From: a bacterium | GTDB taxonomy: Bacteria; Electryoneota; Electryoneia; Electryoneales; Electryoneaceae | Reading direction: 5' to 3' | Length of the DNA stretch: 64,000 bases | Assembly: GCA_020444265.1 (NCBI GenBank) | Contig: JAHLLH010000001.1 | Coordinates: forward strand, 186,001-250,000 | Shown here: positions 1 through 64,000 of the stretch, piece after piece | Position numbering within the stretch: position 1 is the stretch's first letter | Layout of the letters: every line of letters begins with the position of its first letter | The notes under the pieces: model-generated | Databases searched by the model: none | What the model was told of the DNA's origin: nothing | Seen by the model: only the letters and a program-made list of their open reading frames with translations | Translations under genes and position numbers: made by a program

Positions 1-566
1 GTCTCTTCCAGACGAGTGATTGCCTCAGCGGTCATGAAGGAAACATCCTGCTCACTGAACCAATTGGTTGCTTCGGAAGATTGTTGTCTGACATGAGTCA
101 AACCTGATTTCTGCAGGACTTGGACCAATTGCTGGCCAGCCATTCTGCGAAGGTTGGTCTCCCTTTCAAGCAAATTCAAGACCTCAGCATGAAGGGATTC
201 CGGGCTGTCTGGATCGAGGTGGGGAAAGGCGGCCCATTCCAGTGCAACTAGACGGCCACCATTGGCGAGACGTTCGGCCCACCGGGAGACCTGTTTCACG
301 GGGTCATCAAGTGAGCTGACTCCGAAGGCGAGCAGCAGGCAGTCTATATCGTTGTCAAGGTGGTCCGGATCGATTTGGGCTCCGTGCAACTCTCGTACGA
401 CACCCTTTTGTAAGGTACTGGATCCGCTATGAGATCCGAGCTGCCTGGAGGGATCAGCGACAATCACCTGTTCGTATCGTTCGCGTAGTTTCTCAATCAA
501 TCCTTCGCCCATACCGATCAGAATGGCGGTCTGTCCTCCGGGCAGAATGGAATCAATCGCTGACAT
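1..566 (-). CDS. SAM-methyltransferase-like protein, partial (3' end outside window)
   Basis: An open frame runs on the minus strand from an ATG at 566 to the window edge without a stop (188 codons seen). The N-terminal part contains a glycine-rich segment (ILIGMGEG, about residues 15-22), then IVADPS, where a class I methyltransferase would bind S-adenosylmethionine through the first strand and the acidic end of the second. LLLAFGVSSLDDP and LANGGRLVALEWA follow the order expected of the fourth and fifth strands. The fold assignment is inferred from this order; no substrate can be named. The start has only a weak purine-rich site (GAGAG). It is transcribed divergently from the lipoprotein gene at 782. 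Confidence 0.6.
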   Translation of the reverse strand, partial: MSAIDSILPGGQTAILIGMGEGLIEKLRERYEQVIVADPSRQLGSHSGSSTLQKGVVRELHGAQIDPDHLDNDIDCLLLAFGVSSLDDPVKQVSRWAERLANGGRLVALEWAAFPHLDPDSPESLHAEVLNLLERETNLRRMAGQQLVQVLQKSGLTHVRQQSSEATNWFSEQDVSFMTAEAITRLEE

Positions 567-781
567 GCTGCTCTCGTTTTATTGAAATTGTGATCGACAT
601 CAAAGGTTCCCCTCCGTCGTACGATGCATACTTGCAACTGTCGTTATTCCAGAAGGGGCACCCGGTAATGCAATATACCGGATGTTCAGGCTGGATAAAA
701 CGATGGTCGAACTTGGTACATCATGTTTTGGTAAACGTACCCGGACAATCTGGGGCAGCAGAAAGCAGGAAGGGTAACATC

Positions 782-1681
782 ATGAAACAGAATAGTCGAG
801 TGATGATGGCTGTTTTTCTCGTGTTGCTGGTGATCGTTGCCGGTTGCAGCGAGGATGACAATCCGGTGGATGGGGGCGACACTGGTCAAACGGTTGAGTT
901 CAGCGATTTGAACGCGAGTCAGCGTGACAGTGTGGCCGTCGAGATGTTCGCCGGCTCGGTAGTCTCTGCTGAAGCAGCAGCTAACTCGGGTAGCCAGTCG
1001 TTGGTTAATGGCGAGTACTTTGGCGGTGGATTTGTAGCTGCTGGCATTAAAGGTCCTGTCGCCAATGTGAGCGAAGCACCAGAAGGATGGGACGGTCCCG
1101 ATGCATCGGGGTGGTACTCATACGATGTCAGTACTAATCCCTTCCTTTCCGAGCTGACGGTTCGCTGGACCCCCGATCTCTGGGCCGATGACTATATGGG
1201 GGAGCCCGCGACCCGAATAGAGGTAATACAGCAGATTGATTTCTCAGGATCCGAGGCAGAGGGATCTCTCTCCCTTCGCAACGAGTGGTGGACCGGCATT
1301 AACGATGAACGCACCCTCGTTGAGGGGAGCACCAGCAACGAGATCAGCGCCAGCGGTGATGGCGCTATCGAATTCAGCAATACAGTGAGCTGGGAAGCTG
1401 TTACCGTCGCGTTGGATGATTACGCGGGCAACTACCACACCACAGGCAGCTACTCCTTCTTTGACCCGGAGGCGGGCCAGGTGATCAGTCTCGAAGAACT
1501 GTATAGTGACTTCGTGTTTATCGCCGATGGATCTGGTACTGGAGGCGCTGGGGTTGCCTCGGTTGAATTGATCCGATACGAGTTCGATGCTGTGGTCGAA
1601 GGCAGTTTCGAGCGAACCGGTCGATACTACCTGCTGTCGGAGAACTGGGCAATTGCCCATGAGTTCACCATTAGCATGTAG
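782..1681 (+). CDS. Predicted lipoprotein of unknown function
   Basis: 299 residues. The frame is open further upstream, but the ATG at 782 follows a good ribosome site (AGGAAGGGT) and directly begins a lipoprotein signal: MKQ, a hydrophobic stretch, then the lipobox IVAGC, so Cys22 would be lipidated and the protein anchored in the envelope. The mature part is acidic and rich in Gly, Ser and aromatic residues, with alternating strands typical of secreted beta proteins. I recognise no family. It is monocistronic: an intrinsic terminator follows at 1707. Confidence 0.8.
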   Translation: MKQNSRVMMAVFLVLLVIVAGCSEDDNPVDGGDTGQTVEFSDLNASQRDSVAVEMFAGSVVSAEAAANSGSQSLVNGEYFGGGFVAAGIKGPVANVSEAPEGWDGPDASGWYSYDVSTNPFLSELTVRWTPDLWADDYMGEPATRIEVIQQIDFSGSEAEGSLSLRNEWWTGINDERTLVEGSTSNEISASGDGAIEFSNTVSWEAVTVALDDYAGNYHTTGSYSFFDPEAGQVISLEELYSDFVFIADGSGTGGAGVASVELIRYEFDAVVEGSFERTGRYYLLSENWAIAHEFTISM

Positions 1682-1706
1682 GTCTCAATCGAAACGAAAT
1701 CTGCAA

Positions 1707-1740
1707 CAGGCCAGCCATCAGGCTGGCCTGTTTTGCTTCC
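1707..1740 (+). terminator. Intrinsic terminator after the lipoprotein gene
   Basis: A 10-bp perfect stem (CAGGCCAGCC / GGCTGGCCTG) with a 4-nt loop is followed by TTTTGCTT, 25 bases after the stop codon. Confidence 0.85.
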
Positions 1741-1887
1741 TGCCTCTGCGAGCAAAGAATCTATGAAGCTGTCGAACTGCTCGCGAAAGAGGACACAATA
1801 GTGACCCCACTTGTACTACCTTTGTATTCCTGTTAGCATAGGGTAACTGTCTGGTTCAGACCATTTGGAGAAGAGAAGAGCAAGGGT

Positions 1888-2619
1888 ATGCCTGCAACGA
1901 TTGAAGAGATTCGAGAAAACCCGCTGCGCCTCATTGAACTGGCCCGAGAACTGGCGGAATCCGAAGGAAAGCTGGACCTTCCGGCAAGTCTTGTCGCTGA
2001 TCTGAAAGCGGCTGAAAAGCCCCTCATTTCGGATCGGACAGCGGTGCGCAAAGAATTTTGGGCGTTGCTCGCCCTGCCGTATCGTCACCTCGGTATTCGT
2101 CTACTCGATGAAACCGGGGCGCTCGGCGATTTGATTCCCTGCTGGGAAGGCAACAGTGTGCGGAAGGAATTGCGCCTGAACGCACTCGAACAGGTGCATC
2201 TGGAAGCCTGGAAACCCGGTTTGGGCGAAGCGGCATTCAAGGCCATTTGCGATGTCCACGATGTGGTGATTGACCGACGCCTCAACCGCTGGGCGCTGAC
2301 CGCCCTGGCAACATTACTCGCCGGTGGTGACACGGAGAACCAGCCGATCTGGGCGAAAACCGTGCGTCGTGAACTGCACGAGTTTGGGGCCACCGAAGCG
2401 GAGCTGGTGTGGATTGAACGATTGGTTCGCGAGTTTAACGCCGCGCTGCTTTTCTTGCGTGGGATGGGAACCGATGAGTTCCATCTGAGACCCGAGCATG
2501 TGGTTGCCTGTCTGAGCACACTCGCGGTTGCCGAACCCGATGTGGTGAAGAGTGCTGTTGTCATTGCGGACAAGGCGTTGACGGCTTCCGCAAACCCGCT
2601 TGATTCCAACAAGAACTGA
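1888..2619 (+). CDS. Degenerate HD-domain protein resembling the C-terminal part of CCA-adding enzymes
   Basis: 243 residues, preceded by AAGAGAAGAG as ribosome site. The segment LLDETGALGDLIPCWEG (about residues 71-87) resembles the post-catalytic region of tRNA nucleotidyltransferase/poly(A) polymerase family proteins, and NRWALTALATLLAG followed by a helical segment looks like the position where the HD motif (usually LLHDIGKP) sits. Here His-Asp are absent, and no nucleotidyltransferase domain precedes it. It therefore probably has no phosphohydrolase activity. The homology is a judgement by eye and could be wrong; a GlnD-like HD region is an alternative. It stands alone and ends in a strong terminator. 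Confidence 0.5.
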   Translation: MPATIEEIRENPLRLIELARELAESEGKLDLPASLVADLKAAEKPLISDRTAVRKEFWALLALPYRHLGIRLLDETGALGDLIPCWEGNSVRKELRLNALEQVHLEAWKPGLGEAAFKAICDVHDVVIDRRLNRWALTALATLLAGGDTENQPIWAKTVRRELHEFGATEAELVWIERLVREFNAALLFLRGMGTDEFHLRPEHVVACLSTLAVAEPDVVKSAVVIADKALTASANPLDSNKN

Positions 2620-2647
2620 TCGATTTAATCACAATCCGATTTGACCG

Positions 2648-2680
2648 AACCCCGGATGCAAAATGCCGGGGTTTTCTTTG
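2648..2680 (+). terminator. Intrinsic terminator
   Basis: Stem AACCCCGG / CCGGGGTT with a 10-nt loop followed by TTTTCTTTG, 29 bases after the stop of the HD-like gene. Confidence 0.8.
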
Positions 2681-2716
2681 TCTGGACGCATGCTGTTGTA
2701 GGTTCTGATTGACGCT

Positions 2717-2748
2717 ACTTGGCCCGACACTCAAGTGTCGGGCCAAGT
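2717..2748. repeat. 15-bp perfect inverted repeat (REP-like or bidirectional hairpin)
   Basis: ACTTGGCCCGACACT and its exact reverse complement are separated by two bases. It lies between two convergent genes (HD-like, plus; M49 peptidase, minus). The lack of a long T run argues against an ordinary terminator, while the GGCCCG/CGGGCC core recalls the CCCGGG palindromes at 9554 and 19018. Confidence 0.6.
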
Positions 2749-2818
2749 TAAATCCATTTTCTATTTATCCCGGTTCAGAACTGCCTGGGCCAATGATAGG
2801 GATGCAGTTTCTCAATGA

Positions 2819-4621
2819 TCAGTCGAGCAACTCCAAACTGAACTTCTCCTGGTCGCTGAATGTATGGGGATAAACCAGCTCACGCGTGTACCGTCCATCC
2901 ACCTTTTTCAGTTTAGGAAAGACCAGACCACGGCCAAGTGGGAAATCCGCTGTCCGCTCCTCAATCTCCGCTTTCAGCGGATCAGTGAAGACAAGTTCTT
3001 CACGCAGCGCGGTCGCCGCAGCTTTGTCACCGTGTGCCTTGATGTCCGCAACGCGATTCAGCATGGCACTGACGGCTTTGTGTGCCTTCTTATGATGGAC
3101 AACAAAACGCGTTTTTCCTTCCTCCTCAACACGCGAGATGATGCCTTCCTTCTCAAAGGCATGGAACATGCCGTTCCGCGCTTTATTGTGTGCCTGCACC
3201 GGGTCAAATTTCATGCTTGTCACCATGGTAACCAGCATGCCATCGTAGCAGGCGTGCGCCATCTTCTCGTCAATAATTTTATCGTCCACCAGCTTCTTCA
3301 CTGCGAAGAGCCCAAAGAGCTCGGCACGGCTTTCCTCGAGGAAGGAGTACTCTTCCTCGATGTAATTCGAGGGCTGTCCCTCACTCGCCTCGGGTGCCTG
3401 ACGGCCTGTGGTGTGGCCAATTTCATGCAGGGCGCTGTGGAGCTGGTTCGCTTCAAAAAGAACGTCCTTCACTTTCTCGAATTCGTCATGAGTGAGGAAC
3501 TCTTCGGCTGCAAGGTTACCGGACACTCCGTGCACAGCTTTACCGGTATTCATATAGACCATGTTCACCGTGCCAACCTCTTTGCCGACCCATTCATCGT
3601 TCGGCAGGCTTTGTGCGATGGTGGTAAATGGACCAGTCACCTGGTCGCCCGCCCAGCTCACCACATCAACAAACTTGAGCTTTGGTAATGTTTCTGGGCG
3701 AATGCTCTCTTTTTTGAAGGTCCAAGGAGCGTTCTTTTCCCAATACTCAACACGCTCAACGATTGCATTCAGAAGCTTTTCAGCCTCTTCATTACGCAGG
3801 TAAACCCCACCAATGGCCGAACCATGGAAGTTCTTCAGATTGTCGATGTACACTTCGAGGGCTGTCGAGATGACAATATCGATCGGGGAATTGTGACGCA
3901 CCCAGGTGTAGTCCGCAATGCGTCTCGCTTCTTCAAACCCGGTCTGCATTTCGATGATTTTTGCGTCGAGGTAGAGGTGCAGCCCTGTATCCTTTGTCAA
4001 GTCACGTGCTGCCTCGAGGTGCTTTATCGCCTGGGCAATCGTCTCTGAGTATCGGTCCTCATTGTAGACGACATAGAGGTCCCCCTCAGCGTCACGGATG
4101 ACACTCGAGTTCGGGATCTTGATGGCATCCCCGATTTTCTCGATCTCTTCTTCGCTGATATCCTGCGGGTAGAAGTTGGCGGTGTCCGGAGTGGACAGAC
4201 CGCTAGTCATCAGCTCCAGCAGCTCGGCCCGTATCTCATCATCTCCCTCTGGAAGGTGTTTCAGCAATTCTTCCAGACGAGATTTCTCAAGGCCAGCAAG
4301 CACATTTTTGCGCGGTAGCAGTGCCCAGGGGCTGTTCTGCAGGTTCAGCATGGTCAAGTAGCTACGCAGCAACGTTTGCTCATGCTTCTCAGCCAGCGGG
4401 AGCAACTGATCAACCAACTCGATCAGGAGAGCGGTACGTGGGTCAAACTGATCACGGAAGATGGGGTTCATCCACTCGGCTGCATCCACAAGATGGCCGA
4501 TGATCTGAATCTCATCCTCGCTCAAACCATCCAGGTTAACCTCGACATGGGTGATAGCAGCGCGACGTGGTGGTTCGCCATCCTGGCGATACGGGATGTA
4601 CTGTATGGATGATGCGGACAC
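2819..4621 (-). CDS. Dipeptidyl-peptidase III-like zinc metallopeptidase (family M49) with pentapeptide HEXXH motif
   Basis: 600 residues from a GTG at 4621, chosen because GGAGGA lies five bases upstream; the frame continues to 4702 but without a ribosome site. The protein has H399-E-I-G-H403 as zinc motif and EESRAEL at 429-435, which matches the second M49 motif (EExRAE) that supplies the third zinc ligand, probably Glu430. Classical DPP III uses the hexapeptide HEXXGH (HELLGH); here it is the canonical five-residue form, as reported for the Caldithrix abyssi enzyme. Family knowledge says it removes dipeptides from the N-terminus of peptides in the cytoplasm; no signal peptide is visible, which agrees. 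The gene is divergent from the efflux operon. Confidence 0.88.
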   Translation of the reverse strand: MSASSIQYIPYRQDGEPPRRAAITHVEVNLDGLSEDEIQIIGHLVDAAEWMNPIFRDQFDPRTALLIELVDQLLPLAEKHEQTLLRSYLTMLNLQNSPWALLPRKNVLAGLEKSRLEELLKHLPEGDDEIRAELLELMTSGLSTPDTANFYPQDISEEEIEKIGDAIKIPNSSVIRDAEGDLYVVYNEDRYSETIAQAIKHLEAARDLTKDTGLHLYLDAKIIEMQTGFEEARRIADYTWVRHNSPIDIVISTALEVYIDNLKNFHGSAIGGVYLRNEEAEKLLNAIVERVEYWEKNAPWTFKKESIRPETLPKLKFVDVVSWAGDQVTGPFTTIAQSLPNDEWVGKEVGTVNMVYMNTGKAVHGVSGNLAAEEFLTHDEFEKVKDVLFEANQLHSALHEIGHTTGRQAPEASEGQPSNYIEEEYSFLEESRAELFGLFAVKKLVDDKIIDEKMAHACYDGMLVTMVTSMKFDPVQAHNKARNGMFHAFEKEGIISRVEEEGKTRFVVHHKKAHKAVSAMLNRVADIKAHGDKAAATALREELVFTDPLKAEIEERTADFPLGRGLVFPKLKKVDGRYTRELVYPHTFSDQEKFSLELLD

Positions 4622-4802
4622 GGTTTCCTCCGGGCAGAATTTTGATGGGGTCAAGGGCGGTAAGGTAGAAGGGGAGGACAACCGGGCGCAAACCTTCCTC
4701 AACCCGTCTCTCGTATCAGGAATGTCGTAACGATTTCAATCATACTACCGTCAAAATGGAGGAGCAGGGAGCCAGAATCCGCGACTTTTTCCGTCCGGAA
4801 GG

Positions 4803-4841
4803 TGTTCATTATCGTACACCCCATGTTGTTTTTTCGTACAC
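4803..4841. promoter_or_regulatory. Candidate upstream activator sites for the efflux operon regulator
   Basis: TCGTACAC occurs at 4812-4819 and again at 4834-4841, 22 bp apart (two helical turns). The first copy can be read as a 6-4-6 inverted repeat, TGTTCA-TTAT-CGTACA. The same half site forms a perfect palindrome at 15582, just after the kinase gene of the same operon. The position, 55 to 93 bp upstream of the sigma-54 element at 4895, suits an NtrC-type activator. The assignment is inference. Confidence 0.4.
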
Positions 4842-4894
4842 TCTCCCTTGTAGCGCATATTGTTAGATATTTGGTATTACGAGATTTAGCAAAC

Positions 4895-4910
4895 AGGCAC
4901 GTGGTTCGCA
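4895..4910 (+). promoter_or_regulatory. Sigma-54 (-24/-12) promoter of the efflux operon
   Basis: AGGCACG-TGGT-TCGCA matches the consensus TGGCACG-N4-TTGCA at 10 of 12 fixed positions, with the invariant GG (4896-4897) and GC (4908-4909) exactly 10 bases apart. Transcription would start near 4921, which leaves the ATG at 4953 as first usable start. The last two genes of the operon encode an NtrC-type activator and its kinase. Confidence 0.6.
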
Positions 4911-4952
4911 CAACAGGTGCCCGAACCGGATGACGAAGCAGGCAAAAGGATT

Positions 4953-6206
4953 ATGGATCGAGTAATCGAGAAAAAGCGGTGGAACCGGAAGCGTATTCTC
5001 TACATCTCCGGCGGTGCTGTCCTTGTTCTTTTTGTGGTATACAACCTCTTTTTCGCCGACCACAGTTCGCGGTTGAACGTTCGAGCGGAACGAATCACCA
5101 TCTCTGAGGTGAGTGAAGGGCTGTTTCTCGATTACATCCCTGCCAATGGTACGGTGCTGCCCCTCCAGACGGTTTACCTCGATGCGGTGGAAGGCGGACA
5201 GGTGGACACGCTGTTTGTTGAGGAAGGTGCATTCCTGGAGGTTGGCGACCCGATCATCCGGCTTTCGAACACCAGCCTGCTGCTCGACATCATGTATCGG
5301 GAGGCTGAACAGGTTCAGCAGATCAACAACCTGCAGAATACTCGCCTCGCGATGGAGCAGAATTCACTGACTCTGCGTGGCCAGTTGCTCGATCTCGACA
5401 ACCAGATTTCCGAAGCAAAACGTCAATACGAGCAGGCGCAGCAGTTGCATGAGCAGAATCTGATCAGCGACATGGATTATGCTCGCTCTCGCGATACCTA
5501 CAATTATCTCGTGAAGCGGCGCAAACTGACCCTCGATACGCACCAGACGGACTCCTTGTTCAGAAGCGTGCAGATTAGTCAGCTTGAGGCGAACGTTGAT
5601 CGGATGCGCAGCAACCTGGGTATCGTAAAGCAACGTCTTGACCGATTGACCATTCGTGCTCCGATTCCCGGGCAGCTTACCCAGTTGAATGGTGAGGTCG
5701 GACAGTCGATGTCGTCCGGCCAGCGTATCGGCCAGATTGACCGTCTGGACGGCTTTAAAGTGCGTGCGGGGATCGACGAGCATTACATCGCTCGCATTAC
5801 CCCTGGTCTGACTGGACAGTTCGAGTTCAACAACCGGACCTACGACCTGATGATCGACAAGGTCTATCCGCAGGTAACCAATGGCCGGTTTGAAGTGGAC
5901 ATGGTCTTCTCGGGGGATACACCGAATGGGATCCGACGCGGTCAGACCGTCCGGATTCGTCTCGAACTGGGCGGATCAAACGAGGCTATCCTGCTACCAG
6001 TAGGCGGATTCTACCAGAGCACAGGTGGACAGTGGGTCTATGTCGTCAGTGAGGATGGCAGCTTCGCGACCAAGCGCGATATCCAGATCGGTCGACAGAA
6101 TCCGCGTGACTACGAAGTCCTGTCTGGTCTTGAACCGGGCGAGCAGGTGATTACATCGTCCTACGACACATTTGGTGATGTCGATAAACTGATCTTGAAA
6201 CAATAG
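4953..6206 (+). CDS. Periplasmic adaptor (membrane fusion) protein, HlyD/MacA type
   Basis: 417 residues. It has an N-terminal membrane anchor (about residues 14-34), a split biotinyl-lipoyl hairpin (NGTVLPLQTVYLDAVEGG, and later RAPIPGQLTQLNGEVGQ), a coiled-coil hairpin rich in Gln and Leu between them (about 110-210) and beta-barrel and membrane-proximal domains with EAILLPVGGF and LEPGEQVITS. Such proteins bridge an inner-membrane ABC pump to an outer-membrane channel. A GTG at 4917 could extend it by 12 codons, but it has no ribosome site and lies upstream of the predicted sigma-54 transcription start; the ATG at 4953 follows AAAGGA. It is the first gene of a co-directional cassette running to 15571. 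No TolC-like gene is present here. Confidence 0.88.
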   Translation: MDRVIEKKRWNRKRILYISGGAVLVLFVVYNLFFADHSSRLNVRAERITISEVSEGLFLDYIPANGTVLPLQTVYLDAVEGGQVDTLFVEEGAFLEVGDPIIRLSNTSLLLDIMYREAEQVQQINNLQNTRLAMEQNSLTLRGQLLDLDNQISEAKRQYEQAQQLHEQNLISDMDYARSRDTYNYLVKRRKLTLDTHQTDSLFRSVQISQLEANVDRMRSNLGIVKQRLDRLTIRAPIPGQLTQLNGEVGQSMSSGQRIGQIDRLDGFKVRAGIDEHYIARITPGLTGQFEFNNRTYDLMIDKVYPQVTNGRFEVDMVFSGDTPNGIRRGQTVRIRLELGGSNEAILLPVGGFYQSTGGQWVYVVSEDGSFATKRDIQIGRQNPRDYEVLSGLEPGEQVITSSYDTFGDVDKLILKQ

Positions 6207-6323
6207 AACACGTTCACCTCTCCCCGGATACCGAGGGGCCGTGTATCAGGGGTGGGGCGAGCCGGATAGAGAACCTGGCAGGAACGAGTATCGACCTGTC
6301 GGAAAGCAAAGAGAGGATGCGGG

Positions 6324-7013
6324 ATGATCAAGACAGTCAACCTGAAGAAGGTCTATACAACGGAAGAAGTCGAGACCACCGCACTGAACAACGTCAGCAT
6401 TGAAATCAATGAAGGCGAATTTGTAGCGATCATGGGCCCTTCCGGCTGTGGCAAGTCAACCCTTCTGAACCTGCTTGGCCTGTTGGACAATCCGACCGAT
6501 GGAGAATACCACTTTGTCGGGAACGAGGTCTCACGGTTCAGTGAGCGTCAGCGCGCCAACCTGCGTAAAGCGAACATCGGCTTTGTCTTCCAGAGCTTCA
6601 ACCTGATTGACGAACTCACCGTTTACGAAAACGTCGAACTGCCCTTGCTCTACCTGGGTATTCCGACGACAGAGCGGAAAGCTCGTGTTGGTGAAGCGCT
6701 CGAGAAGATGCAGATCATGCACCGGAAGAATCACTTCCCGCAGCAGCTTTCCGGCGGTCAGCAGCAGCGTGTGGCGGTTGCACGAGCTGTCGTTGCCAAG
6801 CCGAAAGTGATCCTGGCCGATGAGCCGACCGGTAACCTTGACTCGAGCCATGGTGACGAGGTGATGAACCTGTTGACCCAGCTCAACGAAGAGGGGACCA
6901 CCATCGTGATGGTCACTCACTCGCCTGCGTACGCCGAGTTCGCCCACCGCATTATCCACCTGTTCGACGGTCATGTCGTCACGGAAAACGTGATGGAACG
7001 TCCGCTCGTGTAA
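6324..7013 (+). CDS. ABC transporter ATP-binding protein (MacB/LolD type)
   Basis: 229 residues, single nucleotide-binding domain. Walker [10 protein letters not shown] (39-47), Q-loop region [10 protein letters not shown], signature LSGGQQQR, Walker [14 protein letters not shown] and the switch histidine in VMVTHS are all intact. It belongs to the group that works with FtsX-fold permeases to move lipoproteins or antibiotics out of the inner membrane by a mechanical stroke. It follows the adaptor and precedes the FtsX permease at 7149. A GAGAGGATGCGGG stretch precedes the ATG. Confidence 0.92.
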
Positions 7014-7022
7014 ATACTCGTG

Positions 7023-7054
7023 TGGCTGTCAGCTTCGAAAGAGGCTGACAGCCA
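7023..7054 (+). other. Intercistronic stem-loop
   Basis: TGGCTGTCAGC and its exact reverse complement are separated by 10 bases, just after the first ATPase gene. It has no T run, so it is more likely an mRNA-stabilising or attenuating hairpin than a full terminator. Confidence 0.5.
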
Positions 7055-7148
7055 TCGTTCCTACGGGGGAGGAAGCACCAATTCCGGCTGAGGAGCCAGC
7101 TCGGAGTGGACGGTGCAGAGTTGTGCACGCCCACCTTGGAGGTCATCC

Positions 7149-9524
7149 ATGTTGTTCAACGAGCTACGTGTCGCCTTCCGTCAAATGAGGCGAAACCTTT
7201 CTTTCAGCCTGATTAATGTCTTCGGACTTTCTGTCGGCATTGCCGCGACCATCCTTATCGCACTTTACGCCGAACACCAGCTGACTTGGGATCAGTTTCA
7301 CCCCAAGTCGGATGATACCTACCTCCTGCTGAAAGAACGCCATCTCCCTGCTGGGACACAGGTATTGGATGACACGTGGGTGCCGATGGGCCCTGCGATT
7401 ACCGAGGATTACCCGGAAGTGAAGTCCTTTGTCCGGGTGTTCGAATCGGACGAGTGGTTGGAGCAGGCAGGTAGCCGCAGCTCAGTTCATGTTCACATTG
7501 TTGATCCTTCCTTCCTGGATGTCTTCCACTATCCGCTCGTCCTGGGGAATCCCGATGTCGCCCTTTCGACTCCGAACAGTATCGTCATCAGTGAGAGTTT
7601 TGCTGCGACCCATTTCGGCGACAGCAATCCCCTCGGCCAGGAATTGACCATTGACGGTGATGTTTATGAGGTGAAGGGTGTCTTGAAGGATGCTCCATCC
7701 AACAGCGTAATGCGGCCTGAGGTGCTTGTCCCCTTCGAAGCAGCCATCTCGCCGGATGATGAAGAGGGGAACAACGACTGGGGTAGCTCGTTCCTCTGGA
7801 CATTCCTCGAGCTTGAGGAGGGGACCGATTCGGATGCATTCGAGGCTCAGCTTCCGGCCTTTGTCGAGAAGATATTTGGGACGGAAGGGCCGAATGGGGT
7901 CAACAGCCTCTATATCCGGCTGCTTCCCCTTCCAGATGTACATAATTACTACGCAGAAGACCGTCAGCTCGCCTGGACACTGCTCGCAGTCGGCTTTGTC
8001 ATTCTGCTGATCGCGTCAATCAACTTTATGAACCTTTCGACGGCTGCCTCGCTGAAACGATCCCGCGAGGTGGGGGTGAGGAAGGTCCTTGGCGCAGTGC
8101 AACCTCAACTGATTCGTCAATTCCTGGTGGAAGCAGTCCTCACATCGTTGATTGCCCTGGTCTTTGCCATTGCATTGGTCGAAATCATTCGCCCGGTGAT
8201 GAACCGTGGCCTGGATCTTCACCTCGGTGCAGGTCTGCTGACTTCGTTCGTTTCTGTAGGGCTGCTAGTGAGCTTCGGGACGATGATCGGCCTGCTGGCG
8301 GGGCTTTATCCGGCATTTTACATGTCCGCGTTCCGCCCCCTGCGCACCATCAAAGGACAACTGGGACGTTCACCTTCCTCCGCACGGTTCCGGACTGTGC
8401 TGGTCGTCCTGCAATTTTCCCTCTCGATCACCCTGATCTCAGGGATGATGATTGTCTACAATCAGATCCAGTTCATGAAGACTCAGAACCTCAACTTCAA
8501 TGCGGATCAGGTGTTGGCGATTCGCTACGATATGGAGATTTTTGGGGATCGTGAGCAGGCGGTCTCAACCCTGACCACCACGCGTGATCGCATCCTCAAC
8601 CTTGCAGGCGTGCAATCGGCGAGTCTTTCCAGTCTTGTGCCCAGCGAGGGTGCCAATTCCAATGTCTTCGTCCGTCCTGAGGGGCGTGACCCGAAAGATC
8701 CCCTCCGTATGAAGATTGTCGCAGCCGATGAAGCATTTTTTGAGACGTACGGCATTGAGATGGTCGAAGGACGATCTTTCCGGCCGAATCCTTCCGAAGG
8801 CGATGCTGTGCTCATCCTGAATGAAACAGCGCGCAACAACATCGGCTGGAAGAGTGCGGCAGGCAAGATGGTGAACTCGATCGGGGAACGCGAGGTAATC
8901 GGTGTAGTCAAAGACTACCACTACACATCGCTCGATTCCGAAGTCCGTCCGATCATCCATATTTATCGCGGTGCCAACAGCGGATTTAATCGCTATTTGT
9001 CCGTCCGTCTTGGTGGGGCGGATATCCAAGCCACCATGCACCAGATCGAGGCGATCTGGCACGAAGTAGATCCGGCTGGAAGCTTTGACTACTTCTTCGT
9101 TGATGAGGCATTTGACCACCTCTATCGCGGGCAGGAACAAGTCGGTGTTGTGGCTGGCATTTTCGCGTTGATCGGTGTGGTCATTGCCAGTCTTGGCCTG
9201 CTCGGACTCGTCTCCTATGCCATCATCACACGGACTCGTGAAATCGGTGTGCGTAAAGTCCTTGGCGCGACTGCACCGCAGATCTTGGTACTGGTGTCAC
9301 GAGACCATCTGAAACCGGTGTTGATCGCCAACCTGATAGCCTGGCCATTGGCCTGGTATTTCGGGGTTCGCTGGCTTGAAAACTATCCGTACCAATTCGA
9401 TCTGTCGCCGTTCAGCCTGCTTCTGCCTTCGCTGGCGGCTCTGGCGATCGCTTTTGGAACCATATCCTTCCATGCCATTCGCGCATCACGGTCCAACCCG
9501 GCAGAAGCACTGCGGCATGAATGA
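7149..9524 (+). CDS. FtsX-fold ABC permease (MacB-like)
   Basis: 791 residues. The ATG at 7149 has a perfect GGAGG seven bases ahead. The protein has two FtsX modules: a first membrane segment (NVFGLSVGIAATILIALYA), a large periplasmic domain of about 230 residues, three membrane segments with the REVGVRKVLGA motif, then a second such unit ending with REIGVRKVLGA and four-helix organisation. This doubled layout, common in Bacteroidota-like phyla, contrasts with the single-unit MacB. It pairs with the ATPase at 6324 and the adaptor at 4953. Confidence 0.9.
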   Translation: MLFNELRVAFRQMRRNLSFSLINVFGLSVGIAATILIALYAEHQLTWDQFHPKSDDTYLLLKERHLPAGTQVLDDTWVPMGPAITEDYPEVKSFVRVFESDEWLEQAGSRSSVHVHIVDPSFLDVFHYPLVLGNPDVALSTPNSIVISESFAATHFGDSNPLGQELTIDGDVYEVKGVLKDAPSNSVMRPEVLVPFEAAISPDDEEGNNDWGSSFLWTFLELEEGTDSDAFEAQLPAFVEKIFGTEGPNGVNSLYIRLLPLPDVHNYYAEDRQLAWTLLAVGFVILLIASINFMNLSTAASLKRSREVGVRKVLGAVQPQLIRQFLVEAVLTSLIALVFAIALVEIIRPVMNRGLDLHLGAGLLTSFVSVGLLVSFGTMIGLLAGLYPAFYMSAFRPLRTIKGQLGRSPSSARFRTVLVVLQFSLSITLISGMMIVYNQIQFMKTQNLNFNADQVLAIRYDMEIFGDREQAVSTLTTTRDRILNLAGVQSASLSSLVPSEGANSNVFVRPEGRDPKDPLRMKIVAADEAFFETYGIEMVEGRSFRPNPSEGDAVLILNETARNNIGWKSAAGKMVNSIGEREVIGVVKDYHYTSLDSEVRPIIHIYRGANSGFNRYLSVRLGGADIQATMHQIEAIWHEVDPAGSFDYFFVDEAFDHLYRGQEQVGVVAGIFALIGVVIASLGLLGLVSYAIITRTREIGVRKVLGATAPQILVLVSRDHLKPVLIANLIAWPLAWYFGVRWLENYPYQFDLSPFSLLLPSLAALAIAFGTISFHAIRASRSNPAEALRHE

Positions 9525-9553
9525 GGAAACTTGACAGACGATAGAGGATAAAC

Positions 9554-9577
9554 CCCGGGTTTGAAGACCCGGGCCAC
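9554..9577. repeat. REP-like palindrome, CCCGGG type
   Basis: CCCGGGT and ACCCGGG are separated by six bases (TTGAAG) and flanked by GCCAC on the right; read on the minus strand it is GTGGCCCGGGT-CTTCAA-ACCCGGG. The element at 19018 has the same design. It lies in the gap between the first permease and the second ATPase. Confidence 0.55.
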
Positions 9578-9636
9578 ACATAGAAATGTACATGAGGCCG
9601 TCAGGCCAGGTAGCCCACGCTTTGCAGGAGTAGACC

Positions 9637-10329
9637 ATGATTGAGCTGCAAAACATCTTCAAGTATTACACGAACGGTTTTCTCAAAACCTACGTTTTAC
9701 AAGACCTTTCGCTCGATATCGAGGAAGGTGAATTCGTGTCGGTGATGGGTCCCTCCGGTGCTGGTAAATCGACCCTGCTGCACATTCTGGGCATGATCGA
9801 CACACCGAATGAGGGTGAGTATGTCTTCTTCGGCGAGCACGTGCACAAGATGAATGAACGCCGTCGCACCGAGATGCATCGCGAGCACATCGGCTTCGTT
9901 TTTCAGAGCTACCACCTGATTGATGACCTCACCGTCTACGAGAACCTTGAAACTCCGCTCCTCTATAAAAAGATCAAGGGCGGGGAGCGGAAAAGCCTGG
10001 TTAACGACATGCTGGACCGTTTTCAGATGGTCGCGAAGAAGGATCTCTTCCCATCCCAACTTTCCGGCGGGCAGCAGCAGCTAGTCGGTATCGCACGGGC
10101 GTTGATTACCAAGCCCAAAGTGATCCTGGCCGATGAGCCGACCGGCAACCTCAACAGTAAGCAGAGCGCGGAAATCATGGATTTGCTGAGCAAGCTGAAC
10201 GAGGAGGAGGGGACCACGATCATCCAGGTGACTCATTCCGAGACCAATGCTGAGTACGGATCGAGGATCATTGACCTGCTTGATGGACGAGTGGTACGAG
10301 AGGGACAGGAAGAGGTGACTGCGGGCTGA
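9637..10329 (+). CDS. ABC transporter ATP-binding protein, second of the operon
   Basis: 230 residues, paralogue of the ATPase at 6324. Walker [10 protein letters not shown] and Walker [12 protein letters not shown] are intact, and the switch His is in IQVTHS. Two changes are visible: the residues after the signature read [13 protein letters not shown] instead of the usual QQQRVAIAR, and the D-loop is NLNS rather than NLDS, which loses the Asp that crosses the dimer interface. These may alter coupling or suit a heterodimer. AGGAG lies upstream of the ATG. It presumably serves the permease at 10368. Confidence 0.9.
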
Positions 10330-10367
10330 GCAGGCGGGGAGCTCACGGCGAAAGAACGAGGTTTTAC

Positions 10368-12788
10368 ATGCTGAAAAACTATATCCGAACGGCGATTCGA
10401 GCGCTGATCCGTCAGCGAGTTTACTCCGCGATTAACCTGATCGGGTTGGCGGTGTCAATGGCGGTGGTGATGCTGGTTATCCTCTTCATTAAGCAAGAGA
10501 TGACCTATGATCATTTCCACCAGAACATTGCGTCGATCTACCAGGTCAACCATCACGAATCCCCGGATCATCGTGACCCCTTCGGCTCGTCGTCCACTCC
10601 GCTTGGATTAGCCCCATCATTGAAAGCTGTTTATCCTGACGTGATTGCATCATCTCGATTCATGAACAACCCAACTGTATTGACGATTGGGGAAGAGTCG
10701 ATACTTCAGGACGTCCAGTACGTTGATCCTGACTTTTTCCAGATGTTCAGCTTTCCAACCGTCCGAGGCACCTCGGCAGGTTTTGACAGGGATCCGACTT
10801 CCCTCGCGTTAACGGAATCAATGGCGGATCGTCTCTTCGGTACGACGGATGTAATCGGGAAAACGCTCACCCTCTCCATCGCCAGTCTCGAAAAGGAGAT
10901 GATGGTTCGTGCGCTACTTGCTGATCCGCCTGAAGCATCCAGCCTGCAAATCGCCGTTGTGGCACCCTTTGAACTGGTCTACGAAGTCCTCCCACGCGAG
11001 TATGACGACTATTGGCAGTCCATTTACACTCAATCTTTCGTACAACTCGCTTCAGGTGTTCCGATCTCCACCGTTGAAGCAAAAATGCAGGAATTTTACG
11101 ATGTGCACAATTTTGACGAACGCTTCGGCAAGGGAGTCGTGCATTTCTCCTTCCTGCCGCTGAGTAAGGTGCATCTCTATCCGACCTTTGCCGATGGTCC
11201 GCTGAAAACCAGCAACCCGATGTACAGCCTGCTGCTCGGGATGATCGCGCTGTTCCTCCTGATTGTCGCAGTGGTGAACTACACGACACTCGCAATTGGG
11301 CGGTCGGTCAGCAGGGTTCGTGAAGTCGGTGTCCGGAAGGTACTGGGGGCGCATGCTGGACAAGTTCGGCGGCAATTCCTCGCAGAATCGGTTCTGTTGA
11401 CCCTCTTCGCACTGCCCGTTGCAGTCGTCCTCGCAGAAATACTGCTACCACAGTTCAACCAATTCGTGCACCGCGACCTTCAGCTCGGTTTCGATCCGTT
11501 ACTGCTCGGTCTGCTAGCCTTGCTGGTGGCCATTATCGGGGTGGTTTCAGGTGGGTATCCCGCACTTGTGATGGCCCGCTTGCGACCCTCACAGGTTCTC
11601 AAGGGACATGCCGGCTTGCGCAGCCGTACCCTGCTAATGAAGAGTCTTGTTGTCTTGCAGTTCACCTGTGCGGTCGTCCTGCTGATCGGTACGCTGCTGA
11701 TTGGACGGCAGTTGTCTTACCTGTTAACCACCGATCTCGGTTTCCGCGGCGATCAAGTGGTGTCAATCTTCCTCCCCGATGTTTCTGACGAGTCAATGGG
11801 AGATTTTGTCGACCGTTTCCAGGCAAGGTTGCAACAGGAACCGCTTATTCTTTCCACCAGTTGGTCCTCCAATGCTTTCGGCCTGCCCTGGGCAGAATTC
11901 GGCTACTTCGATAAAACGGACAATTACCAGCAGATGCGTGTCAACATGGTGTCCGACTCGTATATCAACACCATGGGCATGGAGATTGTCGAGGGACGAG
12001 GATTTGCCCCGGACCGCCCCTCCGATAAAAGCGAAGCGGTGGTGGTCAACGAGGCATTTGTGCAGAAGCAGGGATGGGACCAGCCTATCGGTAAGTCCCT
12101 GCCCGGTTCGTTTGGAACGCATGAAATTATTGGTGTGGTGAAAAACTTCAACTTTGCCTCCCTGCACAATAAAGTTGAGCCGTTGATGCTCCTTCAATCG
12201 ACGACAAACTTCCGTGAGGGAGTTTCGGATGTAGACAACTTCCGTGGAATTCCGTCCTATCTCCAGATTCGCTTATCTGCTCAGGATATCCCGGTCGCAC
12301 TCGATCGAGTGAAGGCCTCCTGGTCGGAAATTACGAAGGATCAGGCATTTCACTATGTATTCATTGATGACATCATCGCCAGCCAGTATGAGGATGAACG
12401 AGCCTTTCACCGGGTGATTGTTGCCTCGACTCTGCTGACCCTCTTTGTCGCTGCGCTCGGCCTGTTTGGGCTGTCGTCCCTGATTGTAGAGCAGCGTAGC
12501 AAGGAAATTGGGGTGCGTAAGGTACTGGGCGCATCGGTGCCGGACATCCTGACCCTGCTTTCCCGTGAGTTTGGCATCCTGGTGCTGATTGCAAATGTGA
12601 TTGCATGGCCGTTGTCCTGGTTCGCCATTTCAAAGTGGCTTGGTACTTTTGCCTTCCATGCCGGGATACAACCACTGCTGTTCCTCGCGGTTGCTATAGG
12701 GATGATTCTGTTCACTGCCTTGACCGTAACATTGCAAGCCTGGCGGACTGCAAACCGAAACCCGGTGACAACACTGCGGTACGAGTAG
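10368..12788 (+). CDS. FtsX-fold ABC permease, second of the operon
   Basis: 806 residues with the same double FtsX architecture as the permease at 7149: N-terminal membrane helix (AINLIGLAVSMAVVMLVILF), periplasmic domain, three helices around SRVREVGVRKVLGAH, then a second periplasmic domain and helices around SKEIGVRKVLGAS. The sequences have diverged well, so this is an old duplication of an ATPase-permease pair. A GAGGT site precedes the ATG. The two pairs could form separate exporters sharing one adaptor, or a mixed complex. Confidence 0.9.
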   Translation: MLKNYIRTAIRALIRQRVYSAINLIGLAVSMAVVMLVILFIKQEMTYDHFHQNIASIYQVNHHESPDHRDPFGSSSTPLGLAPSLKAVYPDVIASSRFMNNPTVLTIGEESILQDVQYVDPDFFQMFSFPTVRGTSAGFDRDPTSLALTESMADRLFGTTDVIGKTLTLSIASLEKEMMVRALLADPPEASSLQIAVVAPFELVYEVLPREYDDYWQSIYTQSFVQLASGVPISTVEAKMQEFYDVHNFDERFGKGVVHFSFLPLSKVHLYPTFADGPLKTSNPMYSLLLGMIALFLLIVAVVNYTTLAIGRSVSRVREVGVRKVLGAHAGQVRRQFLAESVLLTLFALPVAVVLAEILLPQFNQFVHRDLQLGFDPLLLGLLALLVAIIGVVSGGYPALVMARLRPSQVLKGHAGLRSRTLLMKSLVVLQFTCAVVLLIGTLLIGRQLSYLLTTDLGFRGDQVVSIFLPDVSDESMGDFVDRFQARLQQEPLILSTSWSSNAFGLPWAEFGYFDKTDNYQQMRVNMVSDSYINTMGMEIVEGRGFAPDRPSDKSEAVVVNEAFVQKQGWDQPIGKSLPGSFGTHEIIGVVKNFNFASLHNKVEPLMLLQSTTNFREGVSDVDNFRGIPSYLQIRLSAQDIPVALDRVKASWSEITKDQAFHYVFIDDIIASQYEDERAFHRVIVASTLLTLFVAALGLFGLSSLIVEQRSKEIGVRKVLGASVPDILTLLSREFGILVLIANVIAWPLSWFAISKWLGTFAFHAGIQPLLFLAVAIGMILFTALTVTLQAWRTANRNPVTTLRYE

Positions 12789-12858
12789 ACAATGTGTTTC
12801 TGGTGGGGGACGACTGACGTGCCGACCTCCTGACCCTCTTTGATCTTCCGGAGGAGAT

Positions 12859-14241
12859 GTGCTGAACGAAAAAATCGGCAAAGTGCTTGTGGTGGATGAC
12901 GATGAGGATATCCTCACCGCCTTGCGTTTGCTGTTGAAGCCTCATGTCGAGTTTGTCCATACAGAACGTAACCCGGACAACATTCCGGCACGAATGCGTG
13001 AGGTCGATTACCAGGTGATTCTGCTGGATATGAATTTCAGCAAAGATGCTACAACGGGCAAGGAAGGGTTTACCTGGCTGGACCGGATCCTCAGCATTGA
13101 TCCTTCAGCGGTAGTTATCCTGATTACTGCCTATGGTGATATCGATACCGCGGTCAGAGCGATCAAGGAAGGGGCGATTGATTTCGTTCTCAAACCCTGG
13201 CAGAACGAAAAGCTGTTGGCGACCGTCAATGCTGCGCTTCGTTTGCATGCCAGCCGTGCTGAAGTCGCTCAGCTAAAGGATCGCCAAAAGGTTCTCAGCG
13301 CGGACCTGGAACAGAATTTCCAGGAGATCATCGGCCATTCAGAACCGATGAAACGAGTTTTTGAAACGATCGAAAAGGTCGCCAAGACAGATGCCAACGT
13401 CCTTATTCTCGGTGAAAATGGCACAGGGAAAGAGTTGATTGCTCGCGCGATCCATCGGAACAGCCTGCGATCCAACGAGGTTTTCATCAGTGTGGACATG
13501 GGCGCGATCAGCGATTCCATTTTCGAAAGCGAGATGTTCGGTCATGTAAGGGGGGCCTATACGGATGCCAAGTCGGATCGCCCGGGACGGTTTGAAATTG
13601 CATCGAAAGGAAGCCTCTTCCTCGATGAAATCGGTAACCTTTCGATGGCGGTTCAAGCCAAACTGTTGACCACCCTCGAGACTCGTAGGGTGATCCGGAT
13701 GGGGTCGAACCAGCCACGCAACTTCGATATCCGTCTGATCTGCGCGACCAATATGAGTATCCACGAGATGGTCGCAAAACGTGAATTCCGCCAGGACCTG
13801 CTCTATCGCATTAATACTGTAGAAATCCAGCTCCCACCACTTCGCGACCGCCGTGAAGACATCCCGCTGCTTGTCCAGTACTACCTCGACCACTATACGA
13901 AGAAGTATAAAAAGGGCGGCCTCTCTGTTGGGCAGGGCGCACTGCGCAAGCTGGAACGGTACAATTGGCCCGGTAATGTGCGTGAGCTGAAGCATGCCCT
14001 GGAACGAGCGGTGATCATGACCGAGAGCAAGGTGCTACAGCCTGGAGATTTCTTCTTCTCGATGCATGAGGAGGGGGGAAGCGAAGGGATCGAACTCGAT
14101 TCCTTCAACCTGGAAGAGGTGGAGCGTTCAGTGATCCTCAAGGCCATTCGCAAGCATACGGGTAACATTTCACGTGCGGCAGATGAACTCGGCCTGACAC
14201 GTACCTCGCTTTACCGGCGGATCGAAAAGTATGGCCTATAA
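12859..14241 (+). CDS. Sigma-54-dependent response regulator, NtrC family
   Basis: 460 residues from a GTG at 12859 with GGAGGAGAT before it. The receiver domain has the acidic pocket D13-D15 and phosphoacceptor Asp57 (LLDMN). The AAA+ domain has Walker A GENGTGKE (from about 185), and the sigma-54 contact loop reads GAYTDA (232-237) in place of GAFTGA. A Fis-type helix-turn-helix ends the protein (GNISRAADELGLTRTSLYRR). The loop change keeps the aromatic and Thr that touch sigma-54 and is of a type I recall from related phyla, so activity is likely. It probably activates the promoter at 4895, giving an autoregulated operon. Confidence 0.9.
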   Translation: MLNEKIGKVLVVDDDEDILTALRLLLKPHVEFVHTERNPDNIPARMREVDYQVILLDMNFSKDATTGKEGFTWLDRILSIDPSAVVILITAYGDIDTAVRAIKEGAIDFVLKPWQNEKLLATVNAALRLHASRAEVAQLKDRQKVLSADLEQNFQEIIGHSEPMKRVFETIEKVAKTDANVLILGENGTGKELIARAIHRNSLRSNEVFISVDMGAISDSIFESEMFGHVRGAYTDAKSDRPGRFEIASKGSLFLDEIGNLSMAVQAKLLTTLETRRVIRMGSNQPRNFDIRLICATNMSIHEMVAKREFRQDLLYRINTVEIQLPPLRDRREDIPLLVQYYLDHYTKKYKKGGLSVGQGALRKLERYNWPGNVRELKHALERAVIMTESKVLQPGDFFFSMHEEGGSEGIELDSFNLEEVERSVILKAIRKHTGNISRAADELGLTRTSLYRRIEKYGL

Positions 14242-15571
14242 CCGTTTTCGTATCGGGGTCGTCCTCAGGGTTGGGGTGATTGTCTCGACCCTCTTTCTGA
14301 TCCTGGTCCTTTACCAGAACACCGATTACCTGATGACGATCGGGATTCTGGCCCTGATCGCGATCTACCAGGTTTTCTCACTGGTTCGCTTTGTTGAACG
14401 GACGGAACGGGACTTGACCCGGTTCCTGCAAGCGATTCAGTATGAGGACTTTTTCGAAACCTTTGGGACGAGGGCTGGACCGAGTGCGAAACGGTTGCAT
14501 GCGGAATTCACACGCATTATGCAGGATTTTCGCAACGTACGTTCGCAGCGTGAAGAACAGTTCCTCTACCTGCAAACCATCTTGCAGCACATCGGGATTG
14601 TTTTACTCTCCTATGATCAGGAGGGCGAAATTGAGCTGGTCAACCCGGCAGCACGTCGTCTCTTCAAAGTGAACCGGATCAAACACATCCGTCATTTGGA
14701 GCGTTTCAGTCCGGCATTGGTGAAGGCCTTGCAGTCCATCCAGCCGGGGGAAAAGAAGACCGTCCGGGTGACCGACGAGAACGAACTTCTACTCTTGTCG
14801 GTTCATGCCACCGAGTTTCATCGTGGAACACGCCGACTGACGCTAGCGACCATCCAGAACATCCGGAGCGAACTGGAAGAGAAAGAGCTGGAAGCTTGGC
14901 AGAACCTGATTCGTGTTCTGACCCATGAGATTCGTAACTCGATCACCCCGATCACCTCACTGGCCAGTACGACCGTGGATCTTCTCGCACAAGTCCATCC
15001 GGCAACAGATGAGGATCGAGAACAGATTGAGGATGTCAACCTTGCGATCGGCACAATCCAAAATCGTGGCAAAGGGCTGCTCAATTTTGTCGAAGCCTTC
15101 CGCAGCCTTTACAAGGTGCCGAAACCGAATTTCACTCAGCTCTCTGTTCAGGACTTCTTCCAGCATCTCCAAACGTTTTTCGATGTTTCGATGGAACAGC
15201 GCTCGATTTGCTTGAGCTTCGAGTGTAGCCCGGATACCTTGCAGGTAACCGTGGATCCCGATCTGATCGAACAGGTCCTGATTAATCTGATTACCAATGC
15301 GATGCAGGCACTTGACGGGATGGAGGGGGGACGGATCGAGGTGAGTGCCAACATCGACACGCGAGGCCGGGCACGCATCCAGGTGGTGGATAATGGTCCA
15401 GGGATTCCAGAAGAGGAGATTGACCGGGTCTTCATCCCGTTCTATACGACAAAATCGGATGGGACCGGCATTGGACTTAGTCTCTCGAGGCAGATATTGC
15501 GCTTGCACAAAGGATCGATCAGCGTCCATTCGATACCAAGTGAGCGGACTGTGTTTACGCTGAACTTCTGA
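14231..15571 (+). CDS. Sensor histidine kinase partner of the NtrC-type regulator
   Basis: 446 residues; the start overlaps the end of the regulator gene by 11 bases, showing translational coupling. Two membrane helices (about residues 9-50) flank almost no periplasmic loop, so the signal is probably sensed in the membrane. A PAS-like segment follows (about 110-200), then the phosphorylation box with His232 (LTHEIRNSITPI), N box LINLITNAMQAL, and G boxes VVDNGPGIP and GTGIGLSLS. It should phosphorylate Asp57 of the regulator at 12859. It is the last gene of the operon. Confidence 0.92.
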   Translation: MAYNRFRIGVVLRVGVIVSTLFLILVLYQNTDYLMTIGILALIAIYQVFSLVRFVERTERDLTRFLQAIQYEDFFETFGTRAGPSAKRLHAEFTRIMQDFRNVRSQREEQFLYLQTILQHIGIVLLSYDQEGEIELVNPAARRLFKVNRIKHIRHLERFSPALVKALQSIQPGEKKTVRVTDENELLLLSVHATEFHRGTRRLTLATIQNIRSELEEKELEAWQNLIRVLTHEIRNSITPITSLASTTVDLLAQVHPATDEDREQIEDVNLAIGTIQNRGKGLLNFVEAFRSLYKVPKPNFTQLSVQDFFQHLQTFFDVSMEQRSICLSFECSPDTLQVTVDPDLIEQVLINLITNAMQALDGMEGGRIEVSANIDTRGRARIQVVDNGPGIPEEEIDRVFIPFYTTKSDGTGIGLSLSRQILRLHKGSISVHSIPSERTVFTLNF

Positions 15572-15581
15572 CCGTATCTGC

Positions 15582-15597
15582 TGTACGGATTCGTACA
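15582..15597. promoter_or_regulatory. Perfect 16-bp palindrome, possible regulator site
   Basis: TGTACG-GATT-CGTACA lies ten bases after the kinase stop codon. Its half site CGTACA is the one repeated upstream of the operon at 4813 and 4835, so it may be a further binding site of the NtrC-type regulator, acting on the small gene at 15837. Confidence 0.35.
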
Positions 15598-15836
15598 AGA
15601 GCTGTTGCAAAACCGAACGGCGATTCGGATTGTATAAGTTGTAAGATGTTGTTTTTCCGATGCCAGAAAAAGAGGCACGGAGTTGGTAGTAGCTCGGGTG
15701 GGCTACCTGCTCATTCGCGCAGGAGGGCGGTGGTGTCTGGATTCGGCTCCGACCCGTCGTTGTGGGCACCGCCGCCCGTTTTTCTCTCGTGGGAGCAGGC
15801 TGTACAGTTCCATTTGGAACCCTGCGGGGAGGCGTT

Positions 15837-16112
15837 ATGGCGATTACCATACAATTGCCGATCATGGATGCGAAGGATACCGTTGAAATTGAGGTAAGGG
15901 TCAACGGGAAACGTCGCACCTACAAGTACCGAGTTGAGTTGCTCGACTGGGACGACTGCGAGGAACCGCCGGAGATCCGGATTCAATGTATCCGGGACAA
16001 GATAGACTCCGTAGGTGAGGACTGGCAGCTTGTCTCCATCGGTGCGCCCAACGAGCACAACGTTCCTATCATGTTCCGTCACAGGGACGATAAGGCACCT
16101 TCCGACAATTGA
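15837..16112 (+). CDS. Small hypothetical protein
   Basis: 91 residues. The ATG at 15837 has GGGGAGG four bases upstream, so the longer open frame before it is not used. The sequence starts with amphipathic strands (MAITIQLPIMDAKDTVEIEV), then charged residues, a Cys (WDDC) and a C-terminal basic segment. No signal peptide or membrane helix. I do not recognise the family. It is separated from the efflux operon by 265 bases that hold the palindrome at 15582, and ends in a bidirectional terminator. Confidence 0.7.
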   Translation: MAITIQLPIMDAKDTVEIEVRVNGKRRTYKYRVELLDWDDCEEPPEIRIQCIRDKIDSVGEDWQLVSIGAPNEHNVPIMFRHRDDKAPSDN

Positions 16113-16161
16113 ATAGATTGGAAGGCTTGCCTGCGGACGATTCCCACGCACTGCAAGCATA

Positions 16162-16190
16162 AAAAACGACCGGGAATCCCGGTCGTTTTT
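16162..16190. terminator. Bidirectional terminator
   Basis: AAAAACGACCGGGA and TCCCGGTCGTTTTT form a 14-bp stem with T runs on both strands. It separates the convergent genes ending at 16112 and 16210. Confidence 0.88.
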
Positions 16191-16209
16191 GCTCGCAGGC
16201 CGTCAGGCC

Positions 16210-16863
16210 CTATTTCATGTAAACACTTTTGTAGAGCTCGCGAAGTTGCTCACGGTTCTGGTGAACCTTAAAGAACTTTTTCGCAAAGATTTTGAGCTCG
16301 CGGTCTATGCCGTGCTCAAGGCTCAATTTCAGCTTACGGCGGTTCCCCATGTTCATGTATTTGCTATGATAAACAAGGGGGTCCAGTTCCGTGCCGGCAA
16401 GCAGGGTAACTTCATACCAGATTGGCATGTTACCGGGGCCGAGTTTGGTGATGTCGATGATAAACTCTAGCGTGCCAACCTGCTCTTCAGTTGCATTTTC
16501 CGACAACGTACGGAAACGCTCGTTTTCTTCGAGCAGCTCGTAATTGTCGAGGTTGATGTATTCGCATGCGGGACGATAATGTTCATCGTACCGTTCACCC
16601 ATGTGAAAGCGGTAGAAATGTGGGTTGATCCCTAGTCCGCTTGTATCACCCTCGAAGGTCACTTTCATGTGACCGAAGAAGGCCACCGGCAGGAGGTCTT
16701 CCGAATACTGCTCGTAATCGTAGTAGTTCCAGATCTTCTCGGTGACATCTGTCATCATGAAGATCTTCTCGATCGTCTCCTCGTCCTGCGTCCAGACGAT
16801 CAGGAATATCAGGAGGATAAAACCAAGGACAAAGTAACCGATCTGCTTGAGCGCCTTTTTCAC
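16210..16863 (-). CDS. Hypothetical protein with one N-terminal membrane anchor
   Basis: 217 residues from a GTG with GAGGG upstream. A single hydrophobic helix (YFVLGFILLIFLIVW, about residues 10-24) is followed by a soluble, charged domain of about 190 residues rich in Tyr and Glu, ending in basic helices. The topology suggests a membrane-tethered protein with the bulk outside the cytoplasm. No family was recognised. Monocistronic and divergent from the subtilase gene. Confidence 0.75.
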   Translation of the reverse strand: MKKALKQIGYFVLGFILLIFLIVWTQDEETIEKIFMMTDVTEKIWNYYDYEQYSEDLLPVAFFGHMKVTFEGDTSGLGINPHFYRFHMGERYDEHYRPACEYINLDNYELLEENERFRTLSENATEEQVGTLEFIIDITKLGPGNMPIWYEVTLLAGTELDPLVYHSKYMNMGNRRKLKLSLEHGIDRELKIFAKKFFKVHQNREQLRELYKSVYMK

Positions 16864-17094
16864 GTATCCCTCGTGCGATGGAATTCAGCCAATAGAGGTC
16901 GCAACGGCGGTCAATATACACTCGCTTTATCGCGATTGCGTACCCCTCGAGCACCTGAACAGCGGGGATGAATCAAAGCGTCGCACTGCTCCAACCATCT
17001 GCGGGAGTTTGGCTGAGTAACGTTGCATCACAATGAGGGGTCGTATCTTTGAACCAAAGAACGGAGCCACGTAAAGATAGCTGAAGGATGAGCA

Positions 17095-18990
17095 ATGAAC
17101 AGGATTCGGAAGTACCAGGGGGCAATCCTGGTAGCCCTGATGGTTCTGCTGGTGACAACTGTCTCCGCCGCAGACAAGATCAAGATCGAAAAACTGGATG
17201 ATCTGCCACGTTACACCTACAAAATCGATCAACCAGCGGTTGACTTTTTGCATGATGATGCGGCAGTTGCTGCTCTGGCCAATGAGGTTGAGGCTGATCT
17301 GATCTCTGACCTTGAGACGTACCAGATTGACGACAAAACAACGTTGAAGAACTATTATGCCGACCTGGGTTCCATTGCGTTGCTCGAGGGCCGCTACATG
17401 GATTACCTCGGTTTTGTCGACAAACGGATTGAGCTCGAAGAAAAAGAAGCTCTCAAGCTCACAACCGCCCTCTACACGCGCGCCCTATGCGCTGCGAAGA
17501 TAAGTGAAAGCGACGATTTTGAGGGGACGCTCAAATCCGAGCTCGAGAATCTCGTCAACCCGCTCCCCTACGACGTCGTGGGAGATGTGATCAAGTCGAG
17601 CAAGGGAACCTCAGAGATCTACTCCCTCGCGCTCATCGAAGGTCAAGTGATGTCAGGTATCCAGCCGACTCTTGATGGTAGCGATGGCGAGATGAGCAAA
17701 GATATCGCCACCTCATTGATTGGTCTGGCCCAGACCATCCGTAATTATTTACCCTACAAGCATGTCATGACGGAGGTATACGGCGCCTACCTTGACGAGC
17801 ACAAAGTGGTCAAGGAAGATATCTGGGAAGAGCGGGACTTCGCGCTGAAAGAAGGCATGGATGCCGCTCCAGTCGTGATTGCTGTCTGGGACTCCGGTGT
17901 CGATGAAGATATCTTTGCCCCGATGGGCCGTATGTGGGTCAATAAGGACGAGATACCGGGGAACGATATTGACGATGATGGTAATGGCTACGTCGATGAT
18001 GTCCACGGCATTGCCTACGACCTTCATTCGAACAAAACCCAGAGCTTGCTTTATCCGATTGGCGATGTTGAAGCGGATCGCCCGCGCCTCCAGCGCATGA
18101 TGAAGGGCCTCGAGGACATTACCTCTGGCATAGACAGCGAAGAGGCTGCCGAGCTGAAGGAAGCGCTTTCGAAGCTGGAACGTGACCAGGTGAAAACCTT
18201 CATCGAGGATATTTCGAAGTACGGCAACTATGCCCACGGAACCCACGTGGCGGGTATCGCTCAGCGTGACAATGCATTTGCCCGTGTTCTCGGCTGCCGT
18301 CTCACCTTCGGCCATACAATGATCCCTGAGCTGCCGACGGTCGAGCTCGCTCGTGCCGAGGCGAAGATGTACGGCGAGGTAATTGACTACTTCAAGGCAG
18401 CGGGTGTTCGTGTCGTCAACATGAGCTGGGGTGGTAGTGTAGGTGGAATCGAGTCTGCCCTCGAAGCGAACAATGCGGGGGAAACCCCGGATGAACGCAA
18501 GGCGATGGCGCGTGAAATCTTCGAGATAAGTCGTGATGGTCTTTACAATGCGATCCAAAGCGCTCCGGAAATCCTCTTTGTTACCTCGGCAGGTAACGCG
18601 GACAATGATGTGACCTTCGAGGAGTTCCTTCCCAGCAGCTTCGACCTGCCGAATATCATGTCGGTTGGCGCAGTTGATCAGGCCGGTGATGAAACGGATT
18701 TCACCAGTTTCGGCAAGGTGGATGTCTATGCCAACGGTTTCGAGGTCCTGAGCTACGTTCCCGGCGGTGACCAACTCAAGATGAGTGGGACTTCCATGTC
18801 CTCGCCGAATGTCACCAACCTTGTGTCGAAGTTGCTTGCGGTGAATCCATCCCTCTCGCCTACCCAGGTCCGCGAGTTGATCATCAAGGGTAGCGATGTG
18901 ATGGAAACAGGGGACAGGACGATCGTCCTGATGAACCCAAAGAAATCCCTTATGCTACTCAGTCAGATGAAGGGCGACGGAAAGTCGTAA
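17095..18990 (+). CDS. Secreted subtilisin-like serine peptidase (family S8)
   Basis: 631 residues, with AAGGATGA as ribosome site and a signal peptide (basic start, hydrophobic stretch, cleavage near VSA-AD, residue 26). The catalytic triad is visible: Asp266 (VWDSGVD), His381 (HGTHVAGI) and Ser567 (GTSMSSP). The oxyanion Asn lies in SAGNADND. About 230 residues precede the catalytic domain and could be a pro-region. The Asp-His interval is about 115 residues, far longer than the roughly 30 of typical subtilisins, and contains an acidic calcium-site-like patch (DIDDDGNGYVDD) and a helical insert. The protein is probably periplasmic or exported. Confidence 0.92.
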   Translation: MNRIRKYQGAILVALMVLLVTTVSAADKIKIEKLDDLPRYTYKIDQPAVDFLHDDAAVAALANEVEADLISDLETYQIDDKTTLKNYYADLGSIALLEGRYMDYLGFVDKRIELEEKEALKLTTALYTRALCAAKISESDDFEGTLKSELENLVNPLPYDVVGDVIKSSKGTSEIYSLALIEGQVMSGIQPTLDGSDGEMSKDIATSLIGLAQTIRNYLPYKHVMTEVYGAYLDEHKVVKEDIWEERDFALKEGMDAAPVVIAVWDSGVDEDIFAPMGRMWVNKDEIPGNDIDDDGNGYVDDVHGIAYDLHSNKTQSLLYPIGDVEADRPRLQRMMKGLEDITSGIDSEEAAELKEALSKLERDQVKTFIEDISKYGNYAHGTHVAGIAQRDNAFARVLGCRLTFGHTMIPELPTVELARAEAKMYGEVIDYFKAAGVRVVNMSWGGSVGGIESALEANNAGETPDERKAMAREIFEISRDGLYNAIQSAPEILFVTSAGNADNDVTFEEFLPSSFDLPNIMSVGAVDQAGDETDFTSFGKVDVYANGFEVLSYVPGGDQLKMSGTSMSSPNVTNLVSKLLAVNPSLSPTQVRELIIKGSDVMETGDRTIVLMNPKKSLMLLSQMKGDGKS

Positions 18991-19017
18991 GAGAACCTGT
19001 AGTGTTGTGTGTCATGG

Positions 19018-19044
19018 GTGGCCCGGGTTTCATACCCGGGTCAC
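19018..19044. repeat. REP-like palindrome, CCCGGG type
   Basis: GTGGCCCGGGT-TTCAT-ACCCGGGTCAC: 11-bp arms with one mismatch around a 5-base loop, between the subtilase gene and the RNA methyltransferase gene. Same design as the element at 9554. Confidence 0.6.
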
Positions 19045-19208
19045 TCTGTTTTCTTGGGTCGCAAGCTTTCAGAAGAAGGGGAACAATTACGAAATACGAA
19101 CCTTTCTGTCACCCATCGCCATATACCTCTCACCCTTCTCCAGACCCGGCCACATGGACAAGCGTCTTTCGTATACTCTTCCCGAGAACGCAAACCAGGA
19201 TGGACCCG

Positions 19209-20327
19209 ATGGCACTACCCATTCCCGAAACCCTGCCGACCAGCGCTACCCCGCCTTGCCCACACTTTGGTGAGTGCGGCGGCTGCCGGATGCAGATGAT
19301 GAGCTACGAGGACCAGCTCGAGTTGAAGCAGGGAATCATCTCGCAACTTCTCGAGCGTGAGGTTCCAATCATCGGTAGCCCGGATGCCTACTACTACCGC
19401 CATCGCATGGACTACATCACTGCATTTGGCAAGGTGGGACTGAGGAAACGCGGTGATGGTAAGACCGTTGTTAACCTCGGTGAATGCCACATCGTCCAGC
19501 CTCGTGTTTCCAAGCTGATCCCCAAAGTCCAGCAATGGATCGAGGATTTCAACATTCGCGGCTACAACATTGTCACCAACCGTGGTGACCTGCGCTACTT
19601 TACCATTCGCCATGCCCTTTCCAGCGATGAACTGATGGTCGTCCTGGTCACGTCTTCGACGGAAACTGCAATCGAACCTTTGCTGGAACGCTTGCAGGGG
19701 GAAGCGGAATCGGTTGTTTGGTCGGTGCAGAGTCGGACCGGGGATGATTCGCATGGCGAAGTGCAAAGGATCTATGGGCAGGAGACGATTACCCAAAAGG
19801 TTCTCGGTCTCGATTTTGCCATCAGCCCCAACTGCTTCTTCCAGAACAACCTCCTGCTGATCGATCGCATGTTCGAAGAGATTGTCAAACATGTTCGGGG
19901 CTTCACCATGGACCTCTTCTGCGGTACCGGGACCATCGGTCTGGCCGCCGCGGAGCAAGCGGAACGCATTCTCGGAGTTGAGGTCGAACCGGAGAATATC
20001 CGCCTCGCGTTGGAAAACGCGCAGCGCAACGGTATCAGCAATGTTGAGTTTGTAACGGACAACGCGAACCACTTCCTCGCCTTCTACGAGGGAGATGTAC
20101 CCGATACGGTTATTGTTGATCCGCCACGTTCCGGGCTTGCACCGAAGTTCATCCGCAAGCTGAATCGATTGAACGCAGAACGGATTGTCTATGTCTCCTG
20201 CAACCCCAAAACATACCTGGATGACCTGCGTCAACTCGAGGGCTACGAACTGAAAGAAGCCACCGCATTCGACATGTTCCCGCAAACCCCTCATGCCGAA
20301 CTGGTGACTCTCCTCGAGAGACGGTAA
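19209..20327 (+). CDS. RNA (uracil-5-)-methyltransferase, TrmA/RlmD family
   Basis: 372 residues. Starts at 19200 and 19209 are possible; 19209 has AGGA eight bases upstream. The N-terminal CPHFGECGGCRMQ carries the cysteines that bind a 4Fe-4S cluster in this family. The catalytic domain has DLFCGTGTIGL for S-adenosylmethionine, VDPPRSGL, and the nucleophile-containing VSCNPKT near the C-terminus. It methylates C5 of a uridine in rRNA or tRNA. It lacks the N-terminal TRAM domain found in RlmD, so the exact target cannot be told. Confidence 0.9.
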   Translation: MALPIPETLPTSATPPCPHFGECGGCRMQMMSYEDQLELKQGIISQLLEREVPIIGSPDAYYYRHRMDYITAFGKVGLRKRGDGKTVVNLGECHIVQPRVSKLIPKVQQWIEDFNIRGYNIVTNRGDLRYFTIRHALSSDELMVVLVTSSTETAIEPLLERLQGEAESVVWSVQSRTGDDSHGEVQRIYGQETITQKVLGLDFAISPNCFFQNNLLLIDRMFEEIVKHVRGFTMDLFCGTGTIGLAAAEQAERILGVEVEPENIRLALENAQRNGISNVEFVTDNANHFLAFYEGDVPDTVIVDPPRSGLAPKFIRKLNRLNAERIVYVSCNPKTYLDDLRQLEGYELKEATAFDMFPQTPHAELVTLLERR

Positions 20328-20502
20328 GGGAGCTGGTGCTCTCCACTGTTCCGAGAAAGAGGGGACTATGAACCGATCTACGAAACGATCCCTATAAACC
20401 AAAAACTCTCATTATTCTATATAATTAATATCAGTATATTGTTTTTAGCCTGCCAGTGATCCTAGATTACTCTCGAACGAAAGGTGCTGGGAGGACAGGT
20501 CC

Positions 20503-21324
20503 ATGCGCAGTGTACAGGATCAGATCGAACAAACGATTCACACGCAGACACGTCATCGTCGTGTCCACGTGGACCGCCCAAGTGGTTGGGTGGTGATGCT
20601 GAGGGGAACGATTGTGACCTCAGCCCTGCTGCTGTTCCTCTTCCTGGTCACCGCGGGGCAGGTTCTCTACTTCGCATTTGATGATCCCTCACGAACTCCC
20701 CTGATGCGTGCGAATCACCAGGCCGCGAAACGATCCGGTCTCGATCAGGATATCTATCAGGTTTGGGTTCCGCTGGAATTGGTACCAAAAAGCCTGCAGA
20801 ATGCCGTACTGATTGCTGAGGATGAAGAGTTTTTCTTCCATAATGGCTTCAAGAAGGTTGATCGCGAGGAACGTGCCTGGCCGGGAACCATCGTCTCCGC
20901 ATGGCGCCAGCAGCGTTCAAGCTTGACCAACGTACTGGTGCGGAACCTGATGCTGGGCCGCAAGCATGATGATGCGATCTACATCATGCGGGAACGTCTG
21001 CTGACTCACATGTTTGAGGCGTTCCTGTCCAAGGATCGAATCCTCGAACTCTACCTGAATACCGTGCACATCGGACCGGGAGTCTACGGCGTCGAACAGG
21101 GTGCACGTCACCATTTCGGTCTGTCAGCCAGCCGTTTGACTCTTGAACAATCCTGCCGTCTTGCGGTAGTGATTGAATCGCCTATACGGCTTCGTATCTA
21201 CCAGGATAGAGTCACAAGCCGAGCTGCTCAACTCGCACAGAGGATGGGAGTCTCTTCATCGCTCCCGATTGCTACCCTGGGTGGGGCATCCGATCCCACA
21301 AGCAGGGTGGTGAAATCGATGTAA
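20503..21324 (+). CDS. Membrane-anchored GT51-like (monofunctional transglycosylase-like) protein, degenerate motifs
   Basis: 273 residues after GGGAGG. One membrane helix (about residues 44-68) precedes a glycosyltransferase-51-like domain. The catalytic Glu is kept in AEDEEFFFHNG (Glu106), and LSKDRILELYLNTVHIG and YGVEQGARHHFG match the later motifs (usual GxxxxGxxxAAxxYFG). The GASTITQQ motif is altered to RSSLTNVLVRN, and the usual Asp of the first motif sits in GFKKVD. These proteins polymerise lipid II into glycan strands, or may have lost this. No transpeptidase domain. An AT-rich upstream region (20400-20450) probably holds the promoter. Confidence 0.78.
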   Translation: MRSVQDQIEQTIHTQTRHRRVHVDRPSGWVVMLRGTIVTSALLLFLFLVTAGQVLYFAFDDPSRTPLMRANHQAAKRSGLDQDIYQVWVPLELVPKSLQNAVLIAEDEEFFFHNGFKKVDREERAWPGTIVSAWRQQRSSLTNVLVRNLMLGRKHDDAIYIMRERLLTHMFEAFLSKDRILELYLNTVHIGPGVYGVEQGARHHFGLSASRLTLEQSCRLAVVIESPIRLRIYQDRVTSRAAQLAQRMGVSSSLPIATLGGASDPTSRVVKSM

Positions 21325-21408
21325 CCCTGTGACGTTGCCCCCTGCACACCTTCCTGCACGGTTTCCGGACTGCCCCGATGGTCGTCGCTACCCGCATGCG
21401 ACACCAGC

Positions 21409-21443
21409 AAAACGGCCCGTTTCTTGATGAAACGGGCCGTTTT
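21409..21443. terminator. Bidirectional terminator
   Basis: AAAACGGCCCGTTT pairs with AAACGGGCCGTTTT, giving T runs on both strands. It separates the convergent genes ending at 21324 and 21464. Confidence 0.88.
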
Positions 21444-21463
21444 TATCGTTCATCCAATTTGGA

Positions 21464-22345
21464 TCATGTCCTCAGGCGTGCCATCAGTTCTTTCAGACGG
21501 CTGTCTACCTCATCCTCGAAAAACTGGCACGATCCAGCCCCTTCAAGGCCGCCACCGCCATACTCCCGCATCAAATCACCAATGTGCAGCGGGTGGTTTC
21601 GGTAGAAGATGCTTTTGCCTACCGCTGCGACCACCTTTTTTGGTTCAGTGGCGTGACGGAAGAGACGGATATTGATGCTGCAACGAGGGAAAATCGCGTA
21701 GATGGTGAAGCGATTACCTGCAGGCATCGTTTCGATCTTGCGGAGATCGTTGATCACAATATTCCGCTTCAGCTTTGTATTTGAAACGAGCAGGATCTTG
21801 TTCTGTTCTTCGTCCTCGATGTACCGTTCACTCGCCTGCTTGATCGAAGGGATGGCGAGGATCTCGTCAATCGTTCTCCCCGACGTAATCGCATCAATCA
21901 CTTCGTTGAGTACCGATTCTTCAAGGTTTAATCCACTGCGGGGGTCGAGCATGAACCCCAACAGGATCCAGCCGGTTGGGTGGAGGATGTCCTGGTAGCT
22001 CAGGTCAGCAGAATCGAGCTTGTCCGTTTGCTCGAGCATGGCTTGTACGTCGTTGCCATTACCGCCGTAGTGACGGTAGATCAATCGCGCCGCACTGGGC
22101 GCTTCGCTGCATTCGCCTTTTACACCTTCCGGAACAGTGGTTGTGCCGGTAATATGATGGTCAAACCAGATGGCTGCATTGGGGTGAAAAGGGAGGTTGG
22201 CGATGGCATCGCCCGAGGCAACATCAACCTTTCCATCCTGCATCATTTTGGGATGCACAAATACAACATCTGTGATTGGTTCATGGGCTTTCATCAGTGC
22301 AGCACTGACAATCCCATCGAGATCAGCACGGGTAAATAGACGCAT
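21464..22345 (-). CDS. DHH-family phosphoesterase
   Basis: 293 residues; the ATG at 22345 has GAGGAA just upstream, so the longer frame to 22399 is not used. Motifs of the DHH superfamily are present: TRADLDGIVSAALM near the N-terminus, the name-giving WFDHHITG, and DKLDSAD. The C-terminal DHHA1-type glycine motif reads YGGGGLEGAGS. Such enzymes hydrolyse short oligonucleotides, cyclic dinucleotide products or polyphosphate using two metal ions; the substrate here cannot be chosen. Cytoplasmic, monocistronic. Confidence 0.88.
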   Translation of the reverse strand: MRLFTRADLDGIVSAALMKAHEPITDVVFVHPKMMQDGKVDVASGDAIANLPFHPNAAIWFDHHITGTTTVPEGVKGECSEAPSAARLIYRHYGGNGNDVQAMLEQTDKLDSADLSYQDILHPTGWILLGFMLDPRSGLNLEESVLNEVIDAITSGRTIDEILAIPSIKQASERYIEDEEQNKILLVSNTKLKRNIVINDLRKIETMPAGNRFTIYAIFPRCSINIRLFRHATEPKKVVAAVGKSIFYRNHPLHIGDLMREYGGGGLEGAGSCQFFEDEVDSRLKELMARLRT

Positions 22346-22525
22346 GGTGTTTCCTCGGAAGCTCCGGTGTCTGGATATTGCTACCGGAATGTGGCACAAT
22401 CGGCCTCAACTTGAAGAACAGAAATGAACTGTTATTCAGCGAAAGTTAGGCAAATATAACAACATCCGATTCAGAAGAAAGGGCTTTCTTTTGGAATTTA
22501 AGAGTCCTTCTACAGAATAGAGACA

Positions 22526-22557
22526 ACCCACAGCAGGATCACACTCCCGCTGTGGGT
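22526..22557 (-). terminator. Hairpin after the DUF1761 gene
   Basis: ACCCACAGC and GCTGTGGGT form a 9-bp stem 31 bases after the stop codon of the minus-strand gene; the T run (TTGTCT) is weak. Confidence 0.5.
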
Positions 22558-22587
22558 CTAACGACAAACAGGGATGAAAGTAGAAAC

Positions 22588-22995
22588 CTACCTCCACGCT
22601 CCGAGGATGATTCCTTTCACTGCGAAAGCAACAATGATATATCCACTGTTGATCAGGATGTACTTCGCAGAACGCCGTTCAAACAGGCCAATGGTGGCAA
22701 AACTCATGGTCGCCCAACCAACTCCTGCGAGCAGGCCCGCTGTCAGTCCCCACATCAAATCCGTCCCCTCATCTGCGAGGAAGAAGGCCAGGTTGTAGGA
22801 AATGATGAGCGAGAAGACCAGGGTCAACCCGTAGATTACAGCGGGATTACCCTTTTTCAGGTCCTCCTCTGAAAACCTGTTGACATCCATCCACCCCTTG
22901 TAGAAAAGCAGGGGAGAGTACCAGAGTGCACCGACGGCCATGTCGGAGATTGCTGCAACAATGACAGCGAGATGATTAATCTGCGAAGCGTCCAT
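22588..22995 (-). CDS. DUF1761 family membrane protein
   Basis: 135 residues with GGAGGAAGG directly before the ATG. Four hydrophobic helices are visible (about 8-28, 53-72, 80-100, 112-130). The N-terminal pattern NHLAVIVAAISDMAVGALWYSP is characteristic of DUF1761 proteins, whose function is unknown. It lies 73 bases downstream of the AraC-type regulator in the same direction, so the two are probably co-transcribed. Confidence 0.85.
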   Translation of the reverse strand: MDASQINHLAVIVAAISDMAVGALWYSPLLFYKGWMDVNRFSEEDLKKGNPAVIYGLTLVFSLIISYNLAFFLADEGTDLMWGLTAGLLAGVGWATMSFATIGLFERRSAKYILINSGYIIVAFAVKGIILGAWR

Positions 22996-23068
22996 CCTTC
23001 CTCCAGAAGTTTGTTGACTAGCCCAGTATCGTGCTTAAAAGTCGAACCAGTCTTGGAAAAAAGGGACA

Positions 23069-23887
23069 TCAGGCAACAGGCATATAGTTCAATACCTCTC
23101 CCCTTGTCTCCATGTAGGTTGTCGGTGATACTCCTGTATAGGCGCCAAACTCGTTCACGAAATGCGACTGATCGTAGTACCCGCTTTCAAGCGCGATCTG
23201 GGCCCAGGGAGTGGGGTCGGGACTGTCGAGACGTTTAATGATCCGCTGGAAACGGATCAAGCGGGCATATTGTTTCGGTGTCGTGCCGACGTGTCGGCGG
23301 AAGTGACGCACGATCTGCTTTTCACTGTAGCCCATTTCACGGCTAAGGTCGCGCAGCTTGAACTCGAACGGGTTCGTGTGAATCGTATCGAGGGAGTAGT
23401 GGATGATTCCATTGCTCGCAAGCCGTTCCTGCCGTTTCGCAAGCATGAAGTCTGCCAGCGCCTTGAGAATGAAGGAAGGACGATCTGCTTCGAGCATTCG
23501 TTGACGAAGATCCAGAAAAGGCTGCCCCCAGAGCTGTTCAAGTTCGATGACCAGATCGCCAAATTCGTCCATCGGGATGCCAAACAGTGCGTGCGCTCCG
23601 CCAGGGTGGAACCGTGTTACCACCATCCCCAGGTTGCGTCCTACATCAATCGTGATGTACTTCGTCCTGATCCCGGAGAGAAAGCCGCGTTTTAACGGGA
23701 GCGCAGGATTGAGGGTCTGGTTGTCGTAAACACTGAGTGGATCGTCCTCGAGTGGGATAATCATCTCAATCTGGCCGTCGGGCAACAGCCGTTCCCTATC
23801 ATGGGAAGGGTTGTAGCCATGATGGTATTGGATAAATTCAACATGATTGGACAAAGGGTAGGTTGGGATAAATCGTTCGAAATACAT
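23069..23887 (-). CDS. AraC-family transcriptional regulator (DUF6597-type N-terminus)
   Basis: 272 residues, GGAAGGAG upstream. The N-terminal half (LLPDGQIEMIIPLEDD, GMVVTRFHPGGAHALFG) matches the small-molecule-binding-like domain often paired with AraC helix-turn-helix domains (DUF6597). The DNA-binding domain occupies about 165-260, with FKLRDLSREMGYSEKQIVRHF and the second motif WAQIALESGYYDQSHFVNEF. It probably controls itself and the DUF1761 gene downstream. It is divergent from the uracil phosphoribosyltransferase gene. Confidence 0.9.
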   Translation of the reverse strand: MYFERFIPTYPLSNHVEFIQYHHGYNPSHDRERLLPDGQIEMIIPLEDDPLSVYDNQTLNPALPLKRGFLSGIRTKYITIDVGRNLGMVVTRFHPGGAHALFGIPMDEFGDLVIELEQLWGQPFLDLRQRMLEADRPSFILKALADFMLAKRQERLASNGIIHYSLDTIHTNPFEFKLRDLSREMGYSEKQIVRHFRRHVGTTPKQYARLIRFQRIIKRLDSPDPTPWAQIALESGYYDQSHFVNEFGAYTGVSPTTYMETRGEVLNYMPVA

Positions 23888-24111
23888 ACCCGGTTCGTCT
23901 CCTTCCGGTGGTACAACTACCGGTCTACTTTCAGGATTATCCAGCTCGACGGGTCCAAGTTAGGCAATCCGAACAGGTTGCGAAACAGTAGCTCATTACT
24001 TTTTCTCATTAGTTTGTACGTCGAGAGGTTGGAACAACCAGATAATCGAGTTCCAGCCCGGGAGCGGTTGGACGTGCATCCCACTGCATTCGGCAGGATG
24101 ACATTGTACCT

Positions 24112-24138
24112 TTGACAGTCTTCCATTAACCAGTAAAG
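24112..24138 (+). promoter_or_regulatory. Possible sigma-70 promoter of the upp-like gene
   Basis: TTGACA at 24112 is followed after 15 bases by TAAAGT (24133), 22 bases before the GTG start. The spacing is shorter than ideal. Confidence 0.35.
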
Positions 24139-24159
24139 TTGAACCGATCGGGGGCAGAT

Positions 24160-24780
24160 GTGGCCAGCAATCAGAACCATCAAGCCATGAGGCGATTTCT
24201 CCATGTGCTGCGCGACAGGGAGACGGGGACCGAAGCCTTTCGCTGGGCGTCAGATAGCTTGGCAAGACTGCTCTGTGCTGATGTGTTGTCGCGTCTGCCG
24301 CACCGTGACGAACAGATCGAAACTCCTGTCGGACCAACGACGGGTCCAGTGCTGGATTCTGATGTGATGGCTGTCCCGATTTACCGTGCCGGCCAATCGC
24401 TCGTGCATGGGTTTGTCGAGGTCATGCCGGGCGCTGTGATTGGTTCGGTATTGATTCAGCGGGACGAGTCGACGGCTGAGCCGATCCTCATTTACAAAAA
24501 ACTGCCGCCAAACCTCCCTCGGACGGCTGTCATCCTCGACCCGATGCTCGCCACCGCAGGTTCTGCGGTATTGACGGTGGATATCCTCATCGAAAGCGGC
24601 TATTCAGTAGACAATATCTATTTCATGGGGGTGGTTGCCGCGCAGGAGGGATTTGACCGTCTCGCAGCGAAGATCGGTGGGGATCACATCACCGTTGCCG
24701 ACATTGATCCTACTCTTAATAGCAAGAAATACATCGTCCCCGGCTTGGGTGACTACGGCGACCGCTACTTTGGAACCTAG
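24160..24780 (+). CDS. upp: Uracil phosphoribosyltransferase
   Basis: 206 residues from a GTG preceded by GGGGG. The 5-phosphoribosyl-diphosphate loop reads LDPMLATAGSA (about 126-136), one residue away from the standard DPMLATGGS, and the C-terminus PGLGDYGDRYFGT carries the uracil-binding end typical of the family. It converts uracil and PRPP to UMP in pyrimidine salvage. No uracil permease lies next to it. The G-to-A change inside the PRPP loop is a small oddity that should be tolerated. Confidence 0.9.
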   Translation: MASNQNHQAMRRFLHVLRDRETGTEAFRWASDSLARLLCADVLSRLPHRDEQIETPVGPTTGPVLDSDVMAVPIYRAGQSLVHGFVEVMPGAVIGSVLIQRDESTAEPILIYKKLPPNLPRTAVILDPMLATAGSAVLTVDILIESGYSVDNIYFMGVVAAQEGFDRLAAKIGGDHITVADIDPTLNSKKYIVPGLGDYGDRYFGT

Positions 24781-24794
24781 GGAGAGGCTGAAAG

Positions 24795-25748
24795 TTAGCG
24801 AAGTTTATGGGAGAGGTGTAGCCCCAGCACGAATTGACGTGTCAGCCCATCCGGTCGCGAAGAGCGAGCAACCATTGGGGCCCCGAAAGAGGCACCCACA
24901 CTAGTCTTATCGCTCAATGCAAAATTCCCGTAGACATTGAGATTGACTGTCCAACCTTTTGAACCATCCAGATTCTTGAACTCACCATTGGGCACCTGAT
25001 AACGATCATTCGCGTAGTGGTAAATGGGCAGTAAGCTGGGAGTTATCGCCAATCGATCTTCCAGAAACGGAAGGTTGGCAGAGAGTCGAATCAGCAAATC
25101 TCCGCTTCGATCAAAATGATAGGTCGTCGGGAAGTCCTTTGCACTTGGTTTAGGCAACGGTCCTGAGATGAACTCGTTGTCATTGTGATCCGAAAGGCTG
25201 TTTTGCCAACCAATCGAGAGCTCATAGCGATCAATGCTCCAGCTCATTCCCGCTAGTAAATCTGTGGTGCCGAGCGTGGCCTGGTACTCCATCGGCAGGG
25301 GATTGCTTGACACTGAAGCATTGCTGCTCCCAAGTGGCTGTTTCAGGCCGATGAATAAGGAGAGACCTGCCTGCAACCCTCCGGGATGCCAGGCAGCGGT
25401 TAGAAAAGCATCACCCAACCCGTTGGTCTTGCCCAGATCGCCATCCACCTTCGCTGCGGTCAATTTGAGGTTTATACCCACCTTGTTGACCAATCGCAGG
25501 GAAAGCCCTACCGAAGGTGTATAGACCTGTAAGCCATCGTGCCCGGCGCCATAGCTGACACCAGCATTCAGTCTTACTGTTGCTGCTTCCTGGTGCAAGT
25601 CCCTGGTTGGTTCCAATTCGGCAATGGTGCACAGCCCACCATCACTGCATCCTTGTCCCATCGCTTGATTCATGGTTCCCGAAAGCAGAACCAAAACCAT
25701 TGCGAGCGTACCCATCCAGCGAGCACGATGTTCGGTCCAAAGCATCAT
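24795..25748 (-). CDS. Secreted outer-membrane beta-barrel-like protein
   Basis: 317 residues. The chosen start (ATG-ATG at 25748) begins a signal peptide (WMGTLAMVLVLLSGTMNQAMGQ) with probable cleavage before or near the Cys-containing GCSDGGLC. The rest alternates polar and hydrophobic residues with Gly and aromatic girdles (VNAGVSYG-like strands, VFLGLHLSH near the end), as in transporter-type barrels. The family is not named with confidence. It starts 23 bases after the glpK stop on the same strand and is probably co-transcribed, suggesting a role in uptake, but this is inference. Confidence 0.72.
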   Translation of the reverse strand: MMLWTEHRARWMGTLAMVLVLLSGTMNQAMGQGCSDGGLCTIAELEPTRDLHQEAATVRLNAGVSYGAGHDGLQVYTPSVGLSLRLVNKVGINLKLTAAKVDGDLGKTNGLGDAFLTAAWHPGGLQAGLSLFIGLKQPLGSSNASVSSNPLPMEYQATLGTTDLLAGMSWSIDRYELSIGWQNSLSDHNDNEFISGPLPKPSAKDFPTTYHFDRSGDLLIRLSANLPFLEDRLAITPSLLPIYHYANDRYQVPNGEFKNLDGSKGWTVNLNVYGNFALSDKTSVGASFGAPMVARSSRPDGLTRQFVLGLHLSHKLR

Positions 25749-25771
25749 GATGTGAGAATACCTCGTCCTGG

Positions 25772-27268
25772 TTATTCCGTCCAGCCGCGACTTCGTTCGA
25801 TGGCCTTCGCCCACTGGAGTTTGAGTCGATCCAATCGATCATCCTCTGGGGTGGGCTCAAAGCGCGCGTCCTCCTGCCAAAGCCCGTCAAGTTCCTCTTC
25901 ACTCTGCCAGACTCCTGTGGCTCGTCCCGCGAGGAAGGCTGCTCCCAAAGCGGTCGATTCGGTGACCTGGGGACGCAGCAACGGCACTCCCACCAGATCC
26001 GCCTGCACCTGCATCAACAGGTTGTTCACTGTCGCTCCGCCATCAACACGAAGTTGCCCGAGTTCGCTACCCGCATCCGAACGCATGGCGCCCAGCACAT
26101 CCTGGCACTGCAAGGCAATGCTCTCGAGGGCAGCCCGGGCGATGTGAGCCCTGGTGGTTCCACGACTCAGCCCAAACATCGCACCACGAGCATCCTGATC
26201 CCAGTAAGGTGCCCCCAGGCCGGTGAAGGCTGGGACAAAGACAACACCGCCGCTGTCCGGCACGGACGAGGCCAGCTCCTCGATCTCGAAGGAAGATTCG
26301 ATCAGCCCAAGTCCATCACGCAGCCATTGGATCAGAGCGCCAGCGATGAACACACTTCCCTCCAGCGCATAGTGGACATCTCGTCCGATCTTCCAGCCAA
26401 TGGTCGTGACAAGGTTGTGTCTGGAGTCACGGGGTTTGGACCCGGTGTTCAGCATCAGGAAGGCGCCGGTGCCATAAGTATTTTTTGCCATACCCGAGTG
26501 ACGGCATCGTTGCCCGTATAGCGCCGCATGCTGGTCACCGACGATCCCGGCAATCGGGATGGAACCTGGTAGAATGGAGCCAGCGCACTCCGCCACAATC
26601 CCACTGCAGTCCACTATCCGAGGCAGGATGGATCGTGGAATGTTGAAGAGTGCAAGAAGCTCCTCGTCCCAGTCGAGGGATCGGATGTTAAAGAGCATTG
26701 TCCGGCTGGCATTGGTCACATCCGTGACATGCTCACGACCCTCCGTCAACTTCCAGATCAGCCAGGTGTCAACTGTCCCGAACGCAAGGAATCCGTCCTT
26801 CGCCAAGTCACGCGCTCCCTCGACCTGGTCAAGGATCCATGCCAGTTTGCTGGCGGAGAAATAGGCGTCAATCGGCAGGCCGGTCCTTTCACGGATCATC
26901 GCTTCGTAACCCTGCTCTTTCAGCGCATCGCAGGTGGCCGATGTGCGGCGATCCTGCCAAACGAGAGCGTTGTGAATCGGTTTGCCTGTGCGACGGTCCC
27001 ATACGATAGTCGTTTCACGTTGATTGGTGATCCCGATTCCGGATAGATTTGTCGATAGGATACCTGCCTGCTCAACCGCTTGATGCAGCACCTTGAGCTG
27101 GCTATTCCAGATCTCTTCCGCATCGTGTTCGACCCAGCCGGGTTGTGGGAAATGCTGGGTGAATTCGCATTGGGCTACACTTCGGATGGCGCCATGCTGG
27201 TCGACCACGAGGGCACGCGAACTCGTGGTTCCCTGGTCGAGGGCGAGAATAAATTGTGGGTCGGGCAT
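25772..27268 (-). CDS. glpK: Glycerol kinase
   Basis: 498 residues from an ATG with GGAGG upstream; the frame extends to 27352 without support. The FGGY-family features are complete: phosphate loop [11 protein letters not shown] at the start, [14 protein letters not shown] for glycerol contact, catalytic region [13 protein letters not shown], and [20 protein letters not shown]. It phosphorylates glycerol to glycerol 3-phosphate with ATP. No glpF or glpD is adjacent; instead a barrel-like protein follows at 25748. Confidence 0.96.
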
Positions 27269-27356
27269 ACTACCTCCGGTCGGGATGAACAAAAGGTAGG
27301 GCGATCCATTCAATGGGGGGAGTTTCTGACAGGAACTTGTGGAATTTCTCAAAGAA

Positions 27357-27384
27357 AACGCCCCTGCTTTTAAACGGGGCGTTT
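27357..27384. terminator. Terminator of the DUF2239 gene
   Basis: AAACGCCCC and GGGGCGTTT form a 9-bp stem just past the minus-strand stop at 27388; read on that strand the hairpin is followed by TTTTCTTTG. Confidence 0.85.
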
Positions 27385-27387
27385 CAT

Positions 27388-27981
27388 TTACTTATCTGTG
27401 TGTTGAATTCGCTCGAATCGTTTTCGTGCGTAGTCACGGACATCGTCCGGCCAACTTTCGGTGTGTTTCTGGAAAGCTGCTTTGTCCACTGCATACAAGG
27501 CACGGGTGGCCTCTTCAAATCCGCTGAAGTCGCTGGCCATGTCCCAGAGAAAACGGTCCAAGGCGGCTTGCAGGTCACGACGGCTCACGTTTTCCGATTC
27601 GAGACGGCGCGCCTCGTCCACCAGCCTTCGTAATGTCGCCGAAGCCCCTCCACGTTGATTGGCGAGCCATTGCCAGTGACGCGGTAGCAACGTCACTTCC
27701 TTGGACGCCACTCCGAGCTTCGGGCGGCCCGGTCCCTTCTGCGGCGGTGGGGGAGGATCGTCCCCGACAACCGGGTGAAGGGGGAGACGTTCCAGAACCT
27801 CCGCAATCGATCCACGCAGATCGAGATCAAAGACCTGCCCATTGCTCTCGCGATACATGGCAAGCCGGTCGTTGGTCCTGCTGTCCGTTGCTTTTTTCGC
27901 TGCTGTAGCAACAGTTCGTAAATCACCCTCTGCTACGAGGCTGGTGCCAACAAAAAGGGTGAACTGTTCACTCGTATTCAT
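27388..27981 (-). CDS. DUF2239 family protein
   Basis: 197 residues, ribosome site AGGA seven bases before the ATG. The N-terminus [15 protein letters not shown], the central proline stretch with [17 protein letters not shown], and [27 protein letters not shown] match DUF2239, a family of unknown function; the GRPKLGV segment resembles an AT-hook-like basic patch and the following part a ribbon-helix-helix-like region. Its promoter carries two copies of the TTACCCGGGTAA operator, so it belongs to the small regulon described under the findings. The DNA-binding idea is inference. Confidence 0.85.
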
Positions 27982-28017
27982 CGTTCGTTCCTGCTCATGG
28001 TTTGTGACAAGGGCTTC

Positions 28018-28060
28018 AATATACCCGGGTAAATTAGTGGAGTCAATATTACCCGGGTAA
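28018..28060 (-). promoter_or_regulatory. Promoter with two TTACCCGGGTAA operators (DUF2239 gene)
   Basis: On the minus strand, TTGACT (28046-28041), a 17-base spacer and TATATT (28023-28018) form a sigma-70 promoter. One palindrome (TACCCGGGTA, 28022-28031) covers the end of the spacer and the -10; a second (TTACCCGGGTAA, 28049-28060) abuts the -35. Their centres are 28 bp apart. The layout is that of repression by blocked polymerase binding. The same block is found at 50473. Confidence 0.8.
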
Positions 28061-28211
28061 TACAGGAGCCGTTAAAGGACTTGGACGGAGCCACGGGGCG
28101 GCCTCTACCGGACTGATCCTTGTGCCACCATTGTGCTCTGGGTAGGTTAGACGCTGAGACGAATTTTCATTCTCGAGTCGCTGCTGTTTTCTCTTGGGAT
28201 TCTGGACGATC

Positions 28212-30593
28212 ATGATCAAGCTGACGCGATCCGCTCTCATCGCCTGCCTCCTGCTGACCCTGGTTCTGCCAGAAGGATTGTTCGCCGACACCATGAACGC
28301 ACGCGCTCTGGGTGAAGTTCAAGGTTGGGTGACTCAGGCTGATGGGACACCCATAGCAGGTGCTGCGGTTCACCTCGTTGGTACATCGTTCGGCGGACAG
28401 ACCGACCTGAGTGGCAGCTTTCTACTCGCACGCATTCTAGCCGGTAGTTGGACAGTGGAGGTGACTCACCTCGGTTATGAACGAAACGTTCTGGCAAATG
28501 TTCGAATCCGGGCAGAACAATCAACCAATCTCGGTAGTATTCAGCTTCAGCCAGCCGTCCACAGCCTCGATCCTGCCACCTGGACAGTCCGTCGCTCCCA
28601 TCTGCAACAGGATGATATCCTCGAGCCATCCAGTTCAGTCGATCTGGCCTCTATTCGTCTTGTGCAACCAGCGAGCAGTGCTGAGGTTCTCCGTGAACAG
28701 CCCGGAATTCAGATTCAGAAGACCAGTCACGGTGGTGGGCACGCCATCGTACGCGGGATGACCTCGAATCGGGTCCTGCTGCTGACCGATGGCATCCGGA
28801 TGAACAATTCAACCTACCGTCTCGGCAACCATCCCTACCTGACCATGATTGACCCGAACGGTCTGGAGAGCATCGACCTCGTGCGCGGACCCGGTTCCGT
28901 TTTGCATGGGAGCGATGCGCTGGGAGGCGCAGTCAACATGATTACCCGGTCGGCGACTTTTGCTGATTCCGGGGTGACTGCGGGTTTCGAGCTGTTGGGT
29001 CGAGTGGCGACTGCGGATGATGAAAGGACTCGTCACGTAACCTTCAGCGTTGCTTCCCGTGTGGCGAGCCTCTTCCTCAGCACGGGATTATCCCAGTTTG
29101 GAGATCTTCGCCGTGGGGAAAACGGGGAAACAGTCATCGATCCTGTGCCGCCCGTTCGGCAGACGCCGACCGGGTTCGATGCAACTCATCTGGTTGCAAA
29201 CCTTAGAGTCCGTTTGACGCCTCTGCTGGAACTGCACCTGGGCCACCAACGGACCAATCGTCCCGAAGTACCGCGTTATGACAAGTACCTCAATGGTGGG
29301 GATTTTCGTTGGCTCTACACTCCGCAACGACGTGAACTGACCTATCTCCGCTTCCGCTTGACCACTGGCGGGACCTGGTTGAAAGCGATAGAGGCGACCG
29401 CATCCCTGCACCACCAGGCGGAAGGGCGTTCCACTCAGGACACGCCCGAGGATCTGCGTACGAACGAGTTCGATGAGGTCCACACCCTCGGTTTCAGCCT
29501 CGTAAGCGATTGGCAGTGGCGTAAGCATCAAGTTGTCGCCGGATTCGACAGCTACCAGGATGCCGTCCAAAGTAGCCGAATCCTTATTGATTTGGCGGGA
29601 CTCCGTTCAGTAGACAACCGGGGTCGTTTCCCTGATGATGCTCGCTATACCTCCAACGGCCTCTTCGTACAGGATCGGTACGAGTTGCAGGATCATCTCG
29701 TTCTGCTGGGCGGTATGCGTTACAGCCAGTTTTCGACACACTTTGATACTCCTGGCGTGGGAATGGTGTTCGAGGATGTCCATTTGAGCTTCCAGGCATT
29801 CACTCTCAGCGGGGGTGTACGGTACGATGTTTCTGGTCCGCTCGCACTCAGCAGCAGCTTATCCCAGGGCTTCCGTGCGCCGAATCTTGGCGATATGGCA
29901 AAGTTGGGTGAGTCGAAAGGTGCCACTTTCGAAGTTCCCAACCGGGACTTGGAACCGGAACGAGTTCTCACTTGGGATGTTGGTCTCGATGTCGAATCCT
30001 GGCTGCTGAATGCACGTCTGCACGGCTACCTCACCCGAATTGGCGGAATCATGAGCAGCGTCCCCACGACCTGGCAGGGAGATGATCAGGTTATTATCGG
30101 GGACGATGTCTACGATGTCCGTCGCAAGGAAAACGTGGGCGAGGGCATCATTCGCGGCGTTGAATGGCAGGGGGTGATCCTGCCGCGTGAGCGTGTCCAG
30201 CTTCGGGCCATCGCGACATGGACCTGGGGGCAGAACACCACCCTCGATGAACCGTTCGATGGTATTCCGCCCTTTATCGGAACAGTTGGATTGCAGTTCA
30301 CATCTGATCCGGGCAGATGGACCATTGAGCCTTACTTGCGATTCGCCGGCAAACAGGACCGCCTGTCGAGCGACGACAAGGATGATGATCGCATTCCCAT
30401 TGGCGGAACTCCCGGCTGGATCACCTGGAACCTGCGCGCACAAACTCCAGAATGGCACGGAGTTCGAGTGACGGTGGCATTGCAGAATCTCACTGATCTG
30501 AATTACCGTGTGCATGCGTCCGGGATCAACGCACCAGGTCGTCACCTGGTACTGACAATGGGATGGCGTCCCGAGGTTGTTCGGATCCAGTAG
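28212..30593 (+). CDS. TonB-dependent outer-membrane receptor with carboxypeptidase-regulatory-like N-domain
   Basis: 793 residues. A signal peptide (SALIACLLLTLVLPEGLFA) is followed by a beta-sandwich of the carboxypeptidase regulatory type (GWVTQADGTPIAGAAVHLVG, about 40-110). The plug domain has LREQPGIQIQKTSHGGGHAIVRGM, then LLLTDGIRMN and DLVRGPGSVLHGSDALGG, and a 22-strand barrel is expected to the end, which finishes in an aromatic-rich strand. It should import a siderophore, cobalamin or similar ligand with energy from TonB; none of the TonB genes are here. A TTG at 28194 is an alternative start. The ribosome site is weak. Confidence 0.92.
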   Translation: MIKLTRSALIACLLLTLVLPEGLFADTMNARALGEVQGWVTQADGTPIAGAAVHLVGTSFGGQTDLSGSFLLARILAGSWTVEVTHLGYERNVLANVRIRAEQSTNLGSIQLQPAVHSLDPATWTVRRSHLQQDDILEPSSSVDLASIRLVQPASSAEVLREQPGIQIQKTSHGGGHAIVRGMTSNRVLLLTDGIRMNNSTYRLGNHPYLTMIDPNGLESIDLVRGPGSVLHGSDALGGAVNMITRSATFADSGVTAGFELLGRVATADDERTRHVTFSVASRVASLFLSTGLSQFGDLRRGENGETVIDPVPPVRQTPTGFDATHLVANLRVRLTPLLELHLGHQRTNRPEVPRYDKYLNGGDFRWLYTPQRRELTYLRFRLTTGGTWLKAIEATASLHHQAEGRSTQDTPEDLRTNEFDEVHTLGFSLVSDWQWRKHQVVAGFDSYQDAVQSSRILIDLAGLRSVDNRGRFPDDARYTSNGLFVQDRYELQDHLVLLGGMRYSQFSTHFDTPGVGMVFEDVHLSFQAFTLSGGVRYDVSGPLALSSSLSQGFRAPNLGDMAKLGESKGATFEVPNRDLEPERVLTWDVGLDVESWLLNARLHGYLTRIGGIMSSVPTTWQGDDQVIIGDDVYDVRRKENVGEGIIRGVEWQGVILPRERVQLRAIATWTWGQNTTLDEPFDGIPPFIGTVGLQFTSDPGRWTIEPYLRFAGKQDRLSSDDKDDDRIPIGGTPGWITWNLRAQTPEWHGVRVTVALQNLTDLNYRVHASGINAPGRHLVLTMGWRPEVVRIQ

Positions 30594-30639
30594 GCAATTC
30601 GCTGGGGGGCAGCAAGAGAGCGAGAGAAAGGTACTGCCC

Positions 30640-31263
30640 ATGTATATCCCCGATCATTTTCGATGTACCGACCGCGATACCGTCTTCGATCTGCTCGATG
30701 AGACCATGTTCGGTCTCTTTTTAACAGGCGAGGATGCTACCTGGCTACCCTTTATCGTGTTGGACCGGAATCCTGGCCAAATCTTTGCCCACTTCGCACG
30801 ATCCAATCCGCATGCGAGGCACATCGGCAGCGGTGCTGAATCAACTCTGATGGTGCAGGGTCCCCATTGCTACATCTCGCCAAACCAGTACCGCCACCAG
30901 CAGACCGTACCCACCTGGAACTTCCTCGCCGTCCAGCTGAAAGGTCGTCTCATAGATCTCGATCAAGAGCAGCTGATCCCACTGATGAAGCAGCAGATCG
31001 AGGTGTACGAGGGAGAGGAGGGGTGGTCCTATTCCGGGCTGGAAGAAGGCTATTTTGATCGAGTGACCCAGGGTGTAGTTGGCTTCCTCTTCGAGATCGG
31101 TTCCTTTGATGCCAAGTTTAAACTGAACCAGAAGAAGAGGCGGAGTGACCAGGAGTCGGTGATCTCGTCCCTGAAGCAGGGAAAAGGAGATGAGCCAGAG
31201 GTTGCGCGGTGGATGCAACGACTGACTCTCGGGAACCCGTTTACAAAACCAGACGAAGATTAA
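30640..31263 (+). CDS. PaiB-like FMN-binding negative transcriptional regulator
   Basis: 207 residues from an ATG with AAAGG nine bases before it. The opening MYIPDHFRCTDRDTVFDLLDE and the later FIVLDRN, HFARSNPHAR, WNFLAVQLKG fit the PaiB family, whose split-barrel fold resembles flavin reductases. Bacillus PaiB represses sporulation and degradative enzyme genes together with the acetyltransferase PaiA. Here a GNAT protein follows 18 bases downstream, which parallels the PaiA-PaiB pairing. A C-terminal basic region (KLNQKKRRSDQES) could contact DNA. Confidence 0.85.
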   Translation: MYIPDHFRCTDRDTVFDLLDETMFGLFLTGEDATWLPFIVLDRNPGQIFAHFARSNPHARHIGSGAESTLMVQGPHCYISPNQYRHQQTVPTWNFLAVQLKGRLIDLDQEQLIPLMKQQIEVYEGEEGWSYSGLEEGYFDRVTQGVVGFLFEIGSFDAKFKLNQKKRRSDQESVISSLKQGKGDEPEVARWMQRLTLGNPFTKPDED

Positions 31264-31281
31264 TCTGAGGTGGGGGAGGAT

Positions 31282-32028
31282 ATGGAGATTCTTGATGTAA
31301 ACGTTTCGAATGTTGATGAACTCGGCTTCTTCTGCTACATGTCGAAGAAGAAGAGCGAAGGTTATCAGCGAAAACTCGCCTGGGTGAAGGAACGTTTCGC
31401 CGAAGGGTTAAGGATCAAGCTTCTTAAGCTTCCAGATCGTGGCTTCATCGAATACATGCCAGCAGAGAAGGCGTGGCGTGCGGTCAACGCAGATGGCTAC
31501 ATGGTCATCCACTGCCTCTGGATCGTCGGCAAGAGTAAAAAGCAGGGGCATGGCAAAGCTCTGCTGAAGGCTTGTCTTGAAGATGCCCGAGCTGCCGGTA
31601 AAAAGGGAGTCGCAGTTGTCTGTGGTGGCAATTGGCTGACCTCTCCGAAGTTCTTTGCCAAACAGGGATTTGTTGAAGCAGACCGTCTCGATCCCTCTTT
31701 CACACTGATGGCCTTCCGTTTCGATGAAAATACTCCTCTACCCAGTTTCCCGGACGGATGGGAGGATCATGCGAAAAAGGCGGGGAATGGGCTGACTATC
31801 TATCGAACCGACCAGTGTCCCTACATCACAGATGCGGTCGCCATGGCCGAACAGACTGCAGACAAAGCGGGGGTTGCCTGCAACGTGGTCGAACTGGAAT
31901 CCAGCGAGCAGGTCAGAAAAGAGACCCCAACGCCTTTTGGTGTCTTCGGCCTCGTTCAGGACGGCTGCCTGTTGAGCTACCACTACCAACTCGAGAAGGA
32001 TCTATTGCCAAAACTGAAGGGTAAATAG
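31282..32028 (+). CDS. GNAT acetyltransferase with C-terminal YoaP-like domain
   Basis: 248 residues; GGGGGAGG precedes the ATG at 31282 (a GTG at 31270 is possible). The GNAT domain spans about 1-150, with the acetyl-CoA loop in WIVGKSKKQGHGKALLKACLEDA. The C-terminal part (about 165-248) contains YRTDQCPYITDAVAMAEQTA, a Cys-containing thioredoxin-fold-like segment seen in YoaP proteins. The substrate is unknown. It is translationally close to the PaiB-like gene and ends before a terminator at 32090. Confidence 0.82.
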   Translation: MEILDVNVSNVDELGFFCYMSKKKSEGYQRKLAWVKERFAEGLRIKLLKLPDRGFIEYMPAEKAWRAVNADGYMVIHCLWIVGKSKKQGHGKALLKACLEDARAAGKKGVAVVCGGNWLTSPKFFAKQGFVEADRLDPSFTLMAFRFDENTPLPSFPDGWEDHAKKAGNGLTIYRTDQCPYITDAVAMAEQTADKAGVACNVVELESSEQVRKETPTPFGVFGLVQDGCLLSYHYQLEKDLLPKLKGK

Positions 32029-32089
32029 GTAGCTGATCGGCTGTTGAGACAGTCCGAAAACCTTTCTATAAGCTTGATAAGAGGTGACA

Positions 32090-32120
32090 AGCCGACTCTC
32101 TGAGCTGAGAGCGGCTTTTC
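32090..32120 (+). terminator. Intrinsic terminator
   Basis: AGCCG-A-CTCTC pairs with GAGAG-CGGCT (one bulged base), followed by TTTTCTCTT, ending the PaiB-GNAT transcript. Confidence 0.75.
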
Positions 32121-32144
32121 TCTTGCGTCCCGAATCGCTTTATC

Positions 32145-32165
32145 GTATCATATACCTAGTGATAC
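32145..32165. promoter_or_regulatory. Probable PadR operator
   Basis: GTATCA-N9-TGATAC is an inverted repeat 21 bases before the PadR start codon. PadR regulators of this class bind such sites over their own promoter. Confidence 0.6.
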
Positions 32166-32186
32166 AAAGTATTGTGAGAGGCAAGT

Positions 32187-32534
32187 ATGGAGAGTGTCAG
32201 GCGGGAGTTGAAACGCGGGACGATTGAGCTGGTCTTGCTCACCTTGCTGCGGCAGGAAGAGCGGTATGGCTACGACATCGTCTCGACGCTGGAAGAACAG
32301 GGGGGCGAGTTCTTCCGGATTAAGGAGGGTACCCTCTACCCGGTGCTGTATCGGCTTGAGGATGATGGTTACATCGAATCCTACCGCAGCAATCCAAAGC
32401 GAGGAGTGCCGAGGAAGTACTACCGGTTGACCTCGGCTGGGCAGTCACGTCACAGCGAGCTGGTTTCAGAGTGGAATGCCTTCAGGAAGGTCGTTGACGG
32501 CTTTCTGAACAGCAGGGAGGACGAAGATGAGTAA
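32187..32534 (+). CDS. PadR-family transcriptional regulator
   Basis: 115 residues with GAGG before the ATG. The winged helix is typical: RGTIELVLLTLLRQEERYGYDIVSTLEE, then FRIKEGTLYPVLYRLEDDGYIES and the wing RKYYRLTSAG. A short acidic tail replaces a long C-terminal domain, so it is a subfamily-2 PadR. It overlaps the next gene by 8 bases, so the two are coupled, and the inverted repeat at 32145 suggests autorepression. Confidence 0.93.
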   Translation: MESVRRELKRGTIELVLLTLLRQEERYGYDIVSTLEEQGGEFFRIKEGTLYPVLYRLEDDGYIESYRSNPKRGVPRKYYRLTSAGQSRHSELVSEWNAFRKVVDGFLNSREDEDE

Positions 32535-33309
32535 AATCGATCGATTTATTCATGATGTGCAATTGCATCTTGCAGCCCCGAAACGGGATAAAGAACGCTT
32601 TCTGAACGATTTGGATGATCAGGCGCGCGAAATGCTGGAGAGCGGACTGAGCGAAACAGAGGTTCTGAAACGATTGGGTTCCGCGGAGGAGATTGCTTCG
32701 GAGTTTATGCAACAGCGTGAGCTTCAGTATGCCGGGATCATCCCACGTTTCTTTGCGTTCATGGTGGATGCGGCTATTTCGACCATGTTCATTTTCCCCG
32801 GTGTTTTTCTCCTGGTGTTGTTGCCAATGGGGCTGGTGGATGGTGGTGTCTTCTGGTCGTTCAACTGGAACTCGGTGAATCCGCCGCGACTCGAACTGAG
32901 TTACATCCAGTTTGGTATTGTTTTGTTGGCTGGGTTGACTGCGACCGGGATTGCCCTCTTTTACTTCCCTGTGATGGAGCACATGTTCGGTTGGACGATC
33001 GGGAAGCGGGTCTTTGGCATGCGAGTACTGCGTGAGGATGGCACCCCGGTCGGTCTGGGTGCTGCGTTTGTTCGTCGCCTATCCTACTATTTCGACATCC
33101 TCGCACTCGATGCGATCTTCGTTCCATTCACCAAGATGCGTCAACGGGCGTTTGACCGTGTCGCGGGTACCGTTGTGGTGAAGGATGGCGAACCCTCCTG
33201 GCTGGGCATTCTGCTGTTCTTTGTCCTGGCAGCCATTCTAACGGTCTTGGGTATCTATACGATAATCGTTCTTTCGGCGATGCCCGAGCCGATCATCGGC
33301 CACTTCTAG
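32527..33309 (+). CDS. RDD-family membrane protein with DUF1700-like N-terminus
   Basis: 260 residues. The first 60 residues (FLNDLDDQAREMLESGLSETEVLKRLGSAEEIASEF) are a soluble helical unit as in DUF1700 proteins, often encoded beside PadR regulators. The rest is an RDD domain: GIIPRFFAFMVDAAIS, several membrane helices, and TIGKRVFGMRV with RRLSYYFD, ending in a last helix. The pair is known from many genomes but its physiological role is unclear; envelope stress or transport has been suggested for RDD proteins. Confidence 0.85.
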   Translation: MSKIDRFIHDVQLHLAAPKRDKERFLNDLDDQAREMLESGLSETEVLKRLGSAEEIASEFMQQRELQYAGIIPRFFAFMVDAAISTMFIFPGVFLLVLLPMGLVDGGVFWSFNWNSVNPPRLELSYIQFGIVLLAGLTATGIALFYFPVMEHMFGWTIGKRVFGMRVLREDGTPVGLGAAFVRRLSYYFDILALDAIFVPFTKMRQRAFDRVAGTVVVKDGEPSWLGILLFFVLAAILTVLGIYTIIVLSAMPEPIIGHF

Positions 33310-33327
33310 TCATTTCGATCCTTTTAG

Positions 33328-33360
33328 AGGGTGCTGATCTCATGTCAGCACCCTTTTTCT
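33328..33360 (+). terminator. Intrinsic terminator after the PadR-RDD pair
   Basis: AGGGTGCTGA pairs with TCAGCACCCT and is followed by TTTTCTTT. Confidence 0.85.
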
Positions 33361-33434
33361 TTGTCACATTGTTTTGCCGGCATGTAGCAAGTATCATTCG
33401 GGTTATCGCAACCAGCCCCGCAAGAGGACATGAC

Positions 33435-34961
33435 GTGAGCTCTGAGTCAAGAACTAGTACCGCTTCAAAGGCGGGGAAGAAGTGGATCATCTTCGGGCTG
33501 ATGATCAGTGTTGCCCTGTCTGCAATAGATATGACGATTGTCACCACTGCGTTACCGACTATCGTTGCCCAGTTGTCGGGGGTTGAGCTGTACAGTTGGC
33601 TGGTGTCGGTCTATTTACTCACTTCTACAACGACTGTCCCGCTTTACGGCCAGCTTGCGGATAATTATGGCCGTAAACCGATCCTGCTCTTCGGCATCGT
33701 TCTCTTCACGCTCGCTTCCGTTGCCTGTGCCCAGGCAGGAACTATGACCCAGTTAATTCTCTTCCGTGCCCTCCAGGGCGTTGGTGCCGGAGCCATCCTG
33801 CCGATGACCATGACCATCATCGGCGATGTTTTTACCATCGAGGAACGGGCGCGATACCAGGGCTTCTTCAGCGGTGTATGGGGGGTGTCCAGCATTGTCG
33901 GGCCAGCACTCGGAGCATTCATCCTCACCGTCTGGTCGTGGCATGGCATCTTCCTGATAAACCTTCCGATTGGAGTATTGGCCCTCTTTCTGATCATTCG
34001 ATTTTATCACGAGGAAAAGCAGTCAAGTCACCGTTCGGTGGATATCTGGGGTGCGCTGCTGCTGACGGGTGGGGTTGGTTCCTTGCTCCTGGCGATTGAG
34101 GGAATCAAAGGGCTTGAGCAGTATAGCCTGCTGCTCTACCTGGTCGCTGCGGTCGGACTGACCGTCTTGGTGCTGGTGGAACGGCGAGTTTCCAGCCCAA
34201 TCCTGCCGCTCGAGGTGATTCGTCAACGAGTCATCGGCGTCAGCTATGGGGTCACTCTGCTTGCCGGCATGCTCCAGTTCGGGGTGACCGCCTTTATCCC
34301 ACTCTTTGTCCAGGGGGCAATGGGGGGAACCCCGGCGAGTGTTGGGATGACCATGGCCCCGATGGCGATTGGCTGGCCAATTGGCAGTGTCCTAAGCGGT
34401 CGCCTGATCCTGAAGTACGGCTACAAGCGGGTGATGACTATTGGACTCTTCGCCGGTGTTCTTGCGGCCTTCTCTCTGCTACTTGTCGACGCGACGGTCA
34501 CCTTGCCGGTGATTGTGGGCATTGTCACGATTACAGGCTTCTCGATGGGACTGACTTCGACACCCCTAATTATCGCCGTGCAAAACGCTGTGGATTGGCA
34601 AAAGCGTGGCAGCACAACAGCTCTCGCCCAATTCAGCCGGACAATCGGGGGTGTGGTTGGAGTAGCGGTCATGGGTGGATTGATCAATAATCGACTGGCC
34701 ACATCACTCGCTTCGTCTCCAGTTACATCGGGTGTGAATGCGGAGAAGCTCCTGCGTGACATGCTCGAGCCTTCGGCACGTGCCGGATACAGCGTGGAAG
34801 TGCTGGATACAGTTCGTTCCCTGCTGGCGTCAGCTCTCCACTCGGCCTACTACCTTCCGTTTGTCGCGATACTTCTAGCGTTTCTTCTGTTGATGCTGTT
34901 CTTTCCGGGTGGACGACTTCAGACCAACGAATCAGAATCAAGCAAGAAAGAACGAGCCTGA
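33435..34961 (+). CDS. MFS drug exporter, DHA2 (14-helix) family
   Basis: 508 residues from a GTG with AGAGG upstream; the ATG at 33342 lies inside the terminator of the previous operon and is rejected. Fourteen hydrophobic helices can be drawn. Motif A (GQLADNYGRKPILL) lies between helices 2 and 3, and the antiporter motif C (SSIVGPALGAF) is in helix 5. DAIDMTIVTTALP-like residues in helix 1 (LSAIDMTIVTTALPTI) are typical of EmrB/QacA. It exports drugs or other amphiphiles with protons. No adjacent regulator. Confidence 0.9.
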   Translation: MSSESRTSTASKAGKKWIIFGLMISVALSAIDMTIVTTALPTIVAQLSGVELYSWLVSVYLLTSTTTVPLYGQLADNYGRKPILLFGIVLFTLASVACAQAGTMTQLILFRALQGVGAGAILPMTMTIIGDVFTIEERARYQGFFSGVWGVSSIVGPALGAFILTVWSWHGIFLINLPIGVLALFLIIRFYHEEKQSSHRSVDIWGALLLTGGVGSLLLAIEGIKGLEQYSLLLYLVAAVGLTVLVLVERRVSSPILPLEVIRQRVIGVSYGVTLLAGMLQFGVTAFIPLFVQGAMGGTPASVGMTMAPMAIGWPIGSVLSGRLILKYGYKRVMTIGLFAGVLAAFSLLLVDATVTLPVIVGIVTITGFSMGLTSTPLIIAVQNAVDWQKRGSTTALAQFSRTIGGVVGVAVMGGLINNRLATSLASSPVTSGVNAEKLLRDMLEPSARAGYSVEVLDTVRSLLASALHSAYYLPFVAILLAFLLLMLFFPGGRLQTNESESSKKERA

Positions 34962-35126
34962 CTGGTCCAGAATACCGGCACCCATCGCTCTCCAAGCGCC
35001 ATGAGACCATCTCGAAGCTGTGGTACTTTCGTTCGGTATGCTTAACTTCTCGTACGACCGACGCGGTGAAGCGGCGTGCGAACCGGTTGACTTGACTCAC
35101 CGCATCGAACCGATCGAGGAGGTACC

Positions 35127-36035
35127 ATGTCCATTCGTCCGGTGAAAAAGATTGTCAAAGCTCGACCTACCCTCGAAGGTGCCGGCGTGCATCTGCAACG
35201 GGCCTTCGGGTTTGGTGATACAGATGAGACGGATCCATTCCTGCTGTTCGATGATTTCCGTGGCGACGATCCTGCGCATTATCGAGCCGGATTTCCCTGG
35301 CATCCCCATCGCGGCATTGAGACCATTACCTATGTTCTCGCTGGCGAAGTGGCTCATGGCGACAGCATCGGCAACTCAGGAAGTATCGAGGCGGGCGACA
35401 TCCAGTGGATGACCGCAGGCAGCGGAATCATCCACCAGGAAATGCCAAAGGGGGATCCAGAGGGGAAGATGCATGGTTTCCAGCTCTGGGCAAACCTCCC
35501 CTCAGCGCTGAAGATGACCACCCCGCGCTACCAGGAAGTGAAGAGCCCGGACATCCCTGAGGTGACCGAGGATGATGGCACCAAGGCGCGCATCATCTGT
35601 GGTAACTTCTGGGGTGTGAACGGTCCGGTTGATGGAATTGCTGCCGACCCGATTTATGTGGACATTTCTCTCCCTCCGGGAGTAAAACGGTCCATTCCTG
35701 TGGAAACTCAGAGGCACGCTTTCGCCTATGTCTTCGCTGGGTCGGGCAAGTTTTTCAACGCTTCCTCGCCACAGCCGATTCCCACTGAAGCGGTCCTGGG
35801 CGATGACCGTCCGGTGCCCATTCTCGCTGAAAACCGTCACCTGATCCTCTTTGACCGAGGTGATGAGGTCACCGTTCAAGCTGGAGAGGAGGGGCTTCGT
35901 TTCCTGCTGGTCTCGGGACGACCTCTGCGTGAACCAGTCGCGTGGCATGGTCCGATTGTGATGAACACTCAGGAACAGCTTCAGCGCGCTTTTCAGGAAC
36001 TTAATCGTGGCACGTTTCTCAAGCATGAGTCGTGA
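35127..36035 (+). CDS. Pirin family protein
   Basis: 302 residues with GAGGAGG before the ATG. The N-terminal cupin has the four metal ligands of pirins: His59, His61 (WHPHRG), His103 and Glu105 (IIHQEMP). The C-terminal cupin (about 160-290) carries no such set. Bacterial pirins range from quercetinases to redox-sensitive regulators. The OsmC-like gene follows 36 bases later, so both may act in oxidative defence. Confidence 0.92.
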   Translation: MSIRPVKKIVKARPTLEGAGVHLQRAFGFGDTDETDPFLLFDDFRGDDPAHYRAGFPWHPHRGIETITYVLAGEVAHGDSIGNSGSIEAGDIQWMTAGSGIIHQEMPKGDPEGKMHGFQLWANLPSALKMTTPRYQEVKSPDIPEVTEDDGTKARIICGNFWGVNGPVDGIAADPIYVDISLPPGVKRSIPVETQRHAFAYVFAGSGKFFNASSPQPIPTEAVLGDDRPVPILAENRHLILFDRGDEVTVQAGEEGLRFLLVSGRPLREPVAWHGPIVMNTQEQLQRAFQELNRGTFLKHES

Positions 36036-36071
36036 TTGAGGAACCCACCTGACCTTTAAAAGGAGTATCTG

Positions 36072-36500
36072 ATGATTCGCAAAGCATCCGCCGTTTGGAC
36101 AGGCGATTTGCAGAAGGGGAAGGGCAGCTTCTCATCGAAGAGCGGTGCACTGGAGAGCATCCCCTTTTCCTTCACGACACGATTCGGCGATGAACCTGGA
36201 ACCAATCCGGAAGAGATGATCGGCGCCGCTCATGCTGCCTGTTTTTCGATGGCATTATCCGCTGGGCTTGGCAAGGGTGGCTACACGCCAGTGGAAGTAA
36301 AAACATCGGCAAATGTCCATTTGGACAAGGTAGAGGAAGGCTTCAAAATCACCTTGATCGAGCTAGTTTGTGAGGCGAAGGTCGAGGGTATTGATGATCC
36401 AGCCTTCCAGGAAATTGCCAATGCGACCAAGAGTGGCTGCCCTGTTTCCCAGGCGCTCGCAGCAACTGAAATCGAGCTGAAGGCGACACTCCTCAGCTAG
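36072..36500 (+). CDS. OsmC-family peroxidase
   Basis: 142 residues with AAAGGAG upstream. The two redox cysteines of OsmC/Ohr proteins are present, Cys57 (AHAACFSMAL) and Cys123 (KSGCPVSQAL), and the N-terminus has the strand pattern of the family. It reduces organic or lipoyl-dependent peroxides in the cytoplasm. It is the second gene after pirin and ends in a terminator. Confidence 0.93.
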   Translation: MIRKASAVWTGDLQKGKGSFSSKSGALESIPFSFTTRFGDEPGTNPEEMIGAAHAACFSMALSAGLGKGGYTPVEVKTSANVHLDKVEEGFKITLIELVCEAKVEGIDDPAFQEIANATKSGCPVSQALAATEIELKATLLS

Positions 36501-36524
36501 GTGTCTGACGATCTGAATCTTTGC

Positions 36525-36555
36525 GCCTCCCGGCCAAAACGGGGGGCTTTTTTTT
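36525..36555 (+). terminator. Intrinsic terminator after the OsmC gene
   Basis: GCCTCCC pairs with GGGGGGC across a 9-base loop and is followed by eight T residues. Confidence 0.8.
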
Positions 36556-36852
36556 CGCCCTGTATACAATGAGGGTAAATTACCTAATGCGAGTTGGCAC
36601 GTCTCGATCGAATGGGCCCCTCAATGGATACCTCTCTTTGACCCTTTTTCGGCGTGATTGAACATCCAATTCGTAGAAAAACATAAACGTTAAGACTTCT
36701 TCTCTCACCTTTACTCCCGCTAAGTAGAAACTAGAGCGGATGATTGGGGAGTTTGGCTATACTAATCCCCAGATTGAGCGTGTCACCTTCACAGGGGGAT
36801 GGGTGACCCTGAATGCTCTTCCATTATCACTCATCGCAAAGGAGACAGCTTC
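36556..36852. other. Gene-free region
   Basis: About 300 bases, somewhat AT-rich at the left. I see no conserved frame. GGTAA-A-TTACC (about 36574) is a short inverted repeat, and TATACT near 36757 could be a -10 for the DUF4386 gene, but no convincing -35 accompanies it. Confidence 0.5.
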
Positions 36853-37584
36853 ATGGGAAGCACTCTACCGTCCTCTTCTCCAGGGAAAATTGCACGTGTG
36901 GCGGGTATCCTCTACTTGCTCCTCTTTTTCCTTGGTCCGTTCAGCTTCTTCTACATCCCATCCCAGTTCCATGTGGCTGGCGATGGTGTTGCATCACTGG
37001 CGAAAATTGTTGAAAACAGTGCCCTCTTTCGAGGTGGGATAATCAGCGAGTCGCTGATTTTCCTGACGGAGATTGTACTGACCGTCCTGCTCTACCTGCT
37101 CCTTCGCCCGGCGGGAAAAGGACTCGCCCTGGTGGCTGTCATCGCACGTTTGATGCAATCAGGTATTCAGGGTGTGAACCTCTTTACCAGTGCCACAGCG
37201 CTGAACATTGCAAACGGTGGGGCGCTGTTCTCCGGTCTCGATGCGGCTCAGCTGGGAGATTTGACACTTCTCGCGTTGCAGGGGCATGAATCGGGAGTCA
37301 TGATCAGTCAGTTCTTCTTTGGTTTCCACTGTACTGTTCTCGGAATTTTGCTGATGCGTGCTGAGTTTTTGCCGAAGTGGATTGGAATTCTGATTTTCAT
37401 TGCTTCCTTCGGCTACCTGATTGATGCGTATGGTTATTTCATCGCACCTCAGTATGCGGACATCTATGCCATGATTGTCGCGATCCCCGCCGTGGTCTCG
37501 GAGCTTTCCCTGACCCTTTGGCTGCTGATAAAGAAGGTGGATGAGGACATCTGGCATCAAAAGGTTGCGCAGCAGGCTGTCTGA
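36853..37584 (+). CDS. DUF4386 family membrane protein
   Basis: 243 residues; AAAGGAG lies upstream of the ATG at 36853. Six hydrophobic helices are visible. The opening KIARVAGILYLLLFFLGPFSFFYIPSQ is cut here to the recognisable part KIARVAGILYL, followed by LPKWIGILIFIASFGYLID near the end, both typical of DUF4386. Function unknown. It is 29 bases upstream of the oxidoreductase gene and presumably in one transcript. Confidence 0.85.
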   Translation: MGSTLPSSSPGKIARVAGILYLLLFFLGPFSFFYIPSQFHVAGDGVASLAKIVENSALFRGGIISESLIFLTEIVLTVLLYLLLRPAGKGLALVAVIARLMQSGIQGVNLFTSATALNIANGGALFSGLDAAQLGDLTLLALQGHESGVMISQFFFGFHCTVLGILLMRAEFLPKWIGILIFIASFGYLIDAYGYFIAPQYADIYAMIVAIPAVVSELSLTLWLLIKKVDEDIWHQKVAQQAV

Positions 37585-37613
37585 CCAAACCATTGAACCA
37601 GTCACGGGGGGAC

Positions 37614-38600
37614 ATGGAGGATCAATTGAAAGCACTAGTCTATAGACAATTCGGGCCGCCTGAGGTCATCAAGATCGAGGATGTTCCCACTCCCGAACCA
37701 AAAGAAGGAGAGATTCTGGTTCGGGTTCATGCATCGACCATCACCGCCGTGGACACCTTTTTTCGGATGGGGAAACCATTCAGCGCACGGTTGGCGGCGG
37801 GGTTAACCAAGCCAAAAATTCACACACAGGGGACCGAATTTTCCGGCGTGGTAGAGAAGGTCGGTGAAGGTGTAACACGATTTAAGGTTGGCGATAAGGT
37901 AATGGGGGAACCGGGGCCGAACTTTGGGGCCCATGCTGAGTACGTCGTCATCGGCCAGGATGGTGTGATACTACACAAGCCGGAGTCGCTCAACTTCCAT
38001 GAAGCTGCTGCACTTCCTGCTGGTGCGTTAACTGCATTGCCTTTCCTGCGTGACACAGGCCGTCTGGAAGCAGGACAAAAGCTCTTGGTGATTGGAGCAT
38101 CAGGTTCCGTTGGCAGCTTTGGGGTCCAGTTCGGGAAATATCTCGGTGCAGAGGTGACCGGGGTCTGCAGCGGACGTAATGTCGAGCTGGTAACCTCGCT
38201 GGGTGCGGACCATGTTGTCGATTACAACCTGGAGGACTTCACGAAGAATGGCTTGAAGTATGATGTCATCTTCGATGCAATAGGTGCCAGTTCCTTTGGC
38301 ACCTGCCGTGGATCGCTGACCAGCCGTGGCGTCTATATGTCGACGACCATCTCCTTCTCGATTCTGTTCAATCATTTGCTCACCGCAAAATCGTCGGGCC
38401 AGCGTGGCCTGATCTCTTTCACAGGTTTGCGTGCGAAAGAGGAGAAGAAAAAGGATCTGGAACTGATTCATGCGCTGGCGGAGGAGGGTCGGATTAAACC
38501 TTACATCGACAAGGTCTTTCCGATGGGAGATGCTGTTGCGGCCCATGCCTATGTGGATAAAGGGCGGAAACGTGGGAATGTTGTCGTGAGCTTCGTCTGA
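37614..38600 (+). CDS. NAD(P)-dependent MDR oxidoreductase (quinone reductase-like)
   Basis: 328 residues. The N-terminal GroES-like domain (GEILVRVHASTITAVD, GTEFSGVVEKVGEGV) lacks the zinc-binding cysteines of true alcohol dehydrogenases. The Rossmann domain has GASGSVGSFGVQFGK for NADPH, then GADHVVDY. This is the zinc-independent quinone oxidoreductase branch, which reduces quinones or enones. The ATG at 37614 is preceded by GGGGGGA. The pairing with DUF4386 is seen often in other genomes. Confidence 0.9.
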   Translation: MEDQLKALVYRQFGPPEVIKIEDVPTPEPKEGEILVRVHASTITAVDTFFRMGKPFSARLAAGLTKPKIHTQGTEFSGVVEKVGEGVTRFKVGDKVMGEPGPNFGAHAEYVVIGQDGVILHKPESLNFHEAAALPAGALTALPFLRDTGRLEAGQKLLVIGASGSVGSFGVQFGKYLGAEVTGVCSGRNVELVTSLGADHVVDYNLEDFTKNGLKYDVIFDAIGASSFGTCRGSLTSRGVYMSTTISFSILFNHLLTAKSSGQRGLISFTGLRAKEEKKKDLELIHALAEEGRIKPYIDKVFPMGDAVAAHAYVDKGRKRGNVVVSFV

Positions 38601-38628
38601 CATCTGCTCAGGTTGCTTTTATACCTTC

Positions 38629-38660
38629 CATGCCGTCCGCTTGCAGGACGGCATGTCCTC
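38629..38660 (+). terminator. Intrinsic terminator
   Basis: CATGCCGTCC pairs with GGACGGCATG across 7 bases, followed by TCCTCTTT. Confidence 0.65.
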
Positions 38661-38802
38661 TTTACACAGGAAACAGTTAAAATCAACGCTTCTATTTGCT
38701 CAGGTTGGTTCACCGGGATACCTTTCTGTGGACAGGACTCGGGCTGGTTCAGATGGCAGGATTGCGTGCACCTGAGTTATGCGATGCCGGAAAGGTTGAC
38801 AC

Positions 38803-39639
38803 ATGATCAAGCTGCCAAAAGAAGTCACTGCGATGCGGACCGTCCAGACCTTTCTGAAGGTTGGCTCCTGTTCGGAAACCCTCTCCAATGTACTGAACCG
38901 TGCCTACGATCACCCCTTGTATCACGAAGAACATGCTACGCTTCCCTTTGCAGGAGGTATTTTGCAGCATGGGAAGCAATGTGGTGCACTGTGGGGGTCT
39001 GTGCTTGGCGCAGGTTCGCAGGCCTATCATATCTATGGGGAAGGGACGAGGGCCGAAACAGCATCGATTCTAGCTGCGCAGGAGCTCGTTGCAGCATTTG
39101 AGCGTGATAACAGCGTACTGAATTGCATCGATTTGATTCAGGCTGACTGGAATAAACCCGGGCAGGTTGTCCGCTACTTCCTGCGTGGTGGTTTTTTCAA
39201 GTGCTATGGAATGACCGCTCGTTTCTCCGGAATCGCCTACCAGCAAATTAACGCGACCCTTGAAAAAGAACCGGACCATGTTCCCGAAGGGCCAGTGAGC
39301 TGTTCGACAGTTGTGGCACGTCGTTTCGGGGTGCCTGATTTGCATGCTGTCACAGTAGCGGGGCTGGCAGGAGGTATCGGGTTGTGCGGCGGTGGGTGCG
39401 GAGCATTGGCAACTGCCATCTGGATCATTTCGATGAATAAAAGCCGTGCGACAGATGGGAAGGTGGAGATTAAATCCGCGAAGGCACAGGAACTGATCGC
39501 ACGTTTCCTTCAGAAGACAGGTGGCGAAATGGAGTGTTCAGCCATTTGTGGAAAGACATTTCAGACCATTGATGAACACGCTGCCCACCTACGGGAGGGT
39601 GGTTGTTCCGAATTGATAGAATTACTCGTCGAGGCCTGA
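38803..39639 (+). CDS. C_GCAxxG_C_C family redox protein, copy 1 (internally duplicated)
   Basis: 278 residues with GAAAGG seven bases before the ATG. Two units with the family's motif order are visible. Unit 1 has VGSCSET (about 20), then AGGILQHGKQCGALWGS (about 50-66). Unit 2 has GPVSCSTV, then AGGIGLCGGGCGALATAIW, then the closing cysteines ECSAICGKTF and EGGCSEL. The family is presumed to bind a redox metal centre or use redox cysteines; its function is not established. A paralogue follows directly at 39673. ATG at codon 11 is an alternative start. Confidence 0.85.
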   Translation: MIKLPKEVTAMRTVQTFLKVGSCSETLSNVLNRAYDHPLYHEEHATLPFAGGILQHGKQCGALWGSVLGAGSQAYHIYGEGTRAETASILAAQELVAAFERDNSVLNCIDLIQADWNKPGQVVRYFLRGGFFKCYGMTARFSGIAYQQINATLEKEPDHVPEGPVSCSTVVARRFGVPDLHAVTVAGLAGGIGLCGGGCGALATAIWIISMNKSRATDGKVEIKSAKAQELIARFLQKTGGEMECSAICGKTFQTIDEHAAHLREGGCSELIELLVEA

Positions 39640-39672
39640 GCCGGAGGTTTTCTCGACTAGCAGGGGGAATTG

Positions 39673-40524
39673 ATGATCCGGTTTCGTGAACGTAAGTCAT
39701 CCATGCATGCTGCCCGCACCTTCATGAAAGTGGGAAGCTGTTCGGAGACGATGTTAAATGTGATTAACAGAGCGTACGGAACCCCCATGGAGTTAGAGGA
39801 GAAGGCGGCCATGCCAATGGCAGGGGGAATTCTGCAGCACGGATACCAATGCGGACAGATCTGGGGATCGGTTCTTGCTGCAGGTGCCAAATCCTACAGG
39901 CTGTATGACGATACACCCAAAGCCCAAGCCGCAGCTATCCTTGCCGCCCAAAGGATTGTGGATTCCTTTTTCGCGATGAAGAAAACCATCAATTGCCTTG
40001 AGATCACAGACACAGACCATACCTCCACCAAATGGGAAATGATGAAATTCTTCATGCTGAAGGGAGGAGCGATCGGTTGTTTTCATCTTGCCTCTAAATT
40101 CGCGCCTGTCGCATTAGCAGATATCGAGACAAGCTTGTCACAGGATGAATACTCTGTTCCTGAAGGGCCGGTGAGCTGTGCCGCAGAAATGGCACGGAAG
40201 CTTGGCGCTTCGCCTATGCACACGGTGATGGCTGCTGGCCTGGCAGGTGGAATCGGGTTTTCCGGAGGTGCATGTGGCGCCTTGGGAGCGGTTCTCTGGT
40301 TGAAGACAATTCAGCGTCTTGAAGCAGGTGCTGAAACGGTAGATTATCGTGACGAAGAACTACAGCAGATTATGGAAAAGTTCCAGAGAATCAGCGACTA
40401 TCGTTATGAATGCGAGGAGATTGCAGGAACAAAGTTCAAAACAGTTTCAGACCATGCCGACTACTTGCACGAGGGTGGATGCGCAGCTCTGATGGATGGA
40501 TTGGCAATGGTTGATTCTGTCTGA
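39673..40524 (+). CDS. C_GCAxxG_C_C family redox protein, copy 2 (internally duplicated)
   Basis: 283 residues; AGGGGGAA precedes the ATG. It is a tandem paralogue of the gene ending at 39639, 33 bases upstream. The same two-unit design is kept: VGSCSETMLNVINRAYG, AGGILQHGYQCGQIWGS, then GPVSCAAEMARKLG, AGGIGFSGGACGALGAVLW, and the C-terminal YECEEIAGTKFK and EGGCAALMD. It has lost some cysteines that copy 1 has, for example the first Cys of LCGGGC (here FSGGAC) and one of the ECSAIC pair, so the two copies probably differ in cofactor ligation. Confidence 0.85.
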   Translation: MIRFRERKSSMHAARTFMKVGSCSETMLNVINRAYGTPMELEEKAAMPMAGGILQHGYQCGQIWGSVLAAGAKSYRLYDDTPKAQAAAILAAQRIVDSFFAMKKTINCLEITDTDHTSTKWEMMKFFMLKGGAIGCFHLASKFAPVALADIETSLSQDEYSVPEGPVSCAAEMARKLGASPMHTVMAAGLAGGIGFSGGACGALGAVLWLKTIQRLEAGAETVDYRDEELQQIMEKFQRISDYRYECEEIAGTKFKTVSDHADYLHEGGCAALMDGLAMVDSV

Positions 40525-40772
40525 TTGACATCTTGATTCAATAAGATCAAGCAGCAGTCGAAGTGGAATGAGAGGGTAGACTGTCACTCCCGATTGCGGG
40601 GCTATAAGACGTTGACGTGATACGATCTAATTTCGGCATGTTTTTCACCTTCGAGGGCGACACTATCCTGCTACTGAGATAGTATAACAGTTTCCAACCT
40701 CGGTGATCCCATATTCGTAGGTACACCGAGCGTAACACATTGTCTGTCCAGACTTTTTACAGGAAAACATTG

Positions 40773-42281
40773 ATGAACTACCTCTTGCTCCCGATGTTGC
40801 TTTCGGGGATACTTTCTCTCCTGTTGTCGGGAATCACCTTCCTCTTCCGTCACCGTGAGAGCATCAACCGCATGTTCTCTATTTTCACCCTGCTGCTCGC
40901 CCTGGACAGTTTTGTCTACTTCGCGTGGTACCAGTTTGGCGATGTTGAGCATATCCACATCTGGATGTCCGTGACATCCAGTGCGGGATACCTTGTTCCA
41001 ACTGGCTTGATCTTGTTTTTTTTCGCCTTCACCGGGTACGATAAAAGGCTTGATGAAACGATCCTCTGGATCAAGGCACGTTACTTCCGTAACGGCGCAA
41101 TTGGGATGATCGCATTGATTGTCCTGTTGATATACACCACGGATCTCATCATCAGCGTCCCACAGGATCCGCAAAACGTCTGGGATGTTGACTATGGCCA
41201 GTCTGGTGTCCTGCTGTTCCCGCTCTTCGGAATTATCTTTGTCTACATCTTCACGATGGCTTTTAAAGCATGGCGTGAGGCCGCCGATCTGCCCCGCAAG
41301 AGGTTCATCCTGCTGCTTAGCACGGGGACGTTGGCCTGGATCATTTTTGGGTATATCGGTTCACTTTTATTCCACTCATTCAGTGTAATATGGATGTCCA
41401 TGACCTATGCGGGCATGGCGACAATGGCAGTCTTCTATTTTGTCGCAATCCTGAACTATCAGTCGGACAAGGTGCATGATTTAAACGAGTACCTGGAACA
41501 GAAGGTTGAGGAGAGAACACGCCATCTAGAAGAAACACGTGCTCAGCTGATCCAGAGTGAAAAAATGGCTGCGCTGGGTCACCTGGTCGCAGGAGTGGCG
41601 CACGAGATGAACACCCCGGTCGGCGCGGTCTATAGTACCCACAGTACCGTTTCCAGCGCCGTGCGAAAGCTGAGCGAGGTGCTCGAAAAGGAACATGGAA
41701 TCAGGGTCGAGGACTCGAAGAAGTTAAAGACGATAGCAGCCTCTCTTACGACTGTCGGGGGGGTGATTCAGGCAAGCGGCGAACGGATTACCAGCATCGT
41801 CAATCGGCTGAAAGTCTTCGCTCGGCTGGATGAAGCCGATCAGCAGCGGGTGGACTTTAACGAGTGCATTAACCAATCGTTGGAGATGTTCGAGTTCCAT
41901 CTGAAACCAGGGATCAGCATCAGTAAGGACTTTTCAGAGATACCCCTGGTGACCTGTTATCCCTCCCAGATCAACCAACTCTGTTTCCAACTCCTGACCA
42001 ATGCGAACATGGCAATCGAGGAAGATGGAGAAATATCACTCCACACACATGTGGAGCGGGGGAATGTTGTTCTGACCGTCTCGGACACAGGACGTGGGAT
42101 TGATCCTGCTCACCTGGAGAAGATCTTTAACCCGGGATTCACCTCTTGGTCGCTCAATGTTGGGGCAGGGCTGGGACTGGCCATCTGCTACCAGATTGCT
42201 CAGGAGCACAACGGCACGATCCGTGCTGAGTCGGAGGTGGGGAAGGGAAGCCGCTTCTTATTCACGTTTCCATTGGACTAA
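40773..42281 (+). CDS. Sensor histidine kinase with seven-helix N-terminal membrane domain
   Basis: 502 residues; the ATG at 40773 has AGGA upstream (a TTG at 40740 also opens the frame). Seven hydrophobic helices occupy about 1-230, like the HisKA_7TM sensor. A coiled coil (about 235-265) leads to the His box with His277 (GVAHEMNTPVGAV). The ATPase domain has QLLTNANMAIEE, SDTGRGIDP and GLGLAICYQI. No response regulator is adjacent, so it is an orphan kinase or a phosphorelay input. Its stop overlaps the stop of the convergent TetR gene. Confidence 0.9.
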   Translation: MNYLLLPMLLSGILSLLLSGITFLFRHRESINRMFSIFTLLLALDSFVYFAWYQFGDVEHIHIWMSVTSSAGYLVPTGLILFFFAFTGYDKRLDETILWIKARYFRNGAIGMIALIVLLIYTTDLIISVPQDPQNVWDVDYGQSGVLLFPLFGIIFVYIFTMAFKAWREAADLPRKRFILLLSTGTLAWIIFGYIGSLLFHSFSVIWMSMTYAGMATMAVFYFVAILNYQSDKVHDLNEYLEQKVEERTRHLEETRAQLIQSEKMAALGHLVAGVAHEMNTPVGAVYSTHSTVSSAVRKLSEVLEKEHGIRVEDSKKLKTIAASLTTVGGVIQASGERITSIVNRLKVFARLDEADQQRVDFNECINQSLEMFEFHLKPGISISKDFSEIPLVTCYPSQINQLCFQLLTNANMAIEEDGEISLHTHVERGNVVLTVSDTGRGIDPAHLEKIFNPGFTSWSLNVGAGLGLAICYQIAQEHNGTIRAESEVGKGSRFLFTFPLD

Positions 42282-42913
42282 TCCTGCCGCTCGTCCTGTC
42301 CTATTCCATACCAGAGAGTTCGCACGATCGTTCGGATCTCTTCTTCCGGGAACGATCCGCCGTGCAATCCCAGCCGCTCCAGGAAAGCAAGATTGTGGAA
42401 GGTTGCAAAAAGGATAGTCGCAGTCGGGGCCAACTGATCCTCTCGAAGGACGTCTCGGCTCACGAGCTTTCGCAGATAGTACATGATACCATCATGCATA
42501 TTCTCGAAGGCAGAATCAGGATGTCCTTCACTGAATACCTGCATGTCAAATCTCGGGTGAGTAACCAGTTGCAGCAGCACAGGCATGATCTCACGGAAAT
42601 AGTCCATCATCCTGATTGCAATTGCTTCCAGTTGTAGGAGGGTATCTCCATCGGGTGGAAGCGACTTCAGCAAAGACTCTACATCCATCGGCGGCGGGGT
42701 CATTGCAGCAAAGAAGAGGCGGTCCTTTGTTGGGAAACGCTGATAAATGACTGATTCCGATATACCAGCTTCCTTCGCGATTTCACGTGTGGAAGCACGC
42801 GAACCCTTTTGGATAAAATGGTCGCGTGCTTTCGCAAGCAGCTCTTCGTCCGTCAGTCGTTTGGTTCTACCCACACTTCCCTCTGGTTCCTTCACCGCTT
42901 TATTTATTCTCAC
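42278..42913 (-). CDS. TetR-family regulator of the upstream methyltransferase gene
   Basis: 211 residues from a GTG at 42913 that overlaps the last codons of the methyltransferase gene; an ATG at 42967 and a GTG further in are alternatives, and no strong ribosome site decides. The helix-turn-helix is clear: ASTREIAKEAGISESVIYQRFPTKDRLFFAAM (key part STREIAKEAGISESVIYQRF). The C-terminal ligand domain is unrelated to known drug-binding members by eye. It is encoded second in a two-gene operon; the palindrome at 43841 over the operon promoter is its likely operator. Confidence 0.88.
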   Translation of the reverse strand: MRINKAVKEPEGSVGRTKRLTDEELLAKARDHFIQKGSRASTREIAKEAGISESVIYQRFPTKDRLFFAAMTPPPMDVESLLKSLPPDGDTLLQLEAIAIRMMDYFREIMPVLLQLVTHPRFDMQVFSEGHPDSAFENMHDGIMYYLRKLVSRDVLREDQLAPTATILFATFHNLAFLERLGLHGGSFPEEEIRTIVRTLWYGIGQDERQD

Positions 42914-43823
42914 TGACTTCTGAAGGTAGGTCAGCCACAAGCGCACCAACAACTCCACCATGGCCATACGAGGTTCGTTTTACTTCAAATCCCGAATCCT
43001 TGAGGGCAGTCCCAAGTGTTGGAGCATCAAGTGGGGATTCAGCAGGACCAACCTGATGCAGGACGTAGATCAGAAACATCGGATAGGCCATTGCCCGGAG
43101 GATGGATGTTGGCTTCTGCCAGTCAACAATAACAATTCGCCCTCCCGGTTTAAGCGAACGCTTCATCTCCCGAATGGCTGCTGTATGATCGGATGGTGGA
43201 AAGTGGTGGAAAACCAAAGTTGAAAGGATACGATCCAGCGATGAATCGGTAAAGGGAATCTTATCTGCATAGCCTGTTTTGAAGTGGGGGGGGCGATTCA
43301 TATCTGAAGACTTCTCATTCGCACGATGAATCATTTCCGCCGATGGATCTATCCCATAGCATGCTCCGTCCGCACCCACCTTCTCAACTGCATCCATCAA
43401 CAGGGTTCCTGTTCCACAACCAATGTCCAGTACCTCCATCCCCGGCTGCAAATCAGCCAATTCAAGTGTCCACCTGCGAAACTGAGCTTCTTTTCCCATT
43501 GTGACAATAAATGCGAGCCAATCGTAGAAGAGAGGTAGACGCAGGATCTTCCCCCGTGATACCTGGGGTTCAACTTCAATGTCATCTTCCACTAATGAGG
43601 TTGCTACCCTTTTTCTCCGAAGGTGGAGAATTACTGCAGGCAGAGTCAGGTGAGCGAGGATCAGAGCAATCAGGGCAAGTGGTGTGTACCACAGAGCGAT
43701 GCCATGCAGAAGCAGGGAAATGGAAACTGCTGCAAGGACCAGAAGCAGGGACGAAAGGAGGTAACGTTTTATCCTGATACCACTTGATGGCGGTACGGCA
43801 GATGAGCGAGAATCGGTCGGCAT
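42900..43823 (-). CDS. Membrane-anchored class I SAM-dependent methyltransferase
   Basis: 307 residues; the ATG at 43823 has GAGGGAA upstream. Two N-terminal membrane helices (about 17-60) precede a Methyltransf_11-type domain: EVLDIGCGTGTLL, YGIDPSAEMI, FTDSSLDRILSTLVFHHF, and LKPGGRIVIVDW. It is therefore a membrane-tethered methyltransferase acting on a small molecule or lipid; the substrate is unknown. It is the first gene of the operon with the TetR regulator and is under a consensus promoter blocked by a palindrome. Confidence 0.88.
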   Translation of the reverse strand: MPTDSRSSAVPPSSGIRIKRYLLSSLLLVLAAVSISLLLHGIALWYTPLALIALILAHLTLPAVILHLRRKRVATSLVEDDIEVEPQVSRGKILRLPLFYDWLAFIVTMGKEAQFRRWTLELADLQPGMEVLDIGCGTGTLLMDAVEKVGADGACYGIDPSAEMIHRANEKSSDMNRPPHFKTGYADKIPFTDSSLDRILSTLVFHHFPPSDHTAAIREMKRSLKPGGRIVIVDWQKPTSILRAMAYPMFLIYVLHQVGPAESPLDAPTLGTALKDSGFEVKRTSYGHGGVVGALVADLPSEVSENK

Positions 43824-43840
43824 GGTTCCCTCAATTTTAA

Positions 43841-43862
43841 AATAAGTAAGTACTCGCTTATT
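43841..43862. promoter_or_regulatory. TetR operator
   Basis: AATAAG-N2-AGTACT-N2-CTTATT is an inverted repeat lying immediately downstream of, and touching, the -10 box of the methyltransferase-TetR operon. Confidence 0.75.
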
Positions 43863-43888
43863 ATAAGATTTTGCGAAAGGCGTGTCAA
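43860..43888 (-). promoter_or_regulatory. Consensus sigma-70 promoter of the methyltransferase-TetR operon
   Basis: On the minus strand TTGACA (43888-43883), exactly 17 bases, then TATAAT (43865-43860): both hexamers match the consensus perfectly. A promoter this strong next to an operator implies tight repression. Confidence 0.88.
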
Positions 43889-43929
43889 GCGGACCCGATA
43901 AACACGCCTCTTCCTGGAGGGCTGCGACA

Positions 43930-44364
43930 CTAATCCCCTCTGACAGCCTCACGCAATTGTTGATATACCCCGAGACGATCAGCGATCTGCCAGTGACCGG
44001 TTATCTGCTGGTTTTCATCAAACGTGTAGAGGGTGACCCCAGTCATCTCGATGGGCTTTCCGGTTGCTGGAAAGCCAGGGATGTCGCCAAGGTGTGTGGC
44101 GGTCCAGCTCCAGGTTATCACCACCGCATCCTCCTCCTCGACTATCCTGACGATGGTAAAAGCCTGGTCGGGGAAGGGGGCACGTGAGAGTCGTAGCCGT
44201 TCACGGTAACCCCTCCTGTCCAATTTCTTGCAATGCCAAGGATCACCAGGATCATGGGAAACGGTGTAGGTCGCTGCAACAAATTCCTCAACTGCAGCTT
44301 CCTCCCCTTCATTCCAAACTCGCTTGATAAAGGTGGTTAACCTCTCTTTGTTGCTGGCAGCCAT
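43930..44364 (-). CDS. SnoaL/NTF2-like protein (ester cyclase type)
   Basis: 144 residues, GGGGAGAA before the ATG. The cone-like fold is suggested by the order VWNEGEEAAVEEFVAATYTVSHDPG, RLRLSRAPFPDQAFTIVRI, WSWTATHLGDIPG and a closing WQIADRLGVYQQL (quoted parts shortened: NEGEEAAVEEFVA; DQAFTIVRIVEE). This pattern matches SnoaL-like polyketide-cyclase-type proteins of unknown substrate. Its promoter carries a perfect copy of the ATTTTACCCGGGTAAAAT palindrome, linking it to DUF2239 and the GIY-YIG-like gene. Confidence 0.82.
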   Translation of the reverse strand: MAASNKERLTTFIKRVWNEGEEAAVEEFVAATYTVSHDPGDPWHCKKLDRRGYRERLRLSRAPFPDQAFTIVRIVEEEDAVVITWSWTATHLGDIPGFPATGKPIEMTGVTLYTFDENQQITGHWQIADRLGVYQQLREAVRGD

Positions 44365-44386
44365 GGACGTTCTCCCCGTTTGCTTA

Positions 44387-44404
44387 ATTTTACCCGGGTA
44401 AAAT
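44387..44404. promoter_or_regulatory. ATTTTACCCGGGTAAAAT operator at the SnoaL-like gene
   Basis: A perfect 18-bp palindrome 23 bases upstream of the start codon. On the minus strand a promoter TTGGTT-17-TATTTT runs into it, the -10 overlapping its first bases. Confidence 0.78.
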
Positions 44405-44662
44405 AGTTCGAGCGTTCTGCTGAACCAAGGGGTATTTGGAAGGAGGAGAGAATGGCATTGCCTCCAAATCCCAAGCCTTGAACCCTGCAAAGTTGCGAAT
44501 TCCAATCAGACGGCGTTGTAACATCACAGATAGTATGCAATTAACGAACTCCTTTGATTCTGCTGTTACAGTTGACATCATCCTCGGTGAGTCTGACTTT
44601 TCCAATCGAATCGCCCGCAGCATACCAGCCGGCAATCTGGGTAGATGATCCAGGAGTAAACC

Positions 44663-45103
44663 ATGCCAAAGCCAGCTACGAAACAATCCACATCCGACAA
44701 GCCTGTTCTGCTTTCAGGGGGCAACCCACAAATCCCCAAGGGGGATGGAGATGAGCCGGTGCAGGCCTACATCAGGGCGATGCCCGGATGGAAAGAGGCC
44801 GTGGGGCGTCAGATTGATGAGCTGATTGTTCGTACGGTTCCGGGTGTAAAAAAAGCCGTACGGTGGAATACGCCCTTTTATGGTATCGAGGGCAAAGGCT
44901 GGTTCGTCGGTTACCATTGTTTTGACCGTTACATCAAGGTGACCTTCTTCGCAGGTACTTCGCTCGATCCGGTTCCACCGGTCGCATCGAAGCAGCCAGC
45001 GGTGCGGTACTTCCACATCCATGAAGAGGACCAGTTGGAGGAAACTCCGTTCGAATCCTGGATTAAGCAGGCAGCAGCAATCGACGGCGAGTTCATCTTC
45101 TGA
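44663..45103 (+). CDS. DUF1801 family protein, copy 1
   Basis: 146 residues with AGGAG before the ATG. The core GWKEAVGRQIDELIVRTVPG, KKAVRWNTPFYGIEGKGWF, and KVTFFAGTSLDP shows the DUF1801 (YdhG-like) pattern: a conserved W-N-x-P-x-Y/F loop and strands. Function unknown; structures resemble small-ligand-binding folds. Starts a two-gene DUF1801 group with the gene at 45148. Confidence 0.87.
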   Translation: MPKPATKQSTSDKPVLLSGGNPQIPKGDGDEPVQAYIRAMPGWKEAVGRQIDELIVRTVPGVKKAVRWNTPFYGIEGKGWFVGYHCFDRYIKVTFFAGTSLDPVPPVASKQPAVRYFHIHEEDQLEETPFESWIKQAAAIDGEFIF

Positions 45104-45147
45104 TCGCAGCACGGAAGGCCGCGTTCTGAAGGCAAACAGGGTGCATC

Positions 45148-45576
45148 ATGGGTAAAATAGAACAGAATCAACCCGCCAGCCGTGAGGCAGTAGCGAAGAG
45201 AATCGAACAGCTCATCGCGGATACCGGTGGTTGGCGTGGGGAGCTGATTGCCGAGATTCGACGAATTGTTCACGAGGTCGATCCGGAAGTTGTTGAGGAT
45301 TGGAAGTGGAAGGGGACGCCAGTCTGGTCGCATGAGGGGATGTATGTTCATGCTAACCCCTTCAAAAACAAAGTGAAAATCACCTTTCTACACGGTGCGC
45401 AGCTCGAAGATCGCGAAAACCTTTTTAATGCCGGTCTGGATGGGAACAAGTGGCGTGCGATTGATCTGTTTGAGGATGATCATCTCGACAGTGCCTCGTT
45501 CAAACGGTTGCTTGGTGAGGCCATCGAGTACAATTCCAGGAACAATGTCGCGAAGAGCAAAGGATCGAATCTCTGA
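45148..45576 (+). CDS. DUF1801 family protein, copy 2
   Basis: 142 residues. DPEVVEDWKWKGTPVWSHEG and KVKITFLHGAQLEDRENLFN (pattern W-K-x-x-P-V-W then K-I-T-F-x-x-G) identify the DUF1801 family. It is 44 bases downstream of copy 1, same direction, and is closed by a terminator. It is only distantly similar to copy 1, so not a recent duplicate. Confidence 0.87.
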   Translation: MGKIEQNQPASREAVAKRIEQLIADTGGWRGELIAEIRRIVHEVDPEVVEDWKWKGTPVWSHEGMYVHANPFKNKVKITFLHGAQLEDRENLFNAGLDGNKWRAIDLFEDDHLDSASFKRLLGEAIEYNSRNNVAKSKGSNL

Positions 45577-45612
45577 TTTCTGACGAGAACACATAGATCA
45601 GCAGCCGCTTTC

Positions 45613-45650
45613 AAAGACCGCCCAGAGGGTTACACCAGGGCGGTCTTTCT
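45613..45650 (+). terminator. Intrinsic terminator after the DUF1801 pair
   Basis: AAAGACCGCCC pairs with GGGCGGTCTTT across 14 bases, followed by CTATTG. Confidence 0.8.
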
Positions 45651-45700
45651 ATTGCTGGGGAATTCCAACTCAGAGAGTTAGTACGTGCGAATAACATTGC

Positions 45701-45729
45701 TTGACAATCAGTACTAATTGCGCTACCCT
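45701..45729 (+). promoter_or_regulatory. Sigma-70 promoter of perR-katG
   Basis: TTGACA (45701), a 17-base spacer and TACCCT (45724) precede the PerR box and the start codon at 45764. Confidence 0.7.
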
Positions 45730-45735
45730 CCTAAT

Positions 45736-45750
45736 TAAGAATCATTCTGA
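45736..45750. promoter_or_regulatory. PerR/Fur box
   Basis: TAAGAAT-C-ATTCTGA is a 7-1-7 inverted repeat (6 of 7 positions match) just downstream of the -10, the classic PerR-box geometry. Confidence 0.8.
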
Positions 45751-45763
45751 TTTAGGGCGAAGC

Positions 45764-48449
<2,686 letters not shown>

Positions 48450-48475
48450 GTCGAACACTCGATTGATTGAACAGC

Positions 48476-48511
48476 AACGGGGATTGTCCATATCGACAAT
48501 CCCCGTTTTCT
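48476..48511 (+). terminator. Intrinsic terminator after katG
   Basis: AACGGGGATTGTC pairs perfectly with GACAATCCCCGTT over a 6-base loop, followed by TTCT. Confidence 0.82.
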
Positions 48512-48544
48512 AGTGTAGAATCAAATGGTCTGGAAGGATCTTGG

Positions 48545-49015
48545 TCAGCTTGCGAGGAACTCCTCAACCATCGCCCAGCGATTGACTGGCTCGAGTTTTT
48601 TATTCAGATGGTACGTCAGGGCCAGGGCGATGCAGCGACGAGTTTCTTTTTCTGGGATGTCGTCCGACACGTCAAAGAGGATCGCCCGGTTGTCTTCATA
48701 CTTGAAGAGGGTTGGATACTCTTTTCGCATTTCGGGGACGAGATTTGCGGTGCACTTGAAGTAGAGGGCGACTCGGTCGTCAGAGGCCTTCGGTTTGTTG
48801 ATACGGATCGTACTGCCCGTCTTCGTTTTCGATGTCAGATAACTGGGTTCATTCCATTTCAATGTCTCCTCAATCTCACCGACCACATCTATTGAAGCAG
48901 CCGTATCAAGGATCAGTTCACGGAGTTGCAGCAACTTCTCCCGAATGGCCGGTGGGTAGCTCGAAAAGACGTCAGCGAAGGCTGAGTTCTGAAAGTCTTG
49001 CACAGTAGGTCTCAT
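48545..49015 (-). CDS. DUF1801 family protein, copy 3
   Basis: 156 residues. REKLLQLRELILDTAASID, EETLKWNEPSYLTSKTKTGS and RINKPKASDDRVALYFKC follow the DUF1801 order (helix, W-N-x-P loop, then a strand pair). The third member within 4.4 kb, on the opposite strand beyond perR-katG. The ribosome site is weak (ACGAAACAG). Stop and katG terminator lie tail to tail. Confidence 0.85.
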   Translation of the reverse strand: MRPTVQDFQNSAFADVFSSYPPAIREKLLQLRELILDTAASIDVVGEIEETLKWNEPSYLTSKTKTGSTIRINKPKASDDRVALYFKCTANLVPEMRKEYPTLFKYEDNRAILFDVSDDIPEKETRRCIALALTYHLNKKLEPVNRWAMVEEFLAS

Positions 49016-49071
49016 CTGTTTCGTAGGTTCGTTTCAGGATATACTTTGAACACATATAAGAAGCAGGCCCA

Positions 49072-49368
49072 TCACATTGTCAAGGCAGATTCTTCTGACA
49101 ATGAGATCCAACTTTCTATCTTAGTTGCTGGGATTAAAACACGATTCTTCATCGGCTTACCCGTGCCGGGATCAAAAGGTAGACCCTCACCGGATTCGAT
49201 CAGCTCCTGGACACGTAGGGGTGGAAAACTCAGAACCAGGTCACCTTTGTAGAACATGGCGAACATCTTTGTGCCGATTTTCATGCCCTGTGCGCCACGA
49301 CCCGAGTTCACCACGATCAGATCATGCTCGGCGAAGTGGTTCCGTAACTCTGCGTATGGATCAGACAT
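49072..49368 (-). CDS. TfoX/Sxy-like N-terminal domain protein
   Basis: 98 residues with GGAGG before the ATG. The segment SGRGAQGMKIGTKMFAMFYKG, LSFPPLRVQELIESGEG and PFDPGTGKPMKNRVLIP resembles TfoX N-terminal-domain proteins (small alpha-beta fold), which are often found among DUF1801 and similar small-molecule-responsive genes. A role in competence is not implied. Probably cotranscribed with the DUF1801 gene 56 bases downstream. Confidence 0.72.
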   Translation of the reverse strand: MSDPYAELRNHFAEHDLIVVNSGRGAQGMKIGTKMFAMFYKGDLVLSFPPLRVQELIESGEGLPFDPGTGKPMKNRVLIPATKIESWISLSEESALTM

Positions 49369-49451
49369 CTTGCCTCCTATAGGCTGCTGGACATTGCATC
49401 AAAGCCCGCTATCGACGGACTATTGACTATAAACGTCACACACTTTTCATT

Positions 49452-50300
49452 TTATTCAGGCCGTTTCGCCACGATCAGGACGCCGTTGCCTTCCTTGTTG
49501 TGCAAGAGGAAATCTGCAATCATGAAGATCAGGGTGATGGGGTAGACGAGGATTAGTCCGAGAGCGAAGTAGATCGGTGCGAGCCAGTTCGGTAGCATCT
49601 GCATGGAAAGCATCACGGTGGACTGCATCTCGTAGCTGATCCGTCCCGCATTACCATAGGAGAAGATGGTTTTTTCCAGCTCAAACCCGCTTGCCTCAAG
49701 TTTGTCCTTCAGCTCCTCAGTGCTGTAATGATGCTGGATTCCCTGGAGGGTGTCGTAATCCACGCTCCTGAAGGCATTTTTACGCAGGCGAGTGTACCAG
49801 TCGAAATAACGTCGGTAGTTGATCGGGCTGTACAGTACCAGGTGTCCGCCGGGAACCAGTGAATCGTGAAACCTTCTCAACGCTTTCAAATCATCCTTGA
49901 TGTACTGTAGAACAGTGATGCAGGCAATCATATCATAGGGCTTTTCATCGTCCGCTTCTTCAATATTCCTACAGACAAAGGTCGCATTTTTAGCGCCTAT
50001 GAAGTCCGCATAGCGTTGGCAGGTATCCGCATTATCCTGGGCACGGTCTATCCCAACAAACTCGGCTCGCGGATAACGTTTCAGAAACGGTAAAATCATA
50101 TCTCCGGATCCAAATCCAGCATCGAGGTATCGAAATGAAGGGGTGAGGGCTTTGAATCGAGTACGTAGCTCACGCAGCGTATACCAGGTTCGCAGAGTGG
50201 TCGCAATCATGAACCAATGTTGCAGCCGCAGGAGGAAAGGGAATCGCCTGTAAATCGCGGGATGCTTGTGCTCGTTGATCGAGGTGGAGATGGTCGCCAA
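49452..50300 (-). CDS. SAM-dependent methyltransferase with C-terminal membrane segment
   Basis: 282 residues from a TTG; an in-frame ATG lies about 30 codons later, but conserved-looking residues precede it. Methyltransferase motifs: RYLDAGFGSGDMILPFL, FVGIDRAQDN, YDMIACITVLQYIKDD, LVPGGHLVLYSPI. A hydrophobic helix pair near the C-terminus (APIYFALGLILVYPITLIFMI, shortened) suggests membrane association, as in lipid or quinone modifying enzymes. Substrate unknown. Divergent from the GIY-YIG-like gene; the region between holds two CCCGGG operators. Confidence 0.83.
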   Translation of the reverse strand: MATISTSINEHKHPAIYRRFPFLLRLQHWFMIATTLRTWYTLRELRTRFKALTPSFRYLDAGFGSGDMILPFLKRYPRAEFVGIDRAQDNADTCQRYADFIGAKNATFVCRNIEEADDEKPYDMIACITVLQYIKDDLKALRRFHDSLVPGGHLVLYSPINYRRYFDWYTRLRKNAFRSVDYDTLQGIQHHYSTEELKDKLEASGFELEKTIFSYGNAGRISYEMQSTVMLSMQMLPNWLAPIYFALGLILVYPITLIFMIADFLLHNKEGNGVLIVAKRPE

Positions 50301-50472
50301 AATGTGGTCCCACTGTTGGGTGAAAAGATCTGGTGTTGTTCATCTCGAAGCAGACAAGGTACGCAATCCAGCCACGGGATCGAACCGAAGAAACGGATTT
50401 TCAGCCTTCGCATTCCAATGAGACACTCACGTTCCGGCAAATGCAGGATCAAACCTCGGTGGAGAGGTAATC

Positions 50473-50514
50473 TACCCGGGTAATATTGATTTGCTATTTT
50501 TATCCGGGTATATT
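50473..50514 (+). promoter_or_regulatory. Promoter with two TTACCCGGGTAA-type operators (GIY-YIG-like gene)
   Basis: TACCCGGGTA (50473-50482) and TATCCGGGTA (50501-50510) have centres 28 bp apart. Between and over them TTGATT (50486) -17- TATATT (50509) forms a promoter directed to the GIY-YIG-like gene. Layout and much of the sequence equal the DUF2239 promoter at 28018. Confidence 0.8.
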
Positions 50515-50596
50515 TCACGCTGGCTTGTCCGGTTGTTGGACAGGTGATCAAGGGGGGACGAGTTGTCCATAAGGATAGAGAAGGATGGATAGGCAG

Positions 50597-50974
50597 ATGT
50601 CAGGGACCGAACGACGTAAAGAACTGGTGCAAGCCTACAAGCTACGTCCCCAGCGTGCCGGGGTGTTCCAGATCAGGAACACCGCTAACGGTCGCTTTTT
50701 CCTCGGTAGCAGGCTGAACCTCGATGGTGTCTGGAACAAGCATCAATTCATGCTCTTTGTCGGTTCACATCGGAACAGGCAGATGCAGCAGGATTGGAAG
50801 GAGTATGGGGAGGAAGCCTTCCGTTTCGAGATAGTGGAAGAGGTGAAGACTACGGACAAACGTCCCTTCGAAATCGACGAGGAACTGACCCTGCTTGAAG
50901 AAATCTGGATCGAGAAGCTTGACCCCTTCGGTGATATGGGCTACAACCAGACCAAGCATATCCGTCAGGAATAG
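50597..50974 (+). CDS. GIY-YIG-like protein with degenerate active site
   Basis: 125 residues; an ATG at 50585 is possible, but 50597 has AGG and AAGGA at better distances. GVF (22-24) and FLG (35-37) stand where nucleases of this fold have GIY and YIG, followed by NLDGVWNKHQFML, QQDWKEYGEEAFRFEIVEE. The catalytic Tyr residues are replaced by Phe and the Arg usual in the helix (RWxxH) is missing, so hydrolysis is doubtful. Homologues with this NLDGxWNKHKF pattern exist widely by my recollection and are of unknown role. Under the CCCGGG operator pair. Confidence 0.83.
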   Translation: MSGTERRKELVQAYKLRPQRAGVFQIRNTANGRFFLGSRLNLDGVWNKHQFMLFVGSHRNRQMQQDWKEYGEEAFRFEIVEEVKTTDKRPFEIDEELTLLEEIWIEKLDPFGDMGYNQTKHIRQE

Positions 50975-51031
50975 AGGCAATTCCTGAAAGCCCGTCGCCT
51001 CCCATATCCGCGATATGACCTGCCCCAAACA

Positions 51032-52435
51032 CTACTCAACATCGTCTCCGGAAGGTTTCGTGGGTTTGAAACTCTTCCGTTTTTCCTCCAACGATACAAT
51101 CCGGAAGGTGTTGGTGTCGACATGACGTTTCAGCTCGATGTCCACCATCAACGTCTCATTTTCACGCAGCAGCTCACTCAGCGGAAGGTCGCCAGAATGG
51201 AATTCACCCGCTGAATAGTGTATAAATCCCTGGTCGGGTCGTGCGACAACACGAAAACCAAGTTTGCCTTCTTCCATAGCATGTAAAACGGTACAGTCGA
51301 GGTAATAAGTCAAGCTGCAGTTGTTGATCCGGTTCTTCTGGCGATCCATGAAGAAGCCTTTGGCCAGTTTATCGATATCGTAGTTCTGGCCGGCGAGCAA
51401 GTATAAATCGTAATCATGGATCAAGTTTCCCTGATCATCGCTGACACGGAACACTACCATCGCATACTTGTGATGGTCCTCAGATTGATTCGCCTGTGTC
51501 TGCCTGGTTCGGTCCGCCATCACCTCGAACTGACGCTGGTACCCTGCTTCATTTTTAACGGCCAGGCATTCAAGAATCGAATGGACAACAGGTTTGGTAG
51601 TTGTATCCTTCCTTCTCACCGAACGCATGATCCCGATCTTCTTCCCCGAATGGCTGGCATTCGGAATCACTTCCAGCGGGCAGGGCTGAAGGGGTTGATC
51701 GATCTCACCATTCCGTACCAACGGGAAAGCATCGATATACTCACCATTGCTCCAGACACGCATTGCCTCGCTATCCGTATCCTGACGCAACTTGAGGTAA
51801 TGGTAATTGAGGTTCGCCCCGGCGATCCGGACGACACCATCCGATCCCTTTTCACCCGTGTAGGTATTGAGGTGATCGTAGAGTTTGTAATCAATGGTTT
51901 CACCCGTCAGCACGAAAGGAAAGAATCCGTGCTTGGCAGATTCGTAGGTCAGCCATGCAAGGTTCAGCTTACGTTGGCCGTCACTTCCCAATTCGAGCCA
52001 GTTGAGTACACCCTGCCCGGGTTCAACTCCCTGGAACCAAGTTTTTATCCGGCTGAGACGGCCTTTGCCCAATTGCGCGAGTGCTGAACCGTGGTTTGCA
52101 GGGGCGAGCATTACGAGGTGTTTCAAAGGTAGGACAGACAGCCTGTCAGCGCCGTAATAGCGGTCGACCCAGGCACGCATCACAGGACCACCTGTCGAGT
52201 GTGTGATGCAGGAAAACTCAACCGCGTCCCCGAGCTCCTCCAGACGTGCATGCTCGAATGCGCGTGCAATGTCATCCACCGTCACTTCGTCGTGGAAACT
52301 GATGTATTTGCCCAGGAAGATATGCTTGATGTCGAGGTCCATACCTTCGGGAGCTTGCTCGATCAGGGCTTCAGGCAGGCGACCGTAGGTGTTGGTATGG
52401 GTGACACTCCAACCGTGAACAAAGACCAGCTTCAT
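51032..52435 (-). CDS. Alpha/beta hydrolase (lipase/esterase-like) with a C-terminal accessory domain
   Basis: 467 residues with AAGGGAG before the ATG. The opening strand-loop KLVFVHGWSVTHTNTYG gives the oxyanion region and Ser80 in CITHSTGGPVMRAWVD the nucleophile (first Gly of GxSxG replaced by Thr). The lipase-like domain runs to about residue 270. The remaining 200 residues are rich in strands (YAMVVFRVSDDQGNLIHDYD) and look like a separate beta domain. No signal peptide. Large lipase-like proteins of this sort include secretion-system effectors, but no such neighbours exist here. Confidence 0.78.
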   Translation of the reverse strand: MKLVFVHGWSVTHTNTYGRLPEALIEQAPEGMDLDIKHIFLGKYISFHDEVTVDDIARAFEHARLEELGDAVEFSCITHSTGGPVMRAWVDRYYGADRLSVLPLKHLVMLAPANHGSALAQLGKGRLSRIKTWFQGVEPGQGVLNWLELGSDGQRKLNLAWLTYESAKHGFFPFVLTGETIDYKLYDHLNTYTGEKGSDGVVRIAGANLNYHYLKLRQDTDSEAMRVWSNGEYIDAFPLVRNGEIDQPLQPCPLEVIPNASHSGKKIGIMRSVRRKDTTTKPVVHSILECLAVKNEAGYQRQFEVMADRTRQTQANQSEDHHKYAMVVFRVSDDQGNLIHDYDLYLLAGQNYDIDKLAKGFFMDRQKNRINNCSLTYYLDCTVLHAMEEGKLGFRVVARPDQGFIHYSAGEFHSGDLPLSELLRENETLMVDIELKRHVDTNTFRIVSLEEKRKSFKPTKPSGDDVE

Positions 52436-52726
52436 CGGATGCTCCCTTCATCGACAGATGATTCATGGTAAAGCCTGACTAAACGAATATAATGTCAGTG
52501 AAGTGGTTAAGACGCGATTTAAGTAGACGTTTAGAAGGCAAACCAGACGGTACTCCCCCTCAGGAAGACTATAGTTGAGGGTGGGCACAGGTCATCCATC
52601 GGTTGCAATTCCTGGCCAATAATCACCACGCGGGATAACTGATCCACTATCTTCCAGCGCATGAAAAGATGATGGGCAGGTCATGTGGTAGAGGGCGGTC
52701 GTACAACTTGGAAGAAGGGAGATCGG

Positions 52727-53272
52727 ATGCTGAATCCCATCCACACAGAACGTTTAATCGTTCACCCGTTGGGGATGGATGATGCGAATGCGCTGTTTCA
52801 GTATCGCTCCGATCCAGATATTTGCCGCTACCAGGGCTGGGAGCCGGAAACGGTGGAGGAGGTGCAGACGTTCATCGCCGCCAATCTGGAAAAACAACCG
52901 GACACCCCCGGTCAGTGGTACCAGCTTGGCCTCTATGAACGAGATTCCGGCGAGCTGGTGGGCGATTGCGGGCTGCATGTACTCGAGGACGATCCCCGTC
53001 AAGTGGAAATCGGCATCACCCTGGCACCAGACGTTCACGGTCGTGGTCTGGCCACCGAGGCCCTCCACGCCATCCTCGGCTACCTCTTCAACGAACTCGG
53101 CAAACACCGTGTATTCGGTTCCGTCGACCCACGCAACACCGCTTCGGTCGCCTTGCTGGAGCGAATCGGCTTGCGCCGCGAGGCCCACTTCATCGAAAGC
53201 TTATGGTTCAAGGGGGAATGGGTGGATGATGTCATCTATGCGATATTGAAACGGGAGTATCTGGCTCGTTGA
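52727..53272 (+). CDS. GNAT acetyltransferase, RimJ/RimL type
   Basis: 181 residues; ATG at 52727 with AAGGGAG upstream. HTERLIVHPLGMDDANALF, then VEIGITLAPDVHGRGLATEAL with the acetyl-CoA loop (HGRGLATEA) and GSVDPRNTASVALLERIGL and a closing WVDDVIYAILKREY define the N-terminal/ribosomal-protein acetyltransferase group. The substrate cannot be fixed. Stands alone. Confidence 0.92.
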   Translation: MLNPIHTERLIVHPLGMDDANALFQYRSDPDICRYQGWEPETVEEVQTFIAANLEKQPDTPGQWYQLGLYERDSGELVGDCGLHVLEDDPRQVEIGITLAPDVHGRGLATEALHAILGYLFNELGKHRVFGSVDPRNTASVALLERIGLRREAHFIESLWFKGEWVDDVIYAILKREYLAR

Positions 53273-53411
53273 TCCGGGTTTCGAACACATCACCATCGAC
53301 TTTGACCCGATGATGGCTTGCAATGAACTCCTTGCCCTCGGGCTTACGTTCCGCCTTTTTAGCATGTTTACAGTTTGACCAGCAACATCTCTGGGAGGGC
53401 TGTGGAAGCAT
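53232..53411 (-). CDS. Possible small Cys-rich protein (uncertain)
   Basis: 59 codons from an ATG at 53411, overlapping the end of the GNAT gene by 41 bases on the opposite strand. A compact cluster CCWSNCKH could bind zinc and the following EFIASHHRVKVDGDVFETR looks strand-like, which is why it is listed. No clear ribosome site (AGGA 13 bases away) and no family recognised. Confidence 0.25.
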   Translation of the reverse strand: MLPQPSQRCCWSNCKHAKKAERKPEGKEFIASHHRVKVDGDVFETRINEPDTPVSISHR

Positions 53412-53506
53412 GGCGTGGATCAATCCTGTGCATCCAGAGTATCATTCAAAATCGCGAAGCTGCATTTTGCGCAACACGCAGGATTTTTACGTATTGGATT
53501 GCTCAC

Positions 53507-54658
53507 ATGAGTAGAACGGTGTTTGCACTCTTGCTGACAGTTTTTTTTGCGTCCACCACCCTCGCTGCTCCCGTTGCGGGGGGAGTGGAAGTGGCCGGTG
53601 ATCCAACACGTGCGGATACCATCCTCTTGATCGCCTACATCCTGCTTGCCCTGGTGATTTCGTTTTTGTGCTCCATCTCCGAAGCGGCCCTTCTCAGTGT
53701 CACACCAGCCTACATCGAGGGGCAGCGGGAGAAACGGCCTCAGCTTGCGAAGCTCCTGCGAAAGCTCAAACAGGAAAATGTCGACCAGTCGCTTGCTGCT
53801 ATTCTGACCTTGAACACAATTGCCCACACCGTCGGTGCGATTGGTGCAGGGGCGAAGGCGACAGTTGTCTTCGGGAGTACGTGGTTCGGCCTCTTCTCAG
53901 CTATCATGACGCTGCTCATCCTCTTTCTGTCCGAGATCATTCCGAAGACGCTCGGTGCACTGTATTGGGCAAGGCTGATCCGACCCGTGGCAGCATTCGT
54001 ACAAATGTTGATCGTGGCACTGTACCCCCTCGTCTGGATTTCGGAACGGCTTACTCGCGCATTTTCACGTGGTCGAGAGGTCCACCTCTTCAGCCGTGAT
54101 GAATTTCTCGCCATGGCACGTATTGGCGAGCAGACAGGGCGGCTGGACGACAATGAATTCCGGATGATACGCAACCTGTTTCGATTTGCGGTCCTGAATG
54201 CGACGGATATTTTAACCCCTCGGACGGTCATGTCCGCATTCCCCGAATCGATGACGATTGCCCAGGCAGCTATGCTGGTGACGGAGATCCCATTCTCACG
54301 GTTGCCGCTCTTTGATCGGGATATCGACCAGGTAACCGGGTTCGCGCTGCGGGATGATATTCTGATGAAGGCGGCACAGGGGGAGGGGGATCTCCCACTC
54401 GTTGAGATTCGACGGCCCATCCATGTCGTCCCGGAAACCATCACCTTGTCCAAACTCTTCGAAGATCTGATCCGGCTTGGCGAACATGTCGCGGTGGTCA
54501 TTGACGAGCACGGTGGAACCAGCGGGCTGGTCACCCTGGAGGACCTGATCGAAACTCTGATGGGCCTGGAAATCATGGACGAAACTGACACCGTCAAAGA
54601 CATGCGATCCGCAGCTCGAAAGAAATGGGAAGAGAGGCTCCGTCGCCAACCCAAGTGA
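53507..54658 (+). CDS. CNNM/CBS-domain membrane protein (hemolysin-C/CorB-like)
   Basis: 383 residues from an ATG at 53507. The N-terminal stretch (MSRTVFALLLTVFFASTTLA) could be a signal peptide. The CNNM (DUF21) membrane domain has LLALVISFLCSISEAALLS and SEIIPKTLGALYWARL. A CBS pair follows (VMSAFPESMTIAQAAMLVTE; VAVVIDEHGGTSGLVTLEDL). The C-terminal CorC_HlyC domain found in many relatives is missing. Members transport or sense Mg2+; exact role unknown here. The ribosome site is weak. Confidence 0.88.
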   Translation: MSRTVFALLLTVFFASTTLAAPVAGGVEVAGDPTRADTILLIAYILLALVISFLCSISEAALLSVTPAYIEGQREKRPQLAKLLRKLKQENVDQSLAAILTLNTIAHTVGAIGAGAKATVVFGSTWFGLFSAIMTLLILFLSEIIPKTLGALYWARLIRPVAAFVQMLIVALYPLVWISERLTRAFSRGREVHLFSRDEFLAMARIGEQTGRLDDNEFRMIRNLFRFAVLNATDILTPRTVMSAFPESMTIAQAAMLVTEIPFSRLPLFDRDIDQVTGFALRDDILMKAAQGEGDLPLVEIRRPIHVVPETITLSKLFEDLIRLGEHVAVVIDEHGGTSGLVTLEDLIETLMGLEIMDETDTVKDMRSAARKKWEERLRRQPK

Positions 54659-55013
54659 ACGGACTCATCCTTCAATTTCGAATCAATCGTCAATCGATGA
54701 TTTCAGTAGGTTATGGTTTGGACGATAGCTAAACAACGTCTGTCACGATTTATCCCAGGAACCAATAGGTCTGGCAATCCTGCTACTCCAGCATCCATGA
54801 TCGATCCTCGATTGTACTGGCAGAAATCCACGTTTGAAAGCCACAGATTGAACGCTACTCCGTTTATTAGTAAAGGTTTGAAGAACGGAGACAACTCATT
54901 TTCATCGTTCGTGAACAGTATCTCTCGTAATTGAAAAATCAGATTGCAGGGTAAATTAGGGAGACCTAATTTCATTGATATTCCAGCAAGTAGCATCCTT
55001 AGAGGAGAGAATT
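54659..55013. other. Gene-free, AT-richer region
   Basis: 355 bases with a clearly lower GC content than the neighbours. Short frames on both strands show no recognisable pattern or ribosome site. This begins a lower-GC stretch reaching about 57.3 kb. Confidence 0.5.
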
Positions 55014-55967
55014 GTGGCGGATCAACAACCAGATTTTTCGAAGTTTCCAAAACCAGTAATGATTTCTGTCAATGATGTGGAGCTTGAAGTATTTGAAGCA
55101 GGTAGGGAAAATGAAGGTAATCCTATTGTACTCTGCCACGGCTTCCCGGAACTGGCGTTTTCCTGGCGGTATCAAATCTTAGCACTAGTCTCAGCAGGTT
55201 ATCACGTAATTGTTCCAAACCAAAGAGGGTATGGAAACTCATCCTCGCCATCCGAAGTAACAGCGTATGACATCGAACATTTAACCGGTGATATGGTTGC
55301 CTTGCTTGACCATTATGGCTACAGCGATGCAATATTCGTCGGCCATGATTGGGGTGCCAATGTGGTTTGGAACCTCGCGCTCTTGCATCCCGAGCGGGTA
55401 AGCAAGGTGATAAACCTGGCTTTACCCTATCAAGAGAGAGGGAAAAGACCCTGGATTGAGTTCATGGAAAGGGTTTTTGGTGAGGACTTTTATTTTGTTC
55501 ACTTCAATCGTCAGATTGGGGTAGCAGACGCGATCATGCACGAGAACGCCGAACAGTTCTTTCGCAATTTCTTCCGTAAAAATGTGCCACCAGCCCCGCC
55601 CGAACCTGGGATGCTAATGATCAATCTTGCCAGAGCAGAAAAGCCACTTGGTGAGCCAATCATGAGCGACCGCGACCTGTCCGTTTTCGTCTCTTCCTTC
55701 AAATCGTCCGGTTTTACAGGTGCTATCAACTGGTACAGAAACCTCGACCGCAACTGGCATTTCATGGCCGACGTCAAACCGTTGATTCAGCAGCCGACCT
55801 TGATGATCTATGGCGAGCGGGATATGATCCCCAAGTCTCAAACCTTAAAAGACTTTGCGCCAAATCTGGATGTAGTCAGTTTGGATTGTGGTCACTGGAT
55901 TCAACAAGAAAAACCAGAAGAGACCAACCAGGCCATGCTCGAATGGCTTAAGAAACAGGGTGCCTGA
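55014..55967 (+). CDS. Alpha/beta hydrolase, epoxide hydrolase-like
   Basis: 317 residues from a GTG with GAGGAGA upstream. Oxyanion motif CHGFPE (41-46), nucleophile Asp112 in VGHDWGANV, the cap-domain tyrosine region and catalytic His294 (CGHWIQQEKPEE) match soluble epoxide hydrolases; Asp as nucleophile distinguishes these and haloalkane dehalogenases from esterases. Codon composition is more AT-rich than in surrounding genes, which with the flanking gene-free DNA hints at transfer. No adjacent partner. Confidence 0.9.
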   Translation: MADQQPDFSKFPKPVMISVNDVELEVFEAGRENEGNPIVLCHGFPELAFSWRYQILALVSAGYHVIVPNQRGYGNSSSPSEVTAYDIEHLTGDMVALLDHYGYSDAIFVGHDWGANVVWNLALLHPERVSKVINLALPYQERGKRPWIEFMERVFGEDFYFVHFNRQIGVADAIMHENAEQFFRNFFRKNVPPAPPEPGMLMINLARAEKPLGEPIMSDRDLSVFVSSFKSSGFTGAINWYRNLDRNWHFMADVKPLIQQPTLMIYGERDMIPKSQTLKDFAPNLDVVSLDCGHWIQQEKPEETNQAMLEWLKKQGA

Positions 55968-56329
55968 AAAGCAGCCGCATAACGATAGGCTGTACCAACC
56001 ATGCCCGAAAGACGCACAGTGGATTTACTAAATGTGGCTGGGCGGGGGTTTTGGGGACCCAGGGGCGTTCGCTTGGAGACGTTAGCAGGCTGTAGGATCT
56101 TGCCAGGAAGCCGTGGCCATTTCTACAAGAGTGAGAGGCCTAAAACAGGGAAGCACCTCGATTTCTGGAGGTGCTTTCATCGTTCCCCACTAAATCAGAG
56201 AACTAATTGACTCTGTTACTGTATCATCCAATTATGACGGAGGTTACAAGAAACGGCCTACTACTATCACGGCTGGGATGGAGGATGCTCCACATCATTT
56301 CCTGGTTGACATCTGCTACAGAATCATGG
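55968..56329. other. Gene-free region with one hairpin
   Basis: No convincing gene. AAGCACCTC (56151) pairs with GAGGTGCTT (56168) over 8 bases and may end transcription from either side, as neither strand has a strong T run. The part at 56040-56100 is G-rich and unlike the flanks. Confidence 0.5.
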
Positions 56330-57091
56330 TTATGATTTGTGTTGCCACGCATAACTCACACCGAGACTCATCGCTTTTTCACCCATTCCGGCAAACTCAA
56401 AATATGTACCGACGTCACCAAATTGCATGGCGGCACCCACCGCGAGTTGGTAATGATGAATATCCGTCCCTGTAACATCTTTGCCATGTAGGGTCCAGCG
56501 AACAGGGCCACCAAAAAGTCGTGCTGAGGCGAAAGGAAAAAGCCTCTCTTTGATGTTCCAGCTAGCACGAGCACCTAGACGGAGATCAGATGAAACGTAA
56601 CTTGTTCTAGACTTGTTGTTTGGATTTTCAATCTCTGTTGCTGAGCCACTTAGAAAAAGTGAATAATCAATAGATGGGGTATACCCCTCACCGATGATTG
56701 CCTGGTACTCACAACCAACAGATACAACTCCCCCAGGTTGCACATTCTGAACAAAATTATTGGAGTCTGTTATATTCCCCCCAAGTATCAATCCAAGCCC
56801 ACCACGCAAGGACCATTTATTGTTGACCTGCCATGAACCAGAAAGGGATGCGGTATTCAATTCAAGGCTCACGTCTTCAGTTCCATCAAATCGAAGCGTC
56901 GAATTGAGGGAACCTATCCCAAAGCCAAGCATCAAGTTACTTGTTTGAATGTCCCCTGAATGAGGGGTGTTTCCATTGCATTGTGGGGGCGGACCGCCCG
57001 GAAGGGGAACACCTCAGCCGAAAGCCTTTGGTAGGGAGAAAAAAAGAATCAAGAACGTCACCGAAATCAACAAAATCCTGTTGACACTCAT
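56330..57091 (-). pseudogene. Outer-membrane beta-barrel protein gene interrupted by an in-frame TGA
   Basis: From an ATG at 57091 (GGGAAGGTG seven bases upstream) the frame encodes a complete signal peptide (basic start, ILLISVTFLILFFSLPKAFG), then TGA at codon 26 (57016-57014), and continues in the same frame for 227 codons of barrel-like sequence (LNSTLRFDGTEDVSLEL, SLRGGLGLILGG, MSLGVSYAWQ at the end) to a normal stop. Signal peptide and barrel thus belong together and a single base change broke the gene, unless the TGA is read through or is a sequence error. The later ATG near 56932 would give a protein without export signal. In the AT-richer stretch. Confidence 0.72.
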
Positions 57092-57308
57092 GTAAAGCAC
57101 CTTCCCAATAAACAAAAGCTTCGCGTGTGCGCCTCCTCGAAAACGGGGATTCGCGTCTGAGGAGTCTATCCTACCTCATCTGACTACTGTCCGCAGCAGT
57201 GCTACGAGCTTTCTGCGGTTCGGTAAGTACTTAACTTTATGCTGAATGCACTCATCGTACTGTGGAAATTACTGAAAAAAAAGACAGTCCAATTGAAACC
57301 GAGAGGAT

Positions 57309-57752
57309 CTAGTTGTGTGTGAGTCGCACTTCATGGCTTAATGAACCACTCGCTGCGCGCTTGCGCATCATTTTGAGTGGCAGCGAGTTCCAATATGCCT
57401 CCGCATGCTCAACCGTGTCGAATTCGTAGTAGCCCAGGAAGTCACTAGTCTTCTCGCCGAGCAGCCATGTCTTCGAGTGGAAGCCGCGCTGTGCCATGAT
57501 CAATGGGATCGGGATCAACGACAATCTCTGGTTGGTTTTAATGGAGAGGTTTTTGAAGTGAAAACGTACCTGGAAGATGGCTCCAGGTTCAACTGACTGG
57601 TCGGATCCGTGGATCACGACTACTTTGCGAAAGGCCGTGAATCTTTCCCCATCAACAACGATGTCGATCTCGCCGACATCGGATTCAAGCCTGGTGCGCC
57701 CATTCAAAGTCAACCACAAAGCCTTAGCGAGTAGCCCTATTGGATTCTGCAT
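57309..57752 (-). CDS. YdhR-like (ABM-fold) hypothetical protein
   Basis: 147 residues with GGGGGAAT before the ATG. After an N-terminal linker, IFQVRFHFKNLSIKTNQRL, MAQRGFHSKTWLLGEKT, GYYEFDTVEHAEAYWNSLP and a final SGSLSHEVRL follow the dimeric alpha-beta-barrel monooxygenase-like YdhR order (substrate-free ferredoxin-like fold, GxYEWDTxxxAExY). The function is unknown. It is the last gene of the lower-GC stretch. Confidence 0.65.
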   Translation of the reverse strand: MQNPIGLLAKALWLTLNGRTRLESDVGEIDIVVDGERFTAFRKVVVIHGSDQSVEPGAIFQVRFHFKNLSIKTNQRLSLIPIPLIMAQRGFHSKTWLLGEKTSDFLGYYEFDTVEHAEAYWNSLPLKMMRKRAASGSLSHEVRLTHN

Positions 57753-57849
57753 AACGATTCCCCCGAATCTTCACAAAAATACCATTCGCAGCAACGAAAT
57801 AATAGGGACAGCTGCTGTTTTTCTGAACAGATAAGCCTCAACAACAAAA

Positions 57850-57868
57850 ACCCGGCTATTTGCCGGGC
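57850..57868 (-). terminator. Terminator of the tRNA-Asn gene
   Basis: Read on the minus strand, CCCGGC-AAATA-GCCGGG is followed by TTTTTGTTG, ten bases after the tRNA. Confidence 0.75.
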
Positions 57869-57877
57869 TTTCTTTTG

Positions 57878-57950
57878 CTCCCCAGGACGGACTTGAACCG
57901 CCAACCTAGTGATTAACAGTCACCCGCTCTGCCAATTGAGCTACTGGGGA
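57878..57950 (-). tRNA. tRNA-Asn (anticodon GTT)
   Basis: A full cloverleaf can be drawn: acceptor TCCCCAG / CTGGGGA with discriminator G, D arm AGCTCAATTGGCAGAGC, anticodon stem-loop with CTGTTAA in the loop (anticodon GTT), variable region AGGTT and T arm with GGTTCAAGTCC. The CCA end is not encoded. 73 bases. Confidence 0.95.
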
Positions 57951-58170
57951 ATGGATCGCTTGTCGCGTCGGGAAAGATAGGGAAAACAAGGGGCAAATGC
58001 CAGCCCTGTTCCCGTCGTCTTTCGGGACACAATTATGGACTCAAGCGGACCCGAAAAGCAAGCCCCCCAGTGGGCTCCTGGTGGCGCTCTGAAGGGGCCA
58101 GGCTTCTGCAGGAAACACAATCCACTCGTCCTTGTCGGAACAGGAGATGGCTGGAGCAAACATCCCTGCA

Positions 58171-59388
58171 TTACCCTTCGCTGCGCCATTCGGCAACCAG
58201 CAACCCTTCCCGTTCGGCGGTGGCAACCGTATGCAGCGCACGTTTCACCACAGGTGGGTCGATCATCTTGCTGCCGAGGCTGACCACTCCCAGCCCTCGT
58301 TTCTCAGCATCTTCAAAGGCGAGGACAATCCTCTTCGCCTTGCCGATTTCGTCTGGTGTGGGGGCGAAGCCCTCGTGGACCACATCAATCTGACGCGGGT
58401 GGATGCAGCCTTTGCCCTCGAAGCCGAGGCTCTTCGCTTCGACGACCGAGGCACGCAATCCATCCATGTCGCCGACATCGCTGAAGACCGTATCAATGGC
58501 CTGCACACCGGCCGCCTTGGCACCGTTGACCACTTGTGCACGCGCCCAGAAGCTCTCATGTCCGGCCTGCGTTCGTTGCGCCCCGATGTCCGCCGTATAG
58601 TCCTCCAGACCGATGGCCAACGAGGATACGCTGGCGCACGCTTCCGCGATATCGAGGGCGAACCAGGCACCACGTGCCGATTCGATGATCGGCATCAGCC
58701 AGATGGGGTAGTCGATGCCGTGTTCAGCTCGAAGCGACTGCAGCTTCTCATCGACCGTGCGCAGACTGTCCGCCGATTCTACTTTTGGCACCAGGATCAA
58801 CTCGACGCCGTATGGAACCAGATCCTCGAGGTCGTCCAGGCCACGTTCCCCCTGGTTGATCCGCACCATCCGTTCGCACGATTCGAAGGGCAGCGCGACA
58901 AGGGCATTCCGCACGAGCAGACGTGCCGCATCCTTTTCTGCGGGGGCAACGGAATCCTCGAGGTCGAGGATCAACCCGTCGGGACGATGGAGCGCAGCGT
59001 TGATCATGAATTTCGGTTCGTTGCCGGGGAGGTAGAGACGGCTACGTCGTGGACGGCGGCGGTCGGTGCCGGTGACCGTGTCCTGAGCTTCTGGCAGCCA
59101 GGGCTTCGTTGGTTCGTCACGTCCCAAACGACGGACCGCAGCTTCCAGCCGCGCCATCTGCACGAAAGGCAGCGCGCCCTGGTCCTCAACGTCTACTTTG
59201 GCGTGCTCGATACCAAAATGGGCCAGCCCCTCCGTCAGCAGCGCGCGGATTTTGTCGCTGTAGAGGCCATCCACCTTGCTGGTGAGTGATAGATTTATGC
59301 CACCGCTCGACGTTGGTTCGAGTGAGATCCAGCAGTCCGACCGGACATCATCGCCGCGACGGCCTGCTTCCGCCTGTGCCTGCGTCAT
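58171..59388 (-). CDS. CitD-CitE fusion: citrate-lyase acyl carrier domain joined to a HpcH/HpaI-family lyase
   Basis: 405 residues, GGAG five bases before the ATG. Residues 1-90 resemble the citrate lyase gamma subunit: RSDCWISLEP (Ser before Asp is the prosthetic-group site in CitD), GINLSLTSKVDGLYSDKIRA, VEDQGALPFVQMARLEAAV. From about 110 a CitE-type TIM barrel follows: RSRLYLPGNEPKFM, LILDLEDSV (metal-binding Glu/Asp), MPIIESARG, GLEDYTADIGA and GKGCIHPRQI. CitE cleaves citryl- or malyl-type thioesters; in the true complex the thioester sits on CitD. No CitF or CitC/CitG genes are in the window. Confidence 0.85.
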   Translation of the reverse strand: MTQAQAEAGRRGDDVRSDCWISLEPTSSGGINLSLTSKVDGLYSDKIRALLTEGLAHFGIEHAKVDVEDQGALPFVQMARLEAAVRRLGRDEPTKPWLPEAQDTVTGTDRRRPRRSRLYLPGNEPKFMINAALHRPDGLILDLEDSVAPAEKDAARLLVRNALVALPFESCERMVRINQGERGLDDLEDLVPYGVELILVPKVESADSLRTVDEKLQSLRAEHGIDYPIWLMPIIESARGAWFALDIAEACASVSSLAIGLEDYTADIGAQRTQAGHESFWARAQVVNGAKAAGVQAIDTVFSDVGDMDGLRASVVEAKSLGFEGKGCIHPRQIDVVHEGFAPTPDEIGKAKRIVLAFEDAEKRGLGVVSLGSKMIDPPVVKRALHTVATAEREGLLVAEWRSEG

Positions 59389-59538
59389 ACGTGCTCCACA
59401 TCGTTTGTTGATGCTGGAAGATACAACTCGCAGATGAAACGGACCAGCGGAGGTCTCCAGCGGTCAGCAGGATGAAGGGGATGAGTTCATGCTGGAATCG
59501 TTGTATACTCTCCGCAGGAATGATTTGATGGGGACGTG

Positions 59539-59712
59539 ATGTTTGGGCGACGTAGAAAACCACCGTGGTGGGCACGGCCACTGCCGTTCATTGGTGTGCT
59601 GCTCGGCCTGATCTTCGGGGAACGATATGCGGGGCACCTGCTGGGTAGCATCCGGCTCGAAGCGGTGGTTCGCACCGGGAAAAACCTCTACGAGAAGTAC
59701 CTTCGATCCTAG
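59539..59712 (+). CDS. Small membrane protein, 57 residues
   Basis: ATG at 59539 preceded by GGGGACGTG. The N-terminus is strongly basic (MFGRRRKPPWW), then comes a hydrophobic helix (PLPFIGVLLGLIFG) and a charged tail. The design is that of a small inner-membrane protein with N-in topology. TATACT at 59504 may be a -10. It ends four bases before the stop of the convergent kinase gene. Too short for family assignment. Confidence 0.6.
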   Translation: MFGRRRKPPWWARPLPFIGVLLGLIFGERYAGHLLGSIRLEAVVRTGKNLYEKYLRS

Positions 59713-59716
59713 TGTA

Positions 59717-60514
59717 TCAGAACGATATCATCTGCCGCATCTTGCGTCTTATTGTCACTTTAAATGCCGTCCCACCTACCTTGCTTTCCACCATTTGGAT
59801 TGAGCCACCGTGACGCATCAGTACATAGCGAACAATCCCTAATCCGAGCCCGAAGTGCCCCTCTTTCGTCGTCACAAAATCTTTCCAAAGGGAAGTCCTC
59901 ATCTCCTCCGGGACCTTCTCGCCATTGTTATCCATCACCAGGATAAGCTCCTGGGGAGTTAACTCCAGTCCGATGGAGATGGTGGGGGATTGGGCACCGA
60001 TTGTTGCTTCGACAGCGTTGTTGAGCAAGAGGGCAATCGTCTGCTCCAATGCAAAAGGTTCGGCATCGATCAGCCACTCATCCTCAGGTTGATCCTCCAT
60101 CGGCGCAGAAGTCACCTGAACAGCAATTTGCGGGTGCAGAGCACGAATCCGTTCGACCGCTTGCTCAACGGTTGAACGTGCGTTGACAGGGGTGTAAGCG
60201 GGAGTATCACGGTGTAGCACATCCTGCCAGGAAGAGATCAGCTGTCCCATATTCCCAAGGCTGGACAACACGATGTCCAGTTCCGGTGGTCGAGCCTCCG
60301 GGTACGCCACTTTCAGCTCGTGTTCAAGCAGATCGATAGCCGTTTGAAGTGCCGTAAGCGGGCTGTTGACATCATGAACCAAGCGAGCGACTCCCTGGAA
60401 AAAGCCACGGTTCAGGTCGTCCAAACGTGCACCCATCTCATCCAAAGAGGTCGTTTCGGGGTTGGATTTGGATGACGCGATTGCGCCTTCCTTTGATGGT
60501 GGTTTCGTTGCCAC
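59717..60514 (-). CDS. Soluble histidine kinase
   Basis: 265 residues from a GTG with AGGGAGA upstream. No membrane helix and no sensor domain: about 40 polar residues, then the His box RLVHDVNSPLTALQ with His47, N box LLLNNAVEAT, MDNNGEKVPEE as G1 and HFGLGLGIVRYV as G2. The G1 box is altered (DNNGEKV instead of DNGxGI), but ATP binding looks possible. The lack of an input domain suggests that it is driven by a partner. No response regulator is adjacent. Confidence 0.87.
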   Translation of the reverse strand: MATKPPSKEGAIASSKSNPETTSLDEMGARLDDLNRGFFQGVARLVHDVNSPLTALQTAIDLLEHELKVAYPEARPPELDIVLSSLGNMGQLISSWQDVLHRDTPAYTPVNARSTVEQAVERIRALHPQIAVQVTSAPMEDQPEDEWLIDAEPFALEQTIALLLNNAVEATIGAQSPTISIGLELTPQELILVMDNNGEKVPEEMRTSLWKDFVTTKEGHFGLGLGIVRYVLMRHGGSIQMVESKVGGTAFKVTIRRKMRQMISF

Positions 60515-61157
60515 AAGGTCTCCCTGTCAGTCCTTCAAAGATACGAGGCAGAGGTGAGAAAAAGAAAGCCTGGCTAATCGCTGGACTATTTGTATTGTAG
60601 GAGGCCCCAAGTTCATCACCTATGTCCTTCACTCTCCCTCACGCGACCTCATCTATGTCGGTCAGACTGCTGATTTGGCACAATGGCTGTAAAAGCCTCC
60701 CCGGTGAAGATGTCCGATCTGCGGAAGTCTTTGGTCCGTGGTCACATGTGTTTACCGAATCATTCCCTACCTGTGCCCAGGCGATAAAAGGTGAAAAAAA
60801 GCTGAAGTCTCATCGTGGGAGAACATACATCCGAGAGCAACTAGCACTTGGAAGCGTCCAGCAGTAGCTGGATTTACTAAGCGGTTAGTTTGCTAGTGCG
60901 CATCGTGGCAGTCTTTGGTTGTGGGGGAGCATCTGGGGTCTGTCCCAGGGTTATCCAAGTTCCCTCAGTCCGTGCTTCATCCAATGAAGGGAGGTTTCAT
61001 CCAATCCATCTGCAGCGGCAGCTACCTGTCCCTGAATGCGGTTCATACAGGAACCGAGACTGGTTGCTACTTCGACTTAAGAATGTCCACACATCACTTA
61101 TCTTCCCACCGAACGCCGGCTCCCTACCAGAGCTGATTCCCAATCTCAAGAAACTTC

Positions 61158-61186
61158 TTGCTTTTACGCAAACAAATATGTATACT
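61158..61186 (+). promoter_or_regulatory. Promoter of the TetR cassette
   Basis: TTGCTT (61158), a 17-base spacer and TATACT (61181). The -10 overlaps the first operator palindrome. Confidence 0.65.
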
Positions 61187-61233
61187 GTCGGTTGACAGTG
61201 TCGTACGAATAAGTCATACGACACGGTCAACCG
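61184..61233. promoter_or_regulatory. Nested operator palindromes of the TetR gene
   Basis: ACTGTC-GGTT-GACAGT (61184-61199) is a perfect 6-4-6 palindrome over the -10. A larger inverted repeat, CGGTTGAC-N2-TGTCGTA-N11-TACGACA-N2-GTCAACCG (61189-61233), shares its right half, so two overlapping structures compete. Confidence 0.72.
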
Positions 61234-61283
61234 GCTAACAGCAACCAGTCTATCTCACACACCTTTGAAGAGGGTAACACGAT

Positions 61284-62045
61284 ATGGGCTCGTCCATCGG
61301 CAAGTCTTCCTCACACGAGCGGAACGTACCCGATCCAGGCTCTTTGCAGAACGTCATTCCGGATACGAAGATCGAGGAGACACCGACTCCACCCGATCCG
61401 GCAACGCCAGCGGGGAGGATCTTCTCAGAAGCGACCAGGTTGTTTGCGCAGCTTGGCTTCAAATCAACGAGCACGAGGGCGATTGCCAAAGCGGCGGATG
61501 TCAAGCAGGTCATGATTCACTATTACTTCGGCAGTAAAGAAAACCTCTATAGAGCTGTGCTCAAGCATGAGGGGACGAGCATGCTCGCAGTCATTTTCGG
61601 GGAGAACAATAATCCTCAGTCACCCGAAGAAAAGCTGATTGATTCTCCCATTCGTTTGATGACGGTGTTGCACGACAACCCGCAATGGGCGTCCCTGCTT
61701 CGACGTGAAATCGCGGAGGGTGCTGTTCACCTGAGGAATGCGCTGAAAGGCGTCTCCGAACATGGACCCCTTGGGGCGAATCTTCATTTTCATGATGCTT
61801 ATCTAGCTGCTGTCAAGGAGGGAAAAGCTGTCGAATTGCCGATCGAATCTGTCCGTGAATGCCTTCTTGCAATCGGCTACAGCGCCATCTACCTGGCCCC
61901 TCTTATTTCCATGATCAATGAACGAGACATTCATGATGAAACCGTTTGGGAAGAATGGAAGCTCACGTTGAGCACCATTTTGAAACGTGGTTTGCTACTG
62001 CCTGCATTGAAGGTAGAAGAAGCACCGGAAGACAAAAACGTGTGA
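61284..62045 (+). CDS. TetR-family regulator
   Basis: 253 residues, AAGAGGGT upstream. An unusual 40-residue, Pro- and Ser-rich leader precedes the helix-turn-helix (STRAIAKAADVKQVMIHYYF). The ligand domain has ASLLRREIAEGAVHL, a feature of regulators of fatty-acid or aromatic pathways. It presumably binds the palindromes at 61184. A 39-codon membrane-protein gene follows 45 bases later. Confidence 0.9.
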   Translation: MGSSIGKSSSHERNVPDPGSLQNVIPDTKIEETPTPPDPATPAGRIFSEATRLFAQLGFKSTSTRAIAKAADVKQVMIHYYFGSKENLYRAVLKHEGTSMLAVIFGENNNPQSPEEKLIDSPIRLMTVLHDNPQWASLLRREIAEGAVHLRNALKGVSEHGPLGANLHFHDAYLAAVKEGKAVELPIESVRECLLAIGYSAIYLAPLISMINERDIHDETVWEEWKLTLSTILKRGLLLPALKVEEAPEDKNV

Positions 62046-62090
62046 GGTCAGATACACTTCTGCCTGAGCACTTTACGCCATGAGGTAATC

Positions 62091-62210
62091 ATGTTGAACG
62101 AATCGGGATGTAAAAAGACACAGTATGGATTTGCTGCCGCGCTGACGGCACTGGTCTTTGTCGTCTGGCTGGTAGTGCGTTTTACAACGCCACGCACTCC
62201 GGTCGCCTGA
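62091..62210 (+). CDS. Small single-helix membrane protein, 39 residues
   Basis: ATG at 62091 with TGAGGT five bases upstream, 45 bases after the TetR stop. The sequence MLNESGCKKTQYG leads into one hydrophobic helix (FAAALTALVFVVWLVV) and ends RFTTPRTPVA. Probably co-transcribed with the regulator. Too small for family assignment. Confidence 0.6.
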   Translation: MLNESGCKKTQYGFAAALTALVFVVWLVVRFTTPRTPVA

Positions 62211-62466
62211 AACAGATTGCAGTGAACCGTCTGTCCCAGTTGGAGCCGGATACCTAACAGTTTGTCAACCTTCGAGTTTTTTACCGGGAAACAGATTCGA
62301 CCTCACTTGTTACTCCCTTCTAAGCTGCTGAGAGCTTACGCCTTCCACCTTTTTCCACATCGCTTCCTCATGCGATGCCTGTCTTAAAAGTATCTGTAAC
62401 ACAGTCGTACAAGAGGACGAAAGAAAACCTCTTGTTCCACCCGAAGTTCTCCGCTTGAGGGGATAC

Positions 62467-62955
62467 ATGACACAAAAATCGAACGTTCTGTTTGGATTGG
62501 CAGCTTTGCTCCTGCTAACCATGTCGCCTTCAAATTCATTCGCCTCGGACAGCAAATACCGACTTGGACTGCAAGGTGCTCAGTTCGCTGCAGGAATAAG
62601 CGGAATTGCTGAGATCTCGAACCCCTGGGCTTTGCAGGGTATTGTGGATGTCGGTGGAGATGCTGTCGCATTTCGTCTGCTGAACCGTTTCACCAGGGAA
62701 AGGTTCTGGAATGCCTATGGGAGCGGGACTGTGGGCTTCTGGGATCGTGACAGCTACCGCCCCTGGGGATGGTGGGGTGACAACGCGTTGAACGACAACC
62801 ACGGGCTGGGACTTGGAGTTGGGCTCGGCATTGAATATGACTGGCGTGGCATTGATCGGTCCCTGCCCCCTCTCGGTTGGAATATCGAATTGGGTGCGAG
62901 TCTCGTTCCTGGGTTTTATCTCGACCTGGGGATTGGGTTGCACTGGATGTTTTAG
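62467..62955 (+). CDS. Small outer-membrane-like protein
   Basis: 162 residues; ATG at 62467 with GAGGGGA upstream. A signal peptide (SNVLFGLAALLLLTMSPSNSFA) is followed by Gly- and Trp-rich alternating strands (GTVGFWDRDSYRPWGWWGD, GLGVGLGIEYDW) and a last strand ending in Phe (LGIGLHWMF), as expected for an eight-strand barrel. No family named. Confidence 0.75.
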   Translation: MTQKSNVLFGLAALLLLTMSPSNSFASDSKYRLGLQGAQFAAGISGIAEISNPWALQGIVDVGGDAVAFRLLNRFTRERFWNAYGSGTVGFWDRDSYRPWGWWGDNALNDNHGLGLGVGLGIEYDWRGIDRSLPPLGWNIELGASLVPGFYLDLGIGLHWMF

Positions 62956-63083
62956 CGACAACCGAAGCGATGATTTGAGATGTTGAAACGAAACGATCCA
63001 TTTCGTTGGACCATGTAGTTGAGCTGGCGAGGTTTTGTGCCTTGTTCAGCATGTGTATTAGAACCAAGTCAGGAGATAAGACC

Positions 63084-64000
63084 ATGAAGAAGCTATTTAC
63101 AGGCAGCATCACACAAACGATGCTATTGCTCGTGGGCATTACCTTTATGGGTGCCCTTTCGAGCGGGTGCTCTTCGATGAGCCTCACACGTCAAGATGTC
63201 GTTCGCCAGTACGATGCCGTTGCGCAGCTCAGCGACGGATTGGTGGATGCACGTGGGCAAGATGGTGCTTTACTCGCGCCGATCACGTATTCCGAAACCA
63301 AGTCTGATCTGGACGAGGCGATTCTGTACGCACGCAAAGCTGATAAGGCCCGTGCGAATGAGGTTGCGCAACAAGGTCTGAAGAAACTTCAGAAGCTGAA
63401 TAAAATGATCGTTGCGAACCGCATCGAGATGGATGAGGTGGTCAACATCCGGACACGTGCCAACCTGCAAGGTGCCAATCTGCTGTTCAAAGAAGGGTCG
63501 AAAGAGGCTGACAATAGTTTTCGTGCTGCATCACGATTGCTTGAGAAAGGCGAAACGGAAAGCGCGCGAAAGCTTCGGCCCGAGCTGATTCAATTCTATG
63601 CAAGACTTGAACTGGACGCACTCAAGCAAGGCACGGTTGCTGTTGCCGAAAAAGCAATTGCAGCAGCCGAAGAAGCTGATGCTGACAAGTATGCACCCAA
63701 AACGCTTCAGAACGCCCGTGAAGAGCTGAAACTTTCCCTCTCTGTCCTCGACGCTGACCGTACCCGTGCCGACGAGAGCAATAGCCATGCACAAACGGCG
63801 ACTTGGATGGCAAACCAGGCCCGAGAGATCACAGCTCTCCTCAAGTATTACAAATCGCAGGATTTTACAAACGAAGATCGACTGCTTTGGTACCAGAATC
63901 AGCTTCAGCAGGTCCGGAACGCGCTGCGTGACGAGACACTTCCCTTTAACCAGCCTAATACCAAAGTCATTCAGGAACTGCGGGACGATGAACTGGCCCT
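63084..64000 (+). CDS. Lipoprotein with DUF4398-like helical domain, partial (3' end outside window)
   Basis: AGGAGAT lies before the ATG. The signal ends in the lipobox SSGC (Cys29). About 305 codons are seen without a stop. A long helical region (KADKARANEVAQQGLKKLQK) and ADADKYAPKTLQNAREELKL recall the DUF4398 coiled domain that often precedes an OmpA peptidoglycan-binding domain. Such proteins link the outer membrane to the cell wall; whether the OmpA part follows cannot be seen. Confidence 0.8.
   Translation, partial: MKKLFTGSITQTMLLLVGITFMGALSSGCSSMSLTRQDVVRQYDAVAQLSDGLVDARGQDGALLAPITYSETKSDLDEAILYARKADKARANEVAQQGLKKLQKLNKMIVANRIEMDEVVNIRTRANLQGANLLFKEGSKEADNSFRAASRLLEKGETESARKLRPELIQFYARLELDALKQGTVAVAEKAIAAAEEADADKYAPKTLQNAREELKLSLSVLDADRTRADESNSHAQTATWMANQAREITALLKYYKSQDFTNEDRLLWYQNQLQQVRNALRDETLPFNQPNTKVIQELRDDELA

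Follow-up and report, generated by a model that had tools for sequence, protein, structure and literature searches.

A predicted sigma-54 enhancer and promoter before an exporter operon that encodes its own NtrC-type regulator

The exporter operon and its two-component pair

The stretch of DNA analysed here (the window) comprises 64,000 nucleotides of a contig from a bacterium of the Electryoneaceae (JAHLLH010000001.1, positions 186,001 to 250,000). It carries seven consecutive plus-strand genes in the order given by a preliminary description of the sequence: adaptor, ATPase, permease, ATPase, permease, NtrC-type regulator and kinase, the last two closing the operon. The first gene (4953..6206) encodes a HlyD/MacA-type periplasmic adaptor, whose nearest named family is DarC, with a score under its cut-off. 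It is followed by a first ABC ATPase (6324..7013), nearest to the DarD/MacB type, a first duplicated permease of the MacB_PCD/FtsX type (7149..9524), a second ABC ATPase (9637..10329) and a second such permease (10368..12788). All parts of the broad superfamily of MacAB-type tripartite systems, a HlyD-type adaptor, an ABC ATPase and a MacB_PCD/FtsX permease, are present; a TolC-type outer-membrane partner is not encoded in the operon.

MacAB and DarBCD share with the operon a HlyD-type adaptor, a MacB-type ATPase and a MacB_PCD/FtsX permease, but the window operon departs from both in its duplicated permeases of ~800 aa, its separate ATPases and its linked NtrC-type pair. None of the DarBCD cut-offs of NCBIfam is reached (DarC 209 of 450; DarD 279 and 252 of 375; DarB 120 and 94 of 700), and the adaptor of the operon likewise misses the MacA cut-off. 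The permeases resemble ADOP (TIGR03434), a duplicated MacB/FtsX permease of ~800 aa, to which they align over the full model with scores below the cut-off (344 and 286 vs 622); unlike ADOP, they appear to be tied to a sigma-54 regulon.

The regulator (12859..14241, plus strand) consists of a receiver domain with D57, a Sigma54_activat domain and a Fis-type helix-turn-helix with the helix LTRTSLYRRIEKYGL; PF00072, PF00158 and PF02954 all score above their cut-offs. Its L1 loop, the sigma-54 contact, reads GAYTDA rather than GAFTGA; among the homologs read, GAFTDA is usual and GAFTGA occurs in four. The histidine kinase (14231..15571, plus strand) has two N-terminal membrane helices with almost no periplasmic loop between them and is devoid of an evident periplasmic sensor domain. 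By simple hydropathy, two membrane helices are found in 46 of the 55 kinases examined, the window kinase included. This architecture is reminiscent of the BceRS-BceAB detoxification modules, whose kinase likewise has two membrane helices joined by a tiny loop, is linked to an FtsX-type exporter and takes its signal from the partner transporter. While the window kinase is, like the Bce kinases, of the intramembrane type, its regulator is NtrC-type and works with sigma-54, not OmpR-type as in Bce, and the window system has an adaptor. ZraSR and GlrKR of enterobacteria are envelope-related two-component pairs whose NtrC-type regulator acts via sigma-54; the window regulator also scores against the ZraR and GlrR models, below their cut-offs, and the circuit differs from both in its target genes and its DNA sites. 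The gene for sigma-54 itself, on whose presence the preliminary description had made its reading depend, is found in the genome (rpoN at G000:C9:64424; PF04552, E 3.1e-51, 492-aa frame).

Predicted promoter and paired dyads upstream of the adaptor gene

The region before the adaptor gene contains a -24/-12 box, AGGCACG-TGGT-TCGCA (4895..4910, plus strand), which is recognised from its sequence and from its counterparts in relatives. The exact spacing described earlier is borne out, with GG at 4896-4897, ten bases and GC at 4908-4909, as is the distance of 43 bases between the box and the adaptor ATG at 4953, which is preceded by AAAGGA; the box shows two departures from consensus. Counting +1 from the -12 C places the predicted transcription start at 4921 on the plus strand, and an alternative GTG start of the adaptor at 4917 lies upstream of this position. 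No sigma-70-like site was found in 4600-5000. Two TCGTACAC repeats, reported as 22 bp apart, are indeed located at 4812 and 4834, but in our reading these copies are the right halves of 16-bp dyads at 4803-4818 and 4825-4840, for which we derive the consensus TGTNCG-N4-CGNACA with 10 consensus positions. The distal dyad on the plus strand, TGTTCA-TTAT-CGTACA (4803..4818), agrees with the consensus at 9/10 positions and lies 92 bp upstream of the -24 box. The proximal one, GTTGTT-TTTT-CGTACA (4825..4840, plus strand), follows 22 bp after it and combines a conserved right half with a degenerate left half, an arrangement also seen in many relatives (GTTTCG-N4-CGNACA). Upstream of the enhancer lies a divergent gene for an M49-family peptidase (window 2819-4654, minus strand), toward which no box in phase was found.

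Taken singly, these elements are weak. TCGTACAC occurs three times where 0.89 copies are expected, a count that is reached in 8 of 100 shuffles, and the 64 kb hold, on both strands, 30 sites equal to or better than the -24/-12 box, itself included. When we combined them and accepted only boxes with a 9/10 or better dyad 55-115 bp upstream, none but those at 4895 and 15673 were left in the 64 kb, besides one overlapping register at 4906. Genome-wide, perfect dyads show no excess over a control pattern (4 sites vs 5 control), so that their abundance is no evidence and the case rests on their position. One of the perfect dyads, at C16:166453, looks fortuitous, being adjoined by other genes and having no convincing -24/-12 box in phase.

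The comparison of this intergenic region among relatives, which had been proposed as a check, provides strong evidence. The adaptor occurs at 80 loci in Bacteroidota, Ignavibacteria and KSB1, its best named relative coming from a KSB1 bacterium, and in further genomes, one of which belongs to the same family and shows 66% identity. Of the 80 loci, 59 have a dyad scoring 9/10 or better in the 400 bp before the adaptor, as opposed to 26 of 3044 control windows (0.9%), although the raw count overstates independence because related loci overlap in ancestry. A -24/-12 score of at least 10 is reached upstream of the adaptor in 66% of relatives vs 6.5% of controls; the thresholds and the box score were chosen with the data in view, and the exact percentages are descriptive. 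In most dyad-bearing promoters of relatives the dyad is paired with another at a spacing of 20-22 bp, and counting of spaced trinucleotide pairs de novo, with no prior motif, recovered pieces of the dyad, such as TGT-N9-TAC and CGTACA. The site is not universal, since a recognisable dyad is absent from the scanned intergenic region of 20 of the 62 relatives with a divergent regulator. The TRTSLYRR helix (LTRTSLYRR) is unique to the window regulator among the 23 activator-type proteins of the genome that were read. Relatives with a different helix, TRQTLYNK (n=5), are all without the dyad site; as some relatives with a TRTALYRR helix lack it too, the linkage of helix and site is imperfect.

The distances between dyad and box in relatives are not spread evenly, but cluster at 68-71, 78-82, 88-92 and 99-105 bp, that is, in steps of ~11 bp, a pattern that a requirement for the activator to face the polymerase would produce. 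For 14 lineages dereplicated at 70% identity, this phasing yields a Rayleigh p of about 0.0016-0.003 for a period of 10.9-11.0 and of 0.03 for a period of 10.5, whereas under stricter dereplication it is not significant (p 0.14; 60% identity, period 10.5).

Judged from the DNA and its relatives, the region very probably comprises a sigma-54 enhancer and promoter whose activator is the operon's own NtrC-type regulator. The kinase would phosphorylate the neighbouring regulator, which in its phosphorylated form would most likely bind both tandem dyads (4803-4818 and 4825-4840) from the same side of the helix and remodel the RNA polymerase-sigma-54 complex held at 4895-4910. Transcription would then start near 4921 and proceed through the adaptor, both ATPases, both permeases, the regulator and the kinase; as the latter two genes lie at its 3' end, activation would also increase the supply of regulator and kinase, giving positive feedback. 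Further targets of this regulator would most likely be the small gene at 15837 and five or more permease genes scattered over the genome. In all 62 of the 80 loci where a regulator homolog is visible, its gene is divergent from the adaptor, while in the window and in G005, a genome of the same family, it follows the permease genes and shares their orientation. Direct self-activation therefore seems to have arisen locally, by rearrangement of a module that is older and divergent, which would make it a case of a two-component circuit turned self-activating simply by altering the order of its genes. The switch itself is conserved in several bacterial phyla, and the regulon is probably old and, in the open-access literature, largely undescribed.

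It is conceivable that the dyads instead serve some other DNA-binding protein, such as a repressor, as its operators, that a housekeeping promoter drives the operon and that the -24/-12 match arose by chance. The dyad is after all a plain inverted repeat of the kind bound by many regulators, and the box alone is common in the window. However, the dyads are conserved as pairs 20-22 bp apart and stand in ~11-bp steps from a box across lineages; the box itself is conserved in two thirds of relatives, the gene of an NtrC-type regulator is divergent in 62 of 80 loci, and a sigma-70-like site is absent from 4600-5000, all of which makes this explanation highly improbable. A different question is what the circuit responds to. 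Envelope stress and efflux were guesses of the preliminary description, and the circuit could exist as outlined with an exporter devoted to housekeeping or to moving lipoproteins and a two-component pair that responds to growth or starvation. A stress signal is not encoded in the sequence, the kinase lacks an evident periplasmic sensor domain and the ATPases resemble LolD too; the nearest named adaptors and permeases, on the other hand, are peptide or macrolide exporters (DarC/DarB, MacA), and we regard a housekeeping or starvation role as possible, though less likely than not. The interpretation offered in the preliminary description thus stands for the sigma-54 promoter, the activator sites and the self-encoded NtrC-type activator, backed by conservation, phasing, rpoN and other promoters, but not in treating the palindrome behind the kinase gene as a mere echo of the half site.

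The second dyad pair and the small gene downstream of the kinase

This palindrome, TGTACG-GATT-CGTACA, is present at 15582-15597 (no strand assigned), ten bases after the kinase gene, and is a perfect activator dyad. It is followed by a partner dyad, GTTGCA-AAAC-CGAACG (15604..15619, plus strand), 22 bp further on, and by a candidate -24/-12 box, AGGCACG-GAGT-TGGTA (15673..15688, plus strand), which is weak in that GT replaces GC, but which lies in phase, 91 bp from the dyad. Downstream, at 15837..16112 on the plus strand, is a small, unannotated gene for a conserved protein of 91 aa with homologs in the same exporter loci. The protein has no match in Pfam or NCBIfam, and its predicted fold (pLDDT 78) no convincing relative in the PDB. 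It was detected in 4 of 118 genomes, all four with this adaptor family, a count that may miss remote homologs below threshold. In G005, a homolog with 62% identity follows the kinase gene, from which one intervening gene separates it, and is preceded by a dyad pair and the box TGGCATGCATCTGGCA. Small-gene homologs with the same promoter layout also occur in exporter loci of Bacteroidota, in six scored cases, and others are without it. We flag this unannotated small protein family as a candidate component of the system.

From its layout, the palindrome is best read as a second enhancer, serving a predicted promoter of the small gene, a reading that we consider probable. Alternatively, it might belong to the operon enhancer as a remote or auxiliary element, or be a perfect dyad by accident, with the small gene relying on another promoter. 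The weakness of the box at 15673, with its GT at -12, and the long leader to 15837 would fit with this, as would several small-gene homologs without a dyad directly upstream (L176, L192, L195, L251 and L252). G005, moreover, has a perfect dyad 28 bp before its regulator gene, inside the operon and with no clear box (G005:C44:112946-112961; L241:14946). However, a dyad pair with a good box at 71-82 bp precedes the small gene in G005, L117, L118, L119, L122, L123 and L126, and the window site has both its partner dyad 22 bp on and an in-phase box at 91 bp, which leaves an auxiliary or accidental site a rather doubtful account next to that of a second enhancer.

Stand-alone permeases and the proposed wider regulon

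Some 20 permeases of ~800 aa are encoded in the genome, most of them with no ATPase gene in the vicinity, and many of the ADOP-like permease genes here are likewise found without one. We sampled the regulon in the window's own genome via pattern matches and permease genes, and scanned upstream of the permeases with gene starts set by homology. Five permease genes elsewhere in this genome (L103, L104, L106, L107 and L110), all of the ~800-aa kind and with no nearby ATPase, combine a dyad of 9/10 or better with a downstream box, at dyad-to-box distances of 69, 81, 92, 81 and 99 bp. The background of such dyad-plus-box combinations is 1.7% of 300-bp windows in these regions, true sites included. 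Dyad and box are found before permeases in other genomes as well (L272, L278, L281, L283, L284 and L287). Three further stand-alone permeases of the window's genome, L096, L100 and L108, have a -24/-12 box without a recognisable dyad, and another activator may serve them.

The shared, specific enhancer ties duplicated MacB/FtsX permeases that lack an ATPase to one operon with two ATPases and an adaptor, and so offers a concrete, testable answer to the question of which ATPase drives them. The window operon contributes 2 of the genome's eight best MacB-type ATPases. Sharing of ATPases is suggested because the permeases and the operon appear to be co-regulated; as it stands, it is a tentative proposal. 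Equally speculative is the broader picture of one NtrC-type pair running a regulon that crosses phyla, in which stand-alone permeases would borrow the ATPases and the adaptor of the operon, the cytosolic-looking small protein would be an accessory common to the system, and the intramembrane-type kinase might receive its signal from the transporter itself.

Sigma-54 control of such permeases has been predicted before. A survey of 2025 proposes, by prediction, -24/-12 promoters ahead of FtsX-like ABC permeases (COG0577), assigns the sigma-54-controlled ones to Bacteroidia, Opitutia and gamma-Proteobacteria and, in its passages on them, calls this connection the first such link (PMC12316311). These passages name neither an activator for the permeases nor an operon of adaptor, ATPase and two-component genes, nor a small gene; 'UAS' and 'upstream activ' do not occur in the survey text, and no enhancer site is described there (PMC12316311). 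Our analysis puts a name to a likely activator and a DNA site behind this predicted control.

Several related arrangements were encountered along the way. A second exporter operon of the same genome, with its own kinase and an NtrC-type regulator that is 43% identical, carries at L112:6589-6673 (G000:C11, about 531589-531673) a variant dyad, TGTCCA-ATTG-TGGACA, with TGGCACGCCATGTGTA 69 bp on, and is possibly a paralogous self-activating circuit. In G005:C44 (L241 and L242, joined coordinates 28501-28607), a single dyad, which the two may share, sits between two divergent boxes, of which one points to the adaptor operon and the other to a permease gene. In seven Pontibacter genomes, finally, dyad and box are located before tandem genes whose products are peptides of about 50-67 aa with signal-peptide-like starts (L226, L269, L270, L271, L274, L282 and L285). 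Most of these peptides end near NLLPVVEVVAP, and their C-terminal NLLP[VE]VEVVAP-like motif resembles a TonB box; they may be substrates, signals or something else.

Follow-up and report, generated by a model that had tools for sequence, protein, structure and literature searches.

NrdR has a zinc-ribbon/ATP-cone structure, and the NrdR boxes control ribonucleotide reductase genes. Arc, MetJ and CopG are ribbon-helix-helix autorepressors, small proteins that act at palindromic operators. The signal described here, TTACCCGGGTAA, invites comparison with both groups. It is repeated in the window, i.e., the whole stretch of 64,000 nucleotides that was analyzed, and it is a real gene switch that precedes DUF2239 genes across many phyla of bacteria. 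DUF2239 itself, whose binding to DNA we infer, is most likely the repressor.

Operators and promoters of the window

The window has two blocks of paired TACCCGGGTA sites, each with a distance of 28 bp between the centres, at the promoters of the DUF2239 gene and of a small GIY-YIG gene, which lie on opposite strands about 22 kb apart. The DUF2239 gene (27388..27981, minus strand) codes for a protein of 197 amino acids, the proposed autoregulator, that belongs to PF09998 (213 bits; gathering cut-off, 25). Its promoter, in the direction of transcription, is TTACCCGGGTAATA-TTGACT-17 bp-TATATT. Operator 1, TTACCCGGGTAA (28049..28060, minus strand), is a 16-bp perfect palindrome just upstream of the -35 TTGACT (28042..28047, approximate to a base), which is located between the two operators. 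Operator 2, TTACCCGGGTAT on the minus strand (28021..28032), covers the end of the 17-bp spacer and shares bases with the -10 TATATT (28019..28024, approximate to a base), about 40 bp before the ATG. A TonB-dependent receptor gene (28194-30593) is divergent from DUF2239, so that the operator pair sits in a shared promoter region.

The second paired-operator target codes for a small protein of 129 amino acids with weak GIY-YIG matches (50585..50974, plus strand), and its promoter reads CTACCCGGGTAATA-TTGATT-17 bp-TATATT in the direction of transcription. All elements are on the plus strand: operator 1, CTACCCGGGTAA (50472..50483); the -35 TTGATT (50486..50491); operator 2, TTATCCGGGTAT (50500..50511); and the -10 TATATT (50509-50514), again after a spacer of 17 bp. 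The hexamers of both promoters were assigned from the consensus. The preliminary description had proposed that the two promoters share one design (operator, -35, 17-bp spacer, -10, and a second operator over the spacer end and the -10), that the operator centres are 28 bp apart in both, and that a large part of the block is identical in sequence. The first two statements were confirmed from the sequence and the third agrees with the 29 identical bases found over 38 positions.

A single operator, ATTTTACCCGGGTAAAAT (44387..44404, minus strand), precedes the SnoaL-like gene. As had been noted before, this copy is perfect; it is an 18-bp palindrome separated by about 25 bp from the downstream ATG at 44364, with TAAAAT as a plausible -10 and no good -35 found. 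The SnoaL-like gene (43930..44364, minus strand; 144 amino acids; PF07366, 91 bits) is the first in a probable three-gene operon. A methyltransferase gene (42900..43952, minus strand) overlaps its end and a TetR-family gene (42278..42967, minus strand), which could be a target or a rival regulator, is the last. The three genes (42278-44364) overlap end to start and, downstream of the single operator, probably form an operon with translational coupling. Two tandem DUF1801 genes (44663-45576) are divergent from this operon. Outside the window, 3.7 kb before its start, a half-conserved site, TTTTACCCGGGAAACA (positions 1496-1516 of locus L005), was observed before a ferritin-like gene. In a comparison with a library of defence genes, DUF2239 and SnoaL had no match and the GIY-YIG protein resembled homing endonucleases only.

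Exact or near matches to the 12-mer in the window were located at 28021-28032, 28049-28060, 44390-44401, 50472-50483 and 50500-50511. When up to two mismatches were allowed, the window had eight matches against 1.07 expected, a number that none of 100 shuffles reached. The exact 12-mer is found twice in the whole 4.33-Mb genome and so is the paired pattern, in each case with both copies inside the window; the reversed control of the pair gave zero, and about 0.0008 occurrences of TTTTACCCGGGTAAAA are expected in the genome by base composition. Single sites with one mismatch elsewhere in the genome are mostly within open reading frames. The pairs are intergenic and do not lie within genes.

Distribution of the operator pair

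A gene-blind scan of 257 Gb of genomes, in which two TACCCGGGTA palindromes had to be separated by 14-44 bp, gave at least 119 stretches. Among the matches listed, the spacing distribution has a maximum at 27-29 bp and a second one at 21-22 bp. Of the listed pairs at 27-29 bp, 69 out of 76 are directly before a DUF2239 gene, in Bacilli, Proteobacteria, Bdellovibrio, Melainabacteria, Ignavibacteria and other lineages, compared with 8 out of 71 at other spacings, all eight being at 26 or 31 bp. The seven remaining pairs could be accounted for individually. One precedes a GIY-YIG-DUF2239 operon (L061), another belongs to a DUF2239 promoter cut off at the end of the fetched locus (L087), and a third is at a contig end and has the reverse complement of the sequence of a DUF2239 promoter present in the collection (L093 and L101, respectively). 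Three precede GIY-YIG (L098), DUF1330-GIY-YIG (L100) and DUF1330 (L127), in genomes that each have DUF2239 elsewhere. The last one (L023) is a different palindrome, GTCTACCCGGGTAGAC, from an Elusimicrobia genome without DUF2239 (G049). The pair therefore marks a small set of genes: DUF2239, GIY-YIG and DUF1330.

The number of pairs per genome is low. Among 30 genomes, 27 have one pair, one has two, and two, which carry arrays at 21-22 bp, have none; the reversed control was zero. DUF2239 is what the pair-bearing genomes have in common. The exact pair was absent from 38 other genomes of the window's phylum, a negative result that is true but misleading because the pattern lives in other phyla. 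A regulon with a duplicated promoter-operator block, as put forward in the preliminary description, is supported and extends far beyond one genome. Arrays were also observed in an Ignavibacteria MAG (G062) with 40 exact TTACCCGGGTAA sites and a Bacteroidetes MAG (G063) with 11, both of which hold DUF2239 (control, 0). These arrays (L287-L306) are intergenic, with two to six sites each at a spacing of 21-22 bp; many of them lie upstream of genes and some between convergent genes.

To avoid selection by motif, the question was also approached in the reverse direction by collecting DUF2239 genes by protein. Of 398 Burkholderiaceae genomes that were sampled, 196, or about half, have DUF2239. All eight exact pairs in this family are in DUF2239 genomes, just before the gene, and none was found in the 202 genomes without it. 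Other Burkholderiaceae DUF2239 promoters have the close operator variants TACCCGGATA and CACCCGGGTA. A strict pair at 26-29 bp was present at 30 out of 30 Burkholderiaceae DUF2239 loci, which were the 30 best-scoring loci rather than a random draw, so that the rate may be flattering. Plasmid copies of DUF2239, from Deinococcus, Azospirillum, Paenibacillus, Comamonas and Rhizobium, have the strict pair in 8 out of 13 cases and degenerate second sites in others. No strict pair was found in 754 control windows or 4300 shuffles, nor in nine DUF2239 copies from viral contigs. The DUF2239 genes of contigs classed as viral (L277-L286) mostly have a single site of the CCCGG type. The expectation that the motif would be found upstream of orthologues held for DUF2239 promoters of other phyla and failed for the remaining two DUF2239 genes from the window's own phylum (G005 and G023), where only degenerate remains were seen in place of a strict pair.

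In Acinetobacter, the region upstream of DUF2239 (L275 and L276, upstream of 1501) has a diverged direct-repeat operator in which TACCCTGATA occurs twice, 19 bp apart, and a conserved module of the DUF2239 protein is changed as well (REITLQKKHWDWLDQQSASAS / REITLQKKHWDWL). Divergence of both operator and module fits co-evolution, in one case. The operator was present only where the gene of the proposed regulator was: this was so for 8/8 Burkholderiaceae pairs, the other exceptions hold DUF2239, and the genome lacking the gene (G049) is the one with the unrelated palindrome.

Alignment of 100 promoters gave the consensus TTtTACCCGGgTAATATTGAc-N-tTttTACCCGGgTAaaAtT, with spacings of 26, 27, 28 and 29 bp in 8, 20, 58 and 14 of them. 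These values correspond to sigma-70 spacers of 15-18 bp, of which 17 is the commonest, and the operator spacing is therefore a consequence of the promoter geometry. The pair brackets the -35 and covers the -10 before DUF2239, i.e., the operator overlaps the core promoter of the proposed regulator's own gene.

In other bacteria, the partner genes can be neighbors of DUF2239. In Caulobacteraceae, all 30 GIY-YIG genes that were fetched have DUF2239 311-347 bp downstream and the pair upstream; both sites have at most two mismatches in 20 of these pairs, one site does in nine, and both are degenerate but recognizable in one. The GIY-YIG protein of the window is related to that of Caulobacter; DUF2239 was also detected in Caulobacter vibrioides, which served as a control. 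GIY-YIG and DUF2239 are divergent genes in Azospirillum brasilense and Phyllobacterium. DUF2239 has a DUF1330 gene behind it in Paenibacillus, Eleftheria and Rhizobium, together with an alpha/beta hydrolase gene in Paenibacillus. Given the linkage between GIY-YIG and DUF2239 elsewhere, the window, with 22 kb between its two promoters, seems to hold such a linked pair in split form.

The proposed regulator

The DUF2239 protein of the window includes an AT-hook-like sequence, GRPKLGV (residues 85-91), followed by a conserved helix-PGGAS-helix module (residues 94-126). In 67 sequences, the GRPKLGV region shows no or almost no variation and often reads RGRGRPKLG; the GRP core with basic flanks that defines an AT-hook is present, and minor-groove binding is putative. 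AlphaFold2 predicted confident flanking domains and two helices in the module; in the monomer model the predicted helices span residues 100-107 and 112-148, with no strand at 94-99. No match to DUF2239 was found in the PDB by sequence or structure. A Foldseek search with the module alone returned nothing, and the full model matched only common helical arrangements. The module was first read as a ribbon-helix-helix, a class with strand-helix-helix order in which the strand forms only in the dimer. It was compared by hhalign with nine proteins of that class (the sequences of two of them, CopG and Arc, were verified with PDB entries); the alignment was out of register and did not stand out from shuffled columns, since 3 of 150 shuffles scored as high. 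Membership is not claimed, as the profile and structure searches neither support nor exclude it. In the open-access papers searched, no mention of DUF2239, PF09998 or COG3644 was found; the papers listed for TACCCGGGTA were off-topic by title, and longer operator strings gave an unrelated match only.

The operators, their geometry, their wide conservation and their near-exclusive link to DUF2239, GIY-YIG and DUF1330 are observations. We infer that DUF2239 is the binder, that the effect is repressive and that there is an inducing signal. Taken together, the paired TACCCGGGTA blocks are probably the operators of an autoregulated DUF2239 promoter, with the DUF2239 protein as the binder and repressor. 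The protein would bind each palindrome as a dimer or a higher oligomer, with one operator immediately upstream of the -35 and the other over the -10 and the adjoining 3' portion of the 17-bp spacer. Since the second operator covers the -10, binding would block RNA polymerase; a protein on this site would occlude the -10, and repression is the natural reading. The outcome would be negative autoregulation, possibly relieved by a signal. The same operators would control the partners, the small GIY-YIG protein and the DUF1330 protein (with the alpha/beta hydrolase in Paenibacillus) and, in the window's genome, the SnoaL-methyltransferase-TetR operon through its single palindrome. A point against autoregulation is that a regulator whose single target is itself would be unusual unless the protein has another job. 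The searches for a DNA-binding fold in DUF2239 that gave no confirmation, and the DUF2239 genes on viral contigs and in the window's phylum that have no strict pair, also count against this reading.

A different possibility is that DUF2239, GIY-YIG and DUF1330 are controlled in all of these bacteria by a distinct transcription factor whose gene is unlinked to them, and that DUF2239 is only the best-conserved target of this factor. DUF2239 has no recognized DNA-binding domain and some genomes carry the site before GIY-YIG or DUF1330 only, both of which would suit such a factor. However, across many phyla DUF2239 is the one gene linked to nearly all sites, genomes in which the site is elsewhere still hold DUF2239, and the exact pair is absent from all 202 sampled Burkholderiaceae genomes that lack it. 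A single site in each genome, next to one and the same gene, is, furthermore, typical of autoregulation. We therefore regard the unlinked factor as unlikely.

The preliminary description attributed the three window promoters to one unseen repressor, guessed to be TetR-like, and suggested looking for a TetR-like gene behind the motif. Such a gene exists as the third of the SnoaL operon, behind a perfect operator, and palindromic operators suit TetR proteins. Nevertheless, no orthologue was detected in 30 searched genomes, nearly all of them pair-bearing, where the best hit was 47 bits with 27% identity, and in the seven genomes of its own family its only full match was itself. Repression of all three promoters by this TetR is therefore improbable, and the earlier claim does not stand in the form in which it was made. 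DUF2239 is shared by the pair-bearing genomes, and the repressor is thus most likely one of the three genes listed. A sigma-70 promoter dictates the spacing, with operators at the -35 and over the spacer and -10, and DUF2239 is therefore the most likely candidate for the "unseen repressor". A repeat of chance or structural origin without a regulatory role, as a few 21-22-bp arrays between convergent genes in the Ignavibacteria and Bacteroidetes MAGs might suggest, is barely credible in view of the 27-29-bp peak among the matches listed, the fixed promoter geometry, the association with one gene family across phyla and the absence of pairs from shuffles and control windows.

Comparison with described repressors

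A conserved operator that predicts its regulator would provide a first testable function for the uncharacterized DUF2239 family, and it ties DUF2239 to GIY-YIG and DUF1330 proteins, which are likewise uncharacterized. The promoter-operator cassette is compact, and its sequence seems to be kept across phyla. We offer, tentatively and with considerable doubt, the broader idea that DUF2239 is an unrecognized DNA-binding family with a fold unlike those of known repressors and with one operator kept across phyla, that it governs a small module for stress or clean-up (GIY-YIG, DUF1330, hydrolase and SnoaL), and that in some lineages it was recruited to tens of operator arrays with 21-22-bp spacing throughout the genome.

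With TetR-family repressors, the system has in common palindromic operators over promoters and a TetR gene in one target operon; it differs in that the window TetR has no orthologue in other genomes with the operator pair. Like Arc, MetJ and CopG, DUF2239 has palindromic operators and a proposed autoregulation, and a strand-like EVTLLP is followed by two helices. However, the first helix is short, profile and structure comparisons detected no match, the module is preceded by the AT-hook-like GRPKLG, and there are extra N- and C-terminal domains. While DUF2239 has its own gene as the main target, a core of TACCCGGGTA and no match to a solved structure, it resembles NrdR in being a small family with paired palindromic boxes, spaced on a helical scale over promoters, found in distant phyla and with very few targets per genome.
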